Of a DNA stretch of 36,515 nucleotides, positions 1 through 36,515 are shown piece by piece. The notes beneath the pieces were generated by a model. It saw only the letters and a list, made by a program, of their open reading frames with translations, made no database searches and had not been told where the DNA came from. Location of the stretch: the NCBI GenBank assembly GCA_030827475.1, contig JAUREJ010000019.1, positions 1 to 36,515 of the forward strand, read 5' to 3'. The position numbers and the translations under genes were made by a program. The DNA is from Candidatus Poseidonia sp. Its GTDB lineage: Archaea > Thermoplasmatota > Poseidoniia > Poseidoniales > Poseidoniaceae. Within the stretch, counting starts at the first letter, position 1. Each line of letters begins with the position of its first letter.

Positions 1-596
1 GTTCCGTTGGTACCATCTTGTCCATCGGCACCTGCTGGTCCTTGAGGTCCTTGTGGACCGGTCGCTCCGTCAGCACCATCTTGTCCATCGGCACCTGCGG
101 GGCCTTGAATCCCGTCACAAATATCAACGGTAACCTGGACTTCGAGTACATTCAAAACACCATCAGCATCCTCATCGCTTCCAATTTCAAACGTTTTTCC
201 TCCGTTTGAACATGAGGTTGAATTGACGACGTTGATGAGGATGGACGTTCCATCCTGACCGTCCGCACCGTTGCTTCCATCTGCGCCATTTTGGCCATCA
301 AGACCGTTTGCTCCATCAGCACCAGCAGGGCCAGTCATATCAACGACGTCCCATGCGGATTGAGTACAGACTCGGAAGTTTTCATCGGCACTGACATAAT
401 ACAGCCAACCGTTCCGGTCATCGTTGCATTCCGGCAAATCCGATGCCGAGTTGGCAAAGTGAACTGGCCAGTCGTCGAGGGTCTCAACGGGGGTTTCATC
501 TTCAGTTGATTCTCCATCATCGCCGCTAAAATAGTTGGCGAGGGACATGGCGGTCAGCAGTGTTGCTAAGAGGATTGCAAGTATTTTCTTATCCAC
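1..596 (-). CDS. Collagen-like (Gly-X-Y repeat) secreted protein, C-terminus cut by window edge
   Basis: Reading from a GTG at 596 toward base 1, the frame stays open to the left edge, so the C-terminus is missing. The N-terminus (MDKKILAILLATLL...) is a hydrophobic signal or anchor segment, followed by an acidic stretch and a short two-Cys module (LPECNDDRNGWLYY ... FRVCTQSAWDVV). Gly-X-Y repeats of the GPAGADG / GQDGADG type follow, interrupted by a segment with C-S-N-G-G and DICDG that resembles the small Cys-containing spacers between collagen-like tracts in marine microbial surface proteins (DUF7151-like, from memory). The repeats resume up to the edge. No ATG lies just upstream in frame; an internal ATG at 548 would remove the hydrophobic segment, so GTG is preferred. 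The likely role is extracellular structural or adhesive, which is inference. The repeat identity is clear; the function is not. Confidence 0.8.
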   Translation of the reverse strand, partial: MDKKILAILLATLLTAMSLANYFSGDDGESTEDETPVETLDDWPVHFANSASDLPECNDDRNGWLYYVSADENFRVCTQSAWDVVDMTGPAGADGANGLDGQNGADGSNGADGQDGTSILINVVNSTSCSNGGKTFEIGSDEDADGVLNVLEVQVTVDICDGIQGPAGADGQDGADGATGPQGPQGPAGADGQDGTNG

Positions 597-634
597 ATCG
601 ACTCGTGAAAGCGGCCATGCATTAATGATTTCGC

Positions 635-642
635 CTTAAAAA
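635..642 (-). promoter_or_regulatory. Possible TATA box for the collagen-like gene
   Basis: On the minus strand the sequence TTTTTAAG lies about 40 bases upstream of the GTG start at 596, which would give a short leader under the usual archaeal TATA-to-start spacing of about 25 bases. It is the most AT-rich site in the 172-base gap between this gene and mutY. The call rests only on composition and position. Confidence 0.3.
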
Positions 643-713
643 CCCGAACCCTGTCATGAAAGGTCGTCCAAAACAATTCCACTGCAACGCCATGGTAACC
701 ATACCCGTTGATT

Positions 714-736
714 CAGGGTGTTCAAAGTGCACCCTG
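714..736. terminator. Inverted repeat downstream of mutY, possible terminator
   Basis: CAGGGTG (714-720) and CACCCTG (730-736) are perfect complements separated by a 9-base loop. The hairpin begins about 32 bases past the mutY stop codon on the minus strand. No long T-run follows in that direction, so it could be a processing structure or chance. The rest of the 597-768 gap holds nothing else I recognise. Confidence 0.3.
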
Positions 737-768
737 TTGAACGCTACCCACGCAGATACTCCTCAGGC

Positions 769-1755
769 TTACGAATCGGAAAAGAAGTTATCGCCGAAGA
801 CGGCTCGGAGAATTTTGTGATCCAAAACCGAAAGAGCGACCTCCACGGGGTTGGTTCCCATCGATTTGGTGCTTTCCTGCGAGCGAACGTGGACCGTGAT
901 GGCGCGGTGACTCAGTGAGTGGTGGACGACACCCTTCTGCAATTGTCCGTCAACGAGTGGATGCTCGCCATCAAGATAGGTCGGGCCCCAAAGTCCTCCA
1001 AACAGCCCACCTTTTGGACGCTGATGCAAGAGAGGTAAGCCGTCGCACGCCACCTCCACAATGGCGGTCCACACCACGGCTTTCACCTTCGAAGCTCGGG
1101 GCGCAGGATAGGCTTCCGGCGTGCCGTGACCGGCGCAAACATGTCGAAGCGAACATCGCTCACAGCCCACCTTCTTGGCGGTGCATACGGTAGCACCCAG
1201 TTCCATGAGGGCTTGGTTCCAATCCCCTGGACGTTCTCGCTGAATGCTGGCGTCCGCCCACGCCTGCACCTCTTTGGTTGAAGGGTCGCGTTGAGCCGTT
1301 AGCCGTGCCATCACCCGTCGGATGTTGCCGTCCACGCAGGCCACGGGTTGCTCGAATGCAATGCTCGCCACGGCGGCTGCCGTGTACGGTCCAATCCCCG
1401 GTAAAGCAAGCAAGGCATCGTACGTTTCCGGCACGATGCCATCATGGCCCCCCTCACTGGAGGGTGCCATCACCGTTTGAGCCAACGCATGGAGTCGCCT
1501 GGCTCGGCTATAATAGCCGGCGCCTTCCCACGCCTTGAGAACGTCATCAACCGGGGCGGCGGCCATCGCTGCAACGGTTGGAAAGCGGTCCATCATGCGC
1601 TGCCAGAGCATCTCTCCGCGGCTGACCTGCGTTTGCTGCAGCACCACCTCGCTGAGCAAAATGGCCCACGGGTCGTCGCTTTCTCGCCAAGGCAACGCTC
1701 GTTTCTGCAGGTCGTACCAGGCCAGCAAAGCCTGCTGGTCGGAAGACGAGAGCAC
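769..1755 (-). CDS. mutY: A/G-specific adenine DNA glycosylase MutY
   Basis: This base-excision repair enzyme removes adenine mispaired with 8-oxoguanine. The helix-hairpin-helix LPGIGPYTAAAV lies at residues 118-129, the catalytic Asp is D142 in ACVDGNIRRV, and the conserved Glu is E36 in LSEVVLQQTQ. The [4Fe-4S] ligands C191-x6-C198-x2-C201-x5-C207 are complete. A C-terminal NUDIX-like segment follows (LLHQRPKGGLFGGLWGP, then HSLSHRAITVHV), as expected for full-length MutY. The start is a GTG at 1755, nine bases after the stop of the upstream Fe-S oxidoreductase gene, with TGAGGGG just before it, so the two are probably cotranscribed and possibly translationally coupled. Length (328 aa) is normal. 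Confidence 0.95.
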   Translation of the reverse strand: MLSSSDQQALLAWYDLQKRALPWRESDDPWAILLSEVVLQQTQVSRGEMLWQRMMDRFPTVAAMAAAPVDDVLKAWEGAGYYSRARRLHALAQTVMAPSSEGGHDGIVPETYDALLALPGIGPYTAAAVASIAFEQPVACVDGNIRRVMARLTAQRDPSTKEVQAWADASIQRERPGDWNQALMELGATVCTAKKVGCERCSLRHVCAGHGTPEAYPAPRASKVKAVVWTAIVEVACDGLPLLHQRPKGGLFGGLWGPTYLDGEHPLVDGQLQKGVVHHSLSHRAITVHVRSQESTKSMGTNPVEVALSVLDHKILRAVFGDNFFSDS

Positions 1756-1764
1756 GCTTTCCCC

Positions 1765-3834
1765 TCATGCCTCGGCGGTTTCGGGCGTCGTTTCGGCCGA
1801 GGTTTTGGCCGCTTGGATCTTGGCGTCGTTGGCCTTGATTTGTTCCCATACCAATTCAGCGATGTCCTTGACTTCCATCTCCGAGCCGATGGCGCTCAGG
1901 CCGTCTGTGACCATGGTTGAACAGAACGGACAGCCCACGGCCACGGTATCTGCTCCGGTGGCGGCGAGTTCTTTTGAGCGAATGATGTTGACACGGTCGT
2001 GTCCTTCGTCCACGTGCTCCTCCATCCACATTTGAGCACCGCCCGCACCGCAGCAGAAGGATTCCCTGCCGTGGCGTTCGGCTTCCACGTCAACCCCGCC
2101 AATGGCGTTGCGAGGTGCGTCAAGTTCACCGCCGATACGGCCGAGGTAACAGGGGTCGTGGTAGGTCACGGAGCCGTCGTGCTTGGGTTGGGGCAGTTTG
2201 CCTTCCTTTTGCAGATGGTTGATGAGTTGGGAGTGGTGCATGACCTCAATGTCTTCTCCACCGTAGTCTTTGTACTCCTTACCGAGGGTGTGGAAGCAGT
2301 GTGGACAGGAGGCGACAATCTTTTTCACGCCAATTTCCTCAAAGGTTGAGAGGTTCGTTTCAGCGAGCATTTGGAAGAGGTATTCGTTCCCTGCCCGGCG
2401 AGCAGCATCCCCGCTGCACCCTTCCTGCATGCCGAGGATGCCGACGTCCAAACCGGCCTCCTTCATGATGGAAATCGTGTCGCGGGCAACCTTCTTGTTG
2501 CGCTCGTCAAAGGAGGCAGCGCAACCGGCGAAATAGATGTATTCGGCGGGTTCAGCGACCTTCACGTCCAGACCCTCAGCCCATTCACCACGCTCATGAG
2601 CCGGCAGCCCGTACGGATTTGAATCGGACTCAAGGTTCTCGATGGTCGCCATCAACGGCATGACGGTATCCTCCACGCTCTGTGCAAACTCCATTCGCTC
2701 CATCATCAAGTGGCGGCGAGCGTCGGTGAGTTTGGGCACGTGGTCGATGTAAATCGGGCAGGCTTCCACACAGGCATGGCAGGTGGTGCAGGCCCAAATG
2801 GCGTCTTCGCCAAAGCGAGCGATGATGTCCTCTTCGGGCGTCTCCCCTGCGAGGAGCGTGGTGGCGTGGTCGTTGGCGTAATGACGCACATCGTGGATGA
2901 TTTGCATCGGGTTGAGGGCTTTGCCGCTGGCGTATGCAGGGCAAACGTCCTGACAGCGAGCGCAGGAGGTGCAGGCCCAGCCGTCGATGAGGTCTCGCCA
3001 CGTGAAATCGGTGTAGTTGACGGCACCGAAGGACTCGAGGTCCAACTCATCCAACGGCAAGGCCTTGCCGTTCTCGCCTCGGGCGAGAGGTTCCATCGTC
3101 GCCATCGGGCGAAGGTCATGGAAGAATACGTTGGGGAAGGCCATCACCAGGTGCATGTGCTTGGAGAGCGGGATGAGGAACAAAAAGACACAGATGGCCA
3201 GCATGTGCGCCCAGTACGCAGCGACGACCATCGTGGTGGAGGGGACGAGCGTGCTCGCCACCCAGTACCCGATGGGTTCCCAGGTCGAGTCGGGGGATTC
3301 TCCGGCTTCGACCACGAAGGACGTCGTCGTGATGGTCATGATGAGCAGCAAGATGACGTTGCCCTCGAGTTGCGATTTGCCCTTGAGTTTCTCCGGTGTG
3401 AACACAACACGCCGAACCAGCGCCAGCACGCAGCCCACAAAGGCGATGGTGTAACCGGTCTCAACGATGAGGTTCCAAGGACCGCGGACGGCGTCGGGCA
3501 GCACCTTTTGCGAAAATTGGTTGCCCGTGGCGAGGTCAAACATGTCGGTGGAGAGCATGAGGAAGCCCCAGAACATGAGCACGTGGATGCCGCCTGCGAT
3601 CCGATCTTTCAGCACTTTTTTCTGGCCGAGCCAACCGGTCAACACCTCGGCGATGCGAGCACTCCAGTTGTCAAAGCGGTTTTCGGGCTTGCCTATGAGA
3701 ACCAGCCGGCTTGCTTTGACGACCTGATAGACGAAAAAACCGCCCGACACACCGGCGAGCACGAGAAGAATGGCCCATCCAGGAACGGGGCCGTAATCCA
3801 TCAACAAGGGGTGTTCCATGCTCATCCTCTTCAC
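1765..3834 (-). CDS. Membrane-anchored HdrD-like Fe-S oxidoreductase (heterodisulfide reductase-related, CCG domains)
   Basis: The N-terminal part (residues about 17-235) is a NarI/HdrE-like membrane domain with several helices and candidate haem-ligand histidines (for example H84, H210, H226). Two 4Fe-4S ferredoxin motifs follow, C288-x2-C-x2-C-x3-C298 and C349-x2-C-x2-C-x3-C359, then two CCG-type cysteine-rich domains: C438, C473, C510 and C513 in the first, C562, C594-C595, C635 and C638 in the second. This architecture occurs in aerobic bacteria and archaea as a membrane electron-transfer protein, often working with electron-transfer flavoprotein to reduce quinones; a true heterodisulfide substrate is unlikely outside methanogens. 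The start is uncertain: ATGs at 3834, 3825 (MSMEHP) or 3819 (MEHP) are all possible. It diverges from mvk and is followed by mutY. The physiological partner is inference. Confidence 0.88.
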   Translation of the reverse strand: MKRMSMEHPLLMDYGPVPGWAILLVLAGVSGGFFVYQVVKASRLVLIGKPENRFDNWSARIAEVLTGWLGQKKVLKDRIAGGIHVLMFWGFLMLSTDMFDLATGNQFSQKVLPDAVRGPWNLIVETGYTIAFVGCVLALVRRVVFTPEKLKGKSQLEGNVILLLIMTITTTSFVVEAGESPDSTWEPIGYWVASTLVPSTTMVVAAYWAHMLAICVFLFLIPLSKHMHLVMAFPNVFFHDLRPMATMEPLARGENGKALPLDELDLESFGAVNYTDFTWRDLIDGWACTSCARCQDVCPAYASGKALNPMQIIHDVRHYANDHATTLLAGETPEEDIIARFGEDAIWACTTCHACVEACPIYIDHVPKLTDARRHLMMERMEFAQSVEDTVMPLMATIENLESDSNPYGLPAHERGEWAEGLDVKVAEPAEYIYFAGCAASFDERNKKVARDTISIMKEAGLDVGILGMQEGCSGDAARRAGNEYLFQMLAETNLSTFEEIGVKKIVASCPHCFHTLGKEYKDYGGEDIEVMHHSQLINHLQKEGKLPQPKHDGSVTYHDPCYLGRIGGELDAPRNAIGGVDVEAERHGRESFCCGAGGAQMWMEEHVDEGHDRVNIIRSKELAATGADTVAVGCPFCSTMVTDGLSAIGSEMEVKDIAELVWEQIKANDAKIQAAKTSAETTPETAEA

Positions 3835-3927
3835 CGTCCACGCCTTCTTGCGCTCGTCCTTGCCAGCCCAAGACGCACTTTCAATGCACCGTCAACATTC
3901 CTCGGAAATCCGAGGACCTCGCAACAA

Positions 3928-3937
3928 GGAATATGAA
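3928..3937 (+). promoter_or_regulatory. TATA-like element for mevalonate kinase
   Basis: GGAATATGAA is centred about 26 bases before the ATG at 3959, the position expected for a leaderless archaeal promoter. It is a weak match, but it supports 3959 as the start over the 47-codon upstream extension. Confidence 0.3.
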
Positions 3938-3958
3938 GGCGCGAGCCGTGTTGCAGCC

Positions 3959-4948
3959 ATGGGGGCGGGCGAAGCAGCGGTCGTCGCCAGTGCCCCGGGA
4001 AAATGCATCCTCTTCGGAGAACATGCCGTGGTCTACGGTCAACCAGCGGTTGCCGTGGCCATTGAACAACGCTTGACCGTCTCCTTGACCCACGCTGCTT
4101 CGTGGAGCGTGGACGGGAGCGCACTGAACGCCGCCAAACACCCCCACATCGCCCACCTTCGTAACCGCTTCTTAGGCGAAGACGCCTCTCCCATGGCCGT
4201 TCACATCCAAGGCGACATCCCCCGGGCCTCTGGCTTGGGTTCGAGCGCCTCCCTCAGCGCCGCCGTTGGCGCAGCCTTTGCCCACCTCAGGAGCGGAGAG
4301 GCACCGGTGACCAACGATGAGTTGAGCGAAGCAGCGCACACGGCAGAAGCCGCAGCACAACTTGGACGGGCCTCGCCCATGGACACATCCACCAGTGTAG
4401 AAGGTGGCGTGGTGGTGCTGTCCGACCGAAGGGAAGAGGTCGGTGAATGGGCGTACAGCCGAACGCTGACGACCCCGGAAGGTGAGCGGAGGTGGGAAGT
4501 GCACCGCATCAACCCGCCCGAGGGCGAGGTGTATCTTGTGCTCGGAAACACGGGCGTCCACGCCCCCACCTCGAAACAGGTCGCGATGGTCGCACAGACC
4601 CTTGCATCCAATCCCGAGCGCATGCTGGAAATCCAAGCCATCGGAACTGTGGCTCGTCGTGGCCTTGCGGCGTTGATCAGGGGCGATTACGAGGCCGTGG
4701 GCCACGCCATGAGCGAGAACCACTTGCTGCTGCGAGGCTTGGGCGTTTCAAGCGATGAACTGGAGGAACTCATCCATGCTGCACTCCCAACTTCATTGGG
4801 CGTCAAATTGACCGGGGCAGGAGGAGGTGGGTGCATGGTGGCGCTCACGCGCCATCCCAAGCAGACCAGCGAAGCGATTGAGTTGGCGGGCGGCCGCACC
4901 TTGGTGAGCAAGTTGGGCAACGAAGGCGTTCGCCTTGAATGGCGATGA
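3959..4948 (+). CDS. mvk: Mevalonate kinase
   Basis: A GHMP-family kinase that phosphorylates mevalonate with ATP in archaeal isoprenoid lipid synthesis. The N-terminal signature SAPGKCILFGEHAVVYG lies at about residues 11-27, the ATP-binding glycine loop PRASGLGSSAS at 88-98, the catalytic Asp in SPMDTSTSVEGG near residue 142, and the C-terminal GHMP motif KLTGAGGGGCMVAL near 285. The frame extends upstream to 3818, but that extension overlaps the divergent oxidoreductase start and has no family resemblance. The ATG at 3959 gives a 330-aa protein that begins just before the first motif. It stands alone on this strand, followed by tbp after 78 bases. Confidence 0.93.
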   Translation: MGAGEAAVVASAPGKCILFGEHAVVYGQPAVAVAIEQRLTVSLTHAASWSVDGSALNAAKHPHIAHLRNRFLGEDASPMAVHIQGDIPRASGLGSSASLSAAVGAAFAHLRSGEAPVTNDELSEAAHTAEAAAQLGRASPMDTSTSVEGGVVVLSDRREEVGEWAYSRTLTTPEGERRWEVHRINPPEGEVYLVLGNTGVHAPTSKQVAMVAQTLASNPERMLEIQAIGTVARRGLAALIRGDYEAVGHAMSENHLLLRGLGVSSDELEELIHAALPTSLGVKLTGAGGGGCMVALTRHPKQTSEAIELAGGRTLVSKLGNEGVRLEWR

Positions 4949-4995
4949 GCAACGTCTTCAGGGGGCCAGCAGGTCGTGTAAAGCGATGAAATCCC

Positions 4996-5005
4996 TTTTA
5001 TATAC
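4996..5005 (+). promoter_or_regulatory. TATA box of the tbp gene (leaderless spacing)
   Basis: TTTTATATAC sits in a GC-rich background, centred about 26 bases before the ATG at 5027. A purine-rich stretch (GATGAAAT) just upstream could serve as the TFB-recognition element. The spacing puts the transcription start at or next to the start codon, implying a leaderless mRNA. Because the gene encodes TBP itself, autoregulation is possible but not shown. Confidence 0.75.
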
Positions 5006-5026
5006 TAAAGCCAATTCGGCACTTCT

Positions 5027-5641
5027 ATGACCACCGATGAAGAACGCTTGACCGTTGTAAACGTCGTCGCCAGCACCCGTGTTGCCGAAGAACTCGACCT
5101 CCCCGACATCGCCATTCAACTCAACTGCGAGTACGAACCCGAGCAATTCCCCGGTGTGGTCTATCGCGTCACCGAACCCAAGCTCGCCATTCTGATGTTC
5201 CGCTCCGGCCGGGCTGTCTGCACCGGTGGTAAGGACGAGGACAACATCCACACCGGTATCGACCGCATGATCAAAGACCTGCGTGCCGCTGGAATCGAAA
5301 CCTGGGACCTCAAGGACGTCACCATCGAAGTTCAGAACATGGTCGCCACTTATGCCCTCCACTATCCAGAGGATTACGACGGCGTGGACAAGTTCACCGG
5401 TGAGCCCCAAGCCGGTGTGCCTCGCAAGTTGAACCTCAACCACCTCACCTTCCACCTGCCGTTTGACAAGGTTGAATACGAGCCCGAGCAATTCCCCGGC
5501 CTCATCTACCGACTTGACGACCCGAAGGTGGTCTGCCTCATCTTCGGCTCCGGAAAGATGGTCATTACCGGTGCACGGCACAAGGACGAAATCCTCGAAG
5601 CCGTTGAAATCATCAAGGACGAACTTGCGGACTTGCTCTGA
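5027..5641 (+). CDS. tbp: TATA-box binding protein (TBP)
   Basis: The general transcription factor that binds and bends promoter TATA boxes and recruits TFB. Both direct repeats are visible. The first (residues about 8-88) has VNVVAST, YEPEQFPGVVYRV and the LMFRSGRAVCTGGK strand; the second (about 100-200) has VQNMVAT, YEPEQFPGLIYRL and LIFGSGKMVITGA. Both EQFPG stirrups with the DNA-inserting Phe are present. Archaeal TBPs are usually around 180-190 residues; this one has 204, mainly because of an extra segment of about 20 residues (112-132) after the first strand of repeat 2. The start is fixed by the TATA box 26 bases upstream. Identification is firm; the insertion is discussed in the findings. 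Confidence 0.97.
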   Translation: MTTDEERLTVVNVVASTRVAEELDLPDIAIQLNCEYEPEQFPGVVYRVTEPKLAILMFRSGRAVCTGGKDEDNIHTGIDRMIKDLRAAGIETWDLKDVTIEVQNMVATYALHYPEDYDGVDKFTGEPQAGVPRKLNLNHLTFHLPFDKVEYEPEQFPGLIYRLDDPKVVCLIFGSGKMVITGARHKDEILEAVEIIKDELADLL

Positions 5642-5683
5642 GGCCGCAAGGCCTTCGGCTTCAGTTTGCAATTTTCTCTTCTT
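5641..5683 (+). terminator. Possible tbp terminator: GNRA hairpin plus T-rich tract
   Basis: AGGCC-GCAA-GGCCT (5641-5654) forms a short perfect stem with a GCAA tetraloop right at the tbp stop codon. A pyrimidine-rich tract with several T-runs (about 5665-5683) follows. Archaeal termination mainly needs T-runs, so the tract is the more relevant part. The same AT-rich stretch could also act as the promoter for the next gene. Confidence 0.4.
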
Positions 5684-5690
5684 AGAAGAG
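5676..5690. repeat. 15-base dyad CTCTTCT-T-AGAAGAG
   Basis: Seven-base perfect inverted arms around one central T, lying 8 bases before the ATG at 5699 of the first giant surface protein. Its length and position would suit an operator, but it could be chance in a pyrimidine-rich region. Confidence 0.35.
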
Positions 5691-5698
5691 AAGTCTTG

Positions 5699-8600
5699 AT
5701 GTCCTCTTTCAGACCTGCGCTCAACATGGGCGATAGGACGGTGTCGCTGCGACTTCCACTGGGGCTCGTGGCGTTGTTGCTGTTCTCGCTTGTACCAACA
5801 AGCCATCCGACGCTTGAAGAAAGCCAGCCCGTCCAACAAACACAAGGACAAGACCCCGGCGTCTCCGATGTCCCGACGTGGCGAATCGGCGACCGCTGGG
5901 TCTACGGCGGCACCTTTGACCCCACGATTTTGGTCACCGACACGGGCGTTGATGCCACCGTTGGTGAAATTCAAGGCGACACGACGACCGAGGTCATCGG
6001 CATCACAACGCAAAACGTGGACAATATGTCGGTGCTCGCCTACACCCTCCGTTCTTCAGCGAACTTCGACAAATCCGGTGTCTCCCTCGAAGGTTACACG
6101 GGCAACGTCTACATCCAGTACACCCAAACCGAATACCTGCGGGTCAGCGACCTCGCCGTCGTGCGCAATGAAATCGACATGTACATCCGCTTTGTTCCAA
6201 GCGGCATCTCGTTCCTCGAGCAGATCCTTGGCGACATCACCATCACGACCACCTATTCTCCGGTCAGTGAAAACTACGATTTCCCGCTCCGAGCCAACGA
6301 ACGATGGACGACGAACACCACCTCTTACGTCCAATGGTCGGGTCAGAGCGACTACATCACGCCTTTCCCGCCACCAAAGACCGACACCAACAGCACCACG
6401 TGGGTCGTGACGGATGTTGGCAAGCCGACGAATGCCATCGGCCAATCCATCGATTATGGAGGGTGCAACGCCTCCTACAAGATGATGTCCTACAACCGTG
6501 ATGGCGACTCGGACGGCTACCGCTGGTATTGCCCAGAAGTCGGGAATTTCGCTTGGCTTCATACGGAGGACGACATCGGCCTCACCATCGATTTCAGACT
6601 CAAGCGCTACGACCCAGTCGGCGCCACGGGGGTGGCCCCGTACACCAACCCGGGCACCCGAGCAACGTGTCTTGAAGTGACACCCGAGCGATCCATCACG
6701 GCCCTCAACACACCGATGGCCGTATGGGTGAACGCTTCATCCTCGTGCTTTTCCAACCCGGCAGGACTCTCTCTTGATCTGCACCACGAACACGAGGGCA
6801 TCGTGCAGAGCCTCACGACCGCAGCCAACGGAAGCGCATGGACGGTGTTCGACATTGGCGATGCCGTGGATTCATCGGCCACCCAGGTGGACTATGCGAG
6901 CCACGGATTGGTGGCAAAATCGGGGAACTATGTTGGAGCGACCACGGTCACGCTCGACGAGTACCTTGTCGGTCTCGATGTTTTTGCGGATGAAGGGGCG
7001 ACGGTGATTCTTCGAACGAGATGCGTGGAGGTGGTGTGCACAACGATCCAACTCAATGCCCTTTCGGGGTACAATGTTCTGCCAGGCGACGTTCTCGACA
7101 TTGAGGTGGCCTTCAAGAACCGGGGCATCACGACAACCCTCGAAACCGACGCTCGCCTCACCTTGCCCGACGGCAGCGCCAGCACGGTCCAGCTACCGTC
7201 GCTGGCCACCTATCAAACCCACAAGGTCCAGCAAAATTGGACCGTCCCGCTCACCGCATCCATCGGAAACCTGCAACTGCTGTGGGAGGCGGACATTTCT
7301 CGCCTCAACAGCGCTGACGCTGACGTTCAGAACAACTTAGGCAGCGTGGACCTTTTTGTCGGCAGCATGCCCACGGCCGTTGCGATGGAAGCCACCGGTT
7401 TGACCCGGGAAACCATCCTCATTAACGCAAGCAACAGCTTTGATGAAGACGGCGGAACCGTTTCTTGCACATTCAACGTCCCGTTTGACGACGGGACGAG
7501 AACCTGGGATGAGCAGCGCTTCGTATCGCCGTCTTGCATGCTCAACTACACGTGGACGGACGACGGCGTCTATCCGGTGGAGGTCACGGTCATTGACGAA
7601 GAACGCGATGAAACCATGCTGGTGCTCAACATCACCGTTGAAAACCGAGCTCCAAAGATCGAGGTGCGGAGCCAGCGAACCGAAGCCAAGGTTGAGCACC
7701 CCATCACGCTCTATGCGTATGCCAACGATTCGGATTCCGAAAAAGTCTGGCCGGGTGTGGTTGATATTCACTGGCCGGGGGCCAACTGCAAAGAGGGCTA
7801 TTACACCCGAATTTGCACCACCACCGCAACAACCGAAGGCTGGAAAACCTTCACTGCCGTTGGCACCGATGACGACAACAGCGTGACGACCGCCACGTTT
7901 GATGTGAGGTTCACGAACATCAAACCCCACAGCATCAACGTCCAGATGCTCGACCTGAACGGGCCCGTCCTGATGGACGCCCAGAACACCTGGCACGTGG
8001 ACGAAGACCAAGCCGTGACGGTACAGGGGCAAGCCCAAGATTCCGTGGACGACATCGAGGACCTCACTCATACCTGGTGGCCCGACGATGCAGAACCCTC
8101 GCTCATTCGTGTGTTTGACGGGCGAACGTCATCGTTTGACATGGTGTGGACCGAAGCGGGACTGCACAAGATGCGGCTTGAGGTGACCGACACGGAAGGT
8201 GCATCGAGTGGCGTGGAGGAACGGTGGGTGAGCGTCAACAACCTCCCGCCCACCATTCAGCCGCTCGACAGCGTTCTGCCCGTTGCTGAAGGGCAAAGCA
8301 TCAGCGTCAGCGGGTCGGCAACGGATACGCCGTCTGACCTCAGCACCTTGGTGAAGTGCTGGGACATTGATCCGAGCATGGACTCCGACGACGTGGGCAG
8401 TGCCGACGATGACTGCGATGTGCTGGGCGACAATTTGACCGTTTCATGGAACCGAAGCGGCACCCACAAACTGGTCTACCACGTCACCGATAATGACGGA
8501 GCCCACGCGAGTGAAGTCCTCGAAGTCACGGTGTTGAACACCCCGCCCTTGGTCCGGACGGCGTCCATCACCTGCACCGCACATCAAGTGTGCATCCTTG

Positions 8601-9220
8601 ATGCGAGTTCAACGTTCGACGCCCTCAACGACGTGAACGACCTCACGGTGGTCTGGGACCTTGACGTGCATCACGACAGCAACGAAGACGGCATTTTAGA
8701 CAACGACGCCGACCTGATTGGAAAAACGGTTGAGCACACCTTCCGGACCGACGGTCTTCACTCCGTGAAGGTCATCGCTTGGGACGAGGACCCCGAACGG
8801 CCCGGGACGAAGGTCGTCACCTTCACGGTCCTTCCCGCCGACCGCACGGCGCTCGAAAACCTCGGGGCTGCTCTCGTGGGCGAGGAGGCCAATCCCTTCG
8901 CACAACTCGGCTTGCTCGCAGGTGTTCTGTTCATCCTTCTGCTGCTCTCTCGGCGAAGGTCACGACCGGATGAAGACGCCGCTTGGAGTGAAGTGACCGG
9001 TGCCATGGCGGGTGGTGTCTTTGAGGACCGAGAAACCCACATCGCTCAACGACGGCCCGAAGGCCCGCCTCCGGATTACCTGTTCCATCAATCCCTCCAA
9101 GAAGCACCGTCTGCACCCGAACGGCCAGGTCCCCCGCTACCACCGTCCGGCCTTCCCGAAGGTTGGAGCATGGAACAATGGGAGCATTACGGTCAACAAT
9201 GGCTCGATGCTCGTGCTTGA
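5699..9220 (+). CDS. Giant surface protein with CARDB/PKD-like repeats, C-terminal anchor and W-rich cytoplasmic tail (paralog 1)
   Basis: A signal-peptide-like segment (RLPLGLVALLLFSLVP) is followed by a domain shared with the next gene (DVPTWRIGDRWVYGG near residue 55; GCNASYKMMSYN ... GYRWYCPEVGN in the middle). A CARDB-like domain follows (GYNVLPGDVLDIEVAFKNRG), then a series of PKD-like beta domains with AS.SFDEDGGT and TVENRAP or TVLNTPP strand ends. One membrane helix (FAQLGLLAGVLFILLLLS, about 1066-1087) is followed by a basic stop-transfer and a cytoplasmic tail ending in GLPEGWSMEQWEHYGQQWL. DxDxDG-like acidic loops suggest Ca2+ binding. The frame is open from a TTG at 5666; ATG 5699 is chosen because it gives a clean signal peptide, and ATG 5726 is possible. 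Likely role: cell-surface adhesion, matrix or substrate binding (inference). No enzymatic domain is visible. Confidence 0.85.
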   Translation: MSSFRPALNMGDRTVSLRLPLGLVALLLFSLVPTSHPTLEESQPVQQTQGQDPGVSDVPTWRIGDRWVYGGTFDPTILVTDTGVDATVGEIQGDTTTEVIGITTQNVDNMSVLAYTLRSSANFDKSGVSLEGYTGNVYIQYTQTEYLRVSDLAVVRNEIDMYIRFVPSGISFLEQILGDITITTTYSPVSENYDFPLRANERWTTNTTSYVQWSGQSDYITPFPPPKTDTNSTTWVVTDVGKPTNAIGQSIDYGGCNASYKMMSYNRDGDSDGYRWYCPEVGNFAWLHTEDDIGLTIDFRLKRYDPVGATGVAPYTNPGTRATCLEVTPERSITALNTPMAVWVNASSSCFSNPAGLSLDLHHEHEGIVQSLTTAANGSAWTVFDIGDAVDSSATQVDYASHGLVAKSGNYVGATTVTLDEYLVGLDVFADEGATVILRTRCVEVVCTTIQLNALSGYNVLPGDVLDIEVAFKNRGITTTLETDARLTLPDGSASTVQLPSLATYQTHKVQQNWTVPLTASIGNLQLLWEADISRLNSADADVQNNLGSVDLFVGSMPTAVAMEATGLTRETILINASNSFDEDGGTVSCTFNVPFDDGTRTWDEQRFVSPSCMLNYTWTDDGVYPVEVTVIDEERDETMLVLNITVENRAPKIEVRSQRTEAKVEHPITLYAYANDSDSEKVWPGVVDIHWPGANCKEGYYTRICTTTATTEGWKTFTAVGTDDDNSVTTATFDVRFTNIKPHSINVQMLDLNGPVLMDAQNTWHVDEDQAVTVQGQAQDSVDDIEDLTHTWWPDDAEPSLIRVFDGRTSSFDMVWTEAGLHKMRLEVTDTEGASSGVEERWVSVNNLPPTIQPLDSVLPVAEGQSISVSGSATDTPSDLSTLVKCWDIDPSMDSDDVGSADDDCDVLGDNLTVSWNRSGTHKLVYHVTDNDGAHASEVLEVTVLNTPPLVRTASITCTAHQVCILDASSTFDALNDVNDLTVVWDLDVHHDSNEDGILDNDADLIGKTVEHTFRTDGLHSVKVIAWDEDPERPGTKVVTFTVLPADRTALENLGAALVGEEANPFAQLGLLAGVLFILLLLSRRRSRPDEDAAWSEVTGAMAGGVFEDRETHIAQRRPEGPPPDYLFHQSLQEAPSAPERPGPPLPPSGLPEGWSMEQWEHYGQQWLDARA

Positions 9221-9268
9221 AGACGGTAAAGGACATTCACTTTTGTAGCAGGACGGTCAGCAGCATCC

Positions 9269-12200
9269 ATGAACCGAAGCGCTGCTCGTGCTCTTCTCCT
9301 CGGTCTTCTGTTTCTCATCGCACCCGGACTCCCGCTTCTCGAATCCTCCTTGCACCTCGAAGACAGCACGTCTGTCAACCGTACGCAACAAGGTTCCAAC
9401 ACGGTCGATGTCCCCACGTACCGCATCAACGATAAGTGGGTTTACGAAACCCAGTTCGATGTTGCCCAATTGCTGGCTCAAGCCAACGTTTCGGCTTCGC
9501 TTAACACCTTGACAGGGGACACCTCCAACACCGTGACGGACATCGTTTACGCTACCGATGAAAACGGTGGTACCGTTCTGGCGTACGAGATTGAGATCAG
9601 CGGGAGTTTCTCCTCAGGCAACAGCGGAGCGACCCTCGAAGGGGTGACAGGCCGCCTTGAGATCGACTACGAAGGTGTGGACCTGCTCAGAGCGCGAGAC
9701 TTGGCCATCATGAACAGCGAGTTCACCCTCGAAGTCGTCTTCGCTCCGTTCAATCTCGGATTCCTCTCACAAACGTTGGGTATCGTGACGTTTGACAACA
9801 CCTACACCCCCGCCAAGGAACGGCACGACTTCCCGCTTCGAAACGGCGACCAGTGGTACATGGAGTTCAACGCCTCGACCGAAGTGACCGGCACATCGGA
9901 TTACTTTGACCCCTCGGATTTTGACCAGGAGGTCGCCGAAAACAATTCTTGGCAGGTCATCAAAACCGGTGCGCCGCAAGAAGGTCAACAAACGCCCCAG
10001 TACACCGGCTGCTCCGATTCGTACAAAATTGCAGAGTGGAACGAGACCGGGGTGAACGCCGGCTTCAACTGGTACTGTCCGGCGGTGAGGGGCAGCGTAT
10101 GGAACCGCATCTCGAACCCTGCTGGTTTCACCATCGACTGGTTGCTCAAGACCTACAACCCTGCAGACTCTAACAACGTCGCGGCCGGCTCATCGCCCGG
10201 CGGACGAAACACCGTCTTGGAGGCCTACACCGCATATTCTGCCACGCTTCCAAATTCCATCGAGCAGATCAGCATCAGCTATTCGACGGTGGGTTCACCG
10301 TCCATTCCAATGAAAAACACCAACCTTCAATTGCGGTACGAAATTGGTGGAACCATTCTCAATCCGACGACCGACAACAACGGACAGGTCACGGTCTCCC
10401 TCAACGTGTCCGATGAGGTCGACGATACGCCCAGCAGCGATGACCACACCAGCAACGGGGTGGTCGTGTACGACCCGATCGGCAAAATCGTCGGTGCAAC
10501 CACCGTGGTGGAAGACCTCAATGTGGTGGGCGTTGACCTTGTGGCACAAGCCAGTTCCGTGATCGTTGAACGGACGCGGTCCGGCGTCACAAGTACGCTC
10601 AGTGCTTCGATTGGTTTCAATGCCTTGCCCGGTGATCTCCTCAGTTTCTCGCTGCCCGCTCAAAATCGCGGGGTGCTCTCTGCACCGGCGACGGTCATGG
10701 AAGTCGAGAATCCAGACGGAACGACAATTCGGGCGAACATGGAGGCCATCCAGCCCTATGCTGAAGAGCGGGTTCTGGTGAACTGGTCGGTCCCTGCAAA
10801 CATGACCATTGGCCTGGCTTCGCTCAATTTTACCGTTGACCCGGACCTGAACGTCACGGAGGATGCCAACCGAAGCAACAACCGGGCATCGCTTTCCGTG
10901 TTCATCGGCCGAGCACCGACCGCCTCCCTCGTCGTGGACGAAGGGAAGTACACCTTCGAGAACATCACGCTCAACGCCTCGGGAAGTTTTGACGAAGACG
11001 GTGGCGACGTGGACTGCCGTTTCGAAATCGAATCAAGAGCCGGTCTGATTGACGTCATCGAAGCTCCCGATTGCACCACCCACTGGAACTGGTCCAACAG
11101 CGGGTCGTGGGACGTCAAGGTCCTCGTTCTTGACGAAGAACTTGACACGGATGAAATTCTCATCGAGGTCGTTGTCCTCAACCGGGCACCAACCTTCCAA
11201 CTCAGTTTTGCCACGTCCGTGGATGTTGAACAGCCCATAACCGTTGAGGCCGTGAACGTCGTCGACATCGACACCTCCTCGCCCCCCGGGCAACAGGTCT
11301 CTATCTCGTGGCCGGGCCTCGATTGCGCCGAGGGGCTCACGCAACCCCGCTGCACCTTCACGCCGATGTTTGAGGGTCCGCTCAACATCACCGCCGTGGC
11401 GACCGACGATGACGGTGCAACCACCACCCTCTTCGGTGAAATTGACGTGCTCAACATCGCCCCGACCCTCTCGCCTCCCCAACTCTGGAAGGGCGGTCAA
11501 GAAGTGCTTCCAGATGAGAACGGGACCTGGCATGTGAACGAAGACGAAGTCGTCTTGCTGCGGGCAAACGCCCAAGACTCGGCAAACGACCAAGGTACCC
11601 TGCTGGTGGAATGGCATCCGTCGGTCGACGACCAAAATTGGACCGTCACCAGTATTGGCATCCTGTCCTCCGAGGCGGTTTCTTGGACCGATTCAGGCCT
11701 CCACACGGTGAACGTCCGAGCCATTGATGCTGACGGTGCTGCTTCATCGACACTCGAAGCCTTCGTCCGTGTCCACAACGTGGCCCCCACGATTGCATGG
11801 GAAGGCTCGCTGGTGAGCCAGTCCATCATCAGCGTCGCAGAAGACGATCAGCTTCTCAACCTCTCCGTCAGCGTGACCGATTCCGAGTCTGACCTCGCCG
11901 GGTTGGTCGTTTGTTGGGATTACGACGCTACCGTTGACCTCAACCGAGACGGCCAAGCCGACAACGATTGCGAGGCGACCGGACTGTGGGCAACGCCTAC
12001 ATGGTCCACGCAAGGACCCCGAACGGTCACGGTCACGGTCACCGATGACGATGGAGAAAGCGCTAAGGAAACGAAGAACATCTCCGTCAGGAACATGCCA
12101 CCGCTTGCGATCATTTCCGAACTGAGCGTTTTGGAAGGTTTGGTTGAAGGCGACAACCTGACCTTGAGCGGTTCGAATTCCATTGAAACCGAAGGAGACC

Positions 12201-12880
12201 GGACGAGCCTTGCTTTTGTCTGGGACAGCAGCCACCTTGACAGCGACCTCGACGGTGAAAAAACGGGTGATGTGGACTTTACAGGAGCCAACTGGACGGT
12301 TGAAAACCTCCCCGCTGGGACATGGACCATCACCCTCACCGTCACCGACGATAACGGGGAATTCCACCAATCCGAAATCACGGTGGTCGTTGCTCCCGCA
12401 CCCGTTGAGGGCATTGTTGAGAGCATCACGGAGGCCTTGGGAGGCACCATGACCGCCGTCATTGGCTTGCTCGGCATCGTCATCGTTGGGCTGGTCATCT
12501 TCCTGCTCTTCTCTCGTCAAGGCACGCCAGTAAAGGACGATGGCTTCGGTCTCTTCGACCAGTCTGCGTTCGCAGCACCACCTACCGTTGTCCCGCTTGT
12601 GACCACCGCTCCTGTCCAAACCGTGACAACGGCGCCAATCGACCCCACCCCCACCGTTTCCATGCCGCAAATGGACACCGCCCCGGTCGCTGCAGGACCT
12701 CCTCTTCCCTCGACGGGACTTCCCCAAGGATGGACGATGGAACAATGGGTTCACTATGGAGAACAGTGGCTTGCTGCAAATCAACCCGCTCCTGCACCTG
12801 TTCAGCCCATACTTTCACAAACTCCACCCACACCTGCCTCATCAGCGTTGCAATCGTTGCTTGACGATTTGGACTTTTGA
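9269..12880 (+). CDS. Giant surface protein with CARDB/PKD-like repeats, C-terminal anchor and W-rich cytoplasmic tail (paralog 2)
   Basis: This 1203-aa protein is a tandem paralog of the preceding gene, 48 bases away. It has a signal peptide (ARALLLGLLFLIAPGLPLL) and the shared N-terminal domain (NTVDVPTYRINDKWVYETQF; GCSDSYKIAEWN ... GFNWYCPAVRG). A CARDB-like domain (GFNALPGDLLSFSLPAQNRG) precedes PKD-like modules (NASGSFDEDGGDVDC, TVTDDDGESAKETK). A membrane helix (AVIGLLGIVIVGLVIFLLF, about 1060-1082) leads to a Pro/Thr-rich tail with GLPQGWTMEQWVHYGEQWL. Unlike paralog 1, it continues about 30 residues beyond that motif and ends in the acidic LLDDLDF. Weak similarity along the whole length fits an old gene duplication. 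Function is unknown beyond a probable surface role. The sepF-like gene starts 9 bases after the stop. Confidence 0.87.
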   Translation: MNRSAARALLLGLLFLIAPGLPLLESSLHLEDSTSVNRTQQGSNTVDVPTYRINDKWVYETQFDVAQLLAQANVSASLNTLTGDTSNTVTDIVYATDENGGTVLAYEIEISGSFSSGNSGATLEGVTGRLEIDYEGVDLLRARDLAIMNSEFTLEVVFAPFNLGFLSQTLGIVTFDNTYTPAKERHDFPLRNGDQWYMEFNASTEVTGTSDYFDPSDFDQEVAENNSWQVIKTGAPQEGQQTPQYTGCSDSYKIAEWNETGVNAGFNWYCPAVRGSVWNRISNPAGFTIDWLLKTYNPADSNNVAAGSSPGGRNTVLEAYTAYSATLPNSIEQISISYSTVGSPSIPMKNTNLQLRYEIGGTILNPTTDNNGQVTVSLNVSDEVDDTPSSDDHTSNGVVVYDPIGKIVGATTVVEDLNVVGVDLVAQASSVIVERTRSGVTSTLSASIGFNALPGDLLSFSLPAQNRGVLSAPATVMEVENPDGTTIRANMEAIQPYAEERVLVNWSVPANMTIGLASLNFTVDPDLNVTEDANRSNNRASLSVFIGRAPTASLVVDEGKYTFENITLNASGSFDEDGGDVDCRFEIESRAGLIDVIEAPDCTTHWNWSNSGSWDVKVLVLDEELDTDEILIEVVVLNRAPTFQLSFATSVDVEQPITVEAVNVVDIDTSSPPGQQVSISWPGLDCAEGLTQPRCTFTPMFEGPLNITAVATDDDGATTTLFGEIDVLNIAPTLSPPQLWKGGQEVLPDENGTWHVNEDEVVLLRANAQDSANDQGTLLVEWHPSVDDQNWTVTSIGILSSEAVSWTDSGLHTVNVRAIDADGAASSTLEAFVRVHNVAPTIAWEGSLVSQSIISVAEDDQLLNLSVSVTDSESDLAGLVVCWDYDATVDLNRDGQADNDCEATGLWATPTWSTQGPRTVTVTVTDDDGESAKETKNISVRNMPPLAIISELSVLEGLVEGDNLTLSGSNSIETEGDRTSLAFVWDSSHLDSDLDGEKTGDVDFTGANWTVENLPAGTWTITLTVTDDNGEFHQSEITVVVAPAPVEGIVESITEALGGTMTAVIGLLGIVIVGLVIFLLFSRQGTPVKDDGFGLFDQSAFAAPPTVVPLVTTAPVQTVTTAPIDPTPTVSMPQMDTAPVAAGPPLPSTGLPQGWTMEQWVHYGEQWLAANQPAPAPVQPILSQTPPTPASSALQSLLDDLDF

Positions 12881-12889
12881 GGGAACACG

Positions 12890-13456
12890 ATGGCGAATCT
12901 CTGGCAGTTCTTCGGCCTCCCCGATCCCGACGGGAACCCACCTGCGAACCGCCGGTCACCTGCCAGAACATCGCCCGATCAACCCATCACCCTCAACCAA
13001 CCTCCTTTGGCCGAAGAACCGGCATCAACCGTTGATCCCGAACCGGTCATCGCACCGCCTGTGACCGGCGCATTGCGAAGCCCTCCCTCTGGATGGTCCG
13101 GTCCGCTCACACCGGACGGCGAGCCGTTTCACGATCTCGGCGTGAACCGGACACGGCCCGCGCCCCCTCCACGCAAGGCCTTGCGATACATCGCTCCCGA
13201 CCAAATGAAGCGCATTCCCACCGAAGCCATGTTCAAGCGGGTGCTCCAAGGTGACACCGCCATCGTCGACCTTCGCTCACTCGTGCACATGGATAGCCAT
13301 CAGATGGCTTGTCGCCGTGAGCTCAAGCATGCTGCAGACGATGCTCGAGTCAGCGTCTTTGCGATGGATGCAGAAGACAAGTTGCTCATGGTTCCCGGAC
13401 TCAACGTCGTCGTGGACATGGAAAAGCACACCCTCGGCTTGAAAGCGCTCCTCTGA
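12890..13456 (+). CDS. sepF: SepF-like cell division protein
   Basis: The 188-aa protein starts with a short amphipathic segment (MANLWQFFG), like the membrane-targeting helix of SepF. A Pro-rich linker (about 12-100) leads to a C-terminal domain (about 108-188) with the SepF pattern: FKRVLQGDTAIVDLRSL, then a helix (QMACRRELKHAA), a strand (VSVFAMD) and LLMVPGLNVVVD. In archaea with FtsZ, SepF anchors the Z-ring to the membrane. The call rests on domain pattern and architecture, so an unrelated small beta domain remains possible. It lies nine bases after the second giant surface protein, so cotranscription is likely, and ends 2 bases from the convergent maf gene. Confidence 0.65.
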   Translation: MANLWQFFGLPDPDGNPPANRRSPARTSPDQPITLNQPPLAEEPASTVDPEPVIAPPVTGALRSPPSGWSGPLTPDGEPFHDLGVNRTRPAPPPRKALRYIAPDQMKRIPTEAMFKRVLQGDTAIVDLRSLVHMDSHQMACRRELKHAADDARVSVFAMDAEDKLLMVPGLNVVVDMEKHTLGLKALL

Positions 13457-13458
13457 GA

Positions 13459-14025
13459 TCAAGACAGACTGGCCAGCGAGGTTAACAACGCCATGGCCTC
13501 ACCCGCAATGCCGAGCACCGTGCAGCTTTCGCCGTCGACCAAGGAAGCGAATTCACCCATGGGTCCCGCCAAGTCGTATCCACCGGCTTTTCCCTTCCAC
13601 GAATCCGAATCGAGCAAGGCTCCCAACCGGTCGTCGGTCAAGGGTTGAATCGCCACGACCGCATGTTCGCACCAAAACCGCCATTGGCCGCTGAAAAACA
13701 CCCCTGTTGCCGTCCACACTTGGTGGTGCCTCCCACTCAGGCGATGCAGCATGAGGGTCGCATGATGACGGTCACGAGGTTTACCGAGGCTCAAGGAATG
13801 ATCGTCGGGATCGCTCAGCATCGTATCGGCAACCACAACGATGTCATGAGTTGGGTCGGCGATGCCCGCTGCTTTGCGCTTGCAAATTTCCAGAACTTGA
13901 TGTTCAACCGTCCCCGTGGGGGGTGTTTCATCAACGCCGGGAACGCCTTCTTGGTGAAGATCACGGAACAGCGGTGCCAACATCGCAAATCGACGAGGCG
14001 AATTCGACGCCAACCTCACCCTCAT
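13459..14025 (-). CDS. maf: Maf-family nucleoside triphosphate pyrophosphatase
   Basis: Maf proteins hydrolyse non-canonical or modified NTPs to NMP and PPi as house-cleaning enzymes. The family's motifs are present in order: ASNSPRR (6-12) at the N-terminus, VVADTML with the catalytic Asp near 67, GKP (81-83), the LSGRHHQVWTATGV segment (96-109), and the C-terminal KAGGYDLAGP, which corresponds to the family's GKAGGYgIqG. Length 188 aa is normal. It is convergent with the sepF-like gene (2-base gap) and divergent from the KaiC-like gene. The exact nucleotide preference cannot be read from sequence. Confidence 0.88.
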   Translation of the reverse strand: MRVRLASNSPRRFAMLAPLFRDLHQEGVPGVDETPPTGTVEHQVLEICKRKAAGIADPTHDIVVVADTMLSDPDDHSLSLGKPRDRHHATLMLHRLSGRHHQVWTATGVFFSGQWRFWCEHAVVAIQPLTDDRLGALLDSDSWKGKAGGYDLAGPMGEFASLVDGESCTVLGIAGEAMALLTSLASLS

Positions 14026-14035
14026 GGCGTGAACT

Positions 14036-14061
14036 CGCTTAAGCGGAACATGGAAGTTCCG
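14036..14061. repeat. Two overlapping inverted repeats between divergent maf and KaiC-like genes
   Basis: CGCTTAAGCG (14036-14045) is a perfect 10-base palindrome. CGGAAC-ATGGAA-GTTCCG (14044-14061) is a 6-base inverted repeat with a 6-base spacer that shares its edge. They lie in the 98-base gap between the two divergent starts, where an operator would be expected. No regulator is identified. Confidence 0.35.
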
Positions 14062-14123
14062 CCCAAAATGAACGAGGGTGATATTGAAGAATCGTGAAGG
14101 TCACGGAGAAATGGGTGAGCCAC

Positions 14124-14843
14124 ATGTCCGCCATTGAGAGAATTCCAACACACATTGAAGGCTTGGACGAAAAAATGCAGGGTGGCATCCCTCAAGGCCA
14201 CATTTCCATCGTTGCCGGCGCCTCCGGTGCGATGAAGTCCAGCCTCACTTTTTCGATGTTGTACAACGCCGTGCTCTATGGCGAGACCAGCGGCATTTAC
14301 GTCACGCTCGAACAAGGAAAGGACTCGCTTCGCTCTCACATGGCCAACATGGGCATGAACGTGGACGACCCCCGGGTTCGAAACCGAATTGCCATCATCG
14401 ACCTTGCTGACCTTCGGGTCCAACTGGACGAGCAAGGCATGAGCAGCCGCGTGGACTGGATGGGGCAACTCATCAAACAACTCACCTCGTACCGCCAATC
14501 GATCGGGTTCGAGTTGTTGGTCTTCGATTCCCTCGGGGCCTTTTTCACGCTCACCAAAATGGAAAACCCCCGTGACGAGATCTTCCGTCTGTTTGAAGCC
14601 GTTCGCCGCCTGGAACTGACCTCCTTCTTCATCTGCGAAATGACCGGGGAAGACCACAAGCAATTCGGCGAGTACGGGGTTGAAGACTACCTCTCCGACG
14701 GCGTGATGCATCTCGTGATGGAACGCCATGGAGACGACGTCACCCGAAAACTCGGCATCGTCAAGATGCGGCACACCAATCACCTGCTCGGATACAAGCC
14801 CTTCAATTGGAAGGAAAACGAACAGCGGTTCACCATCGTTTGA
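14124..14843 (+). CDS. KaiC/RadA-like single-domain RecA-superfamily ATPase
   Basis: The 239-aa protein starts MSAIERIPTHIEGLDEKMQG, the usual opening of KaiC-like ATPases (target loop then gGip.G). The P-loop is GASGAMKSS (about 32-40), where the Gly normally before the Lys is Met, an atypical Walker A. Walker B is LLVFDSLG. The segment YVTLEQGKDSLRSHM matches the conserved catalytic-Glu strand of the family. Single-domain archaeal members are often regulatory ATPases linked to motility, signalling or DNA metabolism, and the role here is unknown. A GTG at 14094 would add 10 residues; ATG 14124 fits the family start better. It is convergent with glmS (2-base gap). Confidence 0.8.
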   Translation: MSAIERIPTHIEGLDEKMQGGIPQGHISIVAGASGAMKSSLTFSMLYNAVLYGETSGIYVTLEQGKDSLRSHMANMGMNVDDPRVRNRIAIIDLADLRVQLDEQGMSSRVDWMGQLIKQLTSYRQSIGFELLVFDSLGAFFTLTKMENPRDEIFRLFEAVRRLELTSFFICEMTGEDHKQFGEYGVEDYLSDGVMHLVMERHGDDVTRKLGIVKMRHTNHLLGYKPFNWKENEQRFTIV

Positions 14844-14845
14844 GC

Positions 14846-16669
14846 CTATTCAACCGTCACCGACTTTGCCAGGTTGCGAGGACGATCAACGTCACGGCCC
14901 AAACGCAGGGCAGTCTCGTACGCCAAAAGTTGGAGCGGCACCACCGTGAGCAAAGGTGTCAGCCACGGATGAATGGCCGGGACCGCAATCGAGACATCGC
15001 CTTCGGAAGCGATGCTGTCCCCTTTCTCGTGAATGAGGATGATTTTTGCCCCACGGGCTTTGCATTCGTGCAGCGCCGAGAGCGTTTTTTCCTTGAGGTG
15101 GTCATTGGGCGCAATCACGACCACCGGGCTGCCCTCTTCCAGAAGGGCGATGGGGCCGTGTTTCATCTCACCCGCAGGGTATGCAAGGCAAGGGATGTAG
15201 GCGAGCTCCATCAGTTTCAAAGCCCCTTCCTTCGCTACCGAGGCAGACAAGCCTCGGCCAAGATAAAGCACGGATTTTGCCTCTACAAGCAGGTCTACCG
15301 CCTCGCTAAGAGGACCGGTGTCTTCGAAATAGGTCTCCATAAGATGAGGGGCTTGTTGAAGTTGGTCGATGAGTTCGCGACCCTGCTCTTTCGAAAGATG
15401 GCGTGTTCGCCCCAACTGCGTTGCGAACACCGCAAGTGCAGCGACCATGTTGGTGAAGGCCTTGGTGGAAGCCACCGATTGCTCGGGACCCGAGTGAATG
15501 TAGACCCCTTGTCCGCACAGGCGGGCGATGGTGGAGCCCACCACGTTGACAACACCGAAGATTTGCCCGCCTTTCAGTTTGATTTCCTTCACCGCAGCGA
15601 TGGTGTCCGCCGTTTCCCCGGATTGCGATACGGCGAGGTAGAGGGCTTTGGGATTGATGGCCGGGTCGTTGTTTCGGAATTCGCTCGAAATGTGGGTGAC
15701 GGCGGGAATTCGGGCCATCTTCTCAATCAGCATTTGACCGATTTCAGCCGCGTAATACGCCGTTCCGCAGCCGAGCAGACGGACGTGAGGGGTTTGCACC
15801 AAGGTGTCGTGACGGAGGCGCATGCCCCCCAACCGTCCGCTGCCCATCTCCCTGTCGATTCGGCCTGCGATGCACTGACGCAATGCATCGGGTTGTTCGT
15901 AGATTTCTTTGAGCATAAAGTGAGGCGAATCCCCCAGTTCAGACTCACCCCACTCCTCTTCGAGCACCGTGACGTTGGGCTGGGAGGGGCGACCTTGACC
16001 CGAATGCATGGTGATGCTGCTTCGCGAGACCACCGCTACGTCGCCGTCATCAAGGTAGACCACCCGCTGGGTGTGCGAGGTCAACGGATGCGGATCGCTT
16101 GATACGAACATCTCACCTTCGCCTTGGCCGATGATGAGCGGTGAGCCGTTGCGGGCACAAATCAGCATATTTTCATCACGGAACATGATGCACAGACCCC
16201 ACGTCCCCCGAATCCGCTTGAGGGTTCGTTGCACTGCTTCAAGAGGCGTTGCCCCCTTAGCACGCTCAAGCGCCATCATCTGGACGAGCACTTCCGAATC
16301 GGTTTCGCTGATGCATGCAATGTTCTGCTGATCGAGGTACTGGCGAAGGGACCTGAAATTCTCGATGATGCCGTTATGGACGAGGTGGATGTTGCCGTCA
16401 TGTGAATGATGAGGATGGGTGTTGACTTGAGTCACACCCCCGTGGGTGGCCCAGCGCGTGTGAGCGATGCCCATGGTCCCCTCAACCTGCCCGGGGAGAA
16501 TGGCTTGCAAGTCGGCGACTTTCCCCACGGTTTTGTGGACTGCAATGTCGTCTTCTCCGTGGATGGCGACACCGGTTGAATCGTAGCCGCGATACTCCAA
16601 TCGGCGTAAGCCTTCCACAAGCAAAGGGAGGGCTTGTTGGGTGCCGATGTAGCCAAAAATTCCGCACAT
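14846..16669 (-). CDS. glmS: Glutamine-fructose-6-phosphate aminotransferase (isomerizing)
   Basis: Makes glucosamine-6-phosphate from fructose-6-phosphate and glutamine, the entry to UDP-GlcNAc for glycan synthesis. The N-terminal glutaminase domain starts MCGIFGYIG with nucleophile C2 exposed after Met removal, and includes EYRGYDSTG, HTRWATHG and THPH. The C-terminal half has two SIS domains (RLLGCGTAYYAAEIG and SQSGETADTIAA in the first; YLGRGLSASVAKEGALKLMEL and EMKHGPIALL in the second), ending DVDRPRNLAKSVTVE as in characterised GlmS. The length of 607 aa is standard. The ATG lies 10 bases after the subtilase stop, so both are probably on one transcript. Confidence 0.97.
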   Translation of the reverse strand: MCGIFGYIGTQQALPLLVEGLRRLEYRGYDSTGVAIHGEDDIAVHKTVGKVADLQAILPGQVEGTMGIAHTRWATHGGVTQVNTHPHHSHDGNIHLVHNGIIENFRSLRQYLDQQNIACISETDSEVLVQMMALERAKGATPLEAVQRTLKRIRGTWGLCIMFRDENMLICARNGSPLIIGQGEGEMFVSSDPHPLTSHTQRVVYLDDGDVAVVSRSSITMHSGQGRPSQPNVTVLEEEWGESELGDSPHFMLKEIYEQPDALRQCIAGRIDREMGSGRLGGMRLRHDTLVQTPHVRLLGCGTAYYAAEIGQMLIEKMARIPAVTHISSEFRNNDPAINPKALYLAVSQSGETADTIAAVKEIKLKGGQIFGVVNVVGSTIARLCGQGVYIHSGPEQSVASTKAFTNMVAALAVFATQLGRTRHLSKEQGRELIDQLQQAPHLMETYFEDTGPLSEAVDLLVEAKSVLYLGRGLSASVAKEGALKLMELAYIPCLAYPAGEMKHGPIALLEEGSPVVVIAPNDHLKEKTLSALHECKARGAKIILIHEKGDSIASEGDVSIAVPAIHPWLTPLLTVVPLQLLAYETALRLGRDVDRPRNLAKSVTVE

Positions 16670-16679
16670 TTTGATTTCC

Positions 16680-19600
16680 TCAGAGGTTGAAGGAGGTGGA
16701 ACACACCGGGCAGGTCGTGCGCTTGAGCATCAAATCCTTCACGCCAAAGGCAGCGTTGCAAGACGGACATCTGACTTCACGCTTCAAATCGGGGAGAGGG
16801 AGTTGCGGCGGGGGCAAGGTGAGGTCAAGCGCAGGAAGCGGTTGTGGCATCGGCAGCGGAAGGGGCGGCAAAGCGCCTTGGAGGGCCGATGCCATTTCTT
16901 GCATTTCGCGCTGTTGCTTTCGCTTCATGCGTCGCTCCAGCCTTGCGTTGCCTTCACCTTCCTCAACTTTCTTTTCCAAACTGGAGGCGAGCGTGTGTTC
17001 TTCCTCCTCTTCCAACACGGCCACGGGGCCATGGTGAACGATCAAATCTTCATCGTCGACCGTGAGCAGGGGGCCGTGATCGTCTTCAGGGGTGATCATC
17101 AATTCCACGGCATCACTTTCCTCCGCCAGTTGTGCTTCGAGGTCCTCGAGGTCGGAATGTGAACGGCGAACCAACACCACCACGGCACCGAGGAAACCGA
17201 CCAAGAGCAAGAAAGAGAGTCCGAGAATGCGGAGTTTCATTTCGTTGGAACTTCCGGGAAGATATTCAAACAGGGTGTCAAGGTAGCCTGGGGCAGCCAC
17301 CCCGCTTGACGAACCGCTCAAGGAAACCACCTTGGTCAACCCGTAACTTCCTCCAGGCGTGACGGTGGCGACGAGGGTGTCGTCTTCCATCGAACCGATG
17401 CCGAAGATGTAGCCCTCGAACAACATGTTGGAGAGGCCTGAGAGCGGCTGGCCTTCTGCGTCGGCCACCAGACCCATACGTGTAACTGGGCCGTAAACGT
17501 TGATTTCGTCGTGGAAGAGGTACACGCCTTCATCGCGAAGTGCGAGATTGATGGCGGTCACGCCGGGGGCGTTGGAACGGTGGATGACATCGTTGGACCA
17601 GACCGAATTCGAGGTGGTCGTCACGACGTTTGCCGTTCGGCCTTGTCCCTCAATCCATGCAGCGACCAGTCGGTCTTCTTCATCTTCCACCAGCACTTCA
17701 AGTTGGGGGAATTTCGCCTCGTCACCGATGGAATACTGGAAACTCCAAGCGGCGGATGTGAGCGGCCCATGCGTGTACATCAAACCCGCTCGTTCGATAC
17801 CCGTCACGTCGTCTCGGTATTCCTGATAGATGATGTGAAGGTGTTCTTCGCCCAGCCCAACGCCGAGGGGTTGAGCATCTGCTGGTCGGATATCAATGTC
17901 GGACAGGACGTTAACTGGGTTGCTCCACGAGTTTCCCTTATCGGGCGTCGCTGAGGAAATCACAAACAGGGAGGTGATGTCCTGCCACGAACCGCTTGTT
18001 GAGAGGTCACGATGATAGCCTGCGAGCACCATCGTCCCATCGTATTGGTCAAACGTGAACCCGTAATAAGCGCCCTCGGAGAGTTTGATCGGCGGCATAT
18101 GGTAGTGCTTGGGCGTGGTTTTTCCACCCGCAGATACCGAGGTCATTGCGATGTCCGTGAGAATGTAACCCTCTGCACTCAGGGAGCGTCGCGTCCACGC
18201 AACCTGGACAAGCCCGTCGTCGCGCTGATAGGTTGCCAAATCGCCGCCCCAAGCTTCGTCAAGCAACACACTGCCGGGCATGGAAAGCGTGGAGGTTACG
18301 GTGCGAACATGAAGTTCGCCGTCCACCGTGGTGAAGAGCAGCGCGCCGTTTTCAAGCCCGACGAAATCCACCGGCACCTCGCCTGTGGCCAAGGATACGC
18401 TGACCTTCGAACCGATGTAGAGATCGCCAACGGTGACGTTGAAGCGCATCTCACTGTGAGCCAATTCAACACCCGAACCACTCAGAATCGCTCGGTACGA
18501 CATGGTACCGACCTCGTTGGAAACATGAGCGAAACGAGCAAAGGAATAGCCTGAGGTGGTCGACGAACCGGGCACCAACATCACGCTCTGGTCCTCAAGA
18601 CGGTCCCAACCGATGCCTTCAGCCCAGACCTCGAGACCGACGTTGAGGTTGGTGGCATCGCCTTGGCCGAGGTTGTCCACCCGCACGGTGATGTCGTACG
18701 GTGTCCCTGGAGACGGAATCACGGGTTCGGTCCGAGCTGAGCCCGGCATGAACCGAAGCATCGGTTGAAGCGGGCGTTCTTCGATGGTGAAGGAGAAGGT
18801 GTAGATGTTGTCGCTGCGGTCCGGGTCCTCGTATTGCTGGGTGGGGTCGAGGGCGAGGGTAACGTCGTGGGTTCCGGCTTCGGTGGCCCACCAATAGAGC
18901 GTGACCTGCACGCTTTCACCTTGGTCCAGCGATGTGACCTTACCCTCCGAGGGGTACGTCGAGGAAGTGCTGCCTTCCCCTTCGAGCGTCAGATAGACCT
19001 CGTTGGCGTCAAGGTCACCGATGTTGCGCAAGCCGAACCGAACTTCAAGCACCGTACCAGCGACGGCTGAATTGACGGAAATCCCCCCATCGTAGACGCC
19101 AACGGAGCCCGCAAAGGCAAAATTGGGTGCAGCAGGAAGGTTGTCGACTTCGTAGGTTCGCTTGAGCACCTCGCTCTTCACATCGGTCGCATTCACCATC
19201 CGAATGCTGATTCGATGGGAGCCGTCCCCGACTTGGGTTGAATCCCATCGGAAGGACCAGTCTTGTGAACCCTCTTTTTGGTACGTGAGGGTGTCGCCAA
19301 CTTCCCAGTCACCGTTGTCGATTTTGTATTCAATGCGGTCGTGTTCAGTCCCTTCGGCAGTGCCTTCAAAGTCCACAAACCCGACCAACGGGGTGCCCAG
19401 GGCCGGTTCGGAAATGGAGACGCTCATCCTCGCGAAGCGAACCACCCGGAAATCAATGGCAGAAGCCTCACCGCTTTCGGTCAGGGCTCGAGCGTAAACC
19501 AGCGTGTAGGTTTCATCCGGATCAACCCAATCATCGTCGATCGTGATGTCGAAGTACCAATCTTCAACGGTTCCGTCAGCACCCAGCCAGTTGGTCAATT

Positions 19601-21536
19601 CGGTGCTCTCGCCGTCGTCGTAAAATTGCTCAAACTTGACCTGAACCTCGACGTAGTTTTCCTCACCGGTATCGGTTGAACCTTCCACGGAAAGCGTGTT
19701 GCCTGCAAGGTGGAGGGTTTGATTGACGGGCGCGGACATGGAGACATCGTTTCCGAGGCCGTCACCGCCGGGTGGCGGGTCCACGACCACATCGCCGTTG
19801 TCTTCAAGAGGCGTGCATGAGCGACCAAGAACCCGATCCACGGCGCAGGAAGCATCGACAAGACCGAAGCCCCATTTGTCGTTCCACCGGTCCGAGACGC
19901 CAGGTTCGCTGGGCGTGCCTCGTGCTTCGGAAGAATTGCGAAGGATGTTCCTGATGGCCTCAGGGTCGAGCGTGTCGTCGGCCTGCAGCATCAAAGCCAC
20001 CACGCCGGAAACCACCGGTGTGGCCATGCTCGTCCCGTCCTTTGAATCGTATTCGTTGTCGGCAAGGGGTCGCTCGGGTTGACCGGGGAACGACGGTCCT
20101 GTGGCTGCCGTTGCGGAGATGATGGCGGTCCCGAATCCAGTCAAATCCGGCTTTAGTTCATCCCATTCATCATCGTCGCCGTCGTCAAGACGCGGTCCAA
20201 AGTTGGAGTATGATGCGATGACGTCGTTGGTTCGATTGACCGTGTTGCGGTCGTTGGCCGATGCGATGGAGATGGCGCCGTCTGCACTGGCGGGAGAAGG
20301 CACTCGCTTGCTCCCGTCGTTGCCCATGGCGACCACGCAGACGATGCCGGCATCCCGTGCATCGTTGACGAGGCGGGCCTCGGCTCCCGACCCGTTGTCC
20401 CCTTCGTCGTTGGGGTTCAGGGGCGAACTGACGGAACCGAAGGACATGGAGGCCACGTCAATGCCTCGGCTGGATTCGTTGTTGCCCCAATCGGTGTTTC
20501 GGTTGTTGATCATCCACTGAATGCCGTTCAGCGAGGCTTGCGAATTTGTGCCTCCCGAATCGGTGAGGACCTTGATGTCGACCAAATAGGCGCCCATGCC
20601 GGTTCCGGTGTGGATACGTTGGGAGCCCCCGGTCCCGAGAGCCGTGGCGGCGACGTGGGTCCCGTGCCCTTGTCCGTCGTCGGGGTCCACCGTCCCGTCG
20701 GGATTTGATGCTGTGGAGGTTGCGTCAAAACCAGCCACCCACTTTTGGTCGGTATAACTTGTCGGATCGCTGTCCGGCTCGTCGTCGATGTCGTCAAAGT
20801 CGTTGAGCGCTCGATGCTCGTTGTCCACGCCGGTGTCAAGAACCGCTATGACCACGCCTTCGCCGGTGTAACCGCGCTCGTAGGCGCTGGCTGAATAGAC
20901 ATCTGAGGGCATGGCTCTCGCAGCTTCAGACGCCACGCCGTTAAACGGCACCATGACGTTCTGCATTTCGACCACCACCACGCCGGGAAGGTGGTACACA
21001 TCCAAAAGAGCGCTCACGGGCACCTTGTCGAGCACGACCGAGTCAATGGAATCCATGACTTGGAACCAGGCCCCGCCGGCTTCCCCCACCCATCCGTGCG
21101 CGTCGAGCGTGGCGACCAAGCTGTTGACTTCGTCATCGTTGGGCGCCCAAGCATAATCCACCACGATGGCGACGGTTTTACGACCGTCAGGCCCGATGAT
21201 GGCGGTCGGCGAGATGGATTCCTGGCCGTCGAGCACCCGCTGAAGTCGGTCATCCATGCCGTTCCAGTCCAAATCAGGGCCGTAGGAAAGCCACCACATG
21301 TCGGGTTCAGCGGAAACCCGGTCGCCTCGGTCAAGGAGGCGGAACGGTCGTTCACACAGGTTTTCACCGCACATCAACGGCGGCAGGCCGTCCACAAGAA
21401 GAGGCGCTCCGTGCGTGGGGGCTTCCTCGGCGGGGGGGGTGTTGGAGAGGCCGGCGGCACTGACATCGGCAACCAGCAACAACAACGAGAACAGAACAGC
21501 AGCGAGGGTGAAGGATGGAGTGGCTTCGCTGCGCAT
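16680..21536 (-). CDS. Giant subtilisin-like (S8) surface protease with CARDB domains, membrane helix and cytoplasmic zinc ribbon
   Basis: The protein is about 1618 aa from ATG 21536, which opens a clear signal peptide (MRSEATPSFTLAAVLFSLLL). The peptidase S8 domain follows an N-terminal pro-region: catalytic Asp in VIAVLDTGVD (residue 234), His in GQGHGTHVAA (291), oxyanion-hole Asn in VAMGND (406), Ser in DGTSMATPVVSG (503). Downstream are Ig/Fn3-like and two CARDB-like domains (GLRNIGDLDANEV; RVDNLGQGDATNLNV), then a beta-rich propeller-like region. A helix (LGLSFLLLVGFLGAVVVLV) near 1440 precedes a tail of about 158 residues that is acidic, then basic/coiled, then Pro-rich, ending in a zinc ribbon CPSC...CPVC. 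The frame runs 73 codons further upstream, but that part overlaps the rhomboid 3' end and lacks a signal. Likely role: extracellular protein degradation while anchored to the cell. Confidence 0.92.
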   Translation of the reverse strand: MRSEATPSFTLAAVLFSLLLLVADVSAAGLSNTPPAEEAPTHGAPLLVDGLPPLMCGENLCERPFRLLDRGDRVSAEPDMWWLSYGPDLDWNGMDDRLQRVLDGQESISPTAIIGPDGRKTVAIVVDYAWAPNDDEVNSLVATLDAHGWVGEAGGAWFQVMDSIDSVVLDKVPVSALLDVYHLPGVVVVEMQNVMVPFNGVASEAARAMPSDVYSASAYERGYTGEGVVIAVLDTGVDNEHRALNDFDDIDDEPDSDPTSYTDQKWVAGFDATSTASNPDGTVDPDDGQGHGTHVAATALGTGGSQRIHTGTGMGAYLVDIKVLTDSGGTNSQASLNGIQWMINNRNTDWGNNESSRGIDVASMSFGSVSSPLNPNDEGDNGSGAEARLVNDARDAGIVCVVAMGNDGSKRVPSPASADGAISIASANDRNTVNRTNDVIASYSNFGPRLDDGDDDEWDELKPDLTGFGTAIISATAATGPSFPGQPERPLADNEYDSKDGTSMATPVVSGVVALMLQADDTLDPEAIRNILRNSSEARGTPSEPGVSDRWNDKWGFGLVDASCAVDRVLGRSCTPLEDNGDVVVDPPPGGDGLGNDVSMSAPVNQTLHLAGNTLSVEGSTDTGEENYVEVQVKFEQFYDDGESTELTNWLGADGTVEDWYFDITIDDDWVDPDETYTLVYARALTESGEASAIDFRVVRFARMSVSISEPALGTPLVGFVDFEGTAEGTEHDRIEYKIDNGDWEVGDTLTYQKEGSQDWSFRWDSTQVGDGSHRISIRMVNATDVKSEVLKRTYEVDNLPAAPNFAFAGSVGVYDGGISVNSAVAGTVLEVRFGLRNIGDLDANEVYLTLEGEGSTSSTYPSEGKVTSLDQGESVQVTLYWWATEAGTHDVTLALDPTQQYEDPDRSDNIYTFSFTIEERPLQPMLRFMPGSARTEPVIPSPGTPYDITVRVDNLGQGDATNLNVGLEVWAEGIGWDRLEDQSVMLVPGSSTTSGYSFARFAHVSNEVGTMSYRAILSGSGVELAHSEMRFNVTVGDLYIGSKVSVSLATGEVPVDFVGLENGALLFTTVDGELHVRTVTSTLSMPGSVLLDEAWGGDLATYQRDDGLVQVAWTRRSLSAEGYILTDIAMTSVSAGGKTTPKHYHMPPIKLSEGAYYGFTFDQYDGTMVLAGYHRDLSTSGSWQDITSLFVISSATPDKGNSWSNPVNVLSDIDIRPADAQPLGVGLGEEHLHIIYQEYRDDVTGIERAGLMYTHGPLTSAAWSFQYSIGDEAKFPQLEVLVEDEEDRLVAAWIEGQGRTANVVTTTSNSVWSNDVIHRSNAPGVTAINLALRDEGVYLFHDEINVYGPVTRMGLVADAEGQPLSGLSNMLFEGYIFGIGSMEDDTLVATVTPGGSYGLTKVVSLSGSSSGVAAPGYLDTLFEYLPGSSNEMKLRILGLSFLLLVGFLGAVVVLVRRSHSDLEDLEAQLAEESDAVELMITPEDDHGPLLTVDDEDLIVHHGPVAVLEEEEEHTLASSLEKKVEEGEGNARLERRMKRKQQREMQEMASALQGALPPLPLPMPQPLPALDLTLPPPQLPLPDLKREVRCPSCNAAFGVKDLMLKRTTCPVCSTSFNL

Positions 21537-21619
21537 GGGCTCACCTCGCAAAATAATGGAAAGCCTGCCCACCTTTGAGTCTATCCACCGATGTATCACG
21601 CCGTGCCTTGGTTTCAACC

Positions 21620-22669
21620 TCAGGAACGGCTCGGCCATTCGAGGTGTGACGGGTCGTTGGAACACTGAAGGTGAGGCCCGCTTGAGCGCTCGACCAAACC
21701 CAACGACGCCGTGCAGGTCGGGCAGGTGCCGGCATTCGCCAAGTGCTCCATCCACGCTGCTCGGGTTTCGGGCTCGTCGCTGGCCTGCAAGAGATTTTTC
21801 AACGGCTCACGCAGATGCTTGGGGACCTCAAGTCCTCGAGCGGTCCACGGGTCTTCGATGGTCTCCATGTTGATCATGCTCGCTTTGAGGCGCCGACGCT
21901 GTGCGGCATGCGCATCACCTTGGCTGGGTCCACCGTCGACCACACCGAGTTCGACCGGGCCGCCTTTTGCAACCCAAGGCAAACAAGCATAGGCCGCGAT
22001 GAAGCCACCGATATGGGCCATGTGAGCGATCCCGCTGGAAACACCCGATTCCATGGTGGCCAGTGCCCGAACGAGTTCCAAACCGAAATAGAGCAAGGCG
22101 ATGAGGACGACGGGCCACGGGCGAATGAGCAAAAGGGGAAACGGGATTTCATCCCTCGGCCAGCCGGCGAGGTAGGCTCCCAGCAACCCAAAGGCGGCTC
22201 CTGAAGCGCCCAAGGCCGGTCGCCACGAGTCGGCGTTGAACGCCACCCAGCCCAAAGAACCGCCTGCCAAACCCACGACGTAAACCACGGCAAAACGGCG
22301 GCTACCGAGCCGCTGTTCGAGGGGGACGCCAACGAGCGCAAGGATGACGACGTTGCCCAAGACGTGCATCAAGTCGCCTTGGCTGTGCAGGAATCCGGCC
22401 GAGAACAAGGTGTGCCAGAACAACGGGTCGCCCGCTCGTGCGGGAACGAGAACGAAGTCGCTCCAGACCCAAAGCGTGACCACCTCCCAAGAATAGAGCA
22501 CCGACCAAAGCACCTGCACGACCGAACCGAGAAGCACGCTGACCGTGACCCCCATGGCGATGGAGGTGCCGGTCCGAACTGCATACGCAAGCGGGCCAAG
22601 GACCGCCACGACCCAAAGAACGAGCACCCCCCATTCCGCCGTCCCAAACAGTGACATGGCGAAGCCCAT
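21620..22669 (-). CDS. Rhomboid-family intramembrane serine protease with C-terminal zinc-ribbon-like tail
   Basis: A multi-pass membrane protein with the rhomboid catalytic dyad: Ser156 in GASGAAFGLLG and His219 in HMAHIGGF. The HxxxN oxyanion pair is H102 and N106 in HVLGNVVIL, and an ExRxGS-like loop (LEQRLGSRRF) is present. After the last helix (about 232) a soluble cytoplasmic extension of about 115 residues ends in CPTC...C, which looks like a zinc ribbon with only three obvious Cys (the fourth ligand may be His). Rhomboids cleave membrane-spanning substrates. The start may be ATG 22669 or 22657 (MSLFGTAEW). The subtilase gene begins 83 bases downstream on the same strand, suggesting related expression, though a functional link is inference. 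Confidence 0.9.
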   Translation of the reverse strand: MGFAMSLFGTAEWGVLVLWVVAVLGPLAYAVRTGTSIAMGVTVSVLLGSVVQVLWSVLYSWEVVTLWVWSDFVLVPARAGDPLFWHTLFSAGFLHSQGDLMHVLGNVVILALVGVPLEQRLGSRRFAVVYVVGLAGGSLGWVAFNADSWRPALGASGAAFGLLGAYLAGWPRDEIPFPLLLIRPWPVVLIALLYFGLELVRALATMESGVSSGIAHMAHIGGFIAAYACLPWVAKGGPVELGVVDGGPSQGDAHAAQRRRLKASMINMETIEDPWTARGLEVPKHLREPLKNLLQASDEPETRAAWMEHLANAGTCPTCTASLGLVERSSGPHLQCSNDPSHLEWPSRS

Positions 22670-22758
22670 ACCCCGTCATCCCCTCGGTCCTCTTTTGAGT
22701 TATGGAACGCCTTGGTTGAGACAGGAGGGTTCTTGCCCGTTGGCGGGCTCGACGAAGC

Positions 22759-23973
22759 ATGGCTGGCCTCTTGACCCTCAATGAGGTCGAGGTACGACGC
22801 GGCATGGACGTGGTGCTCCGCAATCATCACCTCACGGTGGCCGGCGGTCAATGCGTCGCACTTGTCGGTGCGAACGGTTCGGGAAAATCAACCGTTCTCG
22901 AGGCCGCTGCAGGATTGTTGCCGCTCGAGAAGGGGAGCGTTCTTCACGGAACGACGGTCATCATCGACCACGAAGGTCGACGGCGAACCGGTCCGCTCAC
23001 ACTGGGGTTGACGCTGCAAAAAAACGGGGTGCTGGGAAGCGAAGTGGTGGAAGAGCACCTGCAGATGGCCTGCTCCATGGGCGGCACCTCAACCGATGCG
23101 GCTCCTTTTCTCGCGGCCTTCAATCTCAAGCACCGGGCCAAGGACCTCGTCGCCCATCTCTCTCAGGGCCAGGTTCGAAAGATAGCGGTGCTCTCTGCAC
23201 TCCTCCCTGCATTCGCCAGTGACGAGGCTTGTCTTCTTCTCTTGGATGAACCGTCAACGGGCTTGGACGATGACGCTGTCAAGGTGCTTTGCGGATGGCT
23301 TTCTGCCCTCCGTCAGCGGGGCCACGGGTTGCTCGTCGCAACGCACGACCAACGACTCATCGAGCAGGCCACGCATCTCCACGACCTCGCAAGAGGAGCC
23401 ACCGAGCCTTGCAAGGCCCCCACGGACCACCCCGACATCACAACGCCTTCGGCTCCTTCACGGCGTTGCTCACCGGCCGCATTTGGCGTCAAAACCCACC
23501 TCCAAACCATGCTCTGGCTCAACACCAACGGCATGGCAGCTTTACTCACGCTTGGCATTTTGTTGGCCATGGGCACGTTCTACCCCGACCTTTCACCGCT
23601 CCAACAACTCGGTTTCCTGCTGGCCCCCGCCTTTGCAGCCGGCCTTTGTGGCGAACCCCTCGTTGCGGCGATGCGGGAAGAGCGAGCAGCCTCCTGGTGG
23701 ATGGCCGTTGGCGGCGGTGTTCCGCATGCCGGATGGATGCCTTTGATGATCGGAACGGTCGTGACCGCCGGCGCCTCCGTTGGCTTCGAGGAGCCGCTCA
23801 ACGGCCTTTACGTGCTCGTCGGGGCGCTGCTCTGTTTTGCTGTTTGGCACGGGGTTCGTTTCATGCAAATGGCCACTGTTCGACTTGCACGGCCTCACGC
23901 AGCGATGGTCGGCCTGCTCACACCGGTGCTCATTTTGCCCTATGCTGTCCTCATCGATTGGCTGACACGGTGA
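22759..23973 (+). CDS. ccmA: Fused CcmA-CcmB-like haem exporter ABC protein
   Basis: Residues 1-215 are an ABC ATPase of the CcmA type: Walker A GANGSGKST (37-45), signature LSQGQVRK (134-141), Walker B LLLLDEP (159-165) and switch His196 in VATHDQ. A linker (about 216-250) joins a hydrophobic C-terminal domain (about 256-404) with roughly four to five membrane helices. Its AMREERAASWWMAVGGG segment resembles the CcmB cytoplasmic loop. CcmA and CcmB are normally separate and CcmB is about 220 aa, so this is a fusion with a shortened membrane part. The pair is thought to drive release of holo-CcmE during cytochrome c maturation. CcmC and a CcmD-like gene follow directly. CcmE, CcmF and CcmH are not in the window. 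The ATPase call is firm; the CcmB assignment rests largely on context. Confidence 0.82.
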   Translation: MAGLLTLNEVEVRRGMDVVLRNHHLTVAGGQCVALVGANGSGKSTVLEAAAGLLPLEKGSVLHGTTVIIDHEGRRRTGPLTLGLTLQKNGVLGSEVVEEHLQMACSMGGTSTDAAPFLAAFNLKHRAKDLVAHLSQGQVRKIAVLSALLPAFASDEACLLLLDEPSTGLDDDAVKVLCGWLSALRQRGHGLLVATHDQRLIEQATHLHDLARGATEPCKAPTDHPDITTPSAPSRRCSPAAFGVKTHLQTMLWLNTNGMAALLTLGILLAMGTFYPDLSPLQQLGFLLAPAFAAGLCGEPLVAAMREERAASWWMAVGGGVPHAGWMPLMIGTVVTAGASVGFEEPLNGLYVLVGALLCFAVWHGVRFMQMATVRLARPHAAMVGLLTPVLILPYAVLIDWLTR

Positions 23974-24012
23974 AAGCACCAACTTCAAGGAGGAGGTTTT
24001 AGACCCAAGGCC

Positions 24013-24708
24013 ATGAAGATGGCGAGCGCCGTGTTGTTCGCCGGATTCGGCGGCATTGGGGCATCCATGTTGCTCGCTCTGCTCTGGGCACCGAGCGTGT
24101 CCATCGACGCCTTTGAATCCCCAGCCGCACAACGCATCTTCTACTGGCACGTACCGGCTGCCTGGGCGGCATTCATCGCCTTTGGAGCTCTCTTCATCGG
24201 GTCAGGCGGATGGTTGTTCAAACGTTCAGAGCGCATGTGGCGGCTTCACGTGGCCGGTTCAGAAGCCGGTCTAGCGACGGGCCTGATGACCGTATGGTCG
24301 GGTTGTGTTTGGGGCGCTGCAGAATGGGGCACGCCGTGGGATTGGACCGACGTTCGCTTGAACACCTTTGGCCTGCTCACCCTGCTGGCCGTCTATGTGG
24401 TCTTGGGGCGAAACAGCCAACCCGATGGTGTGGAAACCCGGGACACCTTTGCCGCCTTCGGCCTCTACGGCTTCGTGTTGGTACCGCTCACCTACATCGC
24501 CACCCGCATTTGGACGATTCGTCACCCAGGCCCCGTGGTAGGGACCGACGACGGTGGCTCCATCAACAGCGAAATGGGGCTCGTCTTGTTCTTCTCCGCC
24601 ATCTCGTTCACCGTCCTGATCGTCGGCCACATGATGGCTTCCATGCGCCTCACGGACTTGGAGCAAAAACTTGAGCGGCTCCAATCTCAAACGGATAAGG
24701 TGGTCTGA
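24013..24708 (+). CDS. ccmC: Cytochrome c maturation haem-handling protein CcmC
   Basis: A 231-aa polytopic protein of the CcmC/CcsA haem-handling family, which presents haem to CcmE. The tryptophan-rich haem motif is seen as EWGTPWDWTDVRLN, matching WGxxWxWDxRL. Conserved haem-ligand histidines are present before it (YWHVPAAW) and near the C-terminus (IVGHMMAS). Six membrane helices fit the length. A purine-rich AAGGAGGAGG at 23987-23996 lies 16 bases before the ATG, farther than a normal ribosome binding site. The stop codon TGA abuts the ATG of the CcmD-like gene. Confidence 0.92.
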   Translation: MKMASAVLFAGFGGIGASMLLALLWAPSVSIDAFESPAAQRIFYWHVPAAWAAFIAFGALFIGSGGWLFKRSERMWRLHVAGSEAGLATGLMTVWSGCVWGAAEWGTPWDWTDVRLNTFGLLTLLAVYVVLGRNSQPDGVETRDTFAAFGLYGFVLVPLTYIATRIWTIRHPGPVVGTDDGGSINSEMGLVLFFSAISFTVLIVGHMMASMRLTDLEQKLERLQSQTDKVV

Positions 24709-24888
24709 ATGGAAGGCATGGGTTACTTGGCCGTTGCCTATTTTGGCATGTTGATGGCCATTGCCCTGTGGACCTACACCGTCGTACGTCGGTCCCAACG
24801 TCTTGAAGACCGGCTTGCCGCTCTCGAATCCGTCAGCACGCCGGCCTCCTCTCAAGAGGTACAAAACGACATGTCAGGAGAGCTTTGA
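24709..24888 (+). CDS. ccmD: CcmD-like small membrane protein
   Basis: The 59-aa protein starts MEGMGYLAVAYFGMLMAIAL directly after the ccmC stop. It has one membrane helix (about residues 6-25), a basic Arg-Arg stop-transfer and a coiled, charged C-terminal tail (RLEDRLAALES). This architecture and the position right after ccmC are typical of CcmD, a small protein that stabilises the CcmC-CcmE complex. Sequence conservation of CcmD is always low, so the call depends on context and topology. Confidence 0.7.
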   Translation: MEGMGYLAVAYFGMLMAIALWTYTVVRRSQRLEDRLAALESVSTPASSQEVQNDMSGEL

Positions 24889-24935
24889 GGCGCACACCTT
24901 CAAAGGCACCGGTCAAACACCCAAGACCGAGGCGC

Positions 24936-26012
24936 ATGTCTTCCCATCTCGGCGGTGAGTTCTGTTTGGTCTGCGGTGCAGACCCGCCGCTCTACGGCGA
25001 CCGGATGTGCGAACCTTGCCTGCGAGCAAGAACCGTTCTGGCGAAGATGCCTGAAAACGTCCCTTGGGTGCGATGCGCGCGATGCGGCATCGTGGAGATC
25101 GACGGGAAGTGGGAGGACACCACCGAAGAGAATGTGTGGGACGAACTTCTTCATCGAAACCTCGAGGTGCACGAACGCGCGGAGGACATGCAGCTCGCCA
25201 TGGAGGCGGTGAAGGTGTCCGACCGTCACACGCTGCTCCATGTTCAACTCGAGGGGGTCATCGACAACCTGTTGTTCCAAGAAGAACACACGATGCGAGC
25301 CCGAATGGCAAACGGGGTTTGTTTGACCTGCACCCGACGAGCAGGAAATTACTTTGAAGCCACGGTTCAACTTCGCTCCACCGCACGCCGTTTGAGCGAG
25401 GAAGAATTCCAAAAGTTGCGGACCACCCTTGACGATGTGCTTGAAAAATTGTCGGACGACCCGATGTTTTTCATCACCTCCGAAGGGCCGGTCACGGGGG
25501 GCTATGATGTCGTGCTCGGAAGCAAAGGCTTGGCTCGTGCTTGGGGCCGTCATCTGGTCACCGAATACGGCGGAATGGTCGTTGAAACCAACTCCACCGT
25601 TGGCCGAAAGGACGGCGTTGATGTGACGCGCCTCACGTTGTTGTACCGCAAACCAGGTTACGAGATCGGCGACGTCGTTCAGTGGCGAAATCACCTTTGG
25701 CGACCTTCGGCATGGGCAAAAGACGGCGCCATCATGGAACGCGTGGACCGTCGAGAACGAACGGGAGCGACATGGCGAGACCTTGAATCCGCCAGCGTGG
25801 TGGCGCAACGAAAAAACGCCATCGAGGTTGACTTCATCAATGAAGACAGTTCGGTTGGCGAGTTCCTCGACCCAACGACGTGGGCCATGACTTCCGTCCG
25901 CCTCCCTTACGAGCACGTCACGGGCCGGAGAGGCATTCTCATTCGCCATGATGATGCGTGGATGGCTTTGCCCCATCTTGCCGTGGATACGACCAACGAA
26001 CAGGAGGCATGA
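24936..26012 (+). CDS. nmd3: NMD3 family protein (archaeal ribosome-associated zinc protein)
   Basis: The 358-aa protein from ATG 24936 (MSSHLGGEFCLVCG) carries the NMD3 N-terminal zinc-binding region: CxxC pairs at C10/C13, C25/C28 and C47/C50, and the later GVCLTCTRRAGNYFEATVQLR block, which closely matches the eukaryotic NMD3 signature C..C.r..G.YfEA.vQlR. In eukaryotes NMD3 is the 60S nuclear-export adaptor; in archaea it is believed to act in large-subunit maturation or quality control. The reading frame is open upstream to a TTG at 24885 overlapping ccmD, but the added residues are basic and unlike the family start. Its stop overlaps the PGI/PMI start as ATGA, implying translational coupling. 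Confidence 0.88.
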   Translation: MSSHLGGEFCLVCGADPPLYGDRMCEPCLRARTVLAKMPENVPWVRCARCGIVEIDGKWEDTTEENVWDELLHRNLEVHERAEDMQLAMEAVKVSDRHTLLHVQLEGVIDNLLFQEEHTMRARMANGVCLTCTRRAGNYFEATVQLRSTARRLSEEEFQKLRTTLDDVLEKLSDDPMFFITSEGPVTGGYDVVLGSKGLARAWGRHLVTEYGGMVVETNSTVGRKDGVDVTRLTLLYRKPGYEIGDVVQWRNHLWRPSAWAKDGAIMERVDRRERTGATWRDLESASVVAQRKNAIEVDFINEDSSVGEFLDPTTWAMTSVRLPYEHVTGRRGILIRHDDAWMALPHLAVDTTNEQEA

Positions 26013-27118
26013 ATTTGACCGAGCACACCGAGGAGCAGGCCTTGACGCTGGTGGACCTTGCGCAACGCCTGGACACGCAAAACATGGTTGACTTCATTCG
26101 TGGTTTTGTCGGCGACCTTCGTGAAGGATTCTCGGCCGTCGATGCCGGTCGGTTCCCATGGTTGGACGAACTCAAAAACGCACCTTGGAGCGGCGTGCTT
26201 TGTCTTGGAATGGGCGGCAGCGCTGCGGGAGGTGATTTCCTGTCGACCCTCTCGGCCCATGGCGGCGGTTGCCCGATCATCGTCCATCGCGACTACACCC
26301 TCCCCTCGTGGTTTGACGGGACATGGTTGGTGCTCGCAACCAGCTACAGCGGAAACACCGAAGAAACCGTCCAAGCCACCCAAACAGCACTGGCGCAAGG
26401 CGCCACCGCCATCGTTATCGCCAGCGGAGGGGAACTTGCCGGTCTGCCGGAACTTCACCAGCGATGCTACTTGATTCCGGTCGCAGGTGGTCAGCCGCCC
26501 CGAACCGCCTTTGGCCATCTCTTCTCAAGGCAAGTGGCCTGTCTCGAGACGTTGCGTTTACTGCCCGCTTCGGACGGCGCTTCAAGGTCGGCCATGTTGG
26601 ACCGCTTGGAAGCCAACAGCGCACATTTTGACGTGTTGAAACACCCCGAAGGCGACATCGCCATGCTCGCAGCGAGCCTTGTTGACCGACCATTGGCGGT
26701 CATTGGTCCGACCGAACTCTTGCCCGCACTCACCCGGTTCAAGAACCAGATGAACGAAAACGCAGCCCGCTTCGTCCGCACGGGTGTTCTTCCCGAGATG
26801 AACCACAACGAAAGCGTGGCGTGGGGGGGCATCGGACCGGATGGGGACGAGGCTGCAGCGGAGCAGGCACTTCTCCTCTTGACCTGGTCGGGGATGCATC
26901 CACGGGTGTCGCAACGCTTGGATTGGATGGTCGCTCATGCCACCACCGAACACGCTTGGAACCTGGCAGGGGAAGGCACGTCGCTGATGGAAAACCTGCT
27001 CTACCACTGCTTGGTGATGGACTGGCTTTCAACGACGTTGGCCTTTTTGCACGGAAAAGATCCCGCTGCAATTGCGCCCATCAATGCGCTGAAGTCACAT
27101 CTTCAGTCGGTTCAGTAA
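26009..27118 (+). CDS. Bifunctional phosphoglucose/phosphomannose isomerase
   Basis: An archaeal-type SIS-domain isomerase of the PGI/PMI family that interconverts glucose-6-P or mannose-6-P with fructose-6-P. The two SIS motifs are GMGGSAAGG (67-75) and SYSGNTEE (112-119). The active-site Glu in LPEMNHNESVAW and the C-terminal His region (HGKDPAAIAPINALK) are also as expected. ATG 26009 overlaps the nmd3 stop by four bases (ATGA); the upstream extension to 25958 lies inside nmd3 and is not needed. Its product feeds both glycolysis and glycan synthesis, the latter together with GlmS in this window. The 3' end overlaps the convergent M23-like gene by 7 bases. Confidence 0.92.
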   Translation: MNLTEHTEEQALTLVDLAQRLDTQNMVDFIRGFVGDLREGFSAVDAGRFPWLDELKNAPWSGVLCLGMGGSAAGGDFLSTLSAHGGGCPIIVHRDYTLPSWFDGTWLVLATSYSGNTEETVQATQTALAQGATAIVIASGGELAGLPELHQRCYLIPVAGGQPPRTAFGHLFSRQVACLETLRLLPASDGASRSAMLDRLEANSAHFDVLKHPEGDIAMLAASLVDRPLAVIGPTELLPALTRFKNQMNENAARFVRTGVLPEMNHNESVAWGGIGPDGDEAAAEQALLLLTWSGMHPRVSQRLDWMVAHATTEHAWNLAGEGTSLMENLLYHCLVMDWLSTTLAFLHGKDPAAIAPINALKSHLQSVQ

Positions 27119-27735
27119 AGCGGCCCGCAAATGAGACGAGGGTCAGGGTAGGCGGCGAGGGCGGCGAGACGATCTTCAGCAGCAACAACTCCCGGTAAAT
27201 CGCCACCTTCGGGTGCTGAAAGCGACATTTGGACGTGAACGTGAGGGGGCCAACCTCCGTTTTCGTGTTCATCCCCCAAACGGGCCAAAACCTCACCGGC
27301 CTCAAACGCATCGCCAGGCGTCCATTTTGCAATGCTGTCCCAACTCAAATGTCCGTAAAGAACCCAAAATTCCGTGGCCGTCTCCGAAGGTGGCTGCCCC
27401 ACCTCAGCGGGCAGAGCAAGTCGGTGATGGGTGATGAGGGTGGGGCCATAGGAGCCGTCATCGTCGTTCACGGTCACGACGAATACGTGTCCCGGACCAA
27501 AGGCGTGCACGGGTGTGCCCACAGGGGCTCCCAAATCCAAACCCACATGGTGGTCACGAACGCCTCCAAACAACGGCGTGGTGTACATGCCGGGGCGATG
27601 CTCATCGTAACGTCCAACCGAATACGGCGTCGGTGCCCGCCAGCCCTCGGGCCGAGGTTGGGTAAAATCATGCACCCAATACGGTCCTTCAAACACCACC
27701 GTGGGATGAAATGCAAAGCCTTCGTTTTGACCCAT
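27112..27735 (-). CDS. M23 (LytM-like) metallopeptidase-fold protein, no signal peptide
   Basis: The 207-aa protein has the M23 zinc-binding pattern: H63 and D67 in HHVGLDLGAPVGTPVHAFGPG, H129 in YGHLS, and H165-x-H167 in PPHVHVQM, with the usual G-x-V and GE-V-L-A-R-L-G strands between. M23 enzymes classically cut peptidoglycan peptides, but archaea lack peptidoglycan and this protein has no signal peptide or membrane helix, so a cytoplasmic substrate is likelier. Related uncharacterised M23-like proteins occur outside cell-wall contexts. Its start ATG (27735) shares bases with the divergent start assigned at 27734, so one of the two starts may really lie further in. Confidence 0.8.
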   Translation of the reverse strand: MGQNEGFAFHPTVVFEGPYWVHDFTQPRPEGWRAPTPYSVGRYDEHRPGMYTTPLFGGVRDHHVGLDLGAPVGTPVHAFGPGHVFVVTVNDDDGSYGPTLITHHRLALPAEVGQPPSETATEFWVLYGHLSWDSIAKWTPGDAFEAGEVLARLGDEHENGGWPPHVHVQMSLSAPEGGDLPGVVAAEDRLAALAAYPDPRLICGPLY

Positions 27736-30127
27736 GTCGTTGGCTGAGGGTCAAATCTACTTGAGGTTTCGGCGAAGCCTCAAGGCATGTCAGCCGTGCC
27801 GTAGAAGCATGCTCGGAACCGTCTTGGTCATGCTCGCTACGAGCATGCTCCCGGGATGGGCCCTCGCATCGGTGTTGGACGGGAGCAGCGACCGATTGCG
27901 CAAAGGGCTTCTCGCACCTTCGCTGGGTTTGCTGTTGCTCTACGGCATGAGCGGTACGCTGCTGCTGTTGAAAGTCTGGTCGATTGGATTGATGTGGGTG
28001 GCTGTGGTCGTTTTGAATCTCGTTGCCTACAGAACCGTAACGGTACGCAACGAGGTGGTCGCTCAACGCAGCCATTGGCAGCGGCTTGAAGCCGCAATGC
28101 ACGGCGAGGTCGCTGAAAGCGCTGCCAACACCACGCTCAGCAAGGAGGCCGAAACGCAACTGAGGTTTCAACGCCAGCGAAACCTCCCGCTGATGGGGAT
28201 TGGTTTTGTGATCGCCCTCACCGCCCTCTTGAGTCCAACCCTCCAAACGCTGCCGTTTGGGGTGGATTGGATCGGATTTGCCGTGCTCACGCAGCAAGTT
28301 GTGCTCCAAGGAGAACTCGTGCTTTCCGGGACGAACGTCGGGTTTTGGACCTATCCTCCCGCTTATCCTTCCCTCTCGGCGTGGTTGGCAGCAACGCTCA
28401 ACCTCGATGCAGGCGTCGCCGTCTTTCGTTTGGGCCACTGGTCACTCTTCACCGTGCTTATCGGCCTGATGGGCGCGCTTGACCGCCACGGCGCAGGCGC
28501 TCAAGCCATGTTGGCCATGGGTTTGGGCCTGGGCCTCTTCGCCAAAACCTTCGATTCCGGCTACCCCAGCGTCGCCAGTCAACTTGGGATGGTCGTGGGA
28601 GTGCTGACGTTGTTTCGACCGACCGACCAACGGCAACGCTACCACACCGTGGGGGTTGGGTTGGCGCTGTGGTGCGTAGCGCTCATCCATCCGACAGGTG
28701 CTATTTACCTCGGCCTGCTGTTGTTGAGTCACGTCCTGCACGGGGTCAACATGGAGAACGAAACACAACGCGTCTGGGCCCGAAACGTGGCGTACCTCGC
28801 GTCGATTTTCATCACCATCGGTTTCACCGTTGCGCTCCTCGTGGTCGCCCCAAGGCTGTTTGAAGAGGCCGTCTTTTCGGAGTACGGCTGGCAGGGTGGA
28901 CGACCGTTGTTGGTTTACAACGGGCCGCTCTTGGCCGTGGCCTGTTTCGCAGCGATCGTTTTACGCCAAACGCTGGAAGGGAGAATCGCTACGACCTGGT
29001 TTGCCCTGCTTTGGTTGCTAAGCCTCGTGCACATCGTTGAGGGATTGCAACACGTCCCGGTGCTCTCCTTGCTCTCGTACACCCTTTACTCCATGGCATT
29101 ACACGCCTTCCATGTACCGCTCGCTGTCCTCGTCGCCCTCTGGTGGTCGCCAAGCACCACATTAACACCGAAATTTCAGGCGAACGAAACGCATTGGAAA
29201 CCGATGCCTCAAACCGTGGCTTGGTCGTTGACCGGGGTGGTGCTCTTTGGGACCTTGGTCGCCGCGACGGTAGCCGTCCAACTCTCGCACCATGACGAAC
29301 TGCTCGCCGTCTCTCCCGGCGACCTCGCCTTGCGGGATGCCTTGGAGGCCATCGATGGCTCGGTGTACACCGAAAACATGCATTGGGGCTACGTCTGGAA
29401 TGCGCCGGCAGGCCTTGAAACCACCTCCATTCCAACCCTGGGGCTCGTCCATCTCACGCAAAGCGAGCAGAGCGCAGCGACGAGAGCCGTCTACACCGAT
29501 AACATCAGCTATTTTGTGGAAAAAAACATGCGCCATGCCCTGACTTCACCGCTCGGAACGGTTCAGTGGACCTTGACCACCTCGCCGTTTTGGGAGCCGA
29601 TGGTGCAGGTGGACGGAGCGACCTTGTGGGAACTCAGACCCGAAGGTGACGCCACCACGCCGGTGTTAATCGGCATCGACGAAGGTGACTGTTCCGATTG
29701 CACCGCACGCTTGGACCCTTGGCGGGACCACAAGTTCCGAGACCCGCTCAACCTCGGTCAAGAGCGCCCTTTTCTCCTTGAAGGAAAAACCGCATCCTTG
29801 GAAATCGAAGTCCCCGAAGGTGCCGTGGAAATGTGCTTGGTTTACGAGATGATCGGCAGCACGGACGCCGTCTACGTCAACGCATCGAGCGGGTTTGAAC
29901 GTCCGTTTCATGCCCTCCAAGCATCGGCCGGGTACCACCAGTCCTGTTTTGCATTGAACACCTCCTCAACGGTTGACGCCCTGACCTTCACGTGGAAAAG
30001 CGAAGAGTCGTCCCGATGGGTGAACCCGCTCGGCCTGTCCGGTCGCGATGCGGTTCTCTTCGACCGAACGGGCATCAAATTCCAGTGGTTGGAATGGCGC
30101 AGTGGAGATGTTGAGCAAATACCATGA
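27734..30127 (+). CDS. Polytopic membrane protein, GT-C glycosyltransferase-like architecture
   Basis: A protein of up to 797 aa. Two or three N-terminal helices (SMLGTVLVMLATSMLPG; LLAPSLGLLLLYGMSG; LMWVAVVVLNLVA) are followed by a cytoplasmic-looking charged segment and then many further helices to about residue 510. The C-terminal part of about 290 residues is soluble and probably extracytoplasmic, containing CSDCTARLDPW and beta-rich stretches. The YPPAYPSLSAWLAA segment after the first lumenal loop resembles GT-C enzymes that use polyprenyl-phosphate sugars, but I cannot see a definite catalytic DxD, so the enzymatic role is inference. The start may be 27734 or ATG 27809 (MLGTVLVML), which gives a cleaner first helix. 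The GT2 gene follows 22 bases later. Confidence 0.7.
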   Translation: MSLAEGQIYLRFRRSLKACQPCRRSMLGTVLVMLATSMLPGWALASVLDGSSDRLRKGLLAPSLGLLLLYGMSGTLLLLKVWSIGLMWVAVVVLNLVAYRTVTVRNEVVAQRSHWQRLEAAMHGEVAESAANTTLSKEAETQLRFQRQRNLPLMGIGFVIALTALLSPTLQTLPFGVDWIGFAVLTQQVVLQGELVLSGTNVGFWTYPPAYPSLSAWLAATLNLDAGVAVFRLGHWSLFTVLIGLMGALDRHGAGAQAMLAMGLGLGLFAKTFDSGYPSVASQLGMVVGVLTLFRPTDQRQRYHTVGVGLALWCVALIHPTGAIYLGLLLLSHVLHGVNMENETQRVWARNVAYLASIFITIGFTVALLVVAPRLFEEAVFSEYGWQGGRPLLVYNGPLLAVACFAAIVLRQTLEGRIATTWFALLWLLSLVHIVEGLQHVPVLSLLSYTLYSMALHAFHVPLAVLVALWWSPSTTLTPKFQANETHWKPMPQTVAWSLTGVVLFGTLVAATVAVQLSHHDELLAVSPGDLALRDALEAIDGSVYTENMHWGYVWNAPAGLETTSIPTLGLVHLTQSEQSAATRAVYTDNISYFVEKNMRHALTSPLGTVQWTLTTSPFWEPMVQVDGATLWELRPEGDATTPVLIGIDEGDCSDCTARLDPWRDHKFRDPLNLGQERPFLLEGKTASLEIEVPEGAVEMCLVYEMIGSTDAVYVNASSGFERPFHALQASAGYHQSCFALNTSSTVDALTFTWKSEESSRWVNPLGLSGRDAVLFDRTGIKFQWLEWRSGDVEQIP

Positions 30128-30149
30128 GAGACCACCGTAACCGAACGTC

Positions 30150-30851
30150 ATGAAGCGCTTGGTCGTACTGCTTCCCGTGCTCAACGAAGCCAAGGGGCTT
30201 CGATGGGTGCTGGAGCGTATCCCGTACGCATCGTTGAAGGACGAAGGGTACGAAACCAGCGTCCTTGTGGTCGACGGCAACAGCACCGACCGGACGGCCG
30301 AAGTGGCTTCATCCTTTGACGCCCGTTTCATCGTTCAAGAGGGCGAGGGCAAAGGCAGCGCCATTCGGCACGGTTTTCGCGAGGCCTTGACCATGGGCAG
30401 CGATGTTGTCGTGATGCTGGACGCCGACGGCACGTATGCACCCGAGGAGATGCCCCGCTTGCTGGAGCCGCTTCAACACCATCAGGTGGTGATCGGTGAT
30501 CGTTTGCGGGGTAAGATGGCCTCGGATTCAATGACGCGGCTCAACTACATCGGCAATCACCTGCTGACCTGGTTTGCTTCGGGGCTCTACGGCATCACCA
30601 CCAACGACGTGTGCTCAGGATATTGGGTGTTCAGCCGGGAAGCCATCGACCGGATGATGCTGAACAGCGTCTCGTTTGAAATCGAGGCCGAGATGTTTGC
30701 GAGCATGGTCCACCGCAACATCGCGTTCACTTACCGTCCCGTCTCTTACGGTGCCCGGATTGGAGAAGCGAAGCTGGGTTCAACCGCCGACGGTTGGAAC
30801 ATTTTACGGAAGTTGGTCACTCGGCGTTTTCTGCCACAACCGCTGATGTGA
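30150..30851 (+). CDS. Family 2 glycosyltransferase, dolichyl-phosphate sugar synthase-like
   Basis: The 233-aa GT-A fold enzyme has the motifs LLPVLNEAKGL (7-17), VVDGNSTDRTAEVA (40-53) and the metal-binding DADGTYAPEEM (91-101). A further VCSGYWVFSREAID and FEIEAEMFA pattern is typical of DPM1/DPG synthase-like GT2 proteins. These transfer a sugar from a nucleotide donor to polyprenyl phosphate on the cytoplasmic face. No C-terminal membrane helix is evident. It sits 22 bases after the GT-C-like gene, so the two could supply and use the same lipid-linked sugar for surface glycosylation; that pairing is inference. Confidence 0.88.
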   Translation: MKRLVVLLPVLNEAKGLRWVLERIPYASLKDEGYETSVLVVDGNSTDRTAEVASSFDARFIVQEGEGKGSAIRHGFREALTMGSDVVVMLDADGTYAPEEMPRLLEPLQHHQVVIGDRLRGKMASDSMTRLNYIGNHLLTWFASGLYGITTNDVCSGYWVFSREAIDRMMLNSVSFEIEAEMFASMVHRNIAFTYRPVSYGARIGEAKLGSTADGWNILRKLVTRRFLPQPLM

Positions 30852-30880
30852 TCGGATGACAAGACCTCAAAGCCAACGAC

Positions 30881-30888
30881 GAGGGAGG
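30881..30888 (+). promoter_or_regulatory. Strong Shine-Dalgarno site for the aspartate-semialdehyde dehydrogenase gene
   Basis: GAGGGAGG ends 6 bases before the ATG at 30895. It is one of the few clear ribosome binding sites in the window and selects this start over the in-frame ATG at 30856. That fits an internal gene of an operon, since leaderless first genes do not need such a site. Confidence 0.65.
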
Positions 30889-30894
30889 ACCACC

Positions 30895-31956
30895 ATGTTG
30901 CGCACAGAGACCGTTGTCCTGGGTGCAGGGGGCTTGGTCGCCCAACGCTTGCACCAACGCCTCGTTCACCACCCCTGGTTTTCCCTCACCGCCGTAGCGG
31001 GCTCGGCCAGATTTGCTGGCAGATCCCTGAATGAGGTTCCGTGGATTCTTGAAGAGGCACGCCCACCGATGCCCAACATCACCGTGGAGGACATTGAAGA
31101 TTCCGGGCTCATCGAAAGTCTGGTTCAAAGGGGCGTACGCATTGCATTTTCTGCGCTTCCAACCGAGGAAGCCCGTCGACTTGAACCGAGGTTTGCCGCC
31201 CACGGCATCGCTGTTTTCTCCAACGCCAGCGCCTTTAGGAGAGACGCAGGTGTTCCTTTGGTGGTCCCTGAACTCAACCCAGAGGCGTTGGTCCAGGCAT
31301 CGAAAAAACCGCTGGTGCATGCATGCGCAACGAATTGCACCCTGTTGCCTTTGGTCCTGCCCTTGGCTGCCATCAACGAGCGCTTTGGCGTTCAACATTA
31401 CACCATGCGAAGCGAGCAGGGATTGTCAGGAGGGGGGCAGCACTACCTCGAGGCAGCCCTTTCTGCAGGAATGGTTGACCCTGCAATTCCCGGTGAAGCC
31501 GAAAAAACCGATGCCGAACTTCGCCATGTGCTGGGGTGGGAAGGGGAGTCTGAGGTGAGATGCGCTCGCGTCCTTCGCCGAGATGGACACCACGTGTTCG
31601 TGACGGTTCAGACCCGCGACCCGGTGACCCTTGATGCCCTGCTTGACAGTCTGCGGAACTGGGAGGGGAACGAGCGGTGTGCCTCGTTACCCAGCGCACC
31701 CCACAAACCGCTGATGTTGGTTGACCAAATCGACCCTGAGACCCATCTTTTTGCCGACGGTCTTGGCTTCACCGGACGGCCGGATCCGAGCACGGACCTG
31801 AAGGCGGGCATGGCCGTGGCGGTTGGAAGCGTCGCTTGCCCAAGTTCCCACACGATTCGGTTTGAGGCGTATTCCCACAACTCCCTCCGAGGTGCAGCAG
31901 GCGGCTTGGTTTACCTCGCTGAACTCGCTGTCAGCATGGATGTCTTGGGTTTGTGA
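30895..31956 (+). CDS. asd: Aspartate-semialdehyde dehydrogenase
   Basis: The 353-aa NADP-dependent enzyme reduces aspartyl phosphate to aspartate semialdehyde for threonine, methionine and lysine synthesis. The nucleotide-binding loop VVLGAGGLVAQRL lies at 7-19, the segment AFSALPTEEA at 84-93, and the catalytic Cys148 in HACATNCTLLPLVL, where the common NPNC is replaced by ATNC. Downstream features (EQGLSGGG, a HVFVTVQT strand, SHTIRFEAYSHN with catalytic His, GAAGGLVYLAE) match the archaeal/fungal-type subgroup. The start is set by the Shine-Dalgarno site at 30881-30888. It is the last gene of the run beginning at 27734. Confidence 0.9.
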   Translation: MLRTETVVLGAGGLVAQRLHQRLVHHPWFSLTAVAGSARFAGRSLNEVPWILEEARPPMPNITVEDIEDSGLIESLVQRGVRIAFSALPTEEARRLEPRFAAHGIAVFSNASAFRRDAGVPLVVPELNPEALVQASKKPLVHACATNCTLLPLVLPLAAINERFGVQHYTMRSEQGLSGGGQHYLEAALSAGMVDPAIPGEAEKTDAELRHVLGWEGESEVRCARVLRRDGHHVFVTVQTRDPVTLDALLDSLRNWEGNERCASLPSAPHKPLMLVDQIDPETHLFADGLGFTGRPDPSTDLKAGMAVAVGSVACPSSHTIRFEAYSHNSLRGAAGGLVYLAELAVSMDVLGL

Positions 31957-31974
31957 CGGCTTCACCCGCAGGGT

Positions 31975-31992
31975 AAAAGGTTGGAACCTTTT
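31975..31992. terminator. Perfect 8-base inverted repeat after asd, terminator or operator
   Basis: AAAAGGTT-GG-AACCTTTT lies between the asd stop (31956) and the next start (32012). The right arm ends in four T residues, which would suit a terminator for asd. Its centre is 28 bases before the next ATG, the expected TATA position, so an operator overlapping that promoter is the alternative. Confidence 0.45.
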
Positions 31993-32011
31993 CCTCCGAT
32001 TCGGTGCCGCC

Positions 32012-33109
32012 ATGGGACTAACCGCCATGATTCCCGACATGACCATCGGTCAATTGACCGTTGAAGCGGCCCAACGTTGGGGCGAAATTTGGGACCCGAA
32101 CGCTACCCGCATGACGATTCTCATGCTTTGCCCTCGCAAAGAACGCAAGATGATGGAACTCCACGGCGACATGGTCGAACACGGCCAACCGGTCATGACG
32201 GTCTTTCACCGACCCCGTGCTGAGGCCTATTTGCTCGAAGAGCAGGGCTTTGACCCTCGAAACGCTTCCTTCCAATTCGTTGACATCGCCACCGCCGACA
32301 TGGGGCTGTGGTTGCAGCACCTCGTCAACAACGAAGGATGGCTCCGCAACGCCATTCAACTCACCTCGACCCCGTTTGCCGTTGGTCTTCCAACCCAACG
32401 TCCGTTTGAAGCGATCCAAACCTTGTGCTTCCGCCACCCATCGCTTCCGGCTTTGGAACGCTACTACCTCCCTTTCCCACCGGATTCGCTTCCCGGGAAG
32501 TGTTTCGTCAGCCTCCCGAGGCGGGCTGCAGCCGAAATGGCCCGCCAACAAGCCGAAGTTTTGGGCGTGGGCCGCTTGGAAAAACCTGTTCCAGAACCCG
32601 AACCTGCAACGCCACCCTCCGTGCCCAAGGCCGAACCCGAGGCGAGCGTTGCACCACCTGAACCGGAGGCGCCCGCCAAACCGGAAGAAGAGCCGCCGTC
32701 ACCCGTAGAGGCCGCCGAGCCGACGGACGATGAACCGGTTGAATCGGCAAGCGTCCCGCTCCCGTCCGCCGCTGTCGCCTCGGAGGTTCAAAGCGAAGAG
32801 GTGGCCGTTCCAATGCCGAGTGGAGACGACGAGCAGGCCTCCGAAACATCCGATGCCGATGCTTCACCCTCGCCCGGTGAGGCACCGAGCGGTGACAACG
32901 TCGAGCTCCCTGTACACGAGGAGGAACCCGAGACGACGATGTCGGAAATGGAGGTTGAACTTCGTGCCTTTTTCCAGGAACTTATCGATGCGGGCGTTGA
33001 ACCTTCGGAATTCATGAACGACGCTCGATGGGAAGACCTCAATGAACGAGCCATTGCCGAAGGCGTGGAAACGTGGCCCATCCTGCTTCAAATGACGGCC
33101 ATGGGCTGA
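32012..33109 (+). CDS. Hypothetical protein with acidic Pro/Glu-rich linker
   Basis: From ATG 32012 this encodes 365 aa. I do not recognise the family. An apparently globular N-terminal half (residues about 1-185) contains MTIGQLTVEAAQRWGEIW, MTILMLCPRKERKMMEL and FQFVDIATADMGLWLQHLV, with alternating strands and helices and no membrane helix. A low-complexity acidic linker of about 125 residues follows (PEPEPATPP; PEPEAPAKPEEEPPSP), then a short C-terminal helical domain (VELRAFFQELIDAGV; RWEDLNERAIAEGV). The frame is open up to 31823, but that overlaps asd. The architecture suits a scaffold or adaptor protein; function is unknown. Confidence 0.75.
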   Translation: MGLTAMIPDMTIGQLTVEAAQRWGEIWDPNATRMTILMLCPRKERKMMELHGDMVEHGQPVMTVFHRPRAEAYLLEEQGFDPRNASFQFVDIATADMGLWLQHLVNNEGWLRNAIQLTSTPFAVGLPTQRPFEAIQTLCFRHPSLPALERYYLPFPPDSLPGKCFVSLPRRAAAEMARQQAEVLGVGRLEKPVPEPEPATPPSVPKAEPEASVAPPEPEAPAKPEEEPPSPVEAAEPTDDEPVESASVPLPSAAVASEVQSEEVAVPMPSGDDEQASETSDADASPSPGEAPSGDNVELPVHEEEPETTMSEMEVELRAFFQELIDAGVEPSEFMNDARWEDLNERAIAEGVETWPILLQMTAMG

Positions 33110-33154
33110 GAAGGTTCAAATCAAACAGGCCGGTACACACGTCGAGGGAGCATT

Positions 33155-33343
33155 ATGGGATTCTGCATCAACTGCGGTCAACAGCACCCCGACGGTACAC
33201 GCTTCTGCCGGTTCTGCGGCAACCAACAACCCGGCGAACCTCTGCTTCAACGGCTCCGCATCGAAGCCCAACAGATCCACTCAATGCGGCTGCAAATGCA
33301 ACAGCAGCCCCCCGGCAACCCCTATCAGCAACAACGCTGGTGA
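33155..33343 (+). CDS. Small zinc-ribbon protein (62 aa)
   Basis: MGFCINCGQQHPDGTRFCRF is a classic double-CxxC zinc ribbon (C4, C7, C18, C21), followed by a helical Gln-rich tail ending PYQQQRW. A GAGGGAG site (33144-33150) lies 4 bases before the ATG. The stop is 4 bases before the METTL5-like gene start, so the two are probably coexpressed. Small ribbons like this often bind nucleic acids or partner proteins; no specific role can be assigned. Confidence 0.78.
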   Translation: MGFCINCGQQHPDGTRFCRFCGNQQPGEPLLQRLRIEAQQIHSMRLQMQQQPPGNPYQQQRW

Positions 33344-33347
33344 GGGC

Positions 33348-33998
33348 ATGCGACCCAAGCACCTGGCGATGGCACTGTCCAAACTCGAACCCCATCCCAG
33401 CACGGATGTGGCATTGGAACAATACGCCACCGAGGGCGACCTCGCTGCGTATTGGATGCTTGCCGTGGACGAACTTGACGGCTTGGAGAACGCCGTCGTG
33501 GCCGACCTCGGAGCGGGCAACGGCATCTTGGGCATAGCATGCCTGATGCTTGGTGCGAAGCACGTGCATTTTTACGAATGCGATGGTTCAGTTCTCGAGG
33601 TCCTTCGTTCAAACCTTGAACATCTTCCAGAGGGTTTGCAAGGGCGCAGCACCGTTTACGCCCAACCCGTCGATGGCGAGTCGCTGGAGATACCCGAACT
33701 CGATGCGGTTGTGATGAACCCGCCGTGGGGAGTGCAACGCCCCAAGGCGGACCGCCCGTTCTTGCGCACGGGTTTTTCGAGCGGTGCAAAAGCCGTCCAT
33801 CTTCTTCACAGCGACAAAGCCGCTCATGTCGAGAGGGTTGCAGCAGAACACGGTTGGGAGGCTGAAAGCGTCCTTCGAACGGACTTTCGATTGCCGCCCA
33901 CGTATCACCACCACGCCCAACGAACCGCCAACACGGAGGTGCGCTGTTGGCGATTCCACCGACCCGGCGATGCTCGTTTGCCGACGGACGAAGGATGA
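33348..33998 (+). CDS. METTL5-like SAM-dependent RNA methyltransferase
   Basis: The 216-aa Rossmann methyltransferase opens with MRPKHLAMALSKLEPHPSTD and VALEQYATEGDLAAYWM, a typical METTL5 N-terminus. SAM motif I is VADLGAGNGILGIA (51-64), and the catalytic NPPW motif is at 124-127 in VVMNPPWGVQ, followed by ADRPFLRTGF. Human METTL5 makes the 18S rRNA m6A1832 mark, and archaeal relatives are thought to be rRNA or tRNA N6-adenine methyltransferases, so an RNA m6A role is likely but not proven here. Start ATG 33348 follows the zinc-ribbon stop by 4 bases. Confidence 0.88.
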   Translation: MRPKHLAMALSKLEPHPSTDVALEQYATEGDLAAYWMLAVDELDGLENAVVADLGAGNGILGIACLMLGAKHVHFYECDGSVLEVLRSNLEHLPEGLQGRSTVYAQPVDGESLEIPELDAVVMNPPWGVQRPKADRPFLRTGFSSGAKAVHLLHSDKAAHVERVAAEHGWEAESVLRTDFRLPPTYHHHAQRTANTEVRCWRFHRPGDARLPTDEG

Positions 33999-34006
33999 GA
34001 AAGCGT

Positions 34007-34039
34007 AAGGGGGGTTCAAAAGGAGTGAACCCTCCCCTT
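34007..34039 (+). other. Stable hairpin between the METTL5-like gene and csl4
   Basis: AAGGGGGGTTCA (34007-34018) can pair with TGAACCCTCCCCTT (34026-34039), giving a 12-bp stem with a 2-base bulge and a 7-base loop. It begins 8 bases after the METTL5-like stop and ends about 58 bases before the csl4 ATG. The flanking TTTGACT tract is weak, so it could be a terminator or a structured leader element. Confidence 0.5.
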
Positions 34040-34097
34040 TGACTAGCGAACGGTGTGCGACCCATCTCGGGCCATACCTGCACATGGAAGGAAGAAC

Positions 34098-35528
34098 ATG
34101 ACGGCGAGCCTCGTCACCCCAGGAAGCATCATCGCCACCGAAGGCGAACATGAGAACGGCGAAGGAACGGTCCTTGATTCGGGAAACATCGTTTCAACCG
34201 TGGTCGGCTTCGTCCACGTGGACAACGGCGTCATCAGCGTCGCTGCGGCGAAAGCCATCGTTGAGCCCGAGGTGGGCGACACCGTCCTGTGCGAGGTCGT
34301 GAAACTCAACGAAAAAAACGGCGAGGCCATGATCACCTGCGTTGAAGGCAAACCGGGTTCGCTTCAACCTCAACACCTCTACGGTCAATTCTTCGTGACC
34401 GGTCTCGTTGACCGGTTCATGCACCAAACTTCTGACGCCCTTCGGCGAAGGGACGTGTGCCGTGCCTTGGTCAAGGAAGTCCACCCCGTGGTTCGCCTTG
34501 ACTTCAGAGAGCGCAACGACTGTGGCGTCCTTCACGCCATCTGCCCTCCATGTGGCGATACCCTTCAACCTGAACTCGACGGCGACTGGAACGTGAAATG
34601 CCCAACCTGCGGCTACCAAGCGTACCGGGCGCTTGCTGACAACTACGGCGCCGGTTGGGCTGAACTCGACCAAGGTGCCAGCGCACTCAACAACGCCGGA
34701 AAGCGTTGGGGCGCTGCTGCTGAAGCCATGTTTGCGAAAGGTCCTGCAGGCCGAGCCACCTTCATCGCCGCCGATGTTCGTGAAGACGGACGAGAACGCT
34801 CCTACTTCCGCTTTGAAGGAGAAAGCGGCGGTCATGGCGGAGGACGTCAACGACCGGCCCCCGGCACCCGCCTCTTTGTCGGCGGCCTGCCACGAGAGGT
34901 CGGCACCGAAGAACTTCGAGACCTTTTCAAGAGCCACGGCGACATGACCGACTGCATCGTTTTGACCGACGATGCCGGCGTGAATCGGGGCTTTGGCTTC
35001 GTCACCTACGCCGAGAAAACCATGGCCGATGCGGCCATCAAAGCGCTCGACGGCCACCGAGTCAACGGCCGTCGAATCGGTGTCCGAGACGCTGACGACG
35101 ACAAGAAGAACGAGGGCAAGAAGGAAAGAAAAGAGCCCGAAGGCCTCAAACTCTACATCGGCAACCTGCCGTTTTCCGCTACCGCAGAACACTTGCAGAC
35201 CTTGGTGGCGGCGCATGCCACCGTCACCGAAGTCGTGCTGGCCACCGGACCTGGAGGAAAGGCCAAGGGCTTCGGCTTCGTGTTCATCGCTGAGAAGGAC
35301 AAGGGCGAAGCCGTGGTTGCTGCGCTGAACCAGAGTGAAATTGACGGTCGAAAGATCAAGGTCGACATCGCCAATGCCAAGGGCAACAAAGACGGGGGTC
35401 GCAAGGGTCGCAGCGGTCAAGATGACGGCGATGGCAGTGGGAAATCCTCTCGAGAATTGCAAGCTCTCCGAGAAGAAGGCGAAGGCGGGAAGAAGCGGCG
35501 CCGACGGCCTCGAAACAAGAAGGATTGA
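34098..35528 (+). CDS. csl4: Exosome-cap Csl4 protein fused to two RNA recognition motifs (RRM)
   Basis: From ATG 34098 (GGAAGGAAGA just upstream) the protein is 476 aa. Residues 1-185 are archaeal Csl4: an N-terminal beta domain (VTPGSIIATEGE, then GTVLDSGNIVSTVVGFV), an S1-type segment (VGDTVLCEVVKLNEKNGEAM) and a zinc ribbon (CPPC at 149/152, CPTCG at 168/171). Known archaeal Csl4 normally stops about there. A linker with a Gly-rich end (HGGGRQRPAPG) leads to RRM1 (about 257-332; RNP2 LFVGGL, RNP1 RGFGFVTY) and RRM2 (about 350-426; RNP2 LYIGNL, RNP1 KGFGFVFI), then a charged tail ending KKRRRRPRNKKD. Csl4 caps the 3'-5' RNA-degrading exosome; the RRMs would add sequence-binding capacity. 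The frame is continuous with no sign of frameshift. The ORF extends to 34053, but that adds no family residues. Confidence 0.93.
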   Translation: MTASLVTPGSIIATEGEHENGEGTVLDSGNIVSTVVGFVHVDNGVISVAAAKAIVEPEVGDTVLCEVVKLNEKNGEAMITCVEGKPGSLQPQHLYGQFFVTGLVDRFMHQTSDALRRRDVCRALVKEVHPVVRLDFRERNDCGVLHAICPPCGDTLQPELDGDWNVKCPTCGYQAYRALADNYGAGWAELDQGASALNNAGKRWGAAAEAMFAKGPAGRATFIAADVREDGRERSYFRFEGESGGHGGGRQRPAPGTRLFVGGLPREVGTEELRDLFKSHGDMTDCIVLTDDAGVNRGFGFVTYAEKTMADAAIKALDGHRVNGRRIGVRDADDDKKNEGKKERKEPEGLKLYIGNLPFSATAEHLQTLVAAHATVTEVVLATGPGGKAKGFGFVFIAEKDKGEAVVAALNQSEIDGRKIKVDIANAKGNKDGGRKGRSGQDDGDGSGKSSRELQALREEGEGGKKRRRRPRNKKD

Positions 35529-35552
35529 AGGCGTCACCCCCCCGCCTTGAAT
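35524..35552 (+). other. Hairpin spanning the csl4 stop and the radical SAM upstream region
   Basis: AAGGCG (35528-35533) pairs with CGCCTT (35543-35548) around a 9-base C-rich loop. After one G-G mismatch the stem continues with ATT and AAT. It overlaps the csl4 stop codon and ends one base before the next ATG (35554). It may be a weak terminator or a structure in the junction of a bicistronic message. Confidence 0.4.
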
Positions 35553-35553
35553 C

Positions 35554-36515
35554 ATGGTTGAGTCCAGCGACCCTGTTTGGTTGGTGCTGGACGGTTACGA
35601 AGACGAGCCGGCCGCATTCGGTGTCCCTCCATACGTCGGTTTTCATGTGCGATACGTCTGCGGCGTGCTCGAGCAAGCCTCTGTGCCCTACGTTTACATG
35701 ACCGTTGACCAGTGGCGTCGATGGCAGCGCAACGAGACCGAACGCCTTGAGCGTCTCCTCGCCAATCTGCTCGGCGTGGTCTGCGTGGCTGGCGCTGTCG
35801 TCCCCGGCAAATACTTGCGCGGAACACCCATTTCGCTCAAGGAGACACAAAACCTCATCCGAAGCCTACCGAAAGGCACTGCAACGTTGCTCGGCGGCTG
35901 GGCCATCCGAGGATGGAAGCAACAAGGCTGGACACCGCTCCAACCAAACTTGTTTTTGGCCGTTCAGGACACCGACGCCACCCTCCATCACTATTTGGCG
36001 CAAGGGGAATGGAAACACCAACGACGAAACGCTGAGCAGTGGACACAATGGGCACAGGCCGGTGCGAGCAGCAAGGCGGTAAGGCACCATCCGGACCTCG
36101 GTACGGCACAAAAACCGGGGCCCTTAACCTACGAAGTTGAGGTGTACCAAGGATGCGTTCGATACAAACGAGGCTGCAAGTTTTGCATTGAACCCAAGAA
36201 GGGGGTTCCGATTTGGCGGACGCCAGAAGACATCATCAAAGAGGTCCGATTGGCCCATGAGGCTGGAGTTCACCACGTTCGCCTCGGTGGCATGACCGAC
36301 ACCTACACCTACATGGCTGAAGGCGTCCGTGAATTGGAGTACCCCGTTCCCAATCCCGAACCCATTGCTCAACTGCTTCACGGGCTCCGTGAGGACGAGC
36401 GACTCGACATCCTTCACACCGATAACGGCAACCCGTCGATCATCGCCGAGAACCTTGAGCCGGCCGAAGCGATCACGAAAACGCTCGTGGAGACCCTCTC
36501 CGACGGAGCGGTGCT
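35554..36515 (+). CDS. Radical SAM protein with CX6CX2C motif, C-terminus cut by window edge
   Basis: The frame starts at ATG 35554 (MVESSDPVWLVLDGYEDEPA) and stays open to the right edge, 320 codons visible. The N-terminal part (about 1-185) resembles a binding domain before the catalytic core: VPPYVGFHVRYVCGV, then a helix and a strand (VAGAVVPGKYL; TATLLGGWAIRG). The radical SAM cluster motif is in YQGCVRYKRGCKFCIEPKKG, near residues 206-216, with spacing C-x6-C-x2-C instead of CX3CX2C. The following HHVRLGGMTDTYTY and RLDILHTDNGNPSII fit the strands of the barrel. Archaeal families of this kind are largely uncharacterised; the substrate is unknown. It follows csl4 by 25 bases. Confidence 0.85.
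   Translation, partial: MVESSDPVWLVLDGYEDEPAAFGVPPYVGFHVRYVCGVLEQASVPYVYMTVDQWRRWQRNETERLERLLANLLGVVCVAGAVVPGKYLRGTPISLKETQNLIRSLPKGTATLLGGWAIRGWKQQGWTPLQPNLFLAVQDTDATLHHYLAQGEWKHQRRNAEQWTQWAQAGASSKAVRHHPDLGTAQKPGPLTYEVEVYQGCVRYKRGCKFCIEPKKGVPIWRTPEDIIKEVRLAHEAGVHHVRLGGMTDTYTYMAEGVRELEYPVPNPEPIAQLLHGLREDERLDILHTDNGNPSIIAENLEPAEAITKTLVETLSDGAV

Follow-up and report, generated by a model that had tools for sequence, protein, structure and literature searches.

How an exosome chooses its RNAs is still an open question. The archaeal complex is the simpler relative of the eukaryotic exosome. In the accessible parts of the papers that describe it, the archaeal cap comprises Rrp4, Csl4 and DnaG (PMC4227792; PMC7667871), and in Sulfolobus poly(A) is preferred by Rrp4 and DnaG, with Csl4 having no such preference (PMC4227792). 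The window analysed here, the whole stretch of 36,515 nucleotides, comes from a Candidatus Poseidonia-like draft genome (1.82 Mb, 100 contigs, estimated 87% complete) and holds one gene that appears to join Csl4 to two RRM domains, RNA-binding modules of a type widespread in eukaryotes. The locus raises the question of whether such a fusion is real and, if so, what two RRMs would do on the exosome cap. No description of a Csl4–RRM fusion was found among the literature matches listed, which were titles and abstracts from a search with most subscription journals outside its coverage.

Domain architecture of the fusion protein

Open-frame analysis of the window gave an unbroken frame of 476 codons from the ATG at 34098 to the stop codon at 35526-35528. 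A longer alternative frame starts from a GTG at 34053; an ATG stands at the position aligned with 34098 in all 80 named relatives. The 476-residue protein consists, in order, of a complete archaeal Csl4, a conserved 72-residue linker, RRM1, RRM2 and a basic tail. The features of the locus are as follows.

33348..33998, + strand: upstream neighbour, a small methyltransferase (Pfam MTS, 32.5 bits; cut-off 23)
34098..35528, + strand: Csl4–RRM fusion gene, 476 codons plus stop
34098..34649, + strand: Csl4 half, residues 1-184 (NCBIfam NF034126; PDB 2ba1)
34110..34223, + strand: ECR1_N N-terminal domain, residues 5-42 (Pfam PF14382, 33.5 bits; cut-off 27)
34542..34610, + strand: zinc-ribbon cysteines C149, C152, C168 and C171, two CxxC pairs read from the sequence
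34650..34865, + strand: conserved linker, residues 185-256
34872..35078, + strand: RRM1 (RRM_1, 70.9 bits; cut-off 20.7)
35151..35360, + strand: RRM2 (RRM_1, 43.6 bits; cut-off 20.7)
35373..35525, + strand: basic tail (residues 426-476) that includes a conserved stretch resembling KSSRELQALREE
35554..36513, + strand: downstream neighbour, a radical SAM protein that runs off the contig (Pfam Radical_SAM, 33.2 bits; cut-off 29.5)

The Csl4 half matched the NCBIfam Csl4 equivalog NF034126 with 102 bits (cut-off 90) over residues 5-184 and model positions 2-179 of 180, and a PDB sequence search aligned residues 5-186 with the Archaeoglobus Csl4 structure 2ba1 (E 9.5e-13). The four zinc-ribbon cysteines are invariant across all 46 sequences of the alignment. 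The sequence-only reading had assigned an N-terminal domain, an S1 region and a zinc ribbon to this half; the first and the last were borne out, and the S1 domain, which had no Pfam match of its own in the fusion protein (E up to 0.1), is suggested by the match to the Csl4 model over its full length, the alignment with 2ba1 and the predicted strands. The fusion is the sole Csl4 above the cut-off in the draft genome, the second match, at 29.5 bits, lying at the rrp4 gene.

The RRM_1 model (PF00076) matched the protein twice (E 5e-31 and 106.7 bits for the whole protein, cut-off 20.7), and the best tandem-RRM protein in the PDB sequence search had an E-value of 7.7e-33. The RNP2/RNP1 motifs read LFVGGL/RGFGFVTY in RRM1 and LYIGNL/KGFGFVFI in RRM2; the final RNP1 residue of RRM2 is I, and RNP1 usually ends in F or Y. 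Both RRMs have the RNP motifs that had been read from the sequence, and residues 260, 299, 301, 353, 392 and 394 are aromatic and invariant in 76 of 76 sequences. Within this draft genome, the pair constitutes the only RRM matches. Against the model of the bacterial Rbp regulator, NF058537, the RRM scored 99.6 bits (cut-off 100). Taken together, the Pfam, NCBIfam and PDB searches confirmed that a complete Csl4, two RRMs and a basic tail lie in one uninterrupted frame, and at the level of sequence comparison a chance match is excluded because of these E-values and the conservation in relatives.

Conservation of the fusion in related genomes

A scan of the genomes of named species with a query derived from the family gave 118 matches, of which the top 80 were analysed. 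Among these 80 Poseidoniaceae loci, 76 have one frame running from the ATG through both RRMs to the stop; in the other four (L123, L137, L138 and L151), the contig ends before the frame completes. The closest named relative among the 80 (L099, Poseidonia sp.) is 97% identical over 250 residues, and the Poseidonia sp. lineage of the closest named loci belongs to the class Candidatus Poseidoniia, phylum Thermoplasmatota. The named set includes a single-contig chromosome of 2.06 Mb (CM001443.1), labelled as a MAG, and two records, AG-333-I22 and AH-273-O19, that look like single-cell genomes, judging from their isolate names. In L115, one of the 76 intact loci, an RRM1 stretch occurs on both sides of a run of N. 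We do not regard it as a triple-RRM relative, as two of its three RRM-like stretches flank that run and probably represent a scaffolding duplicate. Among viral contigs, there were no confirmed relatives of the fusion.

An assembly join or a frameshift linking separate Csl4 and RRM genes, which a source genome in 100 contigs at 87% completeness might suggest, is so improbable that we reject it: the relatives share the frame (76 of the 80 named loci, one of them across a run of N), codon-level constraint spans the junction of the Csl4 and RRM parts, and the five odd short frames inspected are accounted for by contig ends (G183, G174 and G005) or by Ns at the break (G090 and G186). The fusion proposed from the sequence thus withstood both a search for a break between its halves and the comparison with close relatives, being intact in 76 of these 80 named loci and present order-wide.

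Across the order, RRM matches were found in 184 of 193 genomes and matches to the Csl4 model in 190 of 193, each in 21 of 21 genera, although such tallies by themselves do not show that a given genome has the fusion. Other S1-type proteins match the Csl4 model too; the model was over its cut-off in 125 of the 193 genomes, and it gave a match in 11 of 14 control genomes, including E. coli. The 62 loci taken from these searches encode 56 distinct proteins, of which 27 have at least two RNP1 patterns, 28 have a zinc finger ahead of a single RRM, and one (L051) is cut short. The named-species loci and those of the order survey may overlap.

Two designs in the order and an unfused sister family

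These archaea, for which we take Marine Group II to be the common name, carry the fusion in two designs. In Poseidoniaceae, Csl4 is followed by the linker, RRM1, RRM2 and the tail. In the second family of the order, presumably Thalassarchaeaceae, Csl4 and the same linker are followed by a CxxC zinc finger, which matches Pfam zf_Tbcl_2 and NCBIfam cxxc_cxxc_Mbark, and by one RRM; both RNP patterns are kept in 30 of 30 single-RRM frames longer than 400 aa (28 distinct). The fusion is thus order-wide, as RRM-RRM or as zinc finger-RRM, and not the oddity of a single genome.

A tree of 49 RRMs, weak in that it rests on 80 columns, placed 14 RRM1s in one group (92/84) and 12 of 14 RRM2s with the second-family RRMs (87/82). 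In the same tree, seven standalone RRMs of the phylum grouped together (100/96), and the remaining two fused RRM2s (L033 and L034) joined them (99/96); descent of the fused RRMs from such standalone domains is one candidate origin.

The sister family of the class, which we assume to be Marine Group III, has an unfused Csl4. A Csl4 over the cut-off was found in 10 of the 12 genomes searched, with frames 185-235 aa long. Each of the ten loci read has a methylase gene ahead of Csl4, and the Csl4 stops at the position of the zinc ribbon. One of these proteins is 26% identical to the Csl4 half of the window. Several of the unfused proteins (among L072-L079) appear to have lost part of the zinc-ribbon cysteines. 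The RRMs of this family, present in 18 of 21 genomes, are encoded by small genes of their own (85-105 aa in the 17 frames among the matches listed), which in the two loci read sit among unrelated genes. In the phylum outside the class, an RRM was found in 21 of at most 255 genomes, so that the scarcity of archaeal RRMs asserted in the sequence-only reading holds in this part of Thermoplasmatota; these frames, at 81-158 aa, are too short to hold a Csl4. Within the sampled genomes of this phylum, the fusion occurs in one order only.

Among the matches listed, at least 12 Csl4 frames of 300 aa or more lie outside the class, and 11 of the 12 were inspected (all but G417). In eight of the 11, the surplus codons are stop-free sequence that precedes the Csl4 match. 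Two others, G225 (L193) and G276 (L194), have Arg/Gly-rich Csl4 tails of 118 and 131 codons, and G229 (L191) combines an upstream run with an Arg/Gly-rich tail of 54 codons. We had considered these frames as candidates for further RRM fusions, and no RRM was seen in the 11 tails. The earlier statement that archaeal Csl4 ends after the zinc ribbon accordingly has exceptions, in three of the 11 long frames elsewhere in the phylum. Arg/Gly-rich tails are possibly a further means of giving the cap RNA binding, and judging from sequence, Csl4 of this phylum may repeatedly carry RNA-binding tails, in Arg/Gly-rich, zinc finger-RRM and RRM-RRM form.

Selective constraint on the linker, RRMs and tail

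Constraint was estimated from a codon alignment of the window gene and 75 relatives, from which L115 and the four cut loci were dropped. We used 306 pairs of 85-97% protein identity, with 161-304 pairs per region giving a usable dS. The median dN/dS was 0.066 for Csl4, 0.037 for the linker, 0.031 for RRM1, 0.050 for RRM2 and 0.139 for the tail, values that are rough as synonymous differences are high (median pS 0.53-0.70). The mean frequency of the top residue per column was 0.763, 0.865, 0.829, 0.732 and 0.635 for the same regions. Both measures put the linker and RRM1 clearly ahead of Csl4 in conservation, with RRM2 about level with Csl4. These data point to a constrained RNA-binding surface, not to a specificity.

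In the linker, 33 of 72 columns are invariant among 76 sequences, and R203, W204, D226 and R228 are invariant across both families (23 sequences). Among the proteins compared, the linker was seen only behind fused Csl4 proteins. The Pfam search of the fusion protein gave no match for it, and the search against solved structures gave two weak matches (E 0.049 and 0.73) on which we do not rely. The tail as a whole is the least constrained region, and K449, R452, E453, A456, E459 and E460 in it are invariant in 46 sequences. The KSSRELQALREE-like stretch is nearly invariant in Poseidoniaceae and the remaining tail drifts; this stretch is perhaps a binding peptide.

Predicted structure

A full-length AlphaFold2 model built from 46 sequences had a mean pLDDT of 63.3 and a pTM of 0.31, the latter ruling out any placement of the RRMs on the exosome from this model. 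The RRMs and most Csl4 strands were better modelled than the linker and the tail. Predicted strands and helices of both RRMs follow the beta-alpha-beta-beta-alpha-beta order, with block pLDDT mostly 74-86 for RRM1 and 68-82 for RRM2. The best PDB matches in Foldseek were the tandem RRMs of Sxl, HuD and HuR, with RNA-bound tandem RRMs among them. Foldseek and AlphaFold2 support an RRM fold, and neither a specificity nor a placement. Residues 178-254, the linker region, have pLDDT below 50, yet the linker is conserved like a domain; it is probably flexible and may fold only with a partner.

Genomic neighbourhood and other exosome genes

In every eligible named locus, the fusion has the methyltransferase gene (74 of 74) and the radical SAM gene (75 of 75) as adjacent same-strand neighbours. 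The fusion-side methylase is 28-29% identical to the methylases upstream of unfused Csl4 in two sister-family loci (L071 and L078). Elsewhere in the same window, the regions 5666-12880 and 16680-21755 encode three proteins that are probably secreted or displayed on the cell surface: a subtilase of 1691 aa that has a CARDB domain, and two large PKD-domain proteins, of 1184 and 1203 aa.

In the genome of the fusion, psmA, SBDS, rrp4, rrp41, rrp42 and L37ae are contiguous in this order, and the fusion gene lies apart from that operon. Rrp41, SBDS, PsmA and L37ae scored above the curated NCBIfam cut-offs; Rrp4 (149, cut-off 200) and Rrp42 (234, cut-off 280) were best matches that fell below theirs. 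Besides Rrp41 and Rrp42, the genome has a separate bacterial-type RNase PH (L069, contig C90, positions 1540-2364; 241 bits, cut-off 141.5). DnaG is also present, at 360 bits (cut-off 300) with model positions 1-282 of 419 covered, and we reject at the gene level the notion that the RRMs replace it.

Possible roles of the RRM arm

We lean towards the reading, the most economical one, that the fused region gives the exosome cap an RNA-capture arm. By orthology, the Csl4 half would belong to the cap, on an archaeal exosome that is otherwise ordinary, and the conserved, probably flexible linker would leave the zinc ribbon and carry the two RRMs. The RRMs could bind single-stranded RNA through their intact RNP surfaces, as the conserved aromatics suggest, and, near the pore entrance, they would recruit substrate RNA or keep hold of it, increasing its concentration locally. 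Threading of the captured RNA into the Rrp41/42 ring would then lead to 3'-5' decay or to the reverse tailing reaction. For this reading we count the equivalog score of a Csl4 that is the only one over the cut-off, the frames shared by 76 of 80 loci, the low dN/dS, the invariant RNP aromatics, the row of Rrp4, Rrp41 and Rrp42, the presence of DnaG, the fold matches to tandem RRMs, and the unfused Csl4 that stands beside a homologous methylase. Against it we count the scores of Rrp4 and Rrp42 below their cut-offs, the low pTM, the RNP1 of RRM2 that ends in I, the columns of RRM2 slightly below those of Csl4, and the distance of the gene from the exosome operon. A capture arm could have a sequence preference, which the data allow and do not require.

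A stronger form of the capture-arm reading, which we put forward only tentatively, is a sequence-selective exosome, in which the RRMs would recognize short motifs in RNA, on which decay or tailing would then depend, as a covalent counterpart of RBM7 (NEXT complex) or Nab3. The six aromatics invariant in all 76 sequences and the motif-binding Sxl, HuD and HuR among the top fold matches speak for it, but conserved RNP aromatics are common to specific and unspecific RRMs, and fold matches do not give a specificity. What is accessible of the literature describes RBM7 as a U-rich RNA binder (PMC7603334) and the Sulfolobus Csl4 as lacking a poly(A) preference (PMC4227792), so that Csl4 would be free to gain one. 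If this tentative form holds, the Marine Group II exosome would read sequence through an adaptor built covalently into its cap; this adaptor, a cofactor of its own in eukaryotes, would have diverged between the two families into RRM-RRM and zinc finger-RRM readers, which may select different RNAs.

We regard it as equally tentative that the RRMs, zinc finger and basic tail form a general RNA clamp or chaperone, raising the affinity for any single-stranded RNA without a choice of target, for example by opening or holding structured RNA in cool sea water. The difference in design between the families, as if any RNA-binding add-on sufficed, the unrelated Arg/Gly-rich Csl4 tails elsewhere in the phylum and the near-threshold match to the bacterial Rbp model are all consistent with a clamp. 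However, the conservation of the linker and RRM1 within Poseidoniaceae surpasses that of the Csl4 half, which exceeds what a generic clamp would need.

It is improbable that the protein works away from the exosome, in ribosome or mRNA binding, or that its RRMs tether the exosome to another complex and not to substrate. The conserved linker of no known family could bind a partner, and neither of the constant neighbours, the methyltransferase gene and the radical SAM gene, is an exosome gene. Nevertheless, the genome keeps Rrp4, Rrp41 and Rrp42 with no second Csl4 over the cut-off, and a homologous methylase precedes unfused Csl4 as well, so the methylase neighbour is not special to the fusion.

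The order-wide, strongly constrained fusion offers a one-gene test system for whether RNA-binding domains on the cap can by themselves redirect 3'-5' decay, with natural controls in the sister family, where Csl4 is unfused, and in the two designs of the arm.

Comparison with known systems

The fusion shares with archaeal Csl4 (NF034126; 2ba1) the N-terminal domain, the full-length match, the zinc-ribbon cysteines and a methylase neighbour like that of the unfused sister family, and differs by about 290 extra residues past the zinc ribbon, namely the linker, the two RRMs and the basic tail. Archaeal DnaG, like the proposed RRM arm, adds RNA binding to the cap; it reportedly needs Csl4 for its own binding. 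Unlike the fused RRMs, DnaG is a separate protein, and this genome has both. The bacterial-type Rbp (NF058537) and the standalone archaeal RRM proteins are small single RRMs of the same domain family that are unfused, the standalone ones forming, in the weak tree, the group of their own that holds two of the 14 fused RRM2s. In eukaryotes, the parts of the literature accessible to us link the RRM proteins RBM7 (NEXT complex) and Nab3 to exosome targeting (PMC5146272, PMC7603334, PMC4361618). They share the domain type with the fusion. RBM7 and Nab3 are separate cofactors, whereas here the RRMs are fused to the cap protein itself.
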